Assembly (NCBI GenBank): GCA_021296265.1
Contig: JAGWAT010000004.1
Location: 1-64,000 of the forward strand
Reading direction: 5' to 3'
DNA: 64,000 bases
Source: Alphaproteobacteria bacterium
GTDB taxonomy: Bacteria; Pseudomonadota; Alphaproteobacteria; TMED109
The position numbers and the translations under genes were made by a program. The notes under the pieces were generated by a model that saw only the letters and a list, made by a program, of their open reading frames with translations, was not told where the DNA came from and ran no database searches. Positions 1 through 64,000 of this stretch are shown here, piece by piece. Position 1 is the stretch's first letter. Every line of letters starts with the position of its first letter.

Positions 1-102
1 CCCATTCGGGTGCCGGTTCCCTTCCCGGGCCAGCCATGCGATTGTCGCATGCAGCCGTTCTTGATAGACCGGTAACTCCCGCAATTCGGAGCGTAGAAAC
101 CA

Positions 103-2274
103 ATGGTCGAGAGAGTGCGAGTGGGACGAAGCCAAGTTGCCGTCGAACTGCACGACTTCGTCGAAAACGAGGTCTTGCCCGATCTCGACCTCGCAAGCGA
201 TGCGTTCTGGCGAGACTTCGACGCCCTGTTGCACGACCTCGCGCCGGTGAACCGCAATCTCCTTCTGCGGCGCGAGGCGCTGCAGGCGGAGATTGACGCC
301 TGGCATAAGGCCCACCGCGGGCATCCGGTCGACCCGGACGCCTATCGGGCGTTCCTCACCGACATTGGCTACCTCGTGCCCGAAGGGCCTGACTTCTGCA
401 TCGAGACCTCTCATGTCGACGATGAGATCGCGCATATCGCGGGACCCCAGCTCGTCGTACCGGTAACCAATGCCCGCTATGCCCTCAATGCGGCCAATGC
501 GCGCTGGGGCAGCCTGTACGACGCGCTCTACGGAACCGATGCAATTCCCGAAGACGGAGACGCAGTCCGGGGCAGCGGCTACAACCCGGTGCGCGGTGAG
601 AAAGTCATCGCCTGGACGCGGGCCTTTCTGGACGAGGCGGTGCCGCTGGCTTCCGGCTCACACCGCGATGTTCGCGACTACCACGTGGAGAACGGAGCCC
701 TTGCGGCCGGCATACCGGGCGGTGCGACCGGGCTCGCAGACCCCGGCCTCTTCGTTGGCTACCAGGGCGATCCGGCCGCGCCGAACGCGGTGCTACTGCG
801 CCACAACAGCCTCCATATCGAAATCGCGATCGACCGCACCCATCCGGTAGGCCGGACCGACCGGGCGGGCGTGTCGGACGTCGTGCTGGAATCAGCCGTA
901 ACCACCATCGTGGATTGCGAGGATTCGGTCGCCGCTGTCGATGCCGAAGACAAGGTGTCGGCGTATCGCAATTGGCTCGGGCTCATCAAGGGCGACCTCA
1001 CGGCGAACTTCGAGAAGGCGGGCGGCACGGTGGAGCGCCGGCTCAACCCCGACCGCCGCTACATCGGCGCCGACGGTGGAGAGATCGTGCTGCCAGGCCG
1101 ATCGCTCATGCTCAACCGCAATGTCGGTCACCTGATGACCAACCCGGCGGTACTGGACAGCGAGGGCGAGGAAGCGCCCGAAGGCGTTCTCGACGCCGTA
1201 TTCACCTGCCTGATCGCGCTCCATGACCTCAAGGGCAGCCGGGCCCACGGCAACAGCCGGGCGGGTTCCATCTACATCGTCAAGCCCAAGATGCACGGAC
1301 CGGAGGAAGTTGCGTTCACCGACACGTTGTTCGGCCGTGTCGAGGACATGCTGGGCCTGGAGCGTTACCGCATCAAGATCGGGATCATGGATGAGGAGCG
1401 TCGCACTACCGTCAACCTGAAGGAGTGCATCAGGGCCGCGCGCCACCGGGTCGCCTTCATCAATACCGGTTTCCTGGACCGCACGGGCGACGAAATCCAC
1501 ACGTCGATGGAAGCCGGGCCGATGATCCGCAAGGCCGACATGAAGGCAGCCCTCTGGCTCGACACCTACGAAAACTGGAATGTCGATATCGGCATCGCCT
1601 GCGGACTGCGCGGCCGCGCCCAGATCGGCAAGGGCATGTGGGCCATGCCCGACCTCATGAGCAACATGCTGGAACAAAAGATCGGACACCCGATGGCCGG
1701 CGCCGATACGGCCTGGGTGCCGTCGCCCACCGCCGCCACCCTGCACGCGACCCACTACCACCGCGTCAATGTCGAGAAACGTCAGGAAGCGGTTGCCGGT
1801 CGCGGGCGAGCCGAACTTGGCAACATCCTTTCGATCCCGGTGGCACTCCGGCCCAACTGGTCGCCCGACGACATCCGCGCCGAACTGGAAAATAACGCGC
1901 AAGGCATCCTCGGCTACGTCGTGCGCTGGGTCGACCAGGGTGTCGGCTGCTCGAAAGTCCCGGACATCAACGATGTCGGGCTCATGGAGGATCGTGCGAC
2001 GTGTCGAATCTCCAGTCAGCACATGGCCAACTGGCTGCACCACGGAATCTGCACCGAGGACGAGGTGGAGGCGACCATGCGCAAGATGGCCCGGATGGTG
2101 GACCGACAGAATACCGACGATGAAGCGTACACACCGATGACGCCTACCTTTGACGGCCCAGCGTTCAAGGCCGCCTGCGAGCTTGTCTTTCAGGGCCGCG
2201 AGCAACCTTCCGGCTATACCGAGCCGGTGCTCCACCGCCGCCGGGCCGAGCGGAAGGCCACAGACCTGGCGTGA
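103..2274 (+). CDS. glcB: Malate synthase G
   Basis: Condenses glyoxylate with acetyl-CoA to malate, the second step of the glyoxylate shunt, in the cytoplasm. The 723-residue length is that of the monomeric G isoform. Recognisable blocks are [15 protein letters not shown] near residue 270, an [10 protein letters not shown] stretch near 375, [12 protein letters not shown] near 425, [18 protein letters not shown] near 460 and [18 protein letters not shown] near 630; the last carries the aspartate used as catalytic base in the family. The ATG follows a GGAG about 12 bases upstream. Isocitrate lyase and a RamB/ScfR-type regulator lie 1-4 kb downstream, so the shunt genes are clustered but not in a single operon. 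Confidence 0.97.
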
Positions 2275-2334
2275 CAGTGGAAGCGGTGTGGGCACCCCGG
2301 CGGATCGGGGAACGCACCGGACAGATCGGCCAGA

Positions 2335-2832
2335 GTGAATCTGTACGTTGCGGCATCTGGCAGAAAACCCAAGTGGATCGATGTATACATTCAAGACGAC
2401 GAGGTCGACGAAAACACCGCGACCGCCACGGTACTCTCTCCGGCCCGCACCTTCCGGGAGAAAGCGACACTCGTCCATGTCGCATGCCACCGGCGCCGGC
2501 TCGCGGACCGACCTGAACGGCTGTCCCGGCACTGGTTCGACCTGACCTGCCTCGCTGCCCGTGATGTTGGACGGGCCGCACTCTCCGACCGCGCGCTCCT
2601 GGCCGACGTCGTCCGGCACAAGAAGGTGTTCTTCCATGCCGGCAACGCAAACTACGATCAATGCCTTGACGGGCAGCTTCGTCTCGTCCCCGACAACGAC
2701 CAGCTTCCTGCGCTGCAATCGGACTACGACGCCATGCACGCCGCCCGCATGGTCGGCGCCGACGCGCCGAGCTTCGACCTCCTGATCGAACGACTCCGCG
2801 TCCTCGAAGCCGACGCGAACAGTCTGGGCTGA
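2335..2832 (+). pseudogene. AbiEii/AbiGii-type toxin, C-terminal fragment
   Basis: From about residue 33 onward the reading frame matches the C-terminal part of the nucleotidyltransferase AbiEii/AbiGii toxin family: an ARTFREKATLVHV block, then RLSRHWFDLTCLA, VVRHKKVFF, LDGQLRLVPD, and a final SFDLLIERLRVLEADAN. The nucleotidyltransferase catalytic half that should precede it is absent, and the first 30 residues match nothing I recognise. The only in-frame start is a GTG without a good ribosome binding site. No AbiEi antitoxin gene is adjacent. I read it as a truncated toxin relic; a short expressed protein is possible but unlikely to be catalytic. Confidence 0.75.
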
Positions 2833-3011
2833 CCGTCCGGGCGCCGCCTCCTGAACCACCTCGGCGCTTTACACGCAATACCGGGCCTTCATAGCGGGAG
2901 CTAACGAGGCTCACCCGGCCGCGGGGAGTGTGTCAGGAGCGGCGTGGGCGAAGGGTCGCGCTGAAGAGATAGCAGATAGCCGTGCCGCCGAAGCAAGAAT
3001 CGGCAAGCGGC

Positions 3012-4466
3012 CTACGCCGGTGCAAAGGTGAACGGCGTGGTCCGCCGCACGTTCTCGTCGATTTTCAGTCGGTAGTTGAGTGGCGGGTGGGCCCGCTGCC
3101 GGCAGTCGAGGCGCTCGCAGACACGGCAGGCGACGCCGATCAGCGTCGCCGCACGTTCATTTCCGAGGTCGAGCCCGTCCGCGTAGACGAGCTGTCCGGC
3201 TTCCCGGATGTCGCACCCCAGGCCCACGGCATACTGCGGCGGCTGTTCCCAGGTTCGCGATTCGATCAGGTCGACGGTTCGGGCGATCGTGAAGAAGCGC
3301 GAGCCATCGGGCATAGCGGCGACCTGGGTTCGAATCTGTGCCGGCATGCGAAAGGCGTCGTGCACGATCCAGCGCGGGCAGGTCCCGCCGAACCGGGCGA
3401 AGTGGAATCCGCCCCCGCTGAGACGTTTCGAGACATTGCCGGCGTTGTCGACCCGAATGAAGAAGAACGGCACTCCGCGGGCACCGGGCCGGCCGAGGGT
3501 GGTCAGGCGGTGGCAGACCTGCTCGAAGCTGGCACCAAAACGGCGCTGCAGGATCTCGATGTCGTAACGCAAGGTCTTGGAGGCATCGAGAAAGCGCCCG
3601 TAGGGCATCATGACGCAGGCCGCGAGGTAATTGGCGAGCGACAGCCGGCAGAGGCGCTCAACCTCCGGGCTCGAGAGGTCGGCCCGTTCCACGTGACGGT
3701 CGAGCAAGTCACGGCGCGCATAGAGAGCAACCTGGACAGCGAGTTGAAAGCTGCGCGTCGCCGGTGCGAGTAGTTCGGACAGCAGCACCCGGCGGCGGTG
3801 GAAATCGAAGCGGCGCGTGGTCTCGGGCATCACGTCGGCGGGCAGCACGCGCACCGCGATTCCGTGAACATCCTGGAGGTACCTGCAGAGGCCCCCGAAC
3901 ACGTCCGTCTGATCCAGAGAGGCTTCGGTCCAGAGGGCTTCCGCGCTCGCTTCGATCTCGGGAAAATGGTTGGATTCGGACTGCAGGTAGTCGCGGACTT
4001 CCTCGACGGGAAATACCGGTCCGCCGGTCCCGACCGGCGTGTCCCGGCTCGCCACCTGCTCGGCGAGGATCTGGGAGTCCTCGCGCAATTCCCGATACGA
4101 CTTGTACAGTCGAAGAACGGCCTCGGCGGCGGTGGGACCTGCTTCGGCAACGGCCCGGACGTCCGCCTCCCGCACCGGTCGCTCCCCGAACAGCGGGTCG
4201 CCGAAAACTTCCCGGAGGGCCGCATAGAGTCGCGCATCATCGTCCTCGGCGAACTCCTTGAGATCGATATCGAACGCCTGTCCGAGACGGAACAGGAGTT
4301 GAACCGTCACTGGGCGCTGATTGTGTTCGATGAGATTCAGGTAGCTCGGTGAGATCTCGAGCTGTTCCGCCATCTCGCTCTGCTTGAGGGAGAGATCCTC
4401 GCGAAACCGCCGGATCTTGTGCCCTAGCAGCACTTTTCGCTCTACGGATCGGTCGGTCGCAGGCAT
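3012..4466 (-). CDS. RamB/ScfR-type transcriptional regulator of acyl-CoA/glyoxylate metabolism
   Basis: DNA-binding regulator of the short-chain fatty acyl regulator family, 484 residues. Residues about 12-68 form an XRE helix-turn-helix (KQSEMAEQLEISPSYLNLIE). The middle is the IrrE/ImmA-like region, and the C-terminus carries the family's cysteine motif CRVCERLDCRQRAHPP. Members such as RamB of Corynebacterium control isocitrate lyase and malate synthase genes. Here the gene is transcribed divergently from aceA and lies between glcB and aceA, which fits that role. A TTTGCAAA palindrome sits in the shared intergenic region. Target genes and effector are inferred from family and position. 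Confidence 0.88.
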   Translation of the reverse strand: MPATDRSVERKVLLGHKIRRFREDLSLKQSEMAEQLEISPSYLNLIEHNQRPVTVQLLFRLGQAFDIDLKEFAEDDDARLYAALREVFGDPLFGERPVREADVRAVAEAGPTAAEAVLRLYKSYRELREDSQILAEQVASRDTPVGTGGPVFPVEEVRDYLQSESNHFPEIEASAEALWTEASLDQTDVFGGLCRYLQDVHGIAVRVLPADVMPETTRRFDFHRRRVLLSELLAPATRSFQLAVQVALYARRDLLDRHVERADLSSPEVERLCRLSLANYLAACVMMPYGRFLDASKTLRYDIEILQRRFGASFEQVCHRLTTLGRPGARGVPFFFIRVDNAGNVSKRLSGGGFHFARFGGTCPRWIVHDAFRMPAQIRTQVAAMPDGSRFFTIARTVDLIESRTWEQPPQYAVGLGCDIREAGQLVYADGLDLGNERAATLIGVACRVCERLDCRQRAHPPLNYRLKIDENVRRTTPFTFAPA

Positions 4467-4512
4467 CGTTCGTGCCTCCGTTTCTTTTCAACGTTTACTA
4501 ATTCACAAACAA

Positions 4513-4529
4513 CAAATTTGCAAAATTTA
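4513..4529. promoter_or_regulatory. Candidate RamB-type operator between scfR-like gene and aceA
   Basis: An AT-rich near-palindrome (AATTTGCAAAAT, perfect core TTTGCAAA at 4517-4524) stands out in an otherwise GC-rich contig. It lies 51 bases upstream of the regulator start codon and about 115 bases upstream of aceA. The core equals the central part of the RamB consensus (CTTTGCAAA) known from Corynebacterium. Binding by the adjacent regulator is inferred. Confidence 0.5.
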
Positions 4530-4637
4530 CTCAATGACCCTTTTACATTCAGAAAGGTATGGACGGTTCCTGTTTTTGTCAATTAAGTTTGCCGTAGACG
4601 ACGGTTCCAGTGGCAGCTGGAAAGGGAGAATCAATCG

Positions 4638-5930
4638 ATGCAGGGAGCAATGGAACGACACACCCGAGCGCCGTCCGGGCGCTTTGCGGGCATTCGCCGG
4701 AACTACACGGTCACAGATGTCGAGCGGCTCATAGGAAGCGTTCGGGTTGAGCACACCCTCGCCCGCCAAGGCGCTGAGCGCCTCTGGCAGCTACTGCAAC
4801 ACGACGAACCCGTGCGGTCGCTCGGCGCCGTCACCGGCAACCAGGCCATGCAGATGGTGCGGGCCGGTCTCCGGTCGATCTACCTGTCGGGCTGGCAGGT
4901 CGCCGCAGACAACAACAAGGCGGGTTCGATGTACCCGGATCAGAGCCTCTACCCGAGCGACAGCGGGCCCGAACTCGTCCGGTGCATCAACAATACCCTG
5001 CGTCGGGCCGACCAGATCCAGTCGCTAGACGGCGAGGGCGGTATCGACTGGTTCGTTCCCATCGTGGCCGACGCCGAGGCGGGCTTCGGAGGCGTCCTGA
5101 ACGTGTTCGAAATCACCCGGGCCTACATCGAAGCCGGCGCCGCGGGCATCCACATCGAAGACCAGCTCGCATCCGAGAAGAAGTGCGGCCATCTGGGAGG
5201 CAAGGTCCTCATTCCCACCCAGCAGCACATCCGCAATCTCTTGGCCGCCCGCCTCGCCGCTGACGTCATGGGGGTACCCACCGTCATCCTCGCGCGAACC
5301 GACGCGGAGAGCGCCAAGCTGATCACGAGCGACGTCGACGAGCGGGACCATGCTTTCCTTACTGGGGAACGTACTGCGGAGGGCTTCTACCGGCTGAGGG
5401 AGGGCACAGGCTTCGAGCGCTGCGTCGCCCGCGGCTTGGCCTACGCGGAGTACGCCGACCTCCTCTGGATGGAGACCTCGACGCCCGACCTGGACATGGC
5501 CCGGCGCTTCGCGGAGGCCATCCATGCACACCATCCGGACAAGATGCTGGCCTACAACTGTTCCCCCTCCTTCAATTGGTCAGCCCACCTTGACGTGGCC
5601 ACCATGGAACGTTTCCAGCGCGAGCTCGGCGCGATGGGTTACAAGTACCAGTTCGTGACCCTGGCCGGGTTCCACGCCCTCAACCACGGCATGTTCTCGC
5701 TGGCCAGAGCGTACCGGGAACGCGGCATGGCCGGATATGCCGAACTGCAGGAGGCCGAGTTCGCGGCAGAGGTTCAGGGCTACACCGCGACACGCCACCA
5801 GCATGAAGTGGGCACCGGTTACTACGACAACGTGGGCAGGTTGATCGGCGGCGGCCAGTCCTCGACCACGGCCTTGGGCGAGTCGACGGAAGCCGCTCAG
5901 TTTCTGGCGCCGGCCAAGGCGGCCGCATAG
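4638..5930 (+). CDS. aceA: Isocitrate lyase
   Basis: Cleaves isocitrate to succinate and glyoxylate, the first step of the glyoxylate shunt. The protein has 430 residues, the usual bacterial length. The catalytic cysteine motif KKCGH is at about residues 181-185, preceded by [17 protein letters not shown]; other signatures are [27 protein letters not shown] and YNCSPSFNW. Start chosen at the ATG that follows AGGGAG by about 8 bases. It is divergent from the RamB/ScfR-like gene and probably under its control. The downstream DUF4170 gene is only 28 bases away. Confidence 0.97.
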
Positions 5931-5958
5931 AGCGCATCAATCCAAGGGAGATCGTGCG

Positions 5959-6162
5959 ATGAATACGAGATTCTGGGTCGTTGGCGGAAAGTACACGGAT
6001 ACCGCCTTCACCGAGCTCGTGAACGGGAGCGAGCGCGTAATGGGCCCCTACCTGGATCGCGAAGCAGCCCTGATTGCCTGGCGCCGGGTCGCGGACCAGA
6101 CCCGGGGCGAATGCTGCGTCCGCTTTGCCGTGGTCGAGGAATCCGCCCGCCTGAGCATCTGA
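5959..6162 (+). CDS. DUF4170 family protein
   Basis: Small 67-residue soluble protein of the DUF4170 family, which is typical of Alphaproteobacteria. The N-terminus RFWVVGGKYTDTAF and the central MGPYLDREAALIAW are diagnostic. An AAGGGAG ribosome binding site precedes the ATG. It follows aceA by 28 bases in the same direction and may be co-transcribed. The function of the family is unknown. Confidence 0.85.
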   Translation: MNTRFWVVGGKYTDTAFTELVNGSERVMGPYLDREAALIAWRRVADQTRGECCVRFAVVEESARLSI

Positions 6163-6452
6163 CCACCGCCCGCGTGCGTCGATGGGAATGCATGTTCCTT
6201 TTCGGCGCACGCGGCAGCTTCGCCGCCTCTGTCGTCACTGCAAATTTCCAATCCCGGTGCGCGGGGGGCCGAAAGCCTTCGGATCGAAGTCCTGCATGCT
6301 GGCCTCGGTTTCGTACGCGTGGCCACGCCAGCCCGGCGACGGCGGACATCTCTTCAGAGGCCGGCACTCCTGTCTGGCTGTAAGACTGCGCTTCGGACGC
6401 CAGAACCGCCATCAGGGCTATCACGGACTCGCCACATTTGGTTCCACGGGGC

Positions 6453-6815
6453 ATGGGAGAACTGCAGGAGCTCACTGCAAAGGATGCAGCAGCCCGAATG
6501 GCGAACGGTGGGTTCCCTTTGGTCCAAACAGTTGTGTCCTGACTCGAGCGCATGCACGAACGAGAGCCGGGGATCGGAGCCTAGGCGCATCGTGACAAGG
6601 CTCTGACGTTGAACGCCACAAGCCCGGCCGATGCTACGAGACCAGGCAGCCCGCTCCACGGAATTCCGATCGGCGTCAAAGACATCATCGACACTTCAGA
6701 CTTGCCCACCGAGTTCGATCCACCGATCCACGCCGGACGACGATCTCCCGAGGATGCCGCCCGCGTCGCCAAGATGAAGACGGCAGGCGCGGTGATGATG
6801 GGCCACCTAGGTTGA
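6453..6815 (+). pseudogene. Amidase (GatA-like), broken N-terminal remnant
   Basis: Read in one frame from the ATG at 6453 the DNA gives an amidase-signature N-terminus: ELTAKDAAARMANG, LERMHEREP, then PGSPLHGIPIGVKDIIDT, PIHAGRRSPEDAARVAKMK and GAVMMG. The frame is interrupted by TGA at 6540-6542 and TAG at 6582-6584, and it ends in TGA just where the family continues with the G-K-T catalytic-lysine region. About 120 of roughly 430-450 residues remain. The catalytic lysine in GVKD is present but the Ser-cisSer-Lys triad is not complete. This is a clear pseudogene with two internal stops and a 3' truncation. Confidence 0.85.
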
Positions 6816-6960
6816 CTCGACCATGCACTTGAACCTGAACGGCCGCCACCAATGGAGACCGAAGGCATCAGAGTGCCAGTGACGCCGACGAATCCCGGCG
6901 CTTTCATCCGCCTGGAGGTCATCGATCCGCCAGGTCTTAAGCGTGGCACCAGCAGCGGAT

Positions 6961-7608
6961 TCAGTTGTTGCGGGCGACCTGTGCGACCGCTTCGTCAGCA
7001 AGGCGTGCGATTTCGTCGAACCTGGATGCCCGAATGAGTGCTGGACTTACGATCCAAGTCCCGCCGCATGCGAGGACATTGGGCAGCGACAGATAGTTTC
7101 CGAGATTGTCTGGGCCAATGCCGCCGGTTGGCAGGAACTGGATCGAGGGATACGGGCCGGACAGTGCTCTCAGGAACGACACGCCGCCGCTGGCCTCGGC
7201 CGGAAAGAACTTGACGGCCTCAAGGCCGAAGCCCATTGCCTGTTCGACGCCTGTTGGATTGTTGATGCCGGGAAGGATGGGTAGATCCAGCTCGACGCAG
7301 GCCCTAACGACTGCGGGATTGAAGCCGGGCGTGACGACAAATTGACTACCGGCTCGATAGGCCGCTTCCACCTGTTCGATATTGAGAACTGTCCCGGCTC
7401 CCACCAGCATTTCCGGAATTTGCTCCCGCACCGTCTTAATCGAATCTGCCGCCGCTTCCGATCGGAACGTGATTTCGGCAACGGGCAATCCGCCCGCCAA
7501 TAACGCTTTTGCAAGAGGCGGTGCGACCTCGCAGCTATCCAGTTCGACGACAGGCAATACCCTTGCCTCCCCGAGCCGCGCCCAAACATTCCATGCATTG
7601 TCGGTCAT
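6961..7608 (-). CDS. eda: 2-dehydro-3-deoxy-phosphogluconate aldolase
   Basis: Cleaves KDPG to pyruvate and glyceraldehyde-3-phosphate, the last step of the Entner-Doudoroff and hexuronate routes. Class I aldolase of about 215 residues with the Schiff-base lysine in AVKFFPAEA. Other conserved residues are AEITFR, GAGTVL, VVTPGF and the phosphate-binding LPTGGI and CGGTW. I chose the ATG at 7608; a GTG start nine codons earlier is also open. It lies 75 bases downstream of kdgK on the same strand, so the two likely form an operon that phosphorylates and cleaves 2-keto-3-deoxygluconate. Confidence 0.93.
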   Translation of the reverse strand: MTDNAWNVWARLGEARVLPVVELDSCEVAPPLAKALLAGGLPVAEITFRSEAAADSIKTVREQIPEMLVGAGTVLNIEQVEAAYRAGSQFVVTPGFNPAVVRACVELDLPILPGINNPTGVEQAMGFGLEAVKFFPAEASGGVSFLRALSGPYPSIQFLPTGGIGPDNLGNYLSLPNVLACGGTWIVSPALIRASRFDEIARLADEAVAQVARNN

Positions 7609-7683
7609 GGTTTTCGATCCAAACTGGGTTTGCACGGCGACGGATCCGGCTGGGCCTTTGGCCTCTGGGGTTGGACAAGCCTT

Positions 7684-8613
7684 TCAGCTGCGCGCAATCA
7701 AGGCACCCCGTGCGCCTACCACCCGGGAGGCGATCTTGTGACCGGCCAAGAGACACCGCCCTTCGTCTTCGCCGTGGAGGAACGCCGCCAGATAGCCGCC
7801 GTTGAAACTGTCTCCCGCCGCGGTCGTATCGACTACATCGGGAGCCGGAGAAAATTCGGGATGTGCGCTGCGGGCGAGCCGCGGCGACACCGGGCCGAGT
7901 GCCCCCCGCTTGATGGCGCAGGCCCGCCAGTCTGAAGCGGCGAATCGGGCGAATACGGCCTCCTCGCCGGGATCGCCGAACAAGGCAATCTCGTCGTCAA
8001 CCGACGGTAGGGCTATGTCGGCAACCTCCCACATCTCGCGAACTGACTGGCGTGCGATCTCGGCATTTTCCCAGAGTTGCGGCCGGTAGTTCGAGTCAAA
8101 GGCGACATGGCACGCGCTACGCCCGCGCAGGTCGCGCAAGTGCGCGATGAGGCCCCTGCGGGCCGAAGGATGCAGGATGGCCAGCGTTATGGCCGAAAGA
8201 TAGACAACCTTTGCGGGCGGCAGGGAAGCGAGGGATTCGCCCGACGCGAACAGAAGGCGCGCCGCGGAGTTACTGCGCCAGTAGTGAAAGCTGTATTCGC
8301 CAGTGTTGTCGGTCGACACGGTATAGATGCCGAGGTTGCGTTCCTGATCCAATCCGACCTGCGAAACATCGATCCCCTCATCCTTCGCGGCGCTCAGGAA
8401 GGCATGGGACAGGGGATCACAGCCGACGCGCGTGCAATAGCCAATGCGGGCCAATGGGCCGAATTCCCTGGCGCAATAGACCGCCGTGTTGAACGTATCG
8501 CCTGCAAACCCGACACGGAAGCCGGCCGTTGGCTCGTGCCGGATCTCAGCCATGACTTCGCCAATGGCGAGCAGGTCCACGGTCACGAATCCGGTACGGT
8601 GGCAAACGTGCAC
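7684..8613 (-). CDS. kdgK: 2-dehydro-3-deoxygluconokinase (PfkB family)
   Basis: Phosphorylates 2-keto-3-deoxygluconate to KDPG, the substrate of the aldolase encoded just downstream. The 309-residue PfkB-family protein has the N-terminal LLAIGEVMAEIR with GFAGDTFNTA, and the C-terminal nucleotide and active-site signature DTTAAGDSFNGGYLA containing the catalytic aspartate. All plausible starts are GTG (8613, 8586 or 8580) and none has a strong ribosome binding site; the 8613 start is reported. No sugar acid transporter or regulator is next to the pair. Confidence 0.92.
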   Translation of the reverse strand: MHVCHRTGFVTVDLLAIGEVMAEIRHEPTAGFRVGFAGDTFNTAVYCAREFGPLARIGYCTRVGCDPLSHAFLSAAKDEGIDVSQVGLDQERNLGIYTVSTDNTGEYSFHYWRSNSAARLLFASGESLASLPPAKVVYLSAITLAILHPSARRGLIAHLRDLRGRSACHVAFDSNYRPQLWENAEIARQSVREMWEVADIALPSVDDEIALFGDPGEEAVFARFAASDWRACAIKRGALGPVSPRLARSAHPEFSPAPDVVDTTAAGDSFNGGYLAAFLHGEDEGRCLLAGHKIASRVVGARGALIARS

Positions 8614-9230
8614 GGTTTCGAGTGGTTCGTAACGTCTTGGTCGCGGTGAGAAACCAGCTGGTCTTTGTTGTGCCCCATCTGTCCGACAGTAGCCCCGAAT
8701 AAAGTATCGATCATATCGACGATCTGCTGCCCTAGAGTTCCTTCACCACTCCGCATTCAGGCAGCGCAGACCCAACGGTTTTCGAGCTTCTGTCGATCTC
8801 CAGCCCGCGCCTCCGCCTCGGCGCGCCCGTTCCGGCCCGCATAAGTGGCCGGGAACACAGTTCTGAGGCACCGTGCAGCCTTTCACGACAGCTGATCTGC
8901 GACGAAAGTGGTTTGCCAGCCGGCTGAACCTGCTTGCCGCGGACAGGACAAATCCATCACAAACAGAAATGTGTTCAAGAGCTTGCGGTGGTTGCGGGGG
9001 TAGGATGTGAGCCCATGACCTTCAGGTTATGAGGAGGGCATATCTGGGTTCCGGATGCCGGGCATGCCAGCATGGCGCTCGCCTGAGCGTGGAGCGAGCC
9101 AATACTGCCCCGACAACGCTTCTGATCAATGGCAAGAGTTAATGCCGAGCGTGGGACTGCCCTGCAATTCAAATTCAAGATGGCGTATGTGCAGCGAGTG
9201 ATTCTCGGCGCTCACCAGCCAAGTACGTCT
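8614..9230. other. 617-base stretch without an intact gene
   Basis: Between kdgK and tolB I see no protein gene. The stretch contains a tRNA 3' half (separate entry). Its only open frames are short and match no family I know. In most related genomes pal would follow tolB here, so this is probably a rearrangement junction. Confidence 0.7.
8989..9033 (-). other. 3' half of an initiator tRNA (fMet, CAT), att-site-like relic
   Basis: Read on the minus strand the sequence starts with the anticodon loop CTCATAA, continues CCTGAAGGTC, a weakened T arm, and ends CCCCCGCAACCA, as in an initiator tRNA including CCA. The 5' side does not pair: no acceptor 5' strand, D arm or matching anticodon stem precedes it. 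Integrases often recombine at exactly this half of a tRNA gene, so it may be a leftover attachment site. A full working tRNA is excluded. Confidence 0.65.
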
Positions 9231-10574
9231 CTATGACCCGGACGCCCGATCTGGCCCCCACGAAGGGTCCGAAGCGTCGTTAGGCGTCGGCAGTTCGCGC
9301 TCGCGGTTTCCCGTAATGTCGATCGTGTAAATCCGTATCGTATCGGTGGTGCCGGGACTGGGTTCGGTGCGTGCAAACGCCAGGAGACGCCCGTTGGGTG
9401 CCCAGCTCGGCCCCTCCACCAGAAATCCGTCCGCGATCAACCGCTCGCCGGTTCCATCCGGATGCATGAGACCGATGTAGAAGCGCCCTTTCACCGATTT
9501 CGTGAACGCAATGTAATCCCCGCGCGGCGACCATACCGGAGTCGTATAACTGCCTCCCCCAAAACTGATCCGGCGGGCAACGCCCCCATCTGCACTCATC
9601 ACGAAGAGATGCGGTCTCCCCGAACGGTCGGAGCTGAACACGATCCGGTCGCCCTCAGGGCTGTAGCTCGGGGACGTGTCGATGGCCCGGCCTCGAGTCA
9701 GCTGCTTGAGGTCGCCAGTTTCGAGGTCCAGGGTGAAGACGTTGGTCACGCCATCGCGCGCCAGTGACATGGCGACTTCCGATCCCTCCGGGTGGAACCG
9801 GGGTGCGAACGTCATGCCCGAGAACTGACCCAGCGCTTCGCTTCTGCCTGCGTCGAGGTCGTACCGGAAGATGCTCGGTTCGCGGCCCTGGTAGCTGAAG
9901 TAGAGAGCCCCTTTCCCATCGGGCGAGAAGCGCGGCGTCAGGACCAAGTGTGATCCGTCAGTGAGATACCGGTGGTTGGCTCCATCCTGGTCCATGATCG
10001 CGAGCCGTTTCACGCGCTCCGTCGCCGGTCCCGACTCGGCCACATACAGAATGCGTGTATCGAAATACCCGGGCTCTCCGGTCACCCGGGAGTAGATGCG
10101 GTCGGCCAGCACGTGCGCCATCCGTCGTGCCAGCGGCAAAGGACCGTTCAGGCGGACACCGATCATCTCCCGACCGCCATAGACATCCCAGGCCCGGGCC
10201 GCCACCTCGATCGTCCCGTCGCCCACATCGCGAACCGTTCCGGCCACCAGCACCTGGGCATCGATGATCCGCCAATCGCGGAACCGTGGCTGTTCTGCGG
10301 CATCCGCGGCGCGCTGCATGTAGGCATCCGGATCAATCTGGCGGAACAGCGCCGAACTCTGAAGATCATTCACGACCATATCGCCGATGTCTCCCGCGTC
10401 CGTCGCCAAGAGATTGCCGTCCACGTCGAGCGTCAGCGCAAACGGTACGGGTTCGATCCGCCCCTCGGTGATATCGATCTCGAGTGGCCCTTCCTGCGCC
10501 ACCGCGGAATGGCAGATGGCGAGCAGGAAGGCGAAGGTTGCGGTTCGTCGAAGGAAGGCTGACATGCGTGACAT
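9231..10574 (-). CDS. tolB: Tol-Pal system periplasmic beta-propeller TolB
   Basis: Periplasmic component of the Tol-Pal machine that links outer-membrane Pal with TolA and acts in outer-membrane constriction at division. About 447 residues with a signal peptide (hydrophobic TATFAFLLAICHSAVAQ), an N-terminal alpha/beta domain, and a C-terminal propeller with repeated TPRFSPDG, PRFHPEGSEVAM, PSYSPEGDRIVFSSDR and PVWSPRGDYIAF blades. The ATG at 10574 is chosen because it lies 18 bases past the tolA stop; an ATG three codons later is also possible. Pal does not follow, which is unusual. Confidence 0.95.
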   Translation of the reverse strand: MSRMSAFLRRTATFAFLLAICHSAVAQEGPLEIDITEGRIEPVPFALTLDVDGNLLATDAGDIGDMVVNDLQSSALFRQIDPDAYMQRAADAAEQPRFRDWRIIDAQVLVAGTVRDVGDGTIEVAARAWDVYGGREMIGVRLNGPLPLARRMAHVLADRIYSRVTGEPGYFDTRILYVAESGPATERVKRLAIMDQDGANHRYLTDGSHLVLTPRFSPDGKGALYFSYQGREPSIFRYDLDAGRSEALGQFSGMTFAPRFHPEGSEVAMSLARDGVTNVFTLDLETGDLKQLTRGRAIDTSPSYSPEGDRIVFSSDRSGRPHLFVMSADGGVARRISFGGGSYTTPVWSPRGDYIAFTKSVKGRFYIGLMHPDGTGERLIADGFLVEGPSWAPNGRLLAFARTEPSPGTTDTIRIYTIDITGNRERELPTPNDASDPSWGPDRASGS

Positions 10575-10591
10575 CGGGAGTACCTGGCGGA

Positions 10592-11560
10592 CTAGCGCTG
10601 TGGACGGAAGTTTAGCCGCACGCGCCGCCACAGTGCGTAATCCTCTGGCGGCAGCCCGGTGATCTTGCCGGTCCTGAGAATTGCTGCCTGGGCACTATCA
10701 AGGAGCGGACGCAGGAGCGTGTTTCGATCGACCCGATCCAGTTCCGTCTCCGAAATCTGCAGATCATGGATGGTGCCGTCCGGCTGCAGTTGGAATTCCA
10801 GGATCACCGCCATGTCATCGACCTCTTGGAGCGCCGGCGGCCGCCGCCAGTTGGCCTGTATCTGTCTCTGAATCAATCCGTAAATCCGCGCCCGGGTAAA
10901 CCGCTGTTCCGGGGTCTCGGACGTAAGCGGCGTGGGCGAAGGTTCGAGCGCCGCAAGCTGTTCGATCGTGTCCTCCAGTTTCGTGGGCGGCTCCTCGGGT
11001 CCCGGCGGCGCGGGCGTCCGTTCGGAGAGGTCCCGGAGCATGTCGTCGAAGCGCGAAGGTGGTGGCGGCGGAGCGGGAGCAGGTTCGGGAGCGGGCGCGG
11101 CCTGAGCCGTTTCCGTTGGTGGCGGTTCCGGGGACTCAGTCGGCATGGGAGTCGGAGAGGCAACCGTGGGGGCGGGTGCCGGCGCGGCTGGTTCAGGCGG
11201 TAGCGGCGAGGACCGGGACGGCGCCGGTTCGGGAGGAGGCGCCACCACCGGCGCCGGTTCAGGTGGAGGCGAATCCAGCGGTGCCCTGGACACCTCGGGT
11301 TCCGGGGGGCTCACGGCAGCAACCGGTTCCGGCGGCGGTGGCATTGGCGGAGCTGGGTCCTTCGGTTCCGGTTCCCGTTGTGGAACTGCTGCCGGCGGCG
11401 GGGTCTCGGGCGCCTCGAGCGCAGGCTCGAGTGCCTGTGCGAGCTCCACATCGATCGACGGCGGCAAGACGATCGGGCGTGACAGGGTCGGCAGGCCCAC
11501 CACTGCGAGGATCACGAAGAGGGCGTGCAGCAGGACCGATAGAACGACACTACGGCCCAC
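10592..11560 (-). CDS. tolA: TolA/TonB-type energy-transducing envelope protein
   Basis: Inner-membrane protein that connects the TolQR motor to TolB/Pal. It has 322 residues and a GTG start. One N-terminal membrane helix (VVLSVLLHALFVILAVVGL, with a Ser-His pattern typical of TolA/TonB) is followed by about 130 residues of extremely Pro/Glu/Ala-rich linker, then a C-terminal domain of about 110 residues (IYGLIQRQIQANWRRPPAL onward). The linker is proline-rich rather than the long Ala/Lys helix of enteric TolA; this is common in Alphaproteobacteria. It starts 4 bases after tolR and precedes tolB. Confidence 0.9.
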   Translation of the reverse strand: MGRSVVLSVLLHALFVILAVVGLPTLSRPIVLPPSIDVELAQALEPALEAPETPPPAAVPQREPEPKDPAPPMPPPPEPVAAVSPPEPEVSRAPLDSPPPEPAPVVAPPPEPAPSRSSPLPPEPAAPAPAPTVASPTPMPTESPEPPPTETAQAAPAPEPAPAPPPPPSRFDDMLRDLSERTPAPPGPEEPPTKLEDTIEQLAALEPSPTPLTSETPEQRFTRARIYGLIQRQIQANWRRPPALQEVDDMAVILEFQLQPDGTIHDLQISETELDRVDRNTLLRPLLDSAQAAILRTGKITGLPPEDYALWRRVRLNFRPQR

Positions 11561-11564
11561 AGTG

Positions 11565-12008
11565 TCAGGGCCCGTCGGGGTCGGGCGGCACCGTCACGAG
11601 TGCCACGCGATGTTGACCCGACGCCGCAATGAGTCCGATCACTTCCATGATCCGCCCGTAGTCTACATCCCGGTCGCCTCGAACAAAGACCCGCTGGTCG
11701 GGCCTGGCGCCCTGGATGGCGTCCAGCTTCACGGCCAGGGTCCCCACTTCGACCGGCGTGTCGAGCAGCAGGACCTGCCCATCCGCCAAGACCGTCACGA
11801 CGATGGGTTCGTCGTTGCCCGGGATCGGTTCGGCATCCGCCTCCGGCAGGTTGACGCTCACGCCCGTGGTCAGCAGGGGCGCGGTGATCATGAATACGAC
11901 CAGCAGCACGAGCATCACGTCAACCAGTGGCGTGACATTGATTTCCGACATCGGGGCCCGAATGCCTCGACCGGCGCGCGCCTTGTGCTGAACCGGGTCG
12001 ATCTTCAC
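11565..12008 (-). CDS. tolR: Tol-Pal motor protein TolR (ExbD family)
   Basis: Part of the proton-driven TolQR motor in the inner membrane. The 147-residue protein has the ExbD/TolR hallmarks: MSEINVTPLVDVMLVLLVVFMI, a single transmembrane helix carrying the conserved aspartate (in PLVDV) that takes part in proton flow, and a periplasmic domain ending in ALVTVPP. The GTG start overlaps the tolQ stop by four bases (GTGA), so translation is coupled. Confidence 0.96.
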   Translation of the reverse strand: MKIDPVQHKARAGRGIRAPMSEINVTPLVDVMLVLLVVFMITAPLLTTGVSVNLPEADAEPIPGNDEPIVVTVLADGQVLLLDTPVEVGTLAVKLDAIQGARPDQRVFVRGDRDVDYGRIMEVIGLIAASGQHRVALVTVPPDPDGP

Positions 12009-12715
12009 GCCTCGTTCTCGTCAATATGGCGTGACAGCAACGCGCCCAGCTCGCTCGCAAACGTTTCCAGCCGGGCGGCATAGCGGTTGAGATCACTCGA
12101 GATCTTGTTGTAGGCCACCACCGCGGGAATGGCGGCCAGCAGTCCGAGCGCCGTCGCGAACAGCGCCTCGGCGATGCCCGGCGCCACCACGGCAAGTGAC
12201 GTGTCCTGACTCACTGCAATCGACTGGAAACTGTTCATGATTCCCCAAACCGTCCCGAACAGGCCGACAAACGGCGCAGTCGACCCGACCGTCGCCAGAA
12301 AGCCCACGTTCCGCTCAAGGGCATCCATTTCCCGGGTGACGGTCACGTGCATCACCTGCCCGATTCGCTCGCTCAGGCCCGCGGCAATCGTGCGCTGGCG
12401 TTCTGTCTGCGCGACCGACCGCTGCCATTCGTTCATGCCGGATACGAACACTGCGGCCAGCGGGTGATCGGGACGACTCTGGAGATGCCGGTGCAGTTCC
12501 TCCAATGAGCCACCCGACCAGAACGTTTGCTCGAACTGGCTGGCCTTCCGCTTGAGGTACCGCAACCGGCCGATCTTCTGGATGATCACCGCCCAGCTCC
12601 AGATCGACGCCAGGACGAGTACCACCAGCACCGCCTTCACCACGAGGTCGGCCTGCAGGACCAGACCCCAAATCGTCAGGTCGATGTCGCCAGCTGTCGT
12701 GAGAATCTCGTCCAT
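12005..12715 (-). CDS. tolQ: Tol-Pal motor protein TolQ (ExbB/MotA family)
   Basis: Inner-membrane proton channel subunit that powers the Tol-Pal system. The 236-residue protein has three membrane segments: an N-terminal one near residues 27-47 (VVLVLASIWSWAVII) and two in the C-terminal half (FLATVGSTAPFVGLFGTVWGIM and ALFATALGLLAAIPAVVAY). The GLFGTVWGIM motif is diagnostic. It lies 20 bases downstream of ybgC and is coupled to tolR. Confidence 0.96.
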   Translation of the reverse strand: MDEILTTAGDIDLTIWGLVLQADLVVKAVLVVLVLASIWSWAVIIQKIGRLRYLKRKASQFEQTFWSGGSLEELHRHLQSRPDHPLAAVFVSGMNEWQRSVAQTERQRTIAAGLSERIGQVMHVTVTREMDALERNVGFLATVGSTAPFVGLFGTVWGIMNSFQSIAVSQDTSLAVVAPGIAEALFATALGLLAAIPAVVAYNKISSDLNRYAARLETFASELGALLSRHIDENEA

Positions 12716-12735
12716 ATGCCAGAAGATGTCCGGAA

Positions 12736-13182
12736 TTATCGGCGGGTCAAGTTGGCGAGTGTCGCGGCCACGGGAGCGGGCCAGCGCCGCGGACGCCCGT
12801 CCCTAGCCACGCACGCCAAGGTCAACGCGAACTCCACCAGTACTGCGTCCCGGGTCCGAATGGTTTGCGAAAGCCGAAGCCTGGCCCCGCTCACGGAGCC
12901 CGTTCCGGTATGCACTTCTAACATGTCGTCGAGGCGGGCCGGAGCGTGAAACTGCACATGCATCTCGCGAACGACAAAGAATACCTGATGCTCGGCCAGC
13001 ACGACTGTGTGCTCGATACCGAGACAGCGCAACATCTCCGTCCGGGCCCTCTCCGCGTAGCGGAGGTAGTCCGCATGATAGACGATGCCACCGGTGTCGG
13101 TGTCTTCGAAGTAGACCCGTACCGGAAAGACATGCATACCATTCCGAAAATACCCGCTTGATGGCGTTGCCTTATTCGTCAT
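12736..13182 (-). CDS. ybgC: Tol-Pal associated acyl-CoA thioesterase YbgC
   Basis: Cytoplasmic hotdog-fold thioesterase usually encoded first in the tol-pal operon. The mature-length protein has 148 residues. The motif [28 protein letters not shown] contains the catalytic aspartate of the 4-hydroxybenzoyl-CoA thioesterase/YbgC type. The ATG at 13182 overlaps the last 11 bases of ruvB; a longer open frame upstream is only antisense-free extension into ruvB and was discarded. Confidence 0.93.
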
Positions 13183-14251
13183 CGGCAGGTCCGGCCTCAG
13201 GCACGTCGTCCGCGGCGAACAGTCCGGGGAGGGCGCCGCCGGCGATGGGTGGCTCGATGCCGAGGCGTTCCCAGGCCAGCGCCGTCGCGACGCGGCCGGC
13301 CGCCGTCCGCTGAAGAAAGCCCGTCTGCAGCAGGAATGGCTCCACCACGTCCTGGAGCGTGTCGGCCTCCTCCGACAGCGCGGCGGCCAAGGTATCGATC
13401 CCGACTGGGCCACCGTTGTAGTTGCGGACCAGGCAGCCGAGATATCGATGATCCATCGCATCCAGTCCGTCGGCGTCGATGTGAAGCCGCTCCAGCGCGG
13501 ACACCGCGTCGCGCTTCCGCACTGCGTTCACGCCTCGGACGGTCGCGAAGTCCCGAACGCGCCGCAGGAGGCGGGTCGCCACCCGCGGCGTGCCACGGGC
13601 CCGCCTCGCGATTTCCGCCGCCGCGGCGGCGGCGAGTTCAAGGTCCAGCAGGGCGGCGCCCCGGCTGACGATGCGCTGCAGTTCTTCCGGCGAGTAGAAT
13701 TCGACCTGAAACAGGATCCCGAACCGCTCGCGCATTGGGTTTGAAAGGCGCCCCGCCCGCGTCGTAGCGCCCACCAGCGTGAAGGGCGGCAGCTCAATTC
13801 GCATCGTCCGCGCGCTCGGACCGCGGCCGATCACGATATCGAGCCGGAAATCCTCCAGCGCGGGGTAGAGCGTTTCCTCGACGGTGACGGGAAGCCGGTG
13901 GATTTCGTCCACAAACAGCACATCCCGGGCATCGAGCCCGGTCAGGATGGCGGCAAGATCCCCGGGACGCGCCAGCGCCGGTCCCGAAGTGGCCAGAATG
14001 CGGGTGTCCAGTTCCTGCGCGACGATGTGCGCCAGCGTGGTCTTGCCAAGCCCCGGCGGGCCGTGCAGCAGGACGTGGTCCAGCGCCTCTTCCCGCGCCC
14101 GTGCAGCCTGGATGAAAATACGCAGATTCGGAAGATTGCGTTCCTGCCCGATGAATTCATCGAACCGCGTCGGGCGAAGCGCCCGGTCCGCGGGCTGCCG
14201 CGGCCCGGCACCCACGACCCGCATGCCGTCGTGAGGTTCCTCCGGGGTCAC
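13172..14251 (-). CDS. ruvB: Holliday junction branch migration ATPase RuvB
   Basis: AAA+ motor of the RuvAB complex that drives branch migration of Holliday junctions during recombinational repair. It is 359 residues long with the Walker [13 protein letters not shown] near residue 65, Walker B FVDEIHRL, sensor 1 [18 protein letters not shown] and a C-terminal winged helix ([22 protein letters not shown]). GTG start overlapping the ruvA stop. Confidence 0.98.
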
Positions 14252-14838
14252 CGGGCGATCGCCCTGAGGGCAAGCCGGACGAGGTCTTCGGCGCTCCCGT
14301 CCGGATTCTCGGCCTGCATGCTGGACAGGGCTCCGACGGCCTCAACGCGGCTGTACCCGAGCGCTATCAGGGCATCGACGGCATCGCGACGGACGCTCGC
14401 GCCGGCGCCCGGCCCGTCCTCGTCGACGGTCGGCAAGGCCCCCACGCGGTGCCTCAGTTCGGCCGCGATGCGGCCGGCAGCGCGCGCGCCAATTCCGTGG
14501 GCACGGGTAATGGCTTTCACGTCACCGGCAGCCACGGCCTGCTCGAGTTCCGCGGGTCCCAGGGCGTCGAGAGTGGCGAGCGCCGTCTTGGCGCCGATTC
14601 CCTGCACGGTAAGGAGCGCCCGGAACCAGCTTCGCTCAGCCTCGTCCCGGAAGCCGAAGAGTTCCACGGCGTTGTCGCGGGCACTGGTGTGCACCAGCAC
14701 CTCCGCGTCCGCCTGCGCCTCCATCAACCATCCCAGTGTGCGGCGGGTACACGTCACCTCGTAGCCGACGCCGCCGACATCGATCACGGCCCAGTCCTCG
14801 CCCGTCGAGTCGAGAAGGCCACGGAGCTTGGCGATCAT
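14248..14838 (-). CDS. ruvA: Holliday junction DNA-binding protein RuvA
   Basis: Tetrameric junction-binding subunit of RuvAB. The 196-residue protein starts [11 protein letters not shown], has the OB-fold domain I, the paired helix-hairpin-helix region around [17 protein letters not shown] and [19 protein letters not shown], and the flexible C-terminal domain III that contacts RuvB ([13 protein letters not shown]). The ATG overlaps the ruvC stop by four bases. Confidence 0.97.
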
Positions 14839-15338
14839 GACCGACCGCCGACCCGGGCCGTGTGCGCCTGCATCCGCGCATGGTTGGCATGGCAGATCGC
14901 CACCGCGAGGGCATCCGACGCATCATGGGTCTCGGCTGTGGAGCGTGGCAGCTGCATCCGCACGAGCGCGGCGACCTGTTCCTTGCTGGCGTGGCCGTGC
15001 CCGGTCACCGCCTGCTTGACCGTGGTCGCGGCGTACTCGTGCAGCGGTAGACGGCAGCGTGCCACGGCAACCAGGACCGCGCCGCGGGCCTGCCCGAGCG
15101 CCAGCGTCGAGCGCGGATTGCGATTGCCGAAGACCTGTTCGAGCGCCGCTTCGTCGGGTGCATGCGAAGCAAGTACCTTGCCGAGCTCGGCATCGATCAC
15201 GCCCAGGCGTTCCGCCATGTTGTCCCGCGCACGCGTGCGAATGGCACCCGACGCCACGAAGGACAGGTCCCTTCCCTGCACGTCGATGATCCCCCAACCG
15301 GTTTGCACCAGGCTCGGATCCAGGCCGATCAAACGCAT
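14835..15338 (-). CDS. ruvC: Holliday junction resolvase RuvC
   Basis: Endonuclease that cuts Holliday junctions after branch migration. About 167 residues. The catalytic acidic residues are visible in IGLDPS (first Asp), LEQVFGNRNPRS (Glu) and ETHDASDALAVAICH (last Asps). The ATG at 15338 gives the usual family N-terminus MRLIGLDPS; a GTG four codons upstream (15350) is possible. First gene of the ruvCAB-tol run, 32 bases after yebC. Confidence 0.96.
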   Translation of the reverse strand: MRLIGLDPSLVQTGWGIIDVQGRDLSFVASGAIRTRARDNMAERLGVIDAELGKVLASHAPDEAALEQVFGNRNPRSTLALGQARGAVLVAVARCRLPLHEYAATTVKQAVTGHGHASKEQVAALVRMQLPRSTAETHDASDALAVAICHANHARMQAHTARVGGRS

Positions 15339-15382
15339 CGGTTCCGGCACGCCGCGTCAGCGCCCCGTGGCCCGCTCCAGGG

Positions 15383-16138
15383 TCAGGCGGATTCTCGCAG
15401 CTTCTCGAGGACGTCGTCCGGCACCTCCAGGTTGGCCGAGACCGACTGCACGTCGTCGTTGTCTTCCAGCACTTCGATCATGCGGAAGAGAGTTCGTGCC
15501 TGATCCTCGTTCACCGGCACCATCGTCTGGGGAACCCATTCCAGCCGGGCACTGGTCGGGGTCCCGAACAGCTCGATCAGCGCATCCCTGACCGTGCCGA
15601 ACGTGTCCGATTCGGTCCGTACCTCGTGCATCTCGGCGCCGGAAATCACGTCATCGGCACCGGCCTCCGCCGCCGCTTCCAGCATGGCATCGGCGTCGCC
15701 CGTCTCGGCCGGGTACCGGATCACCCCCTGGCGTGAAAACGCGAAGCCGACGCTTCCGGTCTCCCCGAGCGTGCCCCCGTGCTTGCCGAACGCTGCACGC
15801 ACCTCCGAGACCGTGCGGTTGCGGTTGTCGGTCAAAGCCTCGACGATGACCGCGACCCCAGCGGTGGCATGACCCTCGTACCGGACCTCCTGGTAGTCGC
15901 TGCCCGCTGCCGGCCCCTGCGCCTTCTGGATGGACCGCTCGATCCGGTCCTTCGGCATGTTCTCGGCTCGGGCGGCCAGGACCGCGGTACGGAGCCGAGG
16001 GTTCTTGTCAGGATCCGGCAGCCCCGAGCGGGCGGCGACGGTGATTTCACGGGAGAGCTTGGAAAAGATCTTGGATCGCTTGGCGTCCTGCGCGCCCTTG
16101 CGATACATGATGTTCTTGAATTGCGAATGGCCAGCCAT
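15383..16138 (-). CDS. yebC: YebC/PmpR family DNA-binding regulator
   Basis: Widespread 250-residue protein of the YebC/PmpR family, annotated as transcriptional regulator and in some members shown to help ribosomes at proline stretches. The N-terminus [25 protein letters not shown] is diagnostic, as are [15 protein letters not shown] and [19 protein letters not shown]. It lies just upstream of ruvC, the usual position in Proteobacteria. Its exact role here cannot be read from sequence. Confidence 0.95.
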
Positions 16139-16346
16139 GAGCGTTTCGGCAAGTTGCTGGAGTACTGATGTGCACTCGGCAATCTAACACATACCATCGC
16201 CGCCCACGTGCGCTCCGGCGCCGCCTGCAGCCGGGCCACGACCGAGACCGCATCACGGTCGTTGCCGTCGGCGCCGGCCACCTGCCGACCCTTCCGGCTG
16301 CCCGCCCGGTTCGTCAGACCGGCTGCCTGCGATCGCCAGCGATCCG

Positions 16347-18665
16347 CTAGGCCGACGCGGCGGCGGGCCTCGCGGCAGTCTCCGCGGCGGCCCGGGCCTT
16401 CATCTGCGCGACCAGCGGCGGGCACCGGGTCTTGTCGTCGTGCAGGACCTGGCAGTCGAGGCAATAGAAACACTCGCTCATGTTGATCTTCCCCGACCGG
16501 TCGATGGCGCCGGTCGGGCAGACCGGACCGCAAGCCTGGCACGGACTGCCGCATTCGGGTCGACGGCGAAGGAACGAGAACAAGCGGATCCGGCCGAGGA
16601 TTGCGAGACCGGCGCCCAGCGGGCACAGGAATCGGCAGAACGCCCGCTCTACGAACAGCGCCAGGATCAGGAGCCCGCCGGCCCACAGCACCGCTGCCGT
16701 CGGGGCGTCGAACCGGAGGGTGATCGCAGTCTTGAACGGCTCGATGCCGGCCGCCCAAGCAGCCCACTCGAAGTCCACGAACGTGAGCACGAGAAGGACC
16801 GCCAGGACCCCGTACTTCACGCCCGAAAGGCGCTTGGTCCAAAGCGGCGGGATGCGCGGCCGCCGGACCCGGAACGTCCGGGCAAGCCGGCCGAGGAGCT
16901 CCTGCATGGCCCCGTACGGACATAGCCAGCCGCAGAAGAGCGAGCGCCCCCAGATCGGCAGGGTCACGAGGGCGGCGACTCCGACGATGGTGATCAGGGG
17001 CTCGGCGAGGAATCCGGCAAACCCGCCCCCGTAGAACGGCACCTGGACCACGTTCATGAGGTGGAGCACCGTGAGCTGGCCGCCGGCAACGATCCCGAGC
17101 CAGCCGACGATCCACACGAGGAGGCCGACTCGGATGACCCGGTACAGGTTGCGGTGGCGGACAATGAGGCGCTGGAACGCCAGCGTCAGGATGACCGCGA
17201 GCGCGGTCGCCAACCCGAGCGCCACGGTCACGGGCTGGTCTTGCCAGATCCCCTGCCAGTCCAGCCCGCCGCCGATCGCGGCCAGAGCGGCCGTCTCTAC
17301 GGGCGGCAACGGCAGCGGTTCGGCGCGCACGTACCGCGCCGGGAGGGTGTAGGTGACCGGGAAGATCGCGGACGCCGGCACAGTGTCCTCGGGCGCACCC
17401 CGGGCGAGGTCCCCGTCGACCACGTACTCGAGCGTCCACGGAAGGGTTGGATCCGGCCCGGTGCCAGGCGCGAAGTAGAACAGTCCCTGGTCATCGAGGG
17501 TCGGCGCCTCGGCGATATGGTGGAAGGGCAGCGACTTGAAGAGCGCGGGCGTCAGCGTGATGGTGCGGTCGCCCTGGCGAATGCGAAGCTTGTCGTAGAC
17601 GTCGGGCGCGGCGGCAGTCGCGCGCGTGTCCCGAAAACCGATCGGCCCCCGGAAGCCAACCCAGACGACCACGTCTCCCACCGACCGGCCCACGGACACG
17701 TACTGGTCGTACCAGCGGCGGTCGAGGATATTGATGCCGATGCCGGCCGGCGTGACAAACGCCGCATAGACCTCGGCGACCGGCTCATCGGCGCCCGCGT
17801 ACCGTACGGACCTGGGAAGCGCCGTATTGGCGTCGCCAGCCAATGCCGCCTCCAGGTCCCCGACCGTCACCGTCCGCGCGGCAATCGAGCCGTCCTCCAG
17901 CAGCGATGCCCAGGGCTGCTCGCGCATGAGCTCGAGATCGAGCACCCGGCCGAGGTCGTCGGCCGAGAGGACCGACCCCCGGTCGCGCATGACCTTGCGC
18001 GCACCGCGCATGATCGAATCCATGAACAGGAGCGACGAGGTCGTGATCCGCGAGATGGCGTCGACCGGAACCAGATCCGACGTGTCTCCCGCGGTTTCGC
18101 GCATTGCGATCGCCTCGCCTTCCAGGACCGAATCCGACAGTCCGAGGCGCATGCTGATTCCGCGCGCGGTATCAATTTCCGCGTACTGCGTCAGGTACTG
18201 GTGAAAGTCCTCGTCGGTCCGGCCGAGAATGGCGATCGGCTCGACGTGGGCGAGCAGCCGCACGCCGGACAGGACCCCGTCCGTCCGCACGCCGACCAGG
18301 AGGTGGAAGGGCCGACGCGAGTAGCCCAGCCCGCGCACGGTATCGTACGTCTCGAAGACGTAGCCCACGCGCTCACCCCCTCGGTAGACATCAACGCTCG
18401 GAAAATCGCCCTCGACAAATTCGTACGAATCGGCACCCGGAAAGACGTACTGGAGTGTCTCGTCATTCAGGTACGTCGCCAGAAAGGAGTTCGCGCCCGG
18501 CGCGATCGTGGCCTCTTCGGGCTCGTCCTCCTTCGCCTGCTGCAGGATGGTGGGCCCTTGCCCCAGCGCCGGCACTGCCGGCAGCAGTCCCAGGAGAAGC
18601 AGGCTCACGCCCGCAAGCACGTGTGTACGCCAGCCGGCGTGTCCGGCAACAGTCGTGCCTGGCAT
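16347..18665 (-). CDS. NosR/NirI-like membrane flavoprotein with polyferredoxin domain
   Basis: Large electron-transfer membrane protein, about 772 residues from the ATG at 18665. Order: signal segment (VLAGVSLLLLGLLPAVPALGQ); periplasmic FMN-binding domain with the flavinylation-type motif DAISRITTSS; about six membrane helices; cysteine motifs CGWLCPYGAMQE and CRFLCPLGAG; and two ferredoxin-type clusters (CGSPCQACGPVCPTGAI and CFYCLDCQVLHDD). This is the NosR/NirI architecture, but no nos, nir or other denitrification gene is nearby. The start is uncertain because the first 14 codons derive from a degraded livF tail; the ATG follows CAGGAGGGGG. Function probably electron transfer across the inner membrane; partner unknown. 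Confidence 0.82.
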   Translation of the reverse strand: MPGTTVAGHAGWRTHVLAGVSLLLLGLLPAVPALGQGPTILQQAKEDEPEEATIAPGANSFLATYLNDETLQYVFPGADSYEFVEGDFPSVDVYRGGERVGYVFETYDTVRGLGYSRRPFHLLVGVRTDGVLSGVRLLAHVEPIAILGRTDEDFHQYLTQYAEIDTARGISMRLGLSDSVLEGEAIAMRETAGDTSDLVPVDAISRITTSSLLFMDSIMRGARKVMRDRGSVLSADDLGRVLDLELMREQPWASLLEDGSIAARTVTVGDLEAALAGDANTALPRSVRYAGADEPVAEVYAAFVTPAGIGINILDRRWYDQYVSVGRSVGDVVVWVGFRGPIGFRDTRATAAAPDVYDKLRIRQGDRTITLTPALFKSLPFHHIAEAPTLDDQGLFYFAPGTGPDPTLPWTLEYVVDGDLARGAPEDTVPASAIFPVTYTLPARYVRAEPLPLPPVETAALAAIGGGLDWQGIWQDQPVTVALGLATALAVILTLAFQRLIVRHRNLYRVIRVGLLVWIVGWLGIVAGGQLTVLHLMNVVQVPFYGGGFAGFLAEPLITIVGVAALVTLPIWGRSLFCGWLCPYGAMQELLGRLARTFRVRRPRIPPLWTKRLSGVKYGVLAVLLVLTFVDFEWAAWAAGIEPFKTAITLRFDAPTAAVLWAGGLLILALFVERAFCRFLCPLGAGLAILGRIRLFSFLRRRPECGSPCQACGPVCPTGAIDRSGKINMSECFYCLDCQVLHDDKTRCPPLVAQMKARAAAETAARPAAASA

Positions 18666-18755
18666 CCCGGATCCCCCTCCTGCCGGATTTCCGAAGCCGA
18701 GACAAACCCCCCTCATGTCAGAAGGTTCGGTCAGGTGGCTGGATGCGCCTTCCAA
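18625..18755 (-). repeat. Degraded duplicate of the livF 3' end
   Basis: This stretch aligns over about 131 bases with the end of livF (18888-19019), including the stop region. Translated, EGASSHLTEPSD matches livF EGASEQLTENSD, and the DNA of CGGGATGCCAGGCACGACTG matches livF CGGGATACCAAGCACTACCG. An upstream in-frame stop and many changes show it is not functional as livF. The start of the NosR-like gene lies inside it. Confidence 0.7.
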
Positions 18756-18887
18756 GCCAACTCAGCTCGCTTCCCGAATATAGCGTCAGTAAGCCGACTT
18801 GCGTCGGGCCCCCGGTCAAGCCCGACAGGAGATCGGCCTCTGCTGCCGCACGCCCGGTCTCGCCGCCGCGCGGTCACCACTGGCTCC

Positions 18888-19019
18888 CTACGACAGCCAG
18901 CGCTTCCGGCGACGGTAGTGCTTGGTATCCCGGAACCCTCTCTTCCCCGATTCTCCGAGGCCGAGATAGAACTCCTTCACGTCGGAATTCTCGGTCAGCT
19001 GCTCAGACGCGCCTTCCAT
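18888..19019 (-). repeat. livF 3' end, intact partner of the 18625-18755 repeat
   Basis: The last 43 codons and stop of livF form the second unit of an imperfect direct repeat with 18625-18755. The two units are separated by about 130 bases. Confidence 0.65.
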
Positions 19020-19730
19020 CACGACCCGGCCGTTTTCCAGGATGTAGCCGTAGTCGGCGTGCTTGAGCGCAGTGTGCGTATTCTGCTCGGCTAGGAGGAA
19101 GCTCACCTGCTCCTCCCGGTTGAGCCGGTCGACGATACTGAAGATCTCGGCCAGCAATTGCGGCGCCAAGCCCATGGACGGCTCGTCGAGCAGGATCATC
19201 CGGGGGCGCGCCATGAGCGCTCGCCCGATCGCGGTCATCTGCTGCTCGCCGCCCGAGACGTAGCCCGCCTGCGTACGCCGACGGTCCCGCAGCCGGGGAA
19301 AGTACGTGTACGTCTTTTCGAGCTGCTCGCGCCGCTCCGCGCGGCTCTCGCGCCGGGTGTACGCCCCCAGCAGGAGGTTCTCCTCGACCGTCAGGTGCTC
19401 GAAGCAGTGCCGGCCTTCCATGACCTGCACGAGGCCCTTCCGGACAAGGTCTGACGGGGTGAACGACGCCGTTTCTGATCCGTCGTACACGATGCTGCCC
19501 CGCGTGATTTCGCCCCGCTCACCCTTGAGAATGTGGGAGATCGCCTTCAGCGTCGTGGTCTTGCCCGCGCCATTGGCGCCTAGCAGCGCCGTGATCCCGC
19601 CTTGGGGCACGCTCAGGGAAACCCCCTTGAGGACGAGAATCACGCGGTTGTACACGACCTCGATGTTGTTGGCAGACAGCAGCGGCTGCGGCGCGTCGTC
19701 CGGGGCCGCCGCTGCCGTGGTGCCGGACAT
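18888..19730 (-). CDS. livF: Branched-chain (HAAT) ABC transporter ATPase, LivF type
   Basis: Cytoplasmic ATPase of a hydrophobic amino acid/acid uptake system. The 280-residue protein has Walker A GANGAGKTT, the Q-region VQVMEGRHCFEHLTVEEN, signature SGGEQQM, Walker B MILLDEPSMGL and the switch histidine region LAEQNTH. The basic tail FRDTKHYRRRKRW is typical of the LivF subgroup encoded with acyl-CoA synthetases. Together with LivG, LivH, LivM and the binding protein it forms a full transporter; the substrate may be an aromatic or fatty acid rather than an amino acid, judging from the synthetase in the operon. Confidence 0.9.
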   Translation of the reverse strand: MSGTTAAAAPDDAPQPLLSANNIEVVYNRVILVLKGVSLSVPQGGITALLGANGAGKTTTLKAISHILKGERGEITRGSIVYDGSETASFTPSDLVRKGLVQVMEGRHCFEHLTVEENLLLGAYTRRESRAERREQLEKTYTYFPRLRDRRRTQAGYVSGGEQQMTAIGRALMARPRMILLDEPSMGLAPQLLAEIFSIVDRLNREEQVSFLLAEQNTHTALKHADYGYILENGRVVMEGASEQLTENSDVKEFYLGLGESGKRGFRDTKHYRRRKRWLS

Positions 19731-21055
19731 CAGGAGTCGCAGGACCGCGGGGTGATGCTCTTCTCCGCCGCGTACTGGGCTGCCGACTCCTCGACCATGC
19801 CCCGCACCAGGTCGCGGTCGGGCTCCAGCCAGTCAGAGGCAGGCTCGAAGGTCTCTCCGGTCCACCGCACGAACAGGACCTTGCCGCCGCCCTCATGGTC
19901 GGAGCAGGTCACGCGGAGTGGCGGCACCAGGTCCGTCGCACCAGCCGCCGCAATGTCCGCCTCGTCGAGATCCAGGTTCTCGATCCCCCAGCGCACCTCT
20001 TCCCCGCTCAGCGCCCGGGCGCCGTACCTGCCCATGCCGGTGCGAATGGCCTCGACCGTCACGAAGGCGTTGATGACCCCTCGGTTGTAGGAAGCAGTCC
20101 CGACATACTCGACGGGTCCGGTGGCGTTCCCGGCTTCATGGACATGCAGGAGGATGTCCTGGATCAGCGGGAAGTCGGTGCCGTTGCCATGGAACGTGGA
20201 GCAGGTGTAGCCGATCGCCGCGTCACCGGCCGGCACCGTGTCCTGCTCGGCGCACGACCACCACACGCCGATGATCTTTTCCGCCGGCAGCCCGATTCGG
20301 GCGGCCTCCTTCAGGGCGGTCTGGTTCATGACGCCCCAGCCGCGAAGGATCACGTAGTCGGGCCGGTACCGGCGCACGTTGAGCCAGACCGCCTTCTGAT
20401 CGATGCCGGGGTGCACGACCGGGAAGTGATCGACCTCGAAGCCGTACTCCTCGGCCTGTCTGGCCAGCACCGGACCGGTCTCCTTGCCGTAGGCCGAATC
20501 GTGGTGAACGTTGGCAATCTTCAGCCCCTTCAGATGCTCATGGCCGCCCTCGAGGCCGGCGATGTAGCGGATCTTGGCAGTGCTCTGGCTCCAGTAGTTG
20601 ACGAGGAGCGGGAAGACGTACGGAAAGACTCGCCCGTCGCTCGCATCGGTCCGGCCGTATCCCAACGTGATCAGCGGCATCTTGTCTGCCGGCAGCCGGT
20701 CGATCACCGCGTAGGTCAGCGGCGTCCCCAGCGGGTTGAACACCGAGGCGCCGCGTTCGCCGCGGTTCTTCAGGCGTTCGTAGCACTCGACGAAGCGGTC
20801 GGGCTTGTACGCCGTCTCGCACTCCTCCCACGTGATGCGCACTCCCTCGATGCCGCCGTCGCGCGCGTTGACCATCTTCAGGTAGTCGATGAAGCCGTCC
20901 ATGAACGGAATCCCTGAAACGGCGTACGGTCCGGTCCGGTAGCTGGTGACGGGCACGAACTGTTCGCCCCCGTCGCCGGACTGTTCTTGCGCCCCGGCCA
21001 ACCCCGGCAGGGCGAGGACCAAGGCAGCCAAGGCAGCGATGAAGTGTTTCTGCAT
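19730..21055 (-). CDS. HAAT-type ABC transporter substrate-binding protein
   Basis: Periplasmic binding protein of the LivK/Leu-Ile-Val-binding superfamily, 441 residues. Signal peptide MQKHFIAALAALVLALPGLAGAQ with cleavage after the AGAQ region. The ATG at 21055 is preceded by GGAGAAACCC. The binding-protein core includes GVRITWEECETAYKP, NPLGTPLTYAVIDRL and LKGLKIANVHHDSAYG. It is 22 bases downstream of livM and its stop abuts livF. Ligand unknown; it belongs to the longer subgroup found beside AMP-dependent synthetases. Confidence 0.88.
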   Translation of the reverse strand: MQKHFIAALAALVLALPGLAGAQEQSGDGGEQFVPVTSYRTGPYAVSGIPFMDGFIDYLKMVNARDGGIEGVRITWEECETAYKPDRFVECYERLKNRGERGASVFNPLGTPLTYAVIDRLPADKMPLITLGYGRTDASDGRVFPYVFPLLVNYWSQSTAKIRYIAGLEGGHEHLKGLKIANVHHDSAYGKETGPVLARQAEEYGFEVDHFPVVHPGIDQKAVWLNVRRYRPDYVILRGWGVMNQTALKEAARIGLPAEKIIGVWWSCAEQDTVPAGDAAIGYTCSTFHGNGTDFPLIQDILLHVHEAGNATGPVEYVGTASYNRGVINAFVTVEAIRTGMGRYGARALSGEEVRWGIENLDLDEADIAAAGATDLVPPLRVTCSDHEGGGKVLFVRWTGETFEPASDWLEPDRDLVRGMVEESAAQYAAEKSITPRSCDS

Positions 21056-21077
21056 GGGTTTCTCCGGAATTGCTGGA

Positions 21078-22142
21078 TCAGTAGGGGAACGGCCAGAGCC
21101 TGAGCTTCTCCTTGACGATCTGCCATAGGCGGGCGAGGCCAAGTGGCTCAACGACCAGGAACACGATGATCAGGCCGCCGAAGATGACGAACTCGAGGTG
21201 CGCGATCGTTTCGGCCGAGAGCGCATCGCCGAAGACCCCGCTCGCATTGGCGATGAAGATCGGCAGCAGCACGATGAATCCCGCACCAAGGAACGAGCCG
21301 AGGATGCTGCCGAGCCCGCCGATGATCACCATGAAGAGGATCTCGAACGACCGCAGCACATCGAAGGCCTGCGGTTCGACGGTGCCGAGGTAGACGTATG
21401 CCCAGAGGGCACCCGCGACCCCGCAGTAGAACGAGCTGACCGCGAACGCCGTGAGCTTCGTCTTCATCAGGTTGATGCCGATGGCCTCGGCCGCGATGTC
21501 CATGTCCCGTACCGCCATCCAGGCCCGGCCGAGCTCGCTCCGCACCATGTTCTTGGCCATGACGGCCATCACGACGACGATGCAGAGCGTGAGCAGGTAG
21601 CGCGATTCCGCGCTCTCGAAACTGAAGCCGAGGAGGGTCATGGGCGGGGCGGTGATCACCCCCGAGGTCGAGTAATTCGTGAACCAGGGAACGTGCGTAA
21701 AGAGCCACTCAATGAAAAACTGCGCCGCCAGCGTGGCGACGGCCAGGTAGAAACCCTTGATCCGGAGCGACGGGAGCCCGAACAGGATCCCGACGCCGGC
21801 CGCAGCGAGCCCGGCCACCACGAACGAGACCAGGAACGGCACCTCCGGCACGCGAACCTCGAGGTTGTAGGCCGCGAAGGCGCCCACAGCCATGAACGCT
21901 GCCGTTCCCAGAGAGAGCTGCCCGGTGTACCCGGTCAGGATGTTCAGGCCGATCGCCGCCAGCGAGAACACCAGCACCGGCGTCAACACCGAGCGCAGCC
22001 AGTACTCGTTCGCGACGAGCGGGATGGCCACGAACGCGATCATCAGGAGGATGGCCATTGCGACCCGATCCTGGCGGATCGGGAAGATGGCCCGGTCGGC
22101 CGCGTAGGTCGTCTTGTACTGGCCGGTTTCGCGATAAAACAC
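21078..22142 (-). CDS. livM: HAAT-type ABC transporter permease, LivM type
   Basis: Inner-membrane permease subunit, 354 residues with about ten hydrophobic helices. Conserved LivM blocks are AAIGLNILTGYTGQLSLGTAAFMAVGA, FGLPSLRIKGFYLAVATLA, GRAWMAVRDMDIAAEAIGIN (the EAA-like loop contacting the ATPase) and IGGLGSILGSFLGA. It follows livH after 10 bases. Confidence 0.93.
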   Translation of the reverse strand: MFYRETGQYKTTYAADRAIFPIRQDRVAMAILLMIAFVAIPLVANEYWLRSVLTPVLVFSLAAIGLNILTGYTGQLSLGTAAFMAVGAFAAYNLEVRVPEVPFLVSFVVAGLAAAGVGILFGLPSLRIKGFYLAVATLAAQFFIEWLFTHVPWFTNYSTSGVITAPPMTLLGFSFESAESRYLLTLCIVVVMAVMAKNMVRSELGRAWMAVRDMDIAAEAIGINLMKTKLTAFAVSSFYCGVAGALWAYVYLGTVEPQAFDVLRSFEILFMVIIGGLGSILGSFLGAGFIVLLPIFIANASGVFGDALSAETIAHLEFVIFGGLIIVFLVVEPLGLARLWQIVKEKLRLWPFPY

Positions 22143-22152
22143 GCTCAGATCC

Positions 22153-23043
22153 TCACACGCGCTCGATGATCTTTTCGCCGAACAGGCCCTCGGGCCGGAC
22201 CATCAGGACGAGCATCGCCAACATGTACGGGAACCAGTTCTCCAGGCCGCCGCCCACGAAGGGGCCGATGTACACCTCGGCCAGTTTCTCGCTGGCACCC
22301 ACGATCAGCCCGCCCACGATCGCGCCCGGGATCGAGGTGAAGCCGCCGATGATCATCACCGGGATCGCCTTGAGGGCGACCAGCGAGATCGAGAACTGCA
22401 CGCCCAACTTCGAGCCCCACACGAGGCCGGCCACCAGCGCTACGAATCCGGCCACCGACCAGACTGCGACCCATACGTGGTGCAGCGGGATACCGATCGA
22501 CAGGGCCGCCTGGTGATCATCCGCCACTCCGCGGAGCGCTCGGCCCATGGTGGTGGTGCGGAAGAAGACGCCAAGTGCAGCCACCAGGAGGGCGACGACA
22601 ACGGCGGCGATCAGGTCGAACTGGCTGACCAGGATCGGACCGAGCCAGAGGCCCCGGTCGGGAATGCCGAGGTCGAGAACGTGTACCTCCGTCCCCCAGA
22701 TGGTCTGACCCAGCCCTTCCAGGAAGTAGGCGAGACCGATCGTCGCCATGAACAGGATGACCTGCGGCTGGTTCACCATGTGCCGGAACACGAGACGTTC
22801 CACGGCGAAGGCGAGCACCACCATCACCGCGAGGGTGACCACAGCGGCCAGGAGGGCCGGCGCGCCGAGCTCCAGCACGCCCACAAAGGTCAGCGCCGCG
22901 AACAGCACCATAGTGCCTTGGGCGAAATTGAAGATGCCCGACGCCTTGTAGATCAATACGAAACCCAGGGCGACGAGCGAGTACATCGTGCCCGAAAGAA
23001 GGCCGCCGATCAGCACCTCGAGGAAAAAGTAGAGTTCGTCCAT
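22153..23043 (-). CDS. livH: HAAT-type ABC transporter permease, LivH type
   Basis: Second inner-membrane permease, 296 residues, about eight helices. Diagnostic stretches are GLLSGTMYSLVALGFVLIYKASGIFNFAQG near the N-terminus, TTMGRALRGVADDHQAALSIGIP (coupling loop) and GGFTSIPGAIVGGLIVG. It partners LivM. It lies 13 bases downstream of livG. Confidence 0.94.
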   Translation of the reverse strand: MDELYFFLEVLIGGLLSGTMYSLVALGFVLIYKASGIFNFAQGTMVLFAALTFVGVLELGAPALLAAVVTLAVMVVLAFAVERLVFRHMVNQPQVILFMATIGLAYFLEGLGQTIWGTEVHVLDLGIPDRGLWLGPILVSQFDLIAAVVVALLVAALGVFFRTTTMGRALRGVADDHQAALSIGIPLHHVWVAVWSVAGFVALVAGLVWGSKLGVQFSISLVALKAIPVMIIGGFTSIPGAIVGGLIVGASEKLAEVYIGPFVGGGLENWFPYMLAMLVLMVRPEGLFGEKIIERV

Positions 23044-23056
23044 AGCGCCGCCGGTG

Positions 23057-23854
23057 TCAGTGCTCGTGCGCAGTCCCGAGGTACGCGTCGATCACCGCTT
23101 GGTCGCGGCGCACGTCGTCGGGTGCGGAGTCGGCGATCTTGCGACCGTAGTCGAATACGGCCACCCGGTCAGAGATGTCCATCACGACCCCCATGTCGTG
23201 CTCGACGAGAATCAAGGTCGTCCCGTGAATCTCGTTCACGTCCAGGATGAACCTGCACATGTCCTCCTTCTCTTCGAGGTTCATGCCGGCCATCGGTTCG
23301 TCGAGCAGCAGGAGTTCCGGCTCCGCCGCTAGGGCGCGACCGAGCTCGACGCGCTTTTGCATCCCGTAAGGAAGCTCGCCGACGGGGGTCCGTCGGACCG
23401 AGGGAATCTCGAGGAAATCGATGATCTCCTCGGCCCGGCGGCGGTGCTCGATTTCCTGCCGGCGCGCCCATGGCAGCTGCAGGGCCTCGCCGAGGACGCC
23501 GCGGCGCATCAGGCTGTTGCGCCCAGTCATGATGTTGTCGAGGGCGGTCATGCCGGAGAACAGCGCGATGTTCTGAAAGGTCCGGGCGATGCCGAGGCGG
23601 GCGACCTCGTAGGGTCTCATGCGCGACGGGCGCACCTCGCCCTTGTGCCGGATGGTCCCGGACGACGGGGTGTAGATGCCGCTGATGATGTTGAAGAGCG
23701 AACTCTTGCCTGCGCCGTTCGGTCCGATGATCGCGAGCCGTTCGCGCGGCTTGACCGCCACGCTCACATCCTGCAGCGCCTGCAGGCCGCCGAACGAAAG
23801 ATGGATGTTTTCGAGCTCGGCAATCGGACGGCCGCCGCCGATCTCCCGTTTCAT
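23057..23854 (-). CDS. livG: HAAT-type ABC transporter ATPase, LivG type
   Basis: Second ATPase of the transporter, 265 residues. Walker A GPNGAGKSSLFN, Q-loop region ARTFQNIALFSGMT, signature LPYGMQKRVELGRAL, Walker B LLLLDEPMAGM, H-loop LVEHDMGVV. The variant signature (PYGMQKR in place of SGGQ) is normal for the LivG subgroup. The ATG at 23854 overlaps the synthetase stop by four bases, so translation is coupled to the acyl-CoA synthetase gene. Confidence 0.92.
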   Translation of the reverse strand: MKREIGGGRPIAELENIHLSFGGLQALQDVSVAVKPRERLAIIGPNGAGKSSLFNIISGIYTPSSGTIRHKGEVRPSRMRPYEVARLGIARTFQNIALFSGMTALDNIMTGRNSLMRRGVLGEALQLPWARRQEIEHRRRAEEIIDFLEIPSVRRTPVGELPYGMQKRVELGRALAAEPELLLLDEPMAGMNLEEKEDMCRFILDVNEIHGTTLILVEHDMGVVMDISDRVAVFDYGRKIADSAPDDVRRDQAVIDAYLGTAHEH

Positions 23855-25800
23855 GCGGCCGCCGCCATCGGCGCGGCCGCATCCACGTCCCAGATCTTCA
23901 CGTCGGCCTCGATCGTGCCGCGACGCCCATCCTCGAACGTGACCTCGGCCGCCACGCGGCACGAGTCACGGCCCGAATAAAGGGCTTCCACCAGTTCGCC
24001 GTAGTTCTGCCCGATCACGGTGCGTCGCACCTTCCGGGTCCGGGTCAGTTCGCCGTCGTCAGCGTCCAGCTCCTTGTGGAGAATGAGGAAGCGCCGGATC
24101 TGGGACCCGCGCAGCGCGGGGTCCTTGGCGAGGTCTGCGTTCACGTCGCCGATCGCGCCGCGCACCAGCTCGTAGACCTCTTCCTGGCGGGCCAGGTCGG
24201 CGTAGCCGGAGTACGCGATGCCCCGGCGCTCGGCCCAGTCGCCAACCGCCTCAAGATCGATATTGATCATGCAGCAGACCATGTCGCGCTCGTGCCCGAA
24301 GGCCACGGCCTCGCGGATCCACGCGTGGAACTTCAGCTTGTTCTCGATGAACTTGGGCGCGAAGAGCGTGCCATCCGTGAGGGCGCCGACATCCTTGGAC
24401 CGGTCGACGATACGCAGGTGCCCGGCCTCGTCGAAGTACCCGGCGTCCCCGGTCCGCACGAAGCCGTCCTCCGTCATGGTCTTGGCCGTTGCCGCCTCGT
24501 CCCGGTAGTAGCCCTGGAACACGCCGTCGCCCCGGAACTGGACCTCCTGGTCCTGGATCCTGACCTCGACGCCCGGGAATCTGGAGCCGACCGTGTCGGC
24601 CCGCGCTTCCGTGTCGGCCTGGATCGTCACGTAGACCGAGGCTTCGGTCTGGCCGTACAGCTGCTTAAGATTGATCCCGAGCGAACGGAAGAAACGGAAC
24701 ACGTCGGGGCCGATGGCCTCGCCAGCGGTGTAGGCGACCCGGATGCGGCCGAGTCCGAGCACGTCGCGAAGCGGCGCATAGATCAGCAGGTTCCCCACTG
24801 CATACAGCAGTCGCTGGAGCGGGTGCACGCGCTTGCCGTCCAGAATGTCGCAGCCGACGCGCTGGGCCACGCCGAGGAAGAAGGCAAACAGCCGACGCTT
24901 GACCAGGGCGGCGTTTTCCATGCGGACCATGAGCGAAGTCAGCATGTTCTCGAAGATGCGCGGTGGTGCGAAGAAGTAGGTCGGCCCGATTTCGCGAAGA
25001 TCGGTCAACACCGTCTCCGGGGACTCGGGGCAGTTCACGCAGAACCCGGCGATCTGGCACTGTGCGATCGAAAACACGAAATCGCCCACCCACGCCATCG
25101 GCAGGTAGGCCAACACCTCGTCACGCCGGGTCAGGTCGTCAAACTTGACCGCGCGGCGAGCCGGCTCGATCAGGTTGGTGTGCGTGAGCAGCACGCCCTT
25201 GGGGCGGCCGGTAGTGCCTGACGTGTAGAGAATGGCGGCGATGTCCGTGGGGCGCCCCCGGGCCACCTCGCGCTCGTAGTCCTCGGGGTCCCGCCCGTGC
25301 AGACCCCGCCCGGCCTCGACGACCGTCTCGACACCGACCAGCCCCTCGACCTCGTCGTACCGTTCGAGACCGCGGGGGTCGGTGTACACGATCGCCCGCA
25401 GTTCGGGGAGTCGGTCGCGGACCTCGATGAGCTTGTCGACCTGCTCCTGATCCTCGACCACCGCGACCCGGACGCCTGCATGCTCGCAGACGTAGGCGAT
25501 CTCGTCGGCGACCGAATCCTGATAGCACGGGACCGGAATCGCACCGATCGACTGGCCCGCCGTGAATGACCAGTAAAGGGGCGGCCGGTTATCCCCGATG
25601 ATCGCGAACCGGTCGCCACGTTCGAGCCCGAGCGAGCGGAGGCCGAGCGCCAGGAACCGCACTGCCTCGTTGACCTCGGACCATGTCCAGGTCTGCCAGA
25701 TTCCGAATTCCTTTTCGCGGTAGGCAGGCAGATTCCCCGAGTGCTCGGCGTTGGCCTGCAGCAGCCTCGGAAACGTGTTCGCAACGGGTATTCCGGCCAT
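23851..25800 (-). CDS. AMP-dependent acyl-CoA synthetase (long-chain fatty acid/aromatic acid CoA ligase)
   Basis: Adenylate-forming enzyme that activates a carboxylic acid to its CoA thioester. It has 649 residues. Motifs: AMP-binding YTSGTTGRPKGVLLTHTN near residue 190, AYLPMAWVGD, YGQTEASVY and the hinge TGDAGYFDEAGHLRIVDRSKD. It is the first gene of the run acs-livG-livH-livM-binding protein-livF. This suggests the transporter imports the acid that the enzyme activates. Substrate chain length or ring structure cannot be read from sequence; phenylacetate- or fatty-acid-like substrates are both possible. Confidence 0.9.
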   Translation of the reverse strand: MAGIPVANTFPRLLQANAEHSGNLPAYREKEFGIWQTWTWSEVNEAVRFLALGLRSLGLERGDRFAIIGDNRPPLYWSFTAGQSIGAIPVPCYQDSVADEIAYVCEHAGVRVAVVEDQEQVDKLIEVRDRLPELRAIVYTDPRGLERYDEVEGLVGVETVVEAGRGLHGRDPEDYEREVARGRPTDIAAILYTSGTTGRPKGVLLTHTNLIEPARRAVKFDDLTRRDEVLAYLPMAWVGDFVFSIAQCQIAGFCVNCPESPETVLTDLREIGPTYFFAPPRIFENMLTSLMVRMENAALVKRRLFAFFLGVAQRVGCDILDGKRVHPLQRLLYAVGNLLIYAPLRDVLGLGRIRVAYTAGEAIGPDVFRFFRSLGINLKQLYGQTEASVYVTIQADTEARADTVGSRFPGVEVRIQDQEVQFRGDGVFQGYYRDEAATAKTMTEDGFVRTGDAGYFDEAGHLRIVDRSKDVGALTDGTLFAPKFIENKLKFHAWIREAVAFGHERDMVCCMINIDLEAVGDWAERRGIAYSGYADLARQEEVYELVRGAIGDVNADLAKDPALRGSQIRRFLILHKELDADDGELTRTRKVRRTVIGQNYGELVEALYSGRDSCRVAAEVTFEDGRRGTIEADVKIWDVDAAAPMAAAA

Positions 25801-26107
25801 TGTCGGTACGTCTTGCAAAGGGGGACGATGACTGCAGGGACGGGAGCCCTGCAGGAGCGCGATTGGCACTGGCCCGCAAAACCCTGACCCGGATCCGTGG
25901 TCGCGCGCCCGGGCGCCGTGGGGGCCGGGACGGAAATGGCCCAGATGGCGATACCACAGCCAACATAGGTGTCTACCACACGAGCCCTTCGTTTTCCATG
26001 AACTTTCCATGGACGGGTGTCCGGCAAGCGCAGCGGAAACCGCGTAGCTTGCACTCGCCCGCGGTCTGCGCGAGCATCGCTCCCCCGAACCGGAAGGTCC
26101 TGCTCCC
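25801..26107. other. Divergent promoter region between acyl-CoA synthetase and TAXI genes
   Basis: 307 bases without a coding gene. It must hold the promoters of the synthetase/transporter operon (leftward) and the TRAP operon (rightward). A perfect inverted repeat lies close to the synthetase start (separate entry). A partial TTTGCAAA-like element (CTTGCAAAG, 25812-25820) lies beside it. Confidence 0.6.
25832..25854. promoter_or_regulatory. Perfect inverted repeat upstream of the acyl-CoA synthetase operon
   Basis: CTGCAGGG at 25832-25839 and CCCTGCAG at 25847-25854 are perfect complements separated by 7 bases. The repeat starts 32 bases before the synthetase ATG. It could be an operator for a dimeric repressor or an RNA hairpin in the leader; no T-run follows, so a terminator is less likely. 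Confidence 0.45.
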
Positions 26108-27067
26108 ATGGCCCGTTTCCTCGCTTCCCTCCTTCTCCTAGGTACGGTGGCCGCATCCGGCCCCGCAACGGCGGCCGACGCGTTCCTGCGCATGGTGTCG
26201 GGCCCGGCCGGCGGGAACTGGTACCCACTGGGGGCCAAGCTCATGGAGATTGTCGGAACCAACCTGGATAGCGTGGTGACCTCGAACGCGCCGGGCGGCG
26301 GCGGGGCCAACGTGCAGGACGTCAATCGCGGCGACGCCGAAATCGGCTTCAGCTACGGGCACACCGTCTACCGCGCCTTCACAGGCGTCGACCGGTCCGG
26401 CAAAGAGCACCCAAACCTCCGGTTTGTCGCGACGCTATATCCCGCCGCCCTGCAGACGGCCGTCCCCGCCGATTCCGATATCGGGTCATACGCCGATCTC
26501 CGGGACCGCAACATCAGCCCCGGCAAGGCCCGCTGGTCCGGCTTCGAGGCTATGGAACTGCTCCTCTCGTACTACGGATTTGGGGTGGACGAAGTCCGCG
26601 CGAGCGGCGGGACGGTCCACCATGTGTCGTACAGCGATTCGGTGGCACTGATGCGCGACGGGCACATCGACGCTTTTTCCGGCCTCACCAGTGTCCCGCA
26701 GGCATCGTTCATCGATCTCAACTTCAGCGTGGGCATCCGGTTCCTGCCGGTCGAGGACGACATCCGCACGCGCTTCCTCGCCGAAAATCCCGGATACGTC
26801 GAAAGCGTGATCCCGCAGGACGCCTACGAGAACCTCTCCGGCGACGTGCCGACCATCGGCGCCACGACCGTCCTGATCGTCCACAAGGACGTGCCGGACG
26901 ACGTGGTCTACGGGGTGACCCGGCTGCTCTGGGAGCGCCACGACGATTTGGTCGCCGTCAGCCCGACCTGGAAAAACTCTCGCCGGGAAAACGCCCTGCA
27001 GGCCGCCATCATCCCGCTCCACCCGGGGGCGGCCCGCTACTACGCGGAACACGGCCTGCTCCCCTAG
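26108..27067 (+). CDS. TAXI family TRAP transporter solute-binding protein
   Basis: Periplasmic binding protein of a TRAP transporter, 319 residues. A signal peptide (FLASLLLLGTVAASGPATAADA) is followed by the TAXI signature region MVSGPAGGNWYPLGAKLMEIV and SNAPGGGGANVQDVNRGDAEIGF. It is followed 15 bases later by the fused permease. TAXI proteins bind acidic solutes such as glutamate, 2-oxoglutarate or aromatic acids; the ligand here is unknown. Confidence 0.92.
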   Translation: MARFLASLLLLGTVAASGPATAADAFLRMVSGPAGGNWYPLGAKLMEIVGTNLDSVVTSNAPGGGGANVQDVNRGDAEIGFSYGHTVYRAFTGVDRSGKEHPNLRFVATLYPAALQTAVPADSDIGSYADLRDRNISPGKARWSGFEAMELLLSYYGFGVDEVRASGGTVHHVSYSDSVALMRDGHIDAFSGLTSVPQASFIDLNFSVGIRFLPVEDDIRTRFLAENPGYVESVIPQDAYENLSGDVPTIGATTVLIVHKDVPDDVVYGVTRLLWERHDDLVAVSPTWKNSRRENALQAAIIPLHPGAARYYAEHGLLP

Positions 27068-27082
27068 CAGGGCCGGCGGACC

Positions 27083-29080
27083 ATGAGCGGACAGGCACGC
27101 TCCGGCCCGGATAACCTCTCGCTGCTCGAGCGGGCGCTTCGGCTCCCTGGGGTCGATGTCACTCGGACCGTGGCCTGCACCGTCGCCGCGCTCAGCATCG
27201 CGCTAGCACTGTTTCATCTCTTCTGCGCGCTGTTCGGAACCCCGGAATCGCGGGCGTTCCGCTCGACCCATCTGGTGGTCATGCTGGTCCTCGCGTTCCT
27301 CCTGCGGCCGCTCGGGCGCGCCTCGCCGCTCGATCCAGTCTTGGTGCCGGGTGACCCGGGAAACGCTCGCCGGATGGCAGGGTTCGCCGCCGACATGGCG
27401 CTCGCCGCGCTCGGGATCTTCGTGCAGGTCTACACCCTGTTCGACCTCGAGGCGTTCCTGATGCGCCAGGGCGACATCACCGATACCGACATAGCCGTCG
27501 GCACCCTGATGGTGGTCCTGGTGCTTGAGGCAACCCGACGGATGGTGGGGCTCGCCATGGTGGCGGTGGCCGGTTTCTTCGTCGCGCACGCGCTGTTCAC
27601 CCAGCACTTCCCAGGCTTCCTCTACGGGCCGCCTACCTCGTACCGCAAGTTCATCGACTTCGTCTTCATGCGCACCGAAGGGATCTTCGGGATCCCCATC
27701 TACGTCGCCTCCACGTACATCCTCCTCTTCATCCTCTTTGGTGCCATCCTGTTGCGCTCGGGCGCCGGCCGGTTCTTCATCGATTTTGCGGTGTCGCTCA
27801 CCGGCCACCGGATCGGCGGTCCCGCCAAGGCGTCCGTCGTGGCGAGCAGCTGCCTCGGGACCGTCTCCGGCTCGGCGGTCGCCAACGTCGTCACCACCGG
27901 CCCCTTCACGATTCCCCTCATGAAGCAGCTCGGCTACCGCCCCCGGTTCGCCGGCGCGGTCGAGGCCTGCGCATCGTCCGGCGGCCAGATCACGCCGCCG
28001 ATCATGGGCGCCGCTGCCTTCCTGGTCGCCGAGTTTCTGCATATCAGCTACCTCTGGGTGATCGTCGCCGCCATCATCCCGACGGCTCTCTACTACACGA
28101 CCGTGTACTTCATGGTGCACCTGGAGGCCGAGAAGCACGGGATCGGCCGCATCAGCCGCGACCAGTTGCCCAGGTTCCGCCATGTCCTCGCGCGAGGCTG
28201 GCACCTGCTGCTGGCCCTCGGGGTCCTCCTCAGCCTCCTGTTCGCTGGCTACACGCCGATGCTCGCGGCCTTCTGGTCGATCGTCGCGCTCGTCGGCCTG
28301 AGCTTCCTCCGACGCGACACCGCCATGACTGCCGTTGACCTGTTCGCGGCCCTGGAGACCGGGGTGCGGAACACGGTGCCGGTGACCATCGCCTGCGCCT
28401 GTGCCGGAATCATCATCGGCTCGATCTTCACGTCGGGGCTCGGACTCAAGTTCACCTACTCAGTGATCGATCTCGCCGGGGGTAGCCTGCCGATCCTGCT
28501 GCTCCTCACCGCCGTCGGTGCGATCATCCTCGGCATGGGCATGACCACGACCGCTGTCTACATCACCGTCGCGGCCCTGGTTGTGCCCGCCCTCATCGAA
28601 ATCGGCGTCGTGCCCATCGCCGCCCACTTCTTTGCACTGTACTTCGGAGTCGTCTCCTCCATCACGCCGCCCGTGGCCCTTGCATCCTTCGCGGCGGCGG
28701 CAGTGGCCGGCGCACCACCCATGGCGACCGCCGTCGAATCCGCCCGGATCGGGATCGCGAAATATCTGGTGCCGTTCGCGTTCGTGTACAACCCCTCGCT
28801 GGTCCTGGAAGGACCGATCTGGATGACCGCCGTGTCGTTGCCGTTTGTCCTTGCCGGGGTCTGGGCCCTGTCGCTGGCGCTAGAAGGCTGGTACCGGGGA
28901 TCGTTATCGGCCGCACTTCGCATCGTGCTGGTGCTCACCGGCGGACTGCTGTTCCTGCCGCCGCAGGCGACCATCGCCGGCGTGCCGGGGTGGTGGCTCG
29001 TGGCCATCGGCGGCGTGATCCTCCTTCTCGTGGTGGTGGGCAGGCGGCGGGGGCTCCTGCGGCCGGCCAGGTCGCCATGA
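27083..29080 (+). CDS. TRAP transporter fused permease (DctQ-DctM, TAXI-associated)
   Basis: Membrane permease that couples solute import to a cation gradient. The 665-residue protein fuses the small 4-helix part (residues about 30-190) with the large 12-helix DctM part, the usual form beside TAXI binding proteins. Conserved blocks include GGPAKASVVASSCLGTVSGSAVANVVTTG, EACASSGGQITPPIMGAAAFLVAE and GMGMTTTAVYI. Its stop overlaps the ATG of the next small gene. Confidence 0.93.
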   Translation: MSGQARSGPDNLSLLERALRLPGVDVTRTVACTVAALSIALALFHLFCALFGTPESRAFRSTHLVVMLVLAFLLRPLGRASPLDPVLVPGDPGNARRMAGFAADMALAALGIFVQVYTLFDLEAFLMRQGDITDTDIAVGTLMVVLVLEATRRMVGLAMVAVAGFFVAHALFTQHFPGFLYGPPTSYRKFIDFVFMRTEGIFGIPIYVASTYILLFILFGAILLRSGAGRFFIDFAVSLTGHRIGGPAKASVVASSCLGTVSGSAVANVVTTGPFTIPLMKQLGYRPRFAGAVEACASSGGQITPPIMGAAAFLVAEFLHISYLWVIVAAIIPTALYYTTVYFMVHLEAEKHGIGRISRDQLPRFRHVLARGWHLLLALGVLLSLLFAGYTPMLAAFWSIVALVGLSFLRRDTAMTAVDLFAALETGVRNTVPVTIACACAGIIIGSIFTSGLGLKFTYSVIDLAGGSLPILLLLTAVGAIILGMGMTTTAVYITVAALVVPALIEIGVVPIAAHFFALYFGVVSSITPPVALASFAAAAVAGAPPMATAVESARIGIAKYLVPFAFVYNPSLVLEGPIWMTAVSLPFVLAGVWALSLALEGWYRGSLSAALRIVLVLTGGLLFLPPQATIAGVPGWWLVAIGGVILLLVVVGRRRGLLRPARSP

Positions 29081-29277
29081 AGCGCTCTCTCCTCTACTGG
29101 CTGCTCTGGGCCGGAATCCTCGCGGCCCTCGCGTATCTGGGCTACGCAAAGGTCCACGTTCGCGAATTCATCGTGTTTATCACGGTGCTCCTTGGGCTAG
29201 CGGTCGTTGCCGTCGCGGTCATTCTGACGACCTATCGCAAGGGCGACCGCATCACGCGCGAGCCCTTTGATACCTGA
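29077..29277 (+). CDS. Small two-helix membrane protein of the TRAP operon
   Basis: 66 residues with two hydrophobic segments (LLYWLLWAGILAALAYLGYA and EFIVFITVLLGLAVVAVAVIL) and a charged tail. Its ATG overlaps the permease stop (ATGA), so it is translationally coupled to the transporter. I do not recognise a family. It may be an accessory subunit of the TRAP permease. Confidence 0.65.
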   Translation: MKRSLLYWLLWAGILAALAYLGYAKVHVREFIVFITVLLGLAVVAVAVILTTYRKGDRITREPFDT

Positions 29278-29501
29278 CCGGTCGACTGAGCGGGGGCCCT
29301 TTCAACGACGGGCACGCGCAGCCTGCCCGACAAGGCCTCCGGCCCGCCTCGACCAGTCGCAACCAGCCGGAACACCAAGCGGTCCCGCCGCCGTCCGTCA
29401 TCCGTAGACCCTGCCGACCCCCCCCCGCCCCGGTGTCGTGCGGCCGCCACCAGGGAACGGCTGACGCACCCCCGGCGTAGATCAGGCGCCCCGCTGCAGC
29501 G

Positions 29502-30257
29502 CTACGGCAGGGTGATGCGCCCCCCGCTCGCGACCATCGTCTGCCCGGTGGAGAAACTCGACCGGTCGGACAGCTGGAATAGGATCATCTGCGCAATTTC
29601 ATCGGCCGTGCCCATACGCTGCATCGGGGTGTTGTCGATCACCGATTGCCGCCAGACAGGATCTGAACCCGCCACCATGTCCGTGTCCGTGAGACCCGGC
29701 GCCACCGCGTTGATCCGCACCGCGGGCGCCAGGGCCCCCGAGAAATTGCGGACGATGCCGACGACTGCCGCCTTGGATACCGCGTAGTCAATCATCATCG
29801 GTCGACCAAACAGCCCTGCGATCGACGCGATGCACACGATCCGCCCGTACCCGCGCTCCAGCATGCCGTCCTTGACCGCCATGACGGACAGGAATACTCC
29901 GTCCACGTTGACGGCCATGGTCCGCTTCCAGATGTCGTATGTGAGCTTCGTATGCGGAACCGAATCCGCAATCCCGGCATTGGCGACCAGAAGATCGACC
30001 GGCCCAAGGTCCGATTCAACCGACTCCACCATGGCCTCAACCTGCGCCGGGTCGGACACGTCGGCCCGGACGGTCATCGCAGCCACCCCCTCCGTTTCCA
30101 CCAGCCGACGAGTCTCCTCGGCGGCGTCTTCCCGGCCGACATAGTTGATGGCGACCCGGGCGCCTTCCTGAGCCAGCCGCACGCAGGTCGCTCGGCCGAT
30201 CCCGCGGGATCCACCCGTGACCAGCGCCGTCTTCCCCTCGAATTCCTTCGTTGCCAT
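29502..30257 (-). CDS. Short-chain dehydrogenase/reductase (FabG/PhbB-like)
   Basis: NAD(P)-dependent oxidoreductase of 251 residues with the classical SDR fold. The cofactor motif is TGGSRGIGRA; NAG is in LLVANAGIAD; the catalytic Ser is in IASIAG and the YxxxK motif in DYAVSK. The C-terminal GTADEIAQMILFQLSDRSSFSTGQTMVASGG is 3-oxoacyl-ACP/acetoacetyl-CoA reductase-like. It stands alone, so the substrate is uncertain. ATG with AAAGGAA upstream. Confidence 0.9.
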   Translation of the reverse strand: MATKEFEGKTALVTGGSRGIGRATCVRLAQEGARVAINYVGREDAAEETRRLVETEGVAAMTVRADVSDPAQVEAMVESVESDLGPVDLLVANAGIADSVPHTKLTYDIWKRTMAVNVDGVFLSVMAVKDGMLERGYGRIVCIASIAGLFGRPMMIDYAVSKAAVVGIVRNFSGALAPAVRINAVAPGLTDTDMVAGSDPVWRQSVIDNTPMQRMGTADEIAQMILFQLSDRSSFSTGQTMVASGGRITLP

Positions 30258-30476
30258 GCCGGGTTCCTTTCAGTCGTGCATGCCTCGCCGCCCGGGACCC
30301 GTGCACGCGCCGGCGGGACGACATCCCGCGTACCATCAGGGCCGGCTCCTGCCGCGGCGGGCGGTCCGACCGCGCACTATAGGAGCCGTACCCGCCCACG
30401 TCCGGTCTGCAGCGAGTACCCGGGAGGAGCATCGGCCTTAACAGCATCCCCCGCTCCCCACGAAGCGGATGATGAA

Positions 30477-31331
30477 TCAATGCTCGGACGATGGTGCGTT
30501 CAAGAACGCGCGGATTGCGGGCCAGTAGCCCGGCTGTACGTGGAGGTCGTTGTGATCCGCGTCCGGGATGCTGATCCATCGCTTCGCGCCGGCCCATGCG
30601 TCGTACAGGCGCCGTGACAGCCGGGGCGGAACCAGTCGATCGTCGGCACCCGCCAGCACCAGCGCAGGTGCGTGGATGGTAGGCACGCGCGCCAGCGAAT
30701 CGAATGGGTGTTTGAGCAGCAGGGACACCGGGATCAACGGGTACTGGCTCCGCGCGATGCTGCGGAGACTGTCGAACGGGGAGACAAGGACCGCTGCATG
30801 CACCGGACGGCTGGCAGCGAGCTGCACCGCGACGCCGGTGCCGAGACTGCGCCCAAAGACTACGATCCGGTTCGGATCGATTCCGTCCAACTGTGCAAAC
30901 CAGTCATAGATGACCCGGGCGTCGGCGACGAGCGACGCCTCGCTTGGGCGCCCTTCACTGAGCCCGTATCCGCGGTAGTTGATGGCGGCGAACGACCACG
31001 GCGCCAGCATTTCCGCGTCGTGCATCTGACCGGATACCTCCTCTGCGTTTCCGCCGAAATAGAGGACTAGGCCACGAACCAGCGTGTCATCGGTCGGGTG
31101 TCGGAGCCAGCCGTGAAGTCGGGTACCGTCGGCCGCCGTGATCTCGATCTCTTCGGTGTTTGGTAGGAGGTCAACGGCGCGGCGATCGCCGTCCGCCAGG
31201 GGCGTCCGTAGAAAGATCAGCTGCTCCTGCAGCAGATAAAGCACCGTGCACACCCCAACGAAAACGGCGATGCCAGTGCCGACCAGCGGCAGCACCGTTC
31301 GGCGCGTGACTCTAGCGTGGCTGCCCTTCAT
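30477..31331 (-). CDS. Alpha/beta hydrolase, membrane anchored
   Basis: Predicted serine hydrolase of the DUF/BEM46-like group, about 284 residues from the ATG at 31331. An N-terminal membrane helix (VLPLVGTGIAVFVGVCTVLYLL) would anchor it in the inner membrane with the hydrolase outside. The nucleophile is in VFGRSLGTG; the acid is likely in AGADDRLVP and the histidine in DADHND. The oxyanion block is LYFGGNAEE. A start 17 codons upstream (31382) is open. Substrate unknown; no partner gene nearby. Confidence 0.85.
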   Translation of the reverse strand: MKGSHARVTRRTVLPLVGTGIAVFVGVCTVLYLLQEQLIFLRTPLADGDRRAVDLLPNTEEIEITAADGTRLHGWLRHPTDDTLVRGLVLYFGGNAEEVSGQMHDAEMLAPWSFAAINYRGYGLSEGRPSEASLVADARVIYDWFAQLDGIDPNRIVVFGRSLGTGVAVQLAASRPVHAAVLVSPFDSLRSIARSQYPLIPVSLLLKHPFDSLARVPTIHAPALVLAGADDRLVPPRLSRRLYDAWAGAKRWISIPDADHNDLHVQPGYWPAIRAFLNAPSSEH

Positions 31332-31456
31332 TCCGATGGCCCTTGTAGGCGATGCAGATCGGGCAACAACTACCGCCGTCACGCCGGGTCACAGCTGCGT
31401 GACCGCCCGCCCGCGGCGCGCAAACGGGCCAGTGAGCGGGAATCGCCCTGGCCGCG

Positions 31457-32875
<1,419 letters not shown>

Positions 32876-32876
32876 G

Positions 32877-37496
<4,620 letters not shown>

Positions 37497-37809
37497 CAGC
37501 AATCCTCGGACGTCAACCTTGTTGTGCCGACGCAGCCCGGCCCGGCAATCCGGGCGCCAAGCGGCGCAGGCCCGACATCGGTACCCGAACAGCAGCTGCC
37601 GCAGGACCGGGTCAGAAACTGCGGGAAGTCGCCCGGCGCGGCGGAGTGCGCGGACGAACAGGGAGCGGGCAATGCGCCAACGGGCAATGGCGCGCGAAGC
37701 CCACAGGCGTCACCTGGCCACTGCCAAGCGAGCACCATCAGTTTCGCTCTCACAATAGCAAAGTCATGCCGCCGCGCGACTGCCGCGGCGGGCGGCCGCT
37801 GGCGCTGCG
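37497..37809. other. Intergenic region upstream of gltB
   Basis: 313 bases between the gshA end and gltB start. No gene or RNA is recognisable. It should contain the gltB promoter, but no convincing -35/-10 pair stands out. Confidence 0.5.
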
Positions 37810-39171
37810 TCAGTAGGCCTCGTCCACCAGGAGCCGATCCAGCCCATCCTGCCCGCGCGAACGCCACGTATCGAGAAGCTTCTCGGCGGGCGTGCTGCCC
37901 CGTTCCACGATGGTCGTCAGGACGTCAAGAAAACCACTCTCGTCGTCGCCCGCTGGGTTCAGGCGTGCCCGCCGCTTCAGTCCGCCGCGGGCGATTTCGA
38001 CCAGTTCGGCCGCCACCGCTAGCAGCGGCCGCCCGGCGACATCGAGATCCAGTCCACGCCGCGGGGCCTCGAGAAACAAGTTCCCTCGATCATCCGGACC
38101 CCACGCCCGGACCAGCTCCTCGGCCTCGTCGAGGGCCGTCGCGTCGTACAACACACCGGTCCAAAGTGCGGGCAGGGCACACAGTCGCTTCCACGGTCCG
38201 GCATCGGCGCTGCGCATCTCGAGGAACCGCTTGAGCCGGGTTTCGGTAAAGATGGTCGTGAGGTGGTCTTCCCAGTCCTGCAGGGTGGGCCGTTCCCCCG
38301 GCAGCGGGTCCAGCTGTCCCGCCAGGAATCGGCGGAACGGAATCCCGGCGACGTCGATGTAGCGCCCGTCCCGGTACACGAAGTACATGGGCACATCGAG
38401 CGCGTAGTCGGTCCAGCGCTCGAATCCCATGCCGTCCTCGAACACGAATTCGGGAATCCCGCAGCGGTCGGGGTCCGTGTCCGACCAGGCGTGGCTGCGC
38501 CAGCTCAGGTACCCGGACGAATGGCCCTCCCGGAACGGAGAATTGGCGAGCAAGGCGGCCAGAATGGGCTGCAGTGCCAGGGCCGTACGAAATTTCCGGA
38601 CCATGTCGCGCTCGTCCGAATAGTCGAGGTTCACCTGCACCGTCGCCGTGTTCATCATCATCTCGAGACCGAGCGCACCACGGGTCGGCATGTACCGCCG
38701 CATGATCCCGTAGCGCCCCTTCGGCATGAGCGGGACGCGGTCCACCGGCGTCACCGGGTCCGATCCGATCCCGACGAAAAAGAGCCCGAGGGCGTCGCCG
38801 ATGGCCCGGAGCTCGTAAAGATGGTCGTTGATCTCGTCGCACGTCTCGTGCAGGGTCGCGAGCGGCGCCCCGGAAAGCTCCAGTTGACCGCCGGGCTCCA
38901 GCGTGACGGACTGCCGGCCCTTGCGCAGTCCGACCACTCGCCCCCTCTCTTCGACGCGCTCCCACCCGCCGGCCGCCAACTGGTCCAGCACCGCCCGGAT
39001 CCCGGCAGGGCTGTCGTAGGGCGCGCGCGCGCAGCGCGCCGCGACATACACGAATTTCTCGTGCTCGGTACCGATCCGCCAGTCTGCCGGCGCCTTGCAG
39101 CCCGCTTCGAGCCACTCGACAAGCTCCCGAACATGGCCGACCGCCGGAGCGGGCGAAGGCGTTTCGACCAT
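37810..39171 (-). CDS. gshA: Glutamate-cysteine ligase, plant/alphaproteobacterial type
   Basis: First step of glutathione synthesis. 453 residues from the ATG at 39171, which matches the usual length of the class found in Alphaproteobacteria and plants. Recognisable blocks: WRIGTEHEKFVY, SVTLEPGGQLELSGAP, RYGIMRRYMPTRGALGLEMMMNTATVQVNLDYS and GYLSWRSHAWSDTDPDRCG. It lies downstream of the rsmE-like gene, in the order ubiA / rsmE / gshA often seen in this class. Confidence 0.95.
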   Translation of the reverse strand: MVETPSPAPAVGHVRELVEWLEAGCKAPADWRIGTEHEKFVYVAARCARAPYDSPAGIRAVLDQLAAGGWERVEERGRVVGLRKGRQSVTLEPGGQLELSGAPLATLHETCDEINDHLYELRAIGDALGLFFVGIGSDPVTPVDRVPLMPKGRYGIMRRYMPTRGALGLEMMMNTATVQVNLDYSDERDMVRKFRTALALQPILAALLANSPFREGHSSGYLSWRSHAWSDTDPDRCGIPEFVFEDGMGFERWTDYALDVPMYFVYRDGRYIDVAGIPFRRFLAGQLDPLPGERPTLQDWEDHLTTIFTETRLKRFLEMRSADAGPWKRLCALPALWTGVLYDATALDEAEELVRAWGPDDRGNLFLEAPRRGLDLDVAGRPLLAVAAELVEIARGGLKRRARLNPAGDDESGFLDVLTTIVERGSTPAEKLLDTWRSRGQDGLDRLLVDEAY

Positions 39172-39323
39172 AGATTCCTGCGGGTCGGGAAGTTCAAACG
39201 CGCCCGGCGTCGCCGGGACTGAGCAAAATCGCTGCGCCAACTCGGCGCAGTATTGCGCTTTTGGGCCAACGGGCAAGGACAGGCGGAAGCTGGCCCGGTC
39301 ATGTCGCCGCGCCGGCGGCAGGA

Positions 39324-39848
39324 TCAGCCGTCGGGCGCCAGTTCCGTAAGGTACTGCACGACCACCACGGCCGCGCAGGCCGCCGCCTCCGGCGAGAACT
39401 GCCGCGGGCCCAGCGAGATGTGACGCGCCGCGGGCTTCGCTGCTCGGAGCACGGCTCGTTCCGGCGATCCGAATCCGGATCGTGGTCCGACCAGGAGAGC
39501 GATCCTGCCGGCCGGCAGCCCGCGGCAGGCTTCGGCCAAGTCCGGACCCTCTTGCAATTCGTCCAATACGAACAGGGTCCGATCGGCTTCGCGCACTGCT
39601 CCGAGCGCCGTGGGCAGTGACGTCCAGGGGCCGATTTCGGGCAGGCCAGCGCGAGAACTCCGCTGCCCCGCTTCCCCGACGGCGTGCTGGGCCGAGGCGA
39701 GGTCCAGCAGCGGAACGGTTCCCGTGGAAGCGGTGACGCAGATGATTCGCTCAACCCCCCACTCGGTAACGTATCCAAGTGCCGGCACCGACTCGGGCGT
39801 GGGGGTGCACAGCAACCAGCTGCCGCCCGTCTCTCGCAGCTGTTTCAT
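39324..39848 (-). CDS. Shortened, degenerate RsmE-like SPOUT methyltransferase
   Basis: 174 residues that match only the C-terminal SPOUT domain of RsmE (16S rRNA m3U1498 methyltransferase). The N-terminal PUA-like domain is missing. Key motifs are altered: LVGPRSGFGSPE stands where RsmE has a GPEGG motif, and ISLGPRQFSPEAAA stands where RsmE has LGxRILRxETA. A strong ribosome binding site (GGGAGG, 7 bases before the ATG) suggests it is still translated. The position between ubiA and gshA is the normal rsmE locus. I read it as a decayed or repurposed RsmE; catalytic activity is doubtful. Confidence 0.7.
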   Translation of the reverse strand: MKQLRETGGSWLLCTPTPESVPALGYVTEWGVERIICVTASTGTVPLLDLASAQHAVGEAGQRSSRAGLPEIGPWTSLPTALGAVREADRTLFVLDELQEGPDLAEACRGLPAGRIALLVGPRSGFGSPERAVLRAAKPAARHISLGPRQFSPEAAACAAVVVVQYLTELAPDG

Positions 39849-39996
39849 CGTCGTCCTCCCGGTCGCTCGACCACGCAAAGATCTGCCATCCGGCCGCGCG
39901 CCTTGCACGCTGGCAAGAAGGCTGGCCACGATCACGAAGGATGGCCCTCCGGCCGGCCGGTTGCACCACGTCCGCCAGCCGCCTACCCATGCGCCC

Positions 39997-40899
39997 ATGG
40001 CTCCCGCAAATCGCCGCCGCACCACGCTGCTGACCGACCTCGTGGCCCTCGGCCGGTACGATCGTCCCATCGGGATCTGGCTGCTGGCCTGGCCGTGCGC
40101 ATGGGCGGTTGCGCTGGCCCGGCCGGCTCCAGCCGAACTTGCCGTGCTCTGCGTCATCCTGCTGACCGGTGCCGCACTCGCCCGCGCGGGCGGCTGCGCG
40201 TGGAACGATCTCATCGACCGCGAGCTGGACGCGTCGGTGGCGCGCACCCGTGACCGGCCCCTGGCCGCCGGCCGAATCGGGACGGGTACGGCATATGCGT
40301 TCATCGCGGTTCACGTGATCGCAGCCGCATCTCTCCTACTGCTGCTGCCGAGCGCTGCCGTGTGGCTGGTGCCCGGTTCGCTGCCGCTGGTGCTGCTCTA
40401 CCCGCTGGCAAAGCGATTCACCTGGTGGCCGCAGGTCTGGCTCGGGCTCACCTTCAACTGGGGAGCCCTGGTCGGCTGGTCGGCCGCCACCGGCAGTTGG
40501 CCGACGGCTGGGGCCCTGACGCTCTATGCCGGCTGCATCCTCTGGACGATCGGCTACGACACCCTGTACGCCTACCAGGACCGTGCCGACGATATGTCAA
40601 CGGGGATCCGTTCGGCGGCCGTGCGGCTCGGTCGTCAGGGTCGCTGGTTCGTGGCAGGGGCCTACCTCGTCGCCGTGGCCGTGTTTGCAGTTGCCCTCGC
40701 GGTCGCCGGGGCCGGCCCCGCGGCATGGCTGGGACTCGCGGGTTTCGGCGTCGTGTCCGCTTGGTACACCGCCACCGTCGACCTGAAAAACGCCGCGTCA
40801 TGTTGGATCGCCTTCCGCGGCGCCCATCGCGCTGCGTTGGTGTGGTTTGTCGGACTCGCGGCCGACCTCGTGCTCGCGAGCAGCGCGACCGTCACGTAA
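39997..40899 (+). CDS. ubiA: 4-hydroxybenzoate polyprenyltransferase
   Basis: Integral membrane prenyltransferase that attaches the isoprenoid tail to 4-hydroxybenzoate in ubiquinone synthesis. 300 residues, eight to nine membrane helices. The two Asp-rich Mg-diphosphate motifs are NDLIDRELD near residue 68 and YDTLYAYQDRADD near residue 188. The first helix carries the usual RPIGIWLLAWP motif. Start at ATG 39997 is chosen for length; it is divergent from the RsmE-like gene and overlaps the end of the convergent radical SAM gene by 8 bases. Confidence 0.95.
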   Translation: MAPANRRRTTLLTDLVALGRYDRPIGIWLLAWPCAWAVALARPAPAELAVLCVILLTGAALARAGGCAWNDLIDRELDASVARTRDRPLAAGRIGTGTAYAFIAVHVIAAASLLLLLPSAAVWLVPGSLPLVLLYPLAKRFTWWPQVWLGLTFNWGALVGWSAATGSWPTAGALTLYAGCILWTIGYDTLYAYQDRADDMSTGIRSAAVRLGRQGRWFVAGAYLVAVAVFAVALAVAGAGPAAWLGLAGFGVVSAWYTATVDLKNAASCWIAFRGAHRAALVWFVGLAADLVLASSATVT

Positions 40900-42001
40900 G
40901 TGCAAGCTCTCCCTGCGCCGGGTTCGGACGGAACCGACTCGTATCCAGTTCCGGCATCCGGGCGTCCAGACCGTGGCGCCGTACCGCCGCCTGGAAACGG
41001 GTTCGGATCAGGTCCGCGTATGGGCCGCTGCCGCGCTGCCGAAGACCGAATTCCGGCTGGTACAGAGCTCCCCCGCGCGTTTCGCGAACCAGCGCGAGAA
41101 CCCGCTTGGCCGCGCCGGGAACATGCGTATGGAGCCACTCCTCGAACAACTCCGCCACTTCGCCTGGCAGCCGCAGCAGAACGTAGCGCACCGACTCGGC
41201 TCCGGCGTCGGCCGCTGCGGCCACCAGACGCTCGATCTCCATGTCGGTGAGGCCCGGGATGACCGGAGCATTCATCACAACGGTAGGCACGCCGGCATCG
41301 TGCAGTCGCGCCACGGCTTCGAGCCGTCTTGCCGGCGTGCTGGCCCGCGGTTCCATGCGGTTGGCCAGACGATGGTCCAGCGTGGTGATCGACACCAGCA
41401 CGCGGACCAGCTTCATGGCGGCCAGTTCCTCGAGCAGATCCAGATCGCGGAGCACGCGCGCCGACTTGGTGACGATACTGACCGGGTGCCGGTGTTCCAG
41501 CAGGCATTCCAGAATACGGCGCGTGAGCTGCAGCTTCTGCTCCGTCGGCTGGTACGGATCGGTGTTGGCCCCGAGCGCGATCGGCGCCGGCTGGTAACCG
41601 CTTTGGGCAAACGTCTCGCACAGACGCTCCGGTGTCGCCTCCTTGGCAAAGATCCGGGTTTCGAAATCGATGCCGGGGGACAGCCCGAGGTAGGCGTGGG
41701 TCGGACGGGCGTAGCAGTAGATGCAGCCGTGCTCGCAGCCCTGGTAGGGATTCACCGAGCGATCGAAGCCGATGTCCGGCGACCGGTTCCACGTCAGTCC
41801 GGTCCGGGTTTCGCTGATCTGAACCGTCGTCTCGACGGACGGAGGCGGCGGGCAGTCGGCGAGCGCGAGCGCGTCGACTTCGCGGACATGCGCCTCGAAG
41901 CGCCCGCTGCGGTTGCTGACTGCCCCGCGACCGCGCCGCCGCCCGGGCGAATCGTCCGGCGGCGCGAACCGGATTCCTCCATCCGACACGCGCTTGTTCA
42001 T
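40892..42001 (-). CDS. PA0069-family radical SAM protein
   Basis: Radical SAM enzyme related to the spore photoproduct lyase fold, 369 residues. The [4Fe-4S] motif is CEHGCIYC in NPYQGCEHGCIYCYARPTHAYLG. Further family blocks are GANTDPYQPTEQ and VSIVTKSARVLRDLDLL. The DNA-related role suggested for this family is not established. It is convergent with ubiA. ATG at 42001. Confidence 0.9.
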   Translation of the reverse strand: MNKRVSDGGIRFAPPDDSPGRRRGRGAVSNRSGRFEAHVREVDALALADCPPPPSVETTVQISETRTGLTWNRSPDIGFDRSVNPYQGCEHGCIYCYARPTHAYLGLSPGIDFETRIFAKEATPERLCETFAQSGYQPAPIALGANTDPYQPTEQKLQLTRRILECLLEHRHPVSIVTKSARVLRDLDLLEELAAMKLVRVLVSITTLDHRLANRMEPRASTPARRLEAVARLHDAGVPTVVMNAPVIPGLTDMEIERLVAAAADAGAESVRYVLLRLPGEVAELFEEWLHTHVPGAAKRVLALVRETRGGALYQPEFGLRQRGSGPYADLIRTRFQAAVRRHGLDARMPELDTSRFRPNPAQGELALT

Positions 42002-42300
42002 CCCGACATCATACCACACATGGCATCATTAAACGATCAAATAAAGAACATACCGGGGCAAGGCCTGCCAATCGGACGCAACGGGACAGGTCCGGGAGCC
42101 CACGTGAACGCACGCGCGGCCCGCTCCGCGCCAAGCGCGTGCAGGCACCGGCAGAACGTCCCCGTGGAGTTCGAACGCCAGCACCCTGTCGGCCGGCAAG
42201 CTGGCACAATCCAGCACTCCGGCCGGGCTTCCCGCGCCCGGGTACACGCCACCCCGGCCGGGCCGAGGAGCGGGATGGATTCTCTGGCGAGGAGGATATC

Positions 42301-43047
42301 GTGCCGGCCGACCGCCAACCGACCGCCGAGCCGATCGCGGACCTCTCCGTCGTGATCCCGACCTTCGAGTCCTCGGGGACGCTGGAGCCGTTGCTCCGAT
42401 CGGTGGTACCCGTGGCCGGCGAGGTCTGCGTGATCGACGGCCAGTCGCGCGATCAGGCCGCCACGGCGGCCCGCGCCCGATCGCACGGTGCCCGATTCGC
42501 CAGGGCGCCGCGGGGGCGCGGCACCCAGATCCGGGCAGGCTGTGCCCTGGCGTCACGTGCGTGGCTCCTCGTCCTCCATGCGGACTCGTCGTTGCCCGCA
42601 GAGTGGGCCGAGGCGGTCCGGGCCTTTGTCGCTGCCCCGGAAAACCGGCACCGGGCTGCGTGCTTCAAGCTCGCGTTCGATGAAGATTCGTGGCCGGCCC
42701 GCAGGACCGCGGCCCTCGCCAATCTGCGCACCCGGCTGCTGGCGCTCCCGTACGGTGACCAGGGCCTCCTGATCTCCCGCACACTGCTCGACGAAATAGG
42801 CGGCTTTCGTGACCTGCCGATCATGGAAGACGTGGACATCGTGCGCCGCATCGGCTGGCGCAAGCTCCGCCTCCTGGGCAGCGTGATCCGCACCTCGGCG
42901 GACCGCTACCGGCGCGATGGCTGGCTCAGGCGGAGCCTGCGGAACGGCCTGTGCCTGACCCTCTGGTTCGCGGGCATGCCCCCGGCACGCATCCTGAAAC
43001 TGTACGAAACCGTCGCCTCGACCGGTTCTGCGCGCCCGCCGACGTAG
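42301..43047 (+). CDS. Family 2 glycosyltransferase, TIGR04283 type
   Basis: GT-A glycosyltransferase, 248 residues. N-terminal LSVVIPTFESSGTLEPLL, VIDGQSRD, the metal-binding LHADSSLP, and PYGDQGLLI followed by FRDLPIMEDVDIVRRI place it in the TIGR04283 group. The GTG start follows GGCGAGGAGG. The partner usually found with this group, a TIGR04282/DUF2064 protein, is 4.6 kb downstream. Acceptor unknown. Confidence 0.85.
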   Translation: MPADRQPTAEPIADLSVVIPTFESSGTLEPLLRSVVPVAGEVCVIDGQSRDQAATAARARSHGARFARAPRGRGTQIRAGCALASRAWLLVLHADSSLPAEWAEAVRAFVAAPENRHRAACFKLAFDEDSWPARRTAALANLRTRLLALPYGDQGLLISRTLLDEIGGFRDLPIMEDVDIVRRIGWRKLRLLGSVIRTSADRYRRDGWLRRSLRNGLCLTLWFAGMPPARILKLYETVASTGSARPPT

Positions 43048-43096
43048 TCCCCGGCTTGCTATCGTGGCAGGCGCGTCACGCTATGGGAGGCCTTCC

Positions 43097-43531
43097 ATGC
43101 TCAATCGAATCTGCGGAGTGTTTCTGCTTGCGCTCGCGGTCGTGGTGGCCATCCACACGGTCGCCGAACCGCTCTATCACACTTCCAGCGACACGCAGCC
43201 CTACAGCCCCCTCTGGGCCATTCTCGATCCCATCATGGTCCTGGGGATCGCGCTGGGCCTGGTCTTTAGTTACGCGCGCAAACGCCGGGTGGACGGCGAA
43301 GGGGACAGCGGGCCGGTCACGCGAGAGTTTCTGGTCGCCAACACGCAATTCTTCGGCTTCGTGTCCGTCGGCATCCTGATGCTATGGAACTGGTTCAACC
43401 TTCTCTCGCCGGCGTTCGCCGCGGTAGGAGCGGACACCGTTTCACTGGTCTGGATCCTGATCGACGCGACGCTGCCGCTCCTCTTGGGCTCGGTGGGGAT
43501 GTTTCTCGTGCGGAACGGCAACGGCGAGTAG
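43097..43531 (+). CDS. Four-helix membrane protein, unknown
   Basis: 144 residues with about four hydrophobic segments: residues 5-22, 40-57, 84-104 (TQFFGFVSVGILMLWNWF) and 117-138. It resembles no family I can name. The ATG is preceded by GGGAGG with good spacing, so it is likely expressed. It lies 49 bases downstream of the glycosyltransferase and may be co-transcribed. Confidence 0.7.
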   Translation: MLNRICGVFLLALAVVVAIHTVAEPLYHTSSDTQPYSPLWAILDPIMVLGIALGLVFSYARKRRVDGEGDSGPVTREFLVANTQFFGFVSVGILMLWNWFNLLSPAFAAVGADTVSLVWILIDATLPLLLGSVGMFLVRNGNGE

Positions 43532-43546
43532 CCGCGACGCCGTCCT

Positions 43547-43585
43547 GACGGGCCGGCCCCTGGAGGCATGCAGTGCGGGCCCGTC
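43547..43585. terminator. Possible bidirectional hairpin between convergent genes
   Basis: GACGGGCC (43547-43554) and GGCCCGTC (43578-43585) are complementary with a 23-base loop that can pair further. It sits between the convergent membrane protein gene and the TonB-dependent receptor. There is no T-run, so it is at best a weak terminator candidate. Confidence 0.3.
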
Positions 43586-43587
43586 CG

Positions 43588-46156
43588 TCAGAACGCGTAG
43601 CGGACCCGGGCGTAGTAGAAGCCTCCCCGGAAGCCCATCGGCGATGATTCGGGGTATTTCGCCCCCCAGACACGAGCCCAGGGATTGACGTCCGGGTACG
43701 CGTCGAGAAGGTTCTCGGCGCCGACGCTGAGTACCAGCCCGGCCGGCGTCCGGTAGCTCGCCTCCACGTCCAGCGTGACTTCCGCACCGGGCCGGAACCG
43801 GCGCGTCACGCCGCCGTGAAACTCCGTGTAGGGGCCGAAGTAGTTGAGGCGCACATAACCACTCCACCGCTCGCGCCGGTGACGGACGGTCGCATTGAAC
43901 CGGCAGCGGGGAAACCCGTCCTCGATCTCCACGATCTCCCGCTCGCCGAGAGTGGCGGGGTCGTGCTCCACGACCTGGGTCGCGGTCCAGTTTCCGGCGA
44001 AAACGAATGCGGTTTCGCCGCCGCCCACGATCGCGGTGGCAGCCGGGACATCGACGTCGGCCACAAGATCGACGCCGCGCGTGCGGGTGCGGGTGAAGTT
44101 CCCGAAGTATCGGACTCGCTCCACTTGCCCGGCCGGCAGGCAACCGGACGCGCCGACGGCGGCCCAGTCAGCCTCGCTGAACCGCGGCGGCTTCGACAGC
44201 GCCAGCCGGTCACGGAGATCAATGGCAAAGTAGTCAGCCGTCAGTGTCAGCGGCCCGAACCCGGCGACAAGCCCACCGGTCACCGTCAGCGACTCCTCCG
44301 ATCCGAGCGGTTGGCCGCCCAGGAGCACCGCTTCCGGGCAAGTCGGGGGAATCGTCGCGTCTTCCCGCAACCGGCCGTCGGTCAGGATCGTCGAAGTCTT
44401 GCGCACGTTCTGCTGTCCGACGGTAGGTGCCCGGAAGCCCGTGCCCACCGCCCCGCGCACGCCGAACCCATCGGTTAGCCGGTACAGGACCGAAGTCATC
44501 AGGTCCGTCGTGCCGCCGAATGCGTGGTGGCGTTCGGCCCGACCCCTTACCGCGAGAGTCAGGTCCGGGCGGACATCCGCCTCCAGATCGAGATAGACGC
44601 CGTAGCTCGACTGGCTCCATTCGCCGGCCGAGACGGGGGAAAAGCCCTGGAATCCGTTGGCACCCACATCGAAGCCCTGTGCGACTCCCGGGCCGCGCTC
44701 CCATGAGGCGTCGTCACCGACCTCGATCGCGAAGGACTCCCGGCGCCATTCTGCGCCTGCGGCGGCAAACAGCGGGGAGGCGAAGGCCGCGCCTTCGACA
44801 GGCCAGGACAAGTCGAGATTCGCGACCTGCTCGGTCTGCACGTACGCACCGAGATCGAAGGCCGTCGGCGTGGCCCACAGCAAGCTGGGATTGACCGTGT
44901 CGGCGACGAAATACTCGAAGCGGTTCCGGCCGGCGGCAAAGCTCAAATCGTACGATCCGTCGCTGCCAAGCATCCCCCGGACGCCGAAGGTACCGGCCAC
45001 ATCGCTCGTGGTGCCGGTGAACTGGGGGGTGAAACCGCCTGGCAAAAGGTGGCGGAACTCAAAGCACGCCTCGGTCGCCGCCAGCGGCAGCGGGTCGGGT
45101 AGTGCCGCGCAGTCGAGATCATCGCCGGAATCGCGATCGTGCACCAGGCGGTCACCGGACGACGACACGTAGACGCCGCGCCGGGTGTCGGGATGGCGAA
45201 AGAACCAGCCTCCTGTGCCCACGCGCCGGGCATGGTTCCCGAACGCATACACGGTCGCGCCGCCAGGCCGCTCGATGCCGAGATTGAACAGCAGCTTCCA
45301 GTCGTCGGAGATGTCGGGCCTGCCCCAGACCTGCGCATGGGGGCGACGGACGTGGGGATTGCCGGCGGCGACCAGCGCCGCCACGTCGTGGCGCTGCACG
45401 CTGCGAGACGTCGGGCCGGCCTGGCGCCACTCGGCGCTGAGGTTGGCGAAGCCGCTTCCGCCCTGCGGCAGGCCGACGTTCCCGGAGATCTGGTACTCGT
45501 CGCCGTCACCGGCGTAGGTACGGGCCCCACTGGGTTTCAACGACGCCGCCGTCGGGTCGGTCCTTCAGCACCAGGTTGATGACGCCTGCAATTGCGTCCG
45601 ACCCGTACTGGGCGGAGGCGCTGTCGCGAAGGATTTCCGCCCGATCGAGCGCAACAGCCGGGATCACGCTGACGTCGGCCCCCTGGGTGCCCAGGGCGGT
45701 ACTGCTGCCCGCGCTGAACTGAATCGGCGCAGCCCGGTGCCGGCGTTTTCCGTTGACGAACACCAGGGTCTGGTCGGGCGTCAAGCCCCGCAGATGTACC
45801 GGCCGCACGAGGGTGGCGGCCTCGCTGATAGGCTGCGTCGATACGTTGTACGAAGGGATCAGGGTTCGCAGTTGGTCGGCGTCGTCGCCGCGCGCCTGGT
45901 CAAGGAGATCCTCGCCCGCGATCAGATCCACCGGCGCAGGTGTGTCGGCGGGCGAGCGGACCGCGCGCCGCGAGCCGATGACAAAAATCTCACCGAGCTC
46001 GTAGTCCGGTCCCGGGCCCTCGGCGCGAACGCCGGTCCAGGGCACGAAGGCGGTGACGGCCGCGGCCGTCCCGACCACTAGCAGCAGCGATCGAGCCCAC
46101 CACGAGCCCGGCACGACGGGCACGCTGCGGTCGTTCACCCTCCCGTGAAATCCCAT
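43588..46156 (-). pseudogene. TonB-dependent receptor with a one-base frameshift
   Basis: Outer-membrane receptor for TonB-driven uptake, about 855 residues if repaired. The N-terminal part has a signal segment (SLLLVVGTAAAVTAFV), a TonB-box-like EIFVIGSRR, and a plug with LRGLTPDQTLVFVNGKRRHR and QYGSDAIAGVINLVLKD. The barrel continues in another frame from YAGDGDEYQISGNVGLPQGG to the C-terminal YYARVRYAF. The frames join exactly if one base in GTAGGTA at 45514-45520 is removed, giving WGPYYAGDGDEYQ. It may be a true mutation or an assembly error. The amidohydrolase gene is 55 bases upstream on the same strand. Confidence 0.85.
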
Positions 46157-46211
46157 GCCCTCCGATTCGGAACCAGGGTGCTTCGTGCCCCCCGGCAGTC
46201 CGACCTGTCCC

Positions 46212-47348
46212 TCAGGACGACGACGCACAGATCGGCGGCGCCACGTAGTCAAGCTCCAGCAGCCGGAAGTAGTTCTCCCCAAGGGCAATGTTGCGGAACG
46301 CTTCATCGTCGAGATAACCGAGAATGCGGCTGGTGACGTCGAGTTCCGTCTGGTAGATGCCGAAATTCTTGTTGGCGGACGCCACGAAATCCGTGCCGGG
46401 CAGCACGCGGTCCGAGTAGGCGTTCAGGAACGGGATGTACTGGTCCCGAATCGCCGGGTCGGAGAACACGTTGTCGTCGATGACGCGCCACGAGATATCC
46501 ACCATCAGATTGGGATAGCGGTCAAGCAGCGACTGGAGAATCCCGATGTGTCTGGCGGGATCGATGGCCACGAGTTCGCGCGACATACCGAGATGCATCC
46601 AGATGATCTTGTTGTCGGGATACAGGCGCAGCACCTCCTCGATCCACGTCAGATACCGGGTCGGATCGGCGTCGTTGCCGAGGTCCGAATGGATCGCCAG
46701 CGGCATGCCGCGCGCGCGCAGCACTGCCATGAACGGCACCCAGCGGGCAATGGTCACGAGGGGCACCGCCTGGTGGAAATTCCCGAACAGCGCCTGTTTG
46801 ACCAGGTTGACCTCGCCCATCCAGCTGAAGACACCGGGGAATTCACGGTCAAGAATCCGCATACCGGTGAGCACCGATTCGGGCTTCTCCAGGTCGGGGA
46901 AGGTCATGGACATCGTGAGATGGACCGCATCGGAACCCTTCGTGATGACGTTCATGGCGTTCACGAAGTCGTTCTTCATCGTCGGGCTCACCAGCGTGCC
47001 GATGCAGTCGAGGTAGTAGGTGCAGGGCGAGTTCACCGGCAGCATCTGCCCGATCCCGTACACGTTGGCGAACAGGACGCCGGTGTCCTCGAGGTACTGC
47101 AGGACCTCCTCGAACGGGAGCGCCGGACCACCAAACGGGCGGAAGTGGAGGTGGCTGTCGACGACCGCCGTGTGCGGCTGGCTGGCACGGTCGTAGCAGG
47201 CCGCGCCCTCGCCGTGGAAGGCATCGAACGTCAGCGCCGCCGAGGCCGGCTTCGAATCCGGCTGGACGGGCAGCGGGGCAGCGCAACCCGCAACACCGAT
47301 CAAGCCGGTCGCAAGCAGCACAGCGATCAGCGGTTTCCTGTACGTCAT
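46212..47348 (-). CDS. Amidohydrolase-family lipoprotein
   Basis: TIM-barrel metal-dependent hydrolase of the amidohydrolase-2 family, about 378 residues. The N-terminus has a lipobox (LIGVAGCAA), so it is probably a lipoprotein in the periplasm. Metal-ligand candidates are the DSHLHFRPFG motif, the AIHSD and MHLGMSR histidines and the late Asp in LPGTDFVAS. The ATG at 47348 follows GGAGG. It is co-directional with the TonB-dependent receptor and probably in its operon, which suggests that it processes the imported compound. Substrate unknown. Confidence 0.8.
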   Translation of the reverse strand: MTYRKPLIAVLLATGLIGVAGCAAPLPVQPDSKPASAALTFDAFHGEGAACYDRASQPHTAVVDSHLHFRPFGGPALPFEEVLQYLEDTGVLFANVYGIGQMLPVNSPCTYYLDCIGTLVSPTMKNDFVNAMNVITKGSDAVHLTMSMTFPDLEKPESVLTGMRILDREFPGVFSWMGEVNLVKQALFGNFHQAVPLVTIARWVPFMAVLRARGMPLAIHSDLGNDADPTRYLTWIEEVLRLYPDNKIIWMHLGMSRELVAIDPARHIGILQSLLDRYPNLMVDISWRVIDDNVFSDPAIRDQYIPFLNAYSDRVLPGTDFVASANKNFGIYQTELDVTSRILGYLDDEAFRNIALGENYFRLLELDYVAPPICASSS

Positions 47349-47653
47349 TTCGCTTTCCTCCAACCCGGCTGCGGTGCGCGGCCACGCGACGGCATGCTTC
47401 CGCCATTTGCGCGGAAGCTAGCGGTTTCCAACGAAATGTCAGCCCGGAGCGGGGCGAACGTGTGATCGCTGGCGGCCGGGCTGCACGACGACGACCACTT
47501 CCGGCCCCGGGATGTTCCCGCCCGTCCCGGCCCTCGGTTCGGCGCCGACCGCTGATCGAGACCTGGTCCGCCGCTAGAGTCGGCCGGTCGTGAACTTCCG
47601 ACTGAGGATTCCCTGCGCATCCGAACACGCTGGCCGTGGCTTCGTCAAGACCA

Positions 47654-48367
47654 ATGCACGCGCGCACCCGCCGCCGGGTTGGGATGCGCATCGGCGCTTC
47701 GCCAAGCCTGGCAGGCCCGGCGCGGACAAAACGCCGACCGACCGTCCTGGTGTTCGCCCGCCAGCCGGTGCTGGGAACCGTGAAAACACGGCTGGCCGCC
47801 GATATCGGCAAGGTGGAAGCCCGGCGGTTCTACCGCGCAACACTCACCCGGCTGCTCCGCCGCCTGGTACCGCATCGCTCGTGGCGCACAGTGCTCGCCG
47901 TCACGCCGGATCACGCCTCCACAGTCATGGCCCGGACGTTTCGCGTTCCGGCCATTCCCCAGGGTCCGGGCGATCTTGGCATGCGCATGCGGAGGACCGC
48001 CGCCAGCCAGCCGGGCCCGGTCCTGATCGTCGGCACCGACATCCCCGACCTGGAGCCCCGTCACCTCCGAATCGCCGCGGCGGCCCTACACCGCCACGAC
48101 TTCGTCTTCGGCCCGGCCGCTGACGGTGGGTACTGGCTCGCGGGTTTTGCCAACCGGCGTCGGGCGGGCACGATCATGCTGAACGTGCGCTGGTCGACAC
48201 CGGCCGCCCTCGCGGACACCGTGCGCTCCGCCGGGCCGCGCGCGCGCGTGCTGGTCCTTTCCAACACCTTGGCCGATGTCGACGACGGGCGCGCCTACGC
48301 GCGCTACCGGTCGCCGGGCCCACACCCCGGTCGGGGACGAACGGCCCCGAGGGACGAAGGCACCTGA
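47654..48367 (+). CDS. TIGR04282/DUF2064 glycosyltransferase-like protein
   Basis: GT-A-fold nucleotide-sugar-like transferase, about 237 residues. Blocks: VLVFARQPVLGTVKTRLAADIG at the N-terminus, LIVGTDIPDLEPRHL, FVFGPAADGGYWLAG and VRWSTPAALADT. Members usually stand next to TIGR04283 glycosyltransferases, such as the one at 42301. The start is uncertain: ATG 47654 and 47684 are both possible and the first 25 residues are poorly conserved. Confidence 0.82.
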   Translation: MHARTRRRVGMRIGASPSLAGPARTKRRPTVLVFARQPVLGTVKTRLAADIGKVEARRFYRATLTRLLRRLVPHRSWRTVLAVTPDHASTVMARTFRVPAIPQGPGDLGMRMRRTAASQPGPVLIVGTDIPDLEPRHLRIAAAALHRHDFVFGPAADGGYWLAGFANRRRAGTIMLNVRWSTPAALADTVRSAGPRARVLVLSNTLADVDDGRAYARYRSPGPHPGRGRTAPRDEGT

Positions 48368-48459
48368 GCCCGGGCCCCCGCACACGGGCATCGCAGGCCC
48401 GCACCGGCGGCCACCGAGCCCATATACTGTGCTCCGATCAACTCCCCCGGAGCCAGGCC

Positions 48460-49263
48460 ATGGTTGCAACGGCGGAACGGGTGCGAACCGCCCAGATGCT
48501 CGTGAGGCGCGATGACGACGGCGTGTGCGTGCTCACGCTGAATCGTCCGGAGGCCCGGAACGCCCTGTCCAGCGAACTGATGTTCCATCTGCAGGCGCAA
48601 CTCGACGCCACCGCGCAGGACGAGAGCGTGAAGGTTCTCGTCCTCGAAGGCTCCGGACCAGCATTCTGCGCCGGTCACGATCTGCGCGAAATCCGGGCCG
48701 ATCCGAACCGGGAGGCCTACGAGAAACTGTTCGCGGAGTGCAGCCGGCTGATGCTGTCGGTCACGCGCCATCCGCGCCCGGTGATCGCCAAGGTCGCAGG
48801 CATCGCCACCGCCGCCGGCTGCCAGCTGGTGGCCTCCTGCGATCTGGTGGTGGCGTCGCGTGCAGCACGTTTTGCGACGCCTGGGGTCAATATCGGTCTT
48901 TTCTGCTCGACGCCCATGGTCGCCCTGTCGCGCGCGGTCGGCCGCAAGCAGTCCATGGAGATGCTGCTGACCGGAGAGATGATCGATCCCGACACGGCGC
49001 GCGCGTTCGGTCTGGTCAATCGCGTCGTCGACGCGGAAGACCTCGACGACACGGTGATGGAACTCGCCCGCACGATCGCCGGGAAATCGCCCCTGACCCT
49101 GCGGATCGGCAAGGAGGCGTTCTACCGGCAGGCCGAGCTACCCATCGACGAGGCCTATGCCTACGCCAGCGAAGTCATGACGCAAAACATGCTGGCGCGG
49201 GACGCCGAGGAGGGAATCGACGCATTCCTGTCCAAGCGTACCCCGGTCTGGACCGGGAACTGA
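48460..49263 (+). CDS. Enoyl-CoA hydratase/isomerase family protein
   Basis: Crotonase-fold protein, 267 residues. GPAFCAGHDLREIRAD carries the oxyanion-hole region; IATAAGCQLVASCDLVVAS and ARFATPGVNIGLFCSTPMVALSRAVG complete the active-site area. In place of the catalytic glutamates of true hydratases the sequence is of the ECHDC3-like type, so hydratase activity is not certain. It is 7 bases upstream of the CoA-binding protein gene. Confidence 0.88.
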   Translation: MVATAERVRTAQMLVRRDDDGVCVLTLNRPEARNALSSELMFHLQAQLDATAQDESVKVLVLEGSGPAFCAGHDLREIRADPNREAYEKLFAECSRLMLSVTRHPRPVIAKVAGIATAAGCQLVASCDLVVASRAARFATPGVNIGLFCSTPMVALSRAVGRKQSMEMLLTGEMIDPDTARAFGLVNRVVDAEDLDDTVMELARTIAGKSPLTLRIGKEAFYRQAELPIDEAYAYASEVMTQNMLARDAEEGIDAFLSKRTPVWTGN

Positions 49264-49270
49264 ACCCGCC

Positions 49271-49771
49271 TTGGAACCGATCCCCTACTCCGACTCCTAC
49301 CTGCGCGGGATCCTCGAACGGACACGCGTCATTGCGATGGTCGGGGCCAGCACCAACGTTCGCCGACCGAGCTATTTCGCCTACAAGTACCTCCGTGAGC
49401 GCGGCTTCCGCGTTATTCCGGTTAACCCGCCGGCAGCCGGGACCGACCTGCTCGGCGAAACAGTCGTGGCGGACCTCGAATCGATCGACGTTCCCGTCGA
49501 CATGGTCGACATCTTCCGCCGTTCCGAAGAGGCCGGCGTGATCACCGACTCCGCGATCCGCATCGGCGCCAAGACTGTCTGGATGCAGCTCGGGATCCGG
49601 AACGACGAGGCTGCCGCCCGGGCCGAGGCAGCCGGGCTCAACGTGATCATGAACCGTTGTCCCAAGATCGAATGCGGGCGCCTGTACGGCGAACTCGGCT
49701 GGGGCGGCATCAACTCAGGGCTGTTTTCCAACCGGCGACGGCCGCTCAGAACGCGGACCAAATTGACATGA
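49271..49771 (+). CDS. CoA-binding protein (YccU type)
   Basis: Rossmann-fold CoA-binding domain protein, 166 residues. Motifs VIAMVGASTNVRRPSYFAYKYLRERGFRVIPVNP and GAKTVWMQLGIRNDEAAARAEAAGLNVIMNRCPKIE are diagnostic. The start is TTG at 49271, the first that keeps the conserved N-terminal helix. Its stop overlaps the metY ATG. The same pairing with O-acetylhomoserine sulfhydrylase is frequent in Alphaproteobacteria, but the biochemical role is unknown. Confidence 0.88.
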   Translation: MEPIPYSDSYLRGILERTRVIAMVGASTNVRRPSYFAYKYLRERGFRVIPVNPPAAGTDLLGETVVADLESIDVPVDMVDIFRRSEEAGVITDSAIRIGAKTVWMQLGIRNDEAAARAEAAGLNVIMNRCPKIECGRLYGELGWGGINSGLFSNRRRPLRTRTKLT

Positions 49772-51063
49772 TCGACTCGGAAGCGCCGCTGGAATTCGGC
49801 TTCGAGACCCGTGCCGTGCACGCCGGCGCCGCACCCGACCCCGCCACCGGGGCCCGAACGACGCCGATTTACCAATCGGTGGGCTTCGTATTCGACGATG
49901 TCGACCACGCCCAGTCGCTGTTCAACCTCCAGGATTTCGGGTTCATCTACGGACGCATCACCAATCCGACGGTGTCCGTCCTGGAGGAACGCGTGGCCAA
50001 CCTCGAAGGCGGCCGCGGCGCGGTCGCCTGCGCGTCCGGACATGCCGCCCAGCAGCTCGCGCTCTATCCGCTGATGCAATCCGGCGACGAGTTCGTCGCC
50101 AGCCGGTACCTCTACGGTGGTTCGATCACCCAGTTCACGCACACCTTCCGGCGGTTCGGCTGGCAGGTCGCCTTTGCCGATCCCGGCGACGAGGCCGCCG
50201 TCCGGGCAGCGATCACCGAGCGGACCAAGTGCCTGTTCGTGGAAAGCCTCGCCAACCCCGGCGGGATCATCGTCGACGTGGAGCGAATGGCCGCCATCGC
50301 GCACGAGCACGGGATCCCGCTGATCGTTGACAACACCATGGCGACTCCGTGGTTGCATCGCCCGTTCGAGTACGGCGCCGACATCGTCGTCCACTCGCTG
50401 ACCAAGTTCATGGGCGGGCACGGCAGCTCCCTGGGGGGCGTCGTGGTGGAATCCGGGAAGTTCGACTGGTTCGCGAGCGATCGGTTCCCGGCGATGACCG
50501 AACCCACGCCGTCCTATCACGGGCTTCGTTTCGCCGAGACCTTCGGCGACTTCGCCTACACCATGAAGGTCCGGGCCGACGCGCTCCGCGACCTGGGCCC
50601 GGCGCTCGCGCCGCAGAACGCCTTCCACATCCTCACCGGCATCGAGACGCTGCCGCTCCGAATGGAGCGGCACGTGGCCAACGCGCAGGCCGTCGCCGAA
50701 TACCTTGAACAGCACCCGGCCGTGGCGTGGGTGAGCTACGCCGGGCTGCCTTCCAGTCCGTATGCAGACCTAGCCGAGAAGTACTTCTCCAAGGGACCGG
50801 GCGCGGTCTTCACCTTCGGCGTGCGCGGCGGCTACGAAGCCGGCGTTCGACTGGTCGAGCACGTCCAGATCTTCTCGCACCTGGCCAACATCGGCGACAC
50901 ACGGAGCCTGATCATCCATCCCGCCTCCACCACGCACAACCAGCTGACGGATGACCAGAAGATCGCAGCTGGCGCCGGCCCGGACGTGGTCCGACTCTCG
51001 GTCGGACTGGAGACCGTGGACGACCTCCTCCGCGATCTCGACCAGGCGCTCGGCGGCGTCTGA
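49768..51063 (+). CDS. metY: O-acetylhomoserine (thiol)-lyase
   Basis: PLP enzyme of the Cys/Met metabolism family that makes homocysteine from O-acetylhomoserine and sulfide. 431 residues. The FETRAVHAGAAPDPATGARTTPIYQSVGF N-terminus is typical; the PLP lysine lies in VHSLTKFMGGHG; SHLANIGDTRSLIIHPASTTHNQL is the C-terminal signature. ATG overlaps the upstream stop (ATGA). Confidence 0.95.
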   Translation: MIDSEAPLEFGFETRAVHAGAAPDPATGARTTPIYQSVGFVFDDVDHAQSLFNLQDFGFIYGRITNPTVSVLEERVANLEGGRGAVACASGHAAQQLALYPLMQSGDEFVASRYLYGGSITQFTHTFRRFGWQVAFADPGDEAAVRAAITERTKCLFVESLANPGGIIVDVERMAAIAHEHGIPLIVDNTMATPWLHRPFEYGADIVVHSLTKFMGGHGSSLGGVVVESGKFDWFASDRFPAMTEPTPSYHGLRFAETFGDFAYTMKVRADALRDLGPALAPQNAFHILTGIETLPLRMERHVANAQAVAEYLEQHPAVAWVSYAGLPSSPYADLAEKYFSKGPGAVFTFGVRGGYEAGVRLVEHVQIFSHLANIGDTRSLIIHPASTTHNQLTDDQKIAAGAGPDVVRLSVGLETVDDLLRDLDQALGGV

Positions 51064-51097
51064 GACGGTCTCGGGACAGGCCGTCGGGTATGGACGC

Positions 51098-51112
51098 GGC
51101 GGCCAGGCCGCC
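51098..51112. terminator. Short palindrome between convergent metY and hemA
   Basis: GGCGGCC and GGCCGCC flank a single base (51105) between the convergent metY and hemA genes. The loop is very tight and no T-run follows, so it is only a weak candidate for a shared terminator. Confidence 0.25.
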
Positions 51113-51117
51113 CAGAT

Positions 51118-52323
51118 TCAGACGCTGATCGTGAGCTCCTGCCACACGGCCTGCAGGGCGGATACCAGGGCCGCGATGTCGGCATCGCTATGGAGCGGCG
51201 TCGGCGTGAGGCGCAATCGCTCGGTGCCCCGCGCCACGGTGGGATAGTTGATGGGCTGCACGTAGATCTTGTAACGGTCGAGCAGCACGTCCGTCACCCG
51301 CTTGCAAACAACCGGATCACCGACCAGTACCGGCACGATGTGCGAATCCGACGGCATGACGGGCAGGCCCGATTCTGCGAGCGCACGCTTCAACGTCGCG
51401 ACGCGCTCCCGATGGAGCTCGCGCTCGGCATCGCTCGCCTTCAGGTGCCGTACGCTTGCCAGGGCACCGGCCGCGACCGCCGGCGGCAGCGCCGTCGTGA
51501 AGATGAATCCCGGGGCGTACGAGCGGATGAAATCCACCGCCTCGGCCGAAGCGGCGATGTATCCACCGACCACACCGAACGCCTTGGCCAGCGTTCCCTG
51601 GATGACCGTGATGTGGCGCATCGCGCCGTCACGGGCCGCCACTCCGGCACCGCGCGGCCCGTACATGCCGACGGCGTGCACCTCATCGAGATAGGTCATG
51701 GCCCCGTACTTGGCGGCCAGGTCGCAGAACGCCCCGATTGGCGCGATGTCGCCATCCATCGAATACACCGACTCGAAGGCGATCACCTTCGGGCGGTCCG
51801 GATCAGCCGCCCGCAGCTTCTCCTCAAGGTCCTCCGGATCGTTGTGGCGAAAGATGCACTTCTCGGTCATGGCGTGCCGGACGCCGGCGATCATCGAGGC
51901 GTGATTGGCTTCGTCGGAAAACAGGATGCACCCCGGCAAGTGACGCCCGATGGTGGACAGCGTTGCCTCGTTCGCCACGTAACCGGAAGTGAACAGGAGT
52001 GCCGCCTCCCGCTCGTGCAGGTCGGCAAGCTCCTTCTCCAGCAACACGTGGCGGTGGGTCGTTCCCGAAATGTTGCGGGTCCCGCCAGCCCCGGCGCCAA
52101 CCTCGTCGATCGCCGTCCGCATCGCCGACCGGACAACGTCGTGCTGCCCCATCCCGAGGTAGTCGTTGGAACACCACACCGTTACGGGGTCGACAACACT
52201 GCCCGTACGCCTGACCGCCTGCGGGAACCGCCCTGCCTGCCGCTCCAGGTCGGCGAACACGCGGTACCGGCCTTCCGCCTTCAGATCGGAGATCCGATCG
52301 GAAAAAAACTGCTGGTAGTCCAT
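51118..52323 (-). CDS. hemA: 5-aminolevulinate synthase
   Basis: Makes 5-aminolevulinate from glycine and succinyl-CoA, the committed C4 step of heme synthesis, an alphaproteobacterial trait. 401 residues of the alpha-oxoamine synthase family. Features: [11 protein letters not shown] near residue 50, [44 protein letters not shown] and the PLP lysine in [13 protein letters not shown]. It is on the opposite strand to the rest of the heme genes, 1.7 kb from hemC. Confidence 0.96.
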
Positions 52324-52647
52324 GTCGCGGTTTCCCGTCGCCGCGGCGGTGGGCCGTCCGTGCCGCGGGCGTCCTGCTTCGGCCCGGACAGAGCGCGCAA
52401 GCAGGTTTCGGCAATTGGCGGTACACGCCCGTCCGCGAGACGACCTAATGACCGTTCAGGACAACGAAAACGGTGAGGTGCCGGTAGGCCACCTAGGTCT
52501 GCACACGCGCAAACGATGCCATATTCAGGCGCTAATGCAAGGAACGGATAAGCCTCGGTTCGGCCCGGCACCTGATCCGCCAGCCAGCCGGGAATGACCG
52601 TCCTCGGGGGGCCGGCGACAGGACGCCGGAAACTGCTCGGCCGCCGA
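52324..52647. other. Intergenic region upstream of hemA
   Basis: 324 bases between the nuclease gene end and the hemA start. I see no gene or clear RNA element. It should hold the hemA promoter. Confidence 0.5.
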
Positions 52648-53313
52648 TTACCGCGGCGCACGCCAACCGGCAGACAGCGCCTCCTGCTCCGAGCAGAACC
52701 AGCGTTCCCCCTTCGCCGCATCGATGCGCGTACGCGCATAGAACCGTCCACCGGGCACGTGGTAAATCCGTTCGCCGCTGCGGCTGATATTGCCCTTGAT
52801 CCGGCATCCCGTCTGCGGTTTCGTGAGAACCTCTCCGGTGCCGGCAAGCCGCTTTCCCCGACGCCACTCCCACGGCGCAACGAATTCGCCGCGCCAGACG
52901 CCGCGCCGTGCAGCCTGCGCCGCGGCCTCCTGATGGACGTAGTCCACAGCGTAACGCCGATACGCAAGCGCCCATCCTTGGGCGACCATCCACGCGTTCA
53001 AGTCAGCGCCGCCAGACCTGCAGACAGCCACCGTCCGGCCATAGCGATCCGTGTCGGTTGCTGTGCACGCCACGCGACGGTCAGCAATGAACGCGACGAG
53101 CGCCCGCGTCGCTTCCGCCCCGCAGTCCCACGGCTCCCCTCGGACGGAGCACGTCTGTCGCCGTTCCGGCGCATCGATGCCGTGCAGACGGATGCGCTCC
53201 GCGCCGATCTGCAAGGTGTCTCCATCCAGGGCCGTGGGGTGCCCGGCAATGTCGGCGCGCGCGGGCCACGGAACGAGAAAGGCCACCAGCGCCCATCGAA
53301 TCAGGAATGCCAT
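52648..53313 (-). CDS. Secreted thermonuclease-family (SNase-like) protein
   Basis: 221 residues. A signal peptide (FLIRWALVAFLVPWPARADI) precedes a staphylococcal-nuclease fold: LDGDTLQIGAERIRLHGIDAPERRQTC, DRYGRTVAVCR and MVAQGWALAYRRYA, which includes the expected Asp/Arg/Glu catalytic pattern (DAPERR). After the fold there is an extra C-terminal domain with GCRIKGNI, ERIYHVPGGRFYART and GERWFCSEQEALSAGW. Role likely extracytoplasmic nucleic acid degradation, not related to heme. It separates hemA from hemC. Confidence 0.85.
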   Translation of the reverse strand: MAFLIRWALVAFLVPWPARADIAGHPTALDGDTLQIGAERIRLHGIDAPERRQTCSVRGEPWDCGAEATRALVAFIADRRVACTATDTDRYGRTVAVCRSGGADLNAWMVAQGWALAYRRYAVDYVHQEAAAQAARRGVWRGEFVAPWEWRRGKRLAGTGEVLTKPQTGCRIKGNISRSGERIYHVPGGRFYARTRIDAAKGERWFCSEQEALSAGWRAPR

Positions 53314-53408
53314 CGCGCCGTCCCACTTCGCTGGGGCAAGGCAACGGCCCTCACCCAGTTGCCTCGAGCCACCACGCGCCATTGACATCCTGCCCCCATG
53401 TCCGACAT

Positions 53409-53706
53409 CTCCGGACGGTGGGTGGCAGGGCCCGCTTGACCTGTTGCGTCGTCGACAAAGTGCAACAGTCGGTCCGTCGTCGTGACAATGTCTTCGATCT
53501 TCGATCTCCGATCTCGCCTGAGCTTCGAGCATCGGGATCGAGTTGATCAGCAGTGATTGGTTCGGGATGAGCTTCCCGATGTTCCAAAGCTCTGCTGGCG
53601 CCGTGCAGGCGGCCCTGCAGCTGCGAGGAATGGCCTTTGTCTCAGTTTCCGAAGCCGGTGGCAAATTCGGAAGTTCATCGAAAGGACGATCAGGATCAAA
53701 GGTCAT
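53409..53706 (-). pseudogene. Fic family protein, N-terminal remnant
   Basis: From the ATG at 53706 the frame matches the Fic N-terminal domain: PDRPFDELPNLPPASETETKA, LIPNQSLLINSIPMLEAQARSEIE. A 7-base tandem duplication (TTCGATC twice, 53493-53506) then shifts the frame. After skipping it the text continues with DIVTTTDRLLHFVDDAT, as expected for Fic, and fades out by about 53410. The catalytic Fic motif HPFxxGNGR is not present. Clear pseudogene. Confidence 0.8.
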
Positions 53707-54028
53707 GGCGCTGTATCGTGCTCTTGTCGACGCGGTTCGCGGATATGTTGAGTTCCTCGACATGTCACGTCCATGTATCGAAGAAGATCATATAGTTCGA
53801 CATGTTCCGCCGTAGCAGGCTAGCGAGCCAGCAATGCTGAACGCTGTTGGCCCGGGAGCAGACGCGACCCGGCAGTGCGGCTCGTACTGGCCCGGCAGAC
53901 GGATACCGGCGGATCACCAATCTAGCGGTCGTTAAGGTAGTCCTTTGCGACCTCCGCGCAGATGGGGACGCGCGCTGTCAGCGTCTCCGGCTGGGGTGAG
54001 TCATTTCGGCACCCGAGGGGAGAAGCGG
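53707..54028. other. Intergenic region between Fic remnant and hemC
   Basis: 322 bases. No gene is recognisable on either strand. It should contain the promoter of the hemC operon; a ribosome binding site (GGGGAG) stands at the hemC end. Confidence 0.5.
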
Positions 54029-54970
54029 ATGAGGCTGCGCATCGGCACACGCAACTCCCACTTGGCGCGTACCCAGTCTGAGAGCATCGCAGAACAGCTC
54101 GTCGCAGCCGGTCACACCACCGAACTGGTGCCGATCATCACTGCCGGCGACCGCTCGAGGGCACCCGTGTTCGCATCCATCGGACCCCAAGGCGTCTTCG
54201 TGCGGGAAATCAATCAGGCCCTGGCTACAGGGTCCATCGATCTTGCCGTGCACTCATACAAGGATGTCCCCACAAACGGCCCAGACGAGCTCGCCATCGC
54301 GGCCGTACCGCCACGGATCGATGCCGCGGACTGCCTGCTCATTCGCACCGAGCTCGTGGACCGCGGCAACGGAATCCTGCCGTTACCCGAAGGAGCGCGG
54401 GTGGGAACTTCTTCTGTGCGCCGGCAGGCATGGCTCAATCATCTCCGCGCAGACCTCAGGCCCGAGCCTCTTCGGGGCAACGTGCCCACACGCATTCGAC
54501 GCCTTCAGGAAGGTGGTTATGACGCGATCGTGCTGGCGGCGGCCGGCCTTGAGCGTCTCCAAACCAGCGGACCAGACGAACTAACGGTCTTCAGGTCTGA
54601 ACGCATTACCGTCGAGCGCCTGGATCCGGAACGATTCGTGCCTGCGCCTGCCCAGGGCGCGCTGGCTCTGCAATGCCGGCGAGACCGCGCAGATGTGCGC
54701 GAAGCGCTGGCTCCGCTCGACCATTCGGCCACCCGCAATGCCATCGATGCCGAGCGACTGCTGCTGGCTCGGCTGGAAGGCGGCTGCGAACTGGCGTTCG
54801 GGGCGTACTGCGACTCCAGCGATAGTAAATGCGTCATGCACGCGATGCTGGAGCGGAAGGGCCACATATCGGTGGAAACGCGCCACGGCGCCGAGCCTTT
54901 GGCCGTGGCTGACGATCTGTGGAGGCTGTTGAACTCTACGCGAAGCGGCACCCCGTCGACTTCCTGCTAG
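54029..54970 (+). CDS. hemC: Porphobilinogen deaminase
   Basis: Joins four porphobilinogens into hydroxymethylbilane. 313 residues from the ATG at 54029, which follows GAGGGGAGAAG. N-terminal IGTRNSHLARTQSE, the ALATGSIDLAVHSYKDVP block with the catalytic Asp region, GTSSVRRQAWL, and the dipyrromethane cofactor cysteine, Cys253, in LEGGCELAFGAYC. First gene of the plus-strand heme run. Confidence 0.95.
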   Translation: MRLRIGTRNSHLARTQSESIAEQLVAAGHTTELVPIITAGDRSRAPVFASIGPQGVFVREINQALATGSIDLAVHSYKDVPTNGPDELAIAAVPPRIDAADCLLIRTELVDRGNGILPLPEGARVGTSSVRRQAWLNHLRADLRPEPLRGNVPTRIRRLQEGGYDAIVLAAAGLERLQTSGPDELTVFRSERITVERLDPERFVPAPAQGALALQCRRDRADVREALAPLDHSATRNAIDAERLLLARLEGGCELAFGAYCDSSDSKCVMHAMLERKGHISVETRHGAEPLAVADDLWRLLNSTRSGTPSTSC

Positions 54971-55060
54971 GCGAGAATTGGAAATGCGGTGCCTCGAAGC
55001 GCGCCATCATGATGGCAATCTGTCCAAAGCTCCGCGCGATACTCCGGCCGAGATACTCTG

Positions 55061-55798
55061 ATGAAGCCGCTTCCCCGCGATCGAATCCTTCTCACGCGAA
55101 CCCGGGAAGGCTGTGCCGAATGGGCCACGGAAATCGAAACGCTCGGGGCGGTGCCGGTCATCTTTCCCTGCATCCAATGTGAAGACATCACGACTTCAGT
55201 GCTGCGCGAGCAGCTGGCGCGGGAAGTGCCGCGCGCCAGATGGATCGCATTCACGTCAAAACGCGGCGTGGCGGCATTTGCGCGCCTGTTTCCGCCGCAC
55301 TCGCTGCCCCTTGGTGGCATCCACGTGGCGGCTGTCGGGCCCGTCACGGCCGAGGAGGCGCGGGCGCGCCTTGGCCGCGTCGACCTGGCCGGAACCGGCC
55401 GGACCGCCGCCGCGCTGGCAGCCGAGCTGGTACCGCGCCTCGCGCCCGACGACCGGGTGCTGATCGCGATCGCCGAGAACGCCGGACGAGCCCTCGAGGA
55501 CGCTCTCGAAATCTCCGGGCATGCCTGCGTGCGCGCTGAGCTCTATCGAACTTCCCCTCTCCCCCGCCTTCACCAAAGGCTAGCCGCCTCGAAACTCAGT
55601 GCGCGCAACGTGTTCCTTGCCAGCCCATCGGCCGTCACGGGTTTCTGCAATCAGGTACGTTTGGATACAACCCTAGATATCTTCACGATCGGCCCGTCGA
55701 CGACCCGAGCGGCACGCGCCGCCAGACTTGACGTGACGAGAGAGGCGCCGCAGCCCGGGCTGCCGGGACTGATGGAGGCACTGCATTGCGCGAACTGA
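55061..55798 (+). CDS. hemD: Uroporphyrinogen-III synthase
   Basis: Closes hydroxymethylbilane into uroporphyrinogen III. 245 residues of the poorly conserved HemD fold: RILLTRTREGCAEWATEIETLG, ARWIAFTSKRGVAAFARLF, VAAVGPVTAEEAR and FLASPSAVTGFCNQVR. The family assignment leans partly on position between hemC and hemB. The end overlaps the hemB start by 13 bases. Confidence 0.9.
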   Translation: MKPLPRDRILLTRTREGCAEWATEIETLGAVPVIFPCIQCEDITTSVLREQLAREVPRARWIAFTSKRGVAAFARLFPPHSLPLGGIHVAAVGPVTAEEARARLGRVDLAGTGRTAAALAAELVPRLAPDDRVLIAIAENAGRALEDALEISGHACVRAELYRTSPLPRLHQRLAASKLSARNVFLASPSAVTGFCNQVRLDTTLDIFTIGPSTTRAARAARLDVTREAPQPGLPGLMEALHCAN

Positions 55799-56787
55799 AG
55801 ATCACACTTCCGGGCCGCGACCGGCCGAGGCGCCTGCGGCGGAGCCGCGCCATGCGGAACCTGGTAGCCGAAACCCACATCGTCCCCAGCCAGTTCGTGC
55901 TGCCACACTTCGTTCTGCCGACGGACGGGGCTGAAGAGCCCGTGTCCGCCATGCCCGGCATCGCCTGCATGGGGGTGGACCGGCTACTTCCCCAGGTGGA
56001 AGCCGACCTCGCCCTCGGAATTCGCACCGTGCTGCTCTTCGGTCAGCCGGCTCCCGGAACCAAGGCTCCGGACGGGCAGGCGGCAGCCGATGACGAAGGC
56101 GCCGTTCAGCGGGCCGTCGCGCGCCTGAAAGATGCATTCGGAGACGATCTGGTCGTGATGACGGATGTCTGTCTCTGCGCCTATACCGACCACGGCCACT
56201 GCGGATTGATCGAGGGAGGCGAAGTAGACAACGACCGTTCTCTCCGGCCCCTCGTCGAAACGGCGCTCAGCCATGCCCGCGCCGGGGCCGACGTCGTCGC
56301 CCCGTCGGACATGATGGACGGGCGCGTCGGCGCGATTCGCGATGCGCTCGATGCCGACGGCCGCCAAGGAGTAGCCATTCTCGCCTATACGGCGAAGTAC
56401 GCCTCGGCCTACTACGGGCCTTTCCGCGAGGCTGCCGATTCCGCTCCGTCGGAAGGTGACCGGCAGGGCTACCAGATGGACAGCCGCAATGTGCTGGAGG
56501 CGATCCGCGAAGCGGAACTGGACGAGCAGGAGAGCGCGGACATGCTCATGGTGAAGCCGGCGCTTCCGTACCTGGACGTGATCGCGGCCGTGCGCGCGGC
56601 CTCGGCCAAGCCGCTCGCCGCCTACAACGTCTCCGGCGAATATTCCGCCGTCAAGGCGGCGGTGGAACGGGGTTGGCTGGACGAGGCCCGGGTGGTGCGG
56701 GAAAACCTGCTGGCGATCGCCCGGGCCGGCGCCGACGTGATCATCACCTACCATTGCCGTGACGCACTCCGGGAGCGGTGGCTGTGA
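55786..56787 (+). CDS. hemB: Porphobilinogen synthase (ALA dehydratase)
   Basis: Condenses two 5-aminolevulinates to porphobilinogen. 333 residues. The metal site is DVCLCAYTDHGHCG with Cys129, Cys131 and Cys139, the zinc-type triad. The two active-site lysines are Lys204 (YTAKYAS) and Lys257 (MVKPALPYLD). The TTG start at 55786 keeps the conserved basic N-terminal arm (RPRRLRRSRAMRNLVAE); an ATG at 55852 would cut it off. It overlaps hemD. Confidence 0.96.
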   Translation: MRELKITLPGRDRPRRLRRSRAMRNLVAETHIVPSQFVLPHFVLPTDGAEEPVSAMPGIACMGVDRLLPQVEADLALGIRTVLLFGQPAPGTKAPDGQAAADDEGAVQRAVARLKDAFGDDLVVMTDVCLCAYTDHGHCGLIEGGEVDNDRSLRPLVETALSHARAGADVVAPSDMMDGRVGAIRDALDADGRQGVAILAYTAKYASAYYGPFREAADSAPSEGDRQGYQMDSRNVLEAIREAELDEQESADMLMVKPALPYLDVIAAVRAASAKPLAAYNVSGEYSAVKAAVERGWLDEARVVRENLLAIARAGADVIITYHCRDALRERWL

Positions 56788-56848
56788 GCCCCGCTGTCAT
56801 AGCCGACGAGCAGGTTTCGGGGCCAACCCGCAGCGGACCGCGGTCTTC

Positions 56849-57922
56849 ATGAAGGGATCCGGCGTCTCGTCGGCTGTGGCCGCGACTCCGCAAGGGGGCG
56901 CAGACTCGCGCACGCTGCTGGACCGTGCGCTTGCGCGTGAGTCGACGGCACGGCGCCCGCTGTGGATCAACCGCCAGGCCGGGCGCTACCTGCCCGAGTA
57001 CCGGAAGCTCCGCGAGCAGCATAGCTTCAAGGAACTGGCGGGCAGCGCCGATCTCGCAGCCGAAGTCACTTTGCAGCCGATCCGGCGATTTCCGCTGGAT
57101 GCGGCAATTATCTTCGCCGACATCATGAGCCCGCTCCCGGCCCTGGGCATCGAGTTCGATTTCGCCCCGGGGCCGGTCGTGGCGGAACCGATCCGGAGTG
57201 CTGCCGACGTGGCGGCCCTGCCGGATGCCGACGTGGCGGAGGCGGCGCCCGAAGTCATCGAGGCGATCGGGCTTGTCCGCCGAGATCTGCCTGCCGACAC
57301 GGCACTCCTAGGATTCTGCGGCGCCCCCTGGACCCTGGCGGCCTATCTCGTCGAGGGCCGGGGCGTCAAGGATTTCCCCCTTCTCCGCGCGTTCGCAGCG
57401 GCTGAGCCCCAGGCGCTCGAGCGGCTGCTGGCCCGTCTTTCCCGCCTCATGGCGAACTACCTGATCCGTCAGGGTCAAGCCGGCGCCAACGCGGTACAGA
57501 TATTCGATTCGTGGGCCGGCCTGTTACCGCGTACTGCCTGGCAACGTCTCGTCAGGCCGCATCTCGAGTCCATGCTGGACGCGGTCGGCGACGCCGGGAT
57601 CAAGCGAATCCTTTTCGTGAACAACGCCCCTCATCTCGTCGAGGCCTACGCCGAGCTGCCGGCGGAGGGGCTGGCCGTGGACTGGCGGATTAATCTCCGG
57701 GCATTACAGGACCGCCACGGTGACCGGCGGGCCGTGCAGGGCAACCTCGATCCGGCCATCCTGACCGCAGGTCCCGGACCCACCCGGACGGCAGCGAAGA
57801 CTCTCCTGAACCAGGTGCGCGCACGTGGCCATATCGTCAACCTCGGCCACGGGGTGCTGCCGAACACCCCGGTCGAAAGCGTCGCGGCGCTTGTGGAGAC
57901 CGTGCATGGCGAGGCACATTGA
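56849..57922 (+). CDS. hemE: Uroporphyrinogen decarboxylase
   Basis: Removes four carboxyls from uroporphyrinogen III to give coproporphyrinogen III, the last shared intermediate before the protoporphyrin and coproporphyrin routes diverge. 357 residues. RRPLWINRQAGRYLPEYRKLR and the catalytic Asp in FADIMSPLPALGIEFDF are visible, then FCGAPWTLAAYLVEG and QIFDSWAGLLP. ATG at 56849 chosen for length. Confidence 0.96.
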   Translation: MKGSGVSSAVAATPQGGADSRTLLDRALARESTARRPLWINRQAGRYLPEYRKLREQHSFKELAGSADLAAEVTLQPIRRFPLDAAIIFADIMSPLPALGIEFDFAPGPVVAEPIRSAADVAALPDADVAEAAPEVIEAIGLVRRDLPADTALLGFCGAPWTLAAYLVEGRGVKDFPLLRAFAAAEPQALERLLARLSRLMANYLIRQGQAGANAVQIFDSWAGLLPRTAWQRLVRPHLESMLDAVGDAGIKRILFVNNAPHLVEAYAELPAEGLAVDWRINLRALQDRHGDRRAVQGNLDPAILTAGPGPTRTAAKTLLNQVRARGHIVNLGHGVLPNTPVESVAALVETVHGEAH

Positions 57923-58051
57923 CCGAGAGCCGGCAGCGCTGATCTTGGCGGGCGGGAAGTGTCGAAACGGCCGAAACCCGACCAGGCGTCGCTCGTACGA
58001 GGCCAACCAATCGACCGCGCCCACCCCAGTACTTCTGGAGCGGAGGGTTCC

Positions 58052-58819
58052 ATGACGGAGCAGCACGGGCATGATCCGGAACATCAGAGTGGTCCAGAGC
58101 CCATCGACATCAGCGAAAAGGGAAGGCGAGGTGCGACGCCGATCTCTCTTGATCGGCGTCTGTTCATGCGGTTCACGGCCTACGGGGGCTGCTCGGATCC
58201 CGCCCCGGTGATCGACGCACTCACGGCCGCCGGCGTGGTGGGGGCCTTGTACCTTGAGGTTGGTGACCCGACCGGCGTCGGGCTGGCGGTGGTGAACGAA
58301 GATCCGGACTACTTCGTGGACGACCTCCGCGTCCTGTTGAACCGCGAGCCGTTCGCGAACCTCGCGCGCAAGGAAGAGTTCGAGATGTTCGGCCGCACCT
58401 ACGCGATCGGTTACGAATCGGATCTCGAGCACGTGCTCTTCAGCCGCCCGATCGAGCGGATCACTGACCCGGCCCTGCGGTGGGCGGTCTGGTACCCGCT
58501 CCAGCGCACCAAGGGCTTTGCGGCGCTGGACGCAGGCCATCAGCGACAGATCCTCGCTGAACACGGAACGCTCGGGCACCGCTTCGGATCGGCCGGGTTG
58601 GCCCACGACATCCGGCTCGCCTGCCACGGTCTCGACAAACACGACAACGACTTCATCGTGGGGCTCGTTGGCGCGGAGCTGCACCCCCTGTCCGCCGTGG
58701 TGCAGGCCATGCGCGGCACCGAGCAGACCTCACAGTACCTGGACAGCCTGGGACCGTTCTTTGTGGGGCGTGTCGCCTGGCAGGGCCGCGGTGCGATTCC
58801 GGACGGTTCTCCGGAGTGA
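58052..58819 (+). CDS. Chlorite-dismutase-family protein, candidate coproheme decarboxylase
   Basis: Heme protein of the Cld/ChdC (HemQ) family, 255 residues. The family core runs from RRLFMRFTAYGGC to YLDSLGPFFVGRVAW. Tyr148 (in WYPLQR) lines up with the catalytic tyrosine of coproheme decarboxylases (VYPMSK in Staphylococcus aureus), and His171 (LAEHG) with the proximal heme ligand; the loop between is shorter. The distal residue cannot be assigned. It starts after GGAGGG and its stop overlaps the ferrochelatase GTG. Position in the heme operon argues for coproheme-to-heme conversion, not chlorite detoxification. Confidence 0.85.
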   Translation: MTEQHGHDPEHQSGPEPIDISEKGRRGATPISLDRRLFMRFTAYGGCSDPAPVIDALTAAGVVGALYLEVGDPTGVGLAVVNEDPDYFVDDLRVLLNREPFANLARKEEFEMFGRTYAIGYESDLEHVLFSRPIERITDPALRWAVWYPLQRTKGFAALDAGHQRQILAEHGTLGHRFGSAGLAHDIRLACHGLDKHDNDFIVGLVGAELHPLSAVVQAMRGTEQTSQYLDSLGPFFVGRVAWQGRGAIPDGSPE

Positions 58820-59919
58820 GTGAAGCGCCGTTCGCCGATCCGACTGCTAGGCGGTACGACGCCCTCCTGATCGTTTCGTTCGGCGGGCCGGAAGGGATGG
58901 CGGACGTGGAGCCGTTCCTCGACAACGTGCTCCGCGGATTGACACTGCCTGAGGCTGCACGCCGCAAGGTCGCCGACCGGTATGCGAGATTCGGTGGCGT
59001 CAGTCCCATCGCTGCGCACACCCGGAATCTGGTTGCGGCGGTAGAGGAGGAACTCGCGCGGCGCGAATTTGAGCTGCCCGTTTACCTGGGAAACCGCAAC
59101 TGGCATCCCTTCCTGTCCGACACCCTTCGGACGATGGCGGCAGACGGGATCGGTCGGAGCGCCGCCTTCGTCACGAGCATGTTCAGTTCCTACAACGGCT
59201 GCCGGCGCTACCGCGAGGATCTGCACGATGCTACAAACGGGCTGGAGCAGGCGCCAGCCATCGACCGGCTTCGGTACGGCTACAACCATCCGGGCTTCCT
59301 CAAGGCGTTCGCCGACCGGGTGCACTCCGCACTCGCGGAGATCCCGGCGGAGCGGCGGTCCCGAACGCCGATCCTGTTCACCGCGCACAGTCTGCCCGAG
59401 GCGGCCGCCCGAGCCGCACCCTACGTCGCCCAGTTGCGCGAAGCATGCAGGCTGGTGAGCCTCTCACTGGGCGACCGAAACTCCCGCCGGTGGAGGCTCG
59501 TGTACCAGAGCAACAACGCGCGTTACGGCGGCGAACGATGGCTCGGCCCCGACATCTGTGATGCCGTAGTGGAGGAAAAGGATCGCGGTGAGCAGGACGT
59601 CGTGGTTGCCCCGATCGGTTTTGTCTGCGATCACCTTGAGGTAACCCTGGATCTCGACCAGGAAGCCAAGAACGCGGCTGATGCAGCCGGAATCAACCTC
59701 GTCCGCGCGGGGACGGTCGGAACCCACCCGGCGTTCGTCGCCATGGTCTGCGATCTTCTCCAGGAGCGCTCCGAGCCAGGCTCCGAGCGCATCGCACTCG
59801 GCCGGCACGGACCGAGCCACGACCTCTGCCCCTCCAACTGCTGCCTGTCGGGAAGGCCCGGCCAGCCGGGAGCTGCGCTCGGTGGCAGCCCCTTGCCGGG
59901 CCCTCGGTGGTTCCGATGA
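58816..59919 (+). CDS. hemH: Ferrochelatase of the actinobacterial (coproporphyrin) type
   Basis: Inserts ferrous iron into a porphyrin. 367 residues. LLIVSFGGPEGMADVEPFLDNVLRG, GGVSPI, VYLGNRNWHPFLSDTL, FTAHSLPE and PIGFVCDHLEVTLDLD read like mycobacterial/actinobacterial enzymes, which use coproporphyrin III. Cys129 (SSYNGCRRY) and the C-terminal CPSNCC (Cys338, 342, 343) are likely ligands of a [2Fe-2S] cluster. GTG start overlaps the Cld-type stop (GTGA); its end overlaps the next gene (ATGA). Confidence 0.92.
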   Translation: MSEAPFADPTARRYDALLIVSFGGPEGMADVEPFLDNVLRGLTLPEAARRKVADRYARFGGVSPIAAHTRNLVAAVEEELARREFELPVYLGNRNWHPFLSDTLRTMAADGIGRSAAFVTSMFSSYNGCRRYREDLHDATNGLEQAPAIDRLRYGYNHPGFLKAFADRVHSALAEIPAERRSRTPILFTAHSLPEAAARAAPYVAQLREACRLVSLSLGDRNSRRWRLVYQSNNARYGGERWLGPDICDAVVEEKDRGEQDVVVAPIGFVCDHLEVTLDLDQEAKNAADAAGINLVRAGTVGTHPAFVAMVCDLLQERSEPGSERIALGRHGPSHDLCPSNCCLSGRPGQPGAALGGSPLPGPRWFR

Positions 59920-61280
59920 GGCGCCACACCGGTTCAGACGTCATTGTCGTCGGTGCGGGTCTGGCCGGGCTCAACGCGGCCCTGCACCTGCAGGAAGGGG
60001 GTGCCCGGGTCGAGGTGCTCGAAGCCCGGGATCACGTCGGAGGCCGGGTGCAATCGATGCGGCAGCTGGGCCATTCGCAGGAAGCTGGCGGCACCTACAT
60101 CGGAGCGGGCTACGAACGGATCACGGCGGTCTGCGCGCGGGTCGGCATCGAACTGGTCGACGTCACTCCGATGCTGGCATTCTTCCGGGAGCAGGACCTG
60201 GTGCTGGACGGCGAGCTGATCCGCCAATCCGAATGGCCTGGGCATCCGCGCAACGTCCTCCCGGAATCATTCAAGACGCAAATGCCCTGGACCCTACATC
60301 GCACGCTAGCGGCTCAGGACAACCCTCTCCCCGCTCCCGAGCGGTGGCTCGATCCCGAATTCTCGGTGCACGATGTGTCGGTGCGGTCGTGGCTGACGAG
60401 ATTGGGGCTGGACGAATCGGGAGTGCGGATTGCCTACGATTTGAACCCCAGTTTCGGAAACCACGCCGGCGACGTGTCAGCCTTGCTCCTGTTCTTTCGG
60501 GCAGCCTTCTCCGTCGCCCAACGCCGGTTGGCCCCCGATGGCGTGCTCGGCTATACGGTCGAGAACGGTGTGCAGCGAATTCCGGCGGCCATGTCGGACC
60601 TCCTCGACGAAGAGGTGCAGTTCGGCAAGACCGTCACCGCGATCACCACCGGAAACCACGAAGCGGAGGTCCGCTGTGCCAGCGGTGACGTGCACGTGGC
60701 CCCGCACGTCATCTGCGCGCTGCCAGTCGGCGTGCTCCGTGACGTGATCATCGATCCGACACCGCCGGGACTGCAAGGCGAAGCTTTCCGCTCGCTGGCA
60801 TCCCAGCCGGTCACGCAAATGTATTTCGGGCACCGTTCTCGCTTTTGGGACGAGGATGGACACGCGGCAAGCCTCTTTTCCAATGGGCCAGTCGGAATGC
60901 TGGCGGCCGCGCGAAACGGCCGAGACCCAAAGGAAGTCACAAGTTTTACCGCCTGGAACATGGGCCCAAACGCACGGAAACTGGACTCACTTCCGGAGCA
61001 AGATGCGGTCCGCACGGTATTGAAGGAGATCGAAGCGGTTCGGCCGGCTTCCAAGGGAAAGCTTGAATACCTGGGGCTCAAGGCATGGGATCGGGATCCA
61101 TACACACGCGGAGCGTGGGCATATTACAAACCAGGGCAGATTTCCCGTTTCGCCTCGGAAATGGGACGACCACACGGTCGAATCCAATTCTGCGGCGAGC
61201 ATCTGTCCCGCATCGCCCGAGGCATGGAAGGTGCCATGGAATCGGGCGAGAAGGCTGCTCGCACGATCCTAGGCATGTGA
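59916..61280 (+). CDS. FAD-dependent amine-oxidase-family protein, candidate porphyrinogen oxidase
   Basis: 454 residues. The dinucleotide-binding motif VIVVGAGLAGLNAALHL and EARDHVGGRV are followed by GGTYIGAGYERI, and the C-terminal FAD contact is RIQFCGEHLSRIARGMEGAMESGEKAA. By sequence it is closer to flavin monoamine oxidases than to typical HemY, yet it shares that superfamily. It is translationally coupled to the ferrochelatase (ATG 59916 within ATGA). In this setting it could oxidise coproporphyrinogen III to coproporphyrin III (CgoX role). That is an inference. Confidence 0.78.
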   Translation: MRRHTGSDVIVVGAGLAGLNAALHLQEGGARVEVLEARDHVGGRVQSMRQLGHSQEAGGTYIGAGYERITAVCARVGIELVDVTPMLAFFREQDLVLDGELIRQSEWPGHPRNVLPESFKTQMPWTLHRTLAAQDNPLPAPERWLDPEFSVHDVSVRSWLTRLGLDESGVRIAYDLNPSFGNHAGDVSALLLFFRAAFSVAQRRLAPDGVLGYTVENGVQRIPAAMSDLLDEEVQFGKTVTAITTGNHEAEVRCASGDVHVAPHVICALPVGVLRDVIIDPTPPGLQGEAFRSLASQPVTQMYFGHRSRFWDEDGHAASLFSNGPVGMLAAARNGRDPKEVTSFTAWNMGPNARKLDSLPEQDAVRTVLKEIEAVRPASKGKLEYLGLKAWDRDPYTRGAWAYYKPGQISRFASEMGRPHGRIQFCGEHLSRIARGMEGAMESGEKAARTILGM

Positions 61281-61616
61281 CCAGCCCCATCACGGTTCGG
61301 CACGCTCTAATGCCTCGACGCGACGTGATCCCGGGCTCTCTTCCAGCACCAACCGTGTATGCATTGGGGACCACCCACCAACGCGATTCCGTGAGCATCG
61401 GCAAGCGTGCCTTGAAGCAGTGCAGATTCTTGTAGTTTATGGCAATTGTTTGAAGGTAAGAATTCAATTACTTCACAACTGATAAATCGAATCGCATTGT
61501 CAAATACTATCAAACACACGCACGGCATCGCGCGTAATTGATCTTACGATGGCTGTATGATATTTGTTTAATGCGCTTATGGCGACCTGCGCAAGAGTCC
61601 AAGAGGAGAGTTTGAA
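61281..61616. other. AT-richer intergenic region before the second TonB-dependent receptor
   Basis: 336 bases with lower GC than the neighbourhood, mainly 61430-61590. It should contain the receptor promoter and perhaps an operator, but no clear promoter pair or RNA element could be assigned. Confidence 0.5.
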
Positions 61617-64000
61617 ATGTCGTCGCTTCGATTTCTGCTCGGTGCGGTGCTGGTTGTCGCTTGCGTAACGCCACTGCCAGGATTTTCGCAAGACGAGGGA
61701 GCGAGTGACGGCGACAGCGTCGCCGAGGTGTTGAGTGACATCGTAGTGGTGGGTAGCCGTGTTCGAGGCGTGGCGGTGGAGGACCTCGCCGTGCCTGTCG
61801 ATATCTACGATATCCAAGAGATTACGGCGACGGGTTCCGACGACCTTACGGTCGCCCTTCAGAAAACAGCACCGTCATTCAATTCAAAAAGAAACGCCCT
61901 TGGCGATGGCGGGCTCTTTCATACCGCAGCACTGCGAGGGATGAGCGCCGATCACACGTTGGTGCTAGTCAACGGCAAACGGCGTCACAGCATTTCATTT
62001 CCGCGTCCGCTGGAAACGGCCGGTCAAGGGACCACGGGTGCGGACCTCCGTGCCATTCCCCTGGCTGCAATCGAGCGAATTGAGGTGCTGCGTGATGGCG
62101 CCGCGACGCAGTACGGGTCTGACGCCATTGGTGGAGTCATCAATGTTGTTCTAAGGGAGACTCCCTTCGAATCCACCGCTAGCGCGCGGGCTGGCGTTAC
62201 CGGAGAAGGGGACGGGCGGCACGTTGGCGTGTCCTCAAATGTCGGAATTGCGCTTGGCGAGAACGGAGTGCTCAATCTGACTGCCGAGGTGTACGACCAA
62301 GCGCGGATCGACCGGGCCTTTGACACCAGTCACGTTGACGCCGCAGGCCCGCACGATCCGCCCATAGGACGAAAAATGGTGCTGGGTGAACCGGAACACG
62401 ACATTCTCGCTCTGTTCTTTAACGCAGTGGCCCCCACAGCCAATGGCAGTGAGATCTATGCGTTCGGCGGCTGGTCTTCGCGTAACGGCCGCTCGAGCGG
62501 TGCCTGGCGCGATCCCGTGTGGGCTGCGGAGCGACTTGTCGGCCCGGTCTATCCGGACGGCTTTCTTCCGTTTGAGGACTCCACGTCCGAAGACCAGGCA
62601 ATCACGATCGGCTACCGATCTCCCATCGGCGGGTGGGACGCGGACGTGAGTTGGAGCTTCGGTGCGAACACCTTTGATTTTGGGGCCACTGATAGTATCA
62701 ATTCGTCGTGGGCCGCGGACTGGTTGCAGCGCGAACTAGACGGCGGCCGTAGCCTTGCCGCTATTGCGTTCGACGAGGTCCGTGCCAACGCGGGCCCGGC
62801 GTCGGGAGACAGCGGCGGCACGAAGCTCGAAAACTGGTCGTTGGACCTGGACGTGACAGGGGAACTTGATCTTGGCGGGCGTGCCCTGGAAGCGGCGTTC
62901 GGCGCCGAGTACCGGCAAGAAAGCTTCGGGATCCGGGCGGGTGACTTCGCATCATGGGGCTGTGGTCTTCCTGACAACGCGAACATCGACCCCACACCTC
63001 CCCCTGAGCGGGCAGTCATCATCGCTGACGACGGGACAATTGGCCAAAGCGACAGTCTTGCCACCTGCGGTCATCAGGGCTACCCAGGGTTTTCCCCGGT
63101 AAATGCGCGATTCAGCGCCCGCGATCGCGACAGTCAAGCACTGTGGGCGGACTTTCGCCACGATTTCTCGGCCAACTGGAACCTTGAAGCCGCCGCGCGA
63201 TTCGAACGTTACGAGGGCGCAGGCAGCAGCATTACCGGGATGCTTGGCAGCCGGGTCAACGTGTCACCGTCAGTGTCCTTGCGGGCTACCGCCTCGACTG
63301 GCTTCCGGGCGCCTAGCCTTCCTCAGCTGGGATTCAATACGATTATTTTTTCCGGGCGGCCAGAGGGAGGCTTGTCAGTCACCGCGCACTTGGAGGATGG
63401 AGCGGCCTTCGAGTTCTTTGACGAAGGCTCCCCAGACATCAAGCACGAGACTTCGCAAAACCTCAGTTTTGGCGCCGTATGGACGCCGTCCGCGGATCTC
63501 TCAATCTCAGCAGACATTTACCGTATCAATATCCGCGACCGAATCACTCTGGTAACACACGATCCCGACTGCGCTGTGAGTGACGCCGATGATTGTGATC
63601 GACTCGCCACAGACCGCGGGATTCAGCACATCACGAATATTCAATTCTTCGCCAACGCGGTGGATACCACGACATCGGGCCTCGACATCGTTGCCAGTCG
63701 GGACTGGCCGTTAATGGACGGGCTGTTCACGCTGGCCGGCGCACTGCACTTCAATCAAACCGATGTCGAGAAGGAGATCGGGACCATTTCTTCGTCGACA
63801 AGATCCTACATCGAAGATGGTGCACCACAGCAACGGCATCGAGTCGCTGCCAGCTGGACCGACGACGAGTCGCTGGAACTCAATGTTGGCGTCAACTATT
63901 TCGGCAAGGCTTCGCCCCAATGGCTGCTCAGCGATCCGACGTGCCCCGGTGAAATCAGTCCCGCCTGGATCACGGACGCATCCGCGCGCTGGCGACTGGC
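61617..64000 (+). CDS. TonB-dependent receptor, 3' end beyond the window
   Basis: Outer-membrane receptor; the frame is open from the ATG at 61617 to the window end (about 794 residues so far). Signal segment FLLGAVLVVACVTPLPGFSQ; TonB-box-like DIVVVGSRV; plug with TAALRGMSADHTLVLVNGKRRH and TQYGSDAIGGVINVVLRE; then beta-barrel strands including STGFRAPSLPQLGF. A good ribosome binding site (AGGAG) precedes the start. It is of the same subclass as the receptor at 43588-46156. Ligand unknown; the heme operon upstream is suggestive only. Confidence 0.92.
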   Translation, partial: MSSLRFLLGAVLVVACVTPLPGFSQDEGASDGDSVAEVLSDIVVVGSRVRGVAVEDLAVPVDIYDIQEITATGSDDLTVALQKTAPSFNSKRNALGDGGLFHTAALRGMSADHTLVLVNGKRRHSISFPRPLETAGQGTTGADLRAIPLAAIERIEVLRDGAATQYGSDAIGGVINVVLRETPFESTASARAGVTGEGDGRHVGVSSNVGIALGENGVLNLTAEVYDQARIDRAFDTSHVDAAGPHDPPIGRKMVLGEPEHDILALFFNAVAPTANGSEIYAFGGWSSRNGRSSGAWRDPVWAAERLVGPVYPDGFLPFEDSTSEDQAITIGYRSPIGGWDADVSWSFGANTFDFGATDSINSSWAADWLQRELDGGRSLAAIAFDEVRANAGPASGDSGGTKLENWSLDLDVTGELDLGGRALEAAFGAEYRQESFGIRAGDFASWGCGLPDNANIDPTPPPERAVIIADDGTIGQSDSLATCGHQGYPGFSPVNARFSARDRDSQALWADFRHDFSANWNLEAAARFERYEGAGSSITGMLGSRVNVSPSVSLRATASTGFRAPSLPQLGFNTIIFSGRPEGGLSVTAHLEDGAAFEFFDEGSPDIKHETSQNLSFGAVWTPSADLSISADIYRINIRDRITLVTHDPDCAVSDADDCDRLATDRGIQHITNIQFFANAVDTTTSGLDIVASRDWPLMDGLFTLAGALHFNQTDVEKEIGTISSSTRSYIEDGAPQQRHRVAASWTDDESLELNVGVNYFGKASPQWLLSDPTCPGEISPAWITDASARWRL

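Follow-up and report, generated by a model that had tools for sequence, protein, structure and literature searches.

On the minus strand of the window, the whole stretch of 64,000 nucleotides analysed here, the 3' half of a tRNA-fMet gene is present downstream of tolB. Our overall explanation, which we consider likely, is that this sequence, hereafter called the scar, is an orphan attachment site, now in decay, left by an integrative element whose crossover takes place in the tRNA-fMet anticodon loop. Taken by itself, the reading of the scar as an attachment site is highly probable; the route by which it would have come to lie beside tolB, off-target integration, has about an even chance.

The scar is a decayed 3' half of tRNA-fMet

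The scar and the sequences on either side of it are the following:

8989..9033, minus strand: tRNA-fMet 3' half (tRNA positions 33-77), with the anticodon loop at 9033-9027 and CCA at 8991-8989
8950..8988, minus strand: decayed terminator hairpin, no longer predicted to form
9034..9230, minus strand: 5' flank of the scar as far as the tolB stop, without room for an integrase gene and without a match

A search for the complete tRNA-fMet gene, as the sequence-only reading of this DNA had proposed, located it in the same genome at G000:C5:41924-42000. Window positions 9033-8989 are identical to this gene at 41 of 45 bases. In the predicted fold of the intact gene the anticodon loop CTCATAA occupies positions 33-39, and the scar starts on the first base of that loop. 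The second-best site for fMet positions 33-77 on either strand of the window reaches only 24/45, and the best sites in 50 mononucleotide-shuffled windows reach 24-27, against 41 for the scar. We found no point in support of a chance similarity to fMet, and in view of these controls its probability is negligible.

The likeness extends past position 8989, with 86% identity to the region of the intact gene on C5 over 9033-8970, and 83% of 84 bp (9033-8950) to a partial copy in a congener (G006:C32), terminator hairpin included. The terminator at 8950-8988 is of the kind that follows the genome's own fMet gene and several other copies. The scar has decayed relative to the intact tRNA, with four changes in 45 bases; in its predicted fold the T-arm and the terminator hairpin of the intact gene are both lost, and the fold is no better than those of shuffled sequences (z -0.56). 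By comparison, the G006:C32 copy has a z value of -3.94, and the intact gene, terminator included, one of -5.77.

The sequence-only reading had described an fMet anticodon loop and 3' half at 8989-9033 that lack a 5' half, and this description holds. The 32 bases directly upstream match the fMet 5' half at 6/32 positions, and the best placement within 200 bases gives 17/32. ARAGORN called no tRNA at the scar, and Rfam found none there either; a covariance-model hit to a complete tRNA was what the earlier reading had named as its refutation. Together with the 5'-half comparison, these searches rule out a complete but divergent tRNA; the scar does not form the complete cloverleaf of a functional tRNA gene. 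No arm-type site of 8-10 bases is repeated within 280 bases around the scar.

As also proposed earlier, the window's own genome was searched for the 45-base core. The only matches within tRNA positions 33-77 at E <0.05 are the intact gene on C5, the scar on C10 and a copy on C36. The intact gene lies on a different contig from the scar, at a contig end, so that a pair of element ends is not demonstrable. The third match, G000:C36:8833-8871 (L165), covers positions 34-72 and immediately precedes a permease-like gene; the gene that flanks it on the opposite side has a Pfam HTH_3 domain and is of a type that mobile elements frequently carry. Elsewhere in the window (59346-59439, minus strand) ARAGORN called a 94-base tRNA-Gly, which is absent from the Rfam scan and from the whole-genome tRNA search and is probably a false call.

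Partial fMet copies in the genus share the start base of the scar

We searched seven draft genomes of the genus (G000 to G006, G000 being the window genome) with the fMet gene and its flank, and obtained two intact genes and 17 partial copies. The latter comprise all matches with an E value of 1e-3 or lower apart from the intact genes of G000 and G006; 12 weaker matches were excluded. In draft assemblies such as these, a copy in a tandem array at the fMet gene looks the same as an off-target copy. They are distributed over G001 (six), G003 (five) and G000, G004 and G006 (two each), and there are none in G002 and G005. Twelve of the 17 start at tRNA position 27-35 and are preceded by unrelated sequence. 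When a 491-bp flank from the window was used as the query, 9 of the 12 non-self matches started exactly at 9033.

In a comparison of distances that covered 15 sites (14 of the partial copies plus the G006 gene) and part of the integrase matches, a tyrosine-integrase match starts 163-218 bp on the 5' side of 7 of the 17 partial copies and is directed away from the copy. These are the copies on G001 C13, C19, C62 and C84, G003 C4 and C31, and G006 C32. Six of the seven linked integrases were scanned against Pfam, and all six contain Arm-DNA-bind_3 and Phage_integrase domains over the curated cut-off. The combination of a tRNA 3' half with an integrase at this distance is the signature of elements that recombine in the fMet anticodon loop. 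The scar has the start base of the integrase-linked copies in relatives and has decayed relative to the intact tRNA, as a relict site should. The remaining three partial copies (G001:C62:31132, G003:C4:8950 and G006:C79) have no match from the integrase search within 1 kb. A likeness, noted by eye, of the sequence before the G003:C4 copy to the 3' end of tolB was put down to chance, because an integrase begins 163 bp beyond.

In the integrase-bearing copies, the integrase gene is present on the 5' side, the counterpart of window positions 9034..9230. The integrase search near the scar that had been suggested came back empty: at E 1e-4 there is no match in the window or in the rest of the contig (62000-71415), so neither end of the scar is adjoined by an integrase gene. 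The window genome contains three integrase matches, on C4 and C34, none of them near an fMet copy. Across the seven genomes, 76 of the 83 integrase-family matches do not adjoin an fMet copy, and G002 and G005 together have 26 integrase matches (19 and 7) and not a single partial copy. Therefore, the integrase family as a whole is no marker of fMet sites. Related integrase matches number up to 28 in one genome of the genus, and partial fMet copies are present in five of the seven genomes.

Integrases of the Arm-DNA-bind_3 type are frequently arranged in closely spaced head-to-tail pairs whose two members are unlike, which could be a two-integrase module. One such pair, 55% identical, is present in the window genome (G000:C4:107952-110398, L216), and others were seen in G006 (C52, C78, C104), G002 (C31, C41) and G001 (C12, C52, C63). 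On G006:C79 (L213:12222-14942), three successive XerC-like integrase matches adjoin a partial fMet copy, an arrangement that presumably resembles the "recombinase in trio" elements.

Judged by eye, the hairpin terminators that follow the copies fall into at least four dissimilar types. This would be expected of elements that each supply a 3' half and a terminator of their own. Beyond the terminators, the long flanks of G006:C32 and G001:C62 do not match each other, and the native downstream flank of the fMet gene can therefore not be reconstructed. The comparison of right-hand flanks included copies with the same type of terminator. Following the copies on G001:C13, C84 and C6 and on G003:C31, which have one terminator type, a stretch of 0.7-1.5 kb is shared at 78-92% identity, and these elements therefore share the end that adjoins the 3' half.

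Relatives other than these seven genomes have the fMet gene and its copies on one contig. In G033, a closed genome of a single contig, there are a complete fMet gene and a second copy of 84% identity, with two 3' copies that start at position 31 downstream on the same strand and a Phage_integrase match in between; this is the usual arrangement, seen in a closed relative. In G021, a complete fMet gene is followed by three partial copies on one contig of 11.5 kb, on which no Phage_integrase match was found.

The scar is shared with a sister species and does not account for the tolB-pal split

In the sister species G001 (contig JAJDYI010000022.1) a scar is present at the same place. This scar was missed by the search that yielded the 17 partial copies and was detected by direct comparison. 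It matches in register at 34/45 bases and, with 11 changes in 45, has decayed further than the window scar. As controls, 2000 shuffles of the stretch reach 27 at most, as do 75 other tolB loci within 1.5 kb. The other five congeners have 19-21 of 45 in the 1.5 kb after tolB. From the tolB stop to the first base of the scar there are 197 bases in the window and 112 in G001. The presence of the scar in G001 also makes a local misassembly at 8900-9300 of the window unlikely.

The sequence-only reading had noted that pal, cpoB and tilS are absent from the window. Indeed, tblastn with the genome's own three proteins found no match in it at E 1e-3, and pal is located on another contig, together with cpoB and tilS. 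The same holds throughout the genus sample: pal follows tolB in none of the seven genomes, its best match and tolB are on separate contigs in every one of them, and cpoB and tilS are always next to it (names supported by Pfam). In other genera of the same family, pal is present within 1.5 kb downstream of tolB at 10 of 11 loci, and at the eleventh the pal match abuts tolB. Altogether, 124 tolB loci (some of them duplicates) were sorted into 78 with pal within 1.5 kb, 37 without it and 9 that are too short.

The earlier reading had further proposed that the scar explains the broken tolB-pal junction. The scar does sit exactly where pal would follow tolB, as pal does in other genera of the family. 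However, the two genes are on different contigs in 7/7 genomes, pal always having cpoB and tilS beside it, and five of these genomes lack the scar. Because the split is also found in species without a scar, the scar is not its cause: the split is common to the whole sampled genus, whereas the scar is found in two of its species. That the scar marks the event that separated tolB from pal is therefore very unlikely, being already contradicted unless all five species have lost the scar.

The region between tolB and aceA is disrupted in the window genome

The order of genes in the window is aceA, amidase remnant, eda, kdgK, scar, tolB, tolA, tolR, tolQ. The corresponding order in G001 and G006 is aceA, intact amidase, tolB; in G001 a GFA-domain gene is also present in between. 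The features of this region are:

9231..10631, minus strand: tolB, intact (TolB_N and PD40 matches), last gene of tolQ-tolR-tolA-tolB, 90-95% identical to that of six congeners
6957..8784, minus strand: block with the kdgK-like and eda-like genes, 82-84% DNA identity to five congeners, with ends at 6957-6961 and 8742-8784
8613-7684, minus strand: kdgK-like gene (pfkB family sugar kinase; Pfam PfkB)
7635-6961, minus strand: eda-like gene (KDPG/KHG aldolase; Pfam Aldolase)
6453..6830, plus strand: amidase 5' remnant, a pseudogene; tblastn to the intact G001 and G006 amidases covers only codons 1-126 of 429, with three stops

The tolQRAB gene order is conserved in all six congeners. The final two thirds of the amidase gene are absent from the window, its DNA similarity stopping at 6803; the G001 protein is a Pfam Amidase. 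The block with eda and kdgK is located elsewhere in the genome in the five congeners that have it, and has no match in G006. By these alignments, the pair is native to the genus and has been relocated in the window genome. In addition, neither integrase nor tRNA matches adjoin the pair in the five congeners, so that its status as island cargo is not demonstrated. In G002 to G005, the 0.5-1.2 kb downstream of tolB (L160-L163) are alike and by eye resemble a HigB/HigA-type small gene pair.

The truncated amidase pseudogene and the relocated eda-kdgK pair constitute a real local disruption beside the scar. The gene-order comparison called for earlier thus bore out a disturbance at this place. We detected no second attachment site between the scar and the amidase that would bound an element: no further match in 6501-8960 exceeds 22/45, and no second CTCATAA/TTATGAG is present on either strand within 6001-9300.

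Origin of the scar

The sequence-only reading took the tRNA 3' half for an integrase target, and the locus for the site of a past island insertion and excision or of a rearrangement. The island scar is borne out by the shared start base and by the integrases beside 7 of the 17 partial copies. Excision is less likely than decay, because an element that excised cleanly would have taken its own 3' half with it.

A scar left by an island could have formed as follows. Elements of this type include in their own DNA a duplicate of the tRNA 3' half together with a terminator; once they have integrated at the tRNA gene, one of their ends has a complete gene and the other an extra 3' half. The scar is a 3' half of this sort, terminator included. 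Such an element may have integrated off-target in the tolB-amidase interval in an ancestor of G000 and G001, which would have placed its own 3' half next to tolB. It would later have decayed by deletion, with loss of the integrase and the other end. A deletion or a later insertion would have cut the amidase, and eda-kdgK would have come between the scar and the amidase; both changes are visible in the window, and their order and cause are our reconstruction. The scar would represent the integrase-distal end, and the missing element would have extended towards the amidase, where the damage lies, since the linked copies have their integrase on the 5' side and here 197 bases on that side lead to tolB.

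The main rival to off-target integration, possible and the less probable of the two, is a rearrangement: the scar would have formed at the real fMet gene, where an island array had displaced the 3' half to its far end, and then have moved to the tolB-amidase interval by inversion, translocation or transposition, perhaps together with eda-kdgK. The terminator type shared with the own fMet gene, the changed place of eda-kdgK and the tandem 3' copies at one fMet gene in G033 and G021 are consistent with such a move. On the other hand, in G001, where the scar occupies the same position, the amidase is intact and eda-kdgK is absent from the interval, which implies that scar and eda-kdgK did not arrive jointly, unless G001 has lost the pair; moreover, the aceA-amidase-tolB interval is conserved in G001 and G006.

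An ordinary tRNA pseudogene is improbable. According to this explanation, a second rrn operon or fMet gene was once present between tolB and the amidase and was deleted by chance up to the anticodon loop. Copies of rrn operons are lost and gained, and the genome's complete fMet gene adjoins an rRNA operon (the rRNA was recognised by eye). However, the break coincides to the base with that of many unrelated copies, several of which have an adjoining integrase, and the absence of rRNA matches in the window at Rfam gathering cut-offs also argues against this origin.

Going beyond an attachment site at a single locus, the region downstream of tolB might be a recurrent off-target landing site for islands in this genus, with the orphan fMet 3' halves serving as attachment sites themselves. 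We consider this unlikely; if true, islands in this lineage would spread from the tRNA gene and turn over genes where they land (eda-kdgK here, the GFA-domain gene in G001). More generally, a lost island can be dated and located from a short remnant of a tRNA gene, and for annotation the lesson is that a scar beside a split operon need not have caused the split. Once closed genomes exist, the genus would be a fair place to study island accretion at one tRNA gene.

Comparison with known systems

The Sinorhizobium papers retrieved for tRNA-fMet deal with tRNA genes carried by phages and have no bearing on fMet as an integration target. Salmonella genomic island 1 (SGI1) is described as integrated at a secondary attachment site between sodB and purR (PMC2297512). 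The primary target of SGI1 is thdF, unlike the tRNA considered here, and the window has only a scar, from which off-target integration is inferred; what the two cases would have in common is an island lodged between genes, away from its primary target.

In domain make-up, the integrases that adjoin fMet copies in G001, G003 and G006 agree with the Arm-DNA-bind_3 integrases (Pfam PF13356 and PF00589). Unlike the loci of such integrases, the window contig has no gene of this type, and the genome's own three matches (on C4 and C34) are away from fMet copies.

The figures given for the Islander database (PMC4383910) are 3919 islands, 3760 with a 3' fragment and 2083 with an anticodon-centred site, as well as 125 tandems of two or more. 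By the filters described there the scar would fail, because it lacks an integrase, an intact tRNA partner on its contig and a second end. Like the tRNA islands in that database, however, it is a 3' tRNA fragment starting in the anticodon loop, and a tyrosine integrase adjoins such fragments in congeners; tandem arrays are a further shared feature. The scar is thus an ordinary feature of a known kind, well supported as a relict attachment site of tRNA-fMet islands.
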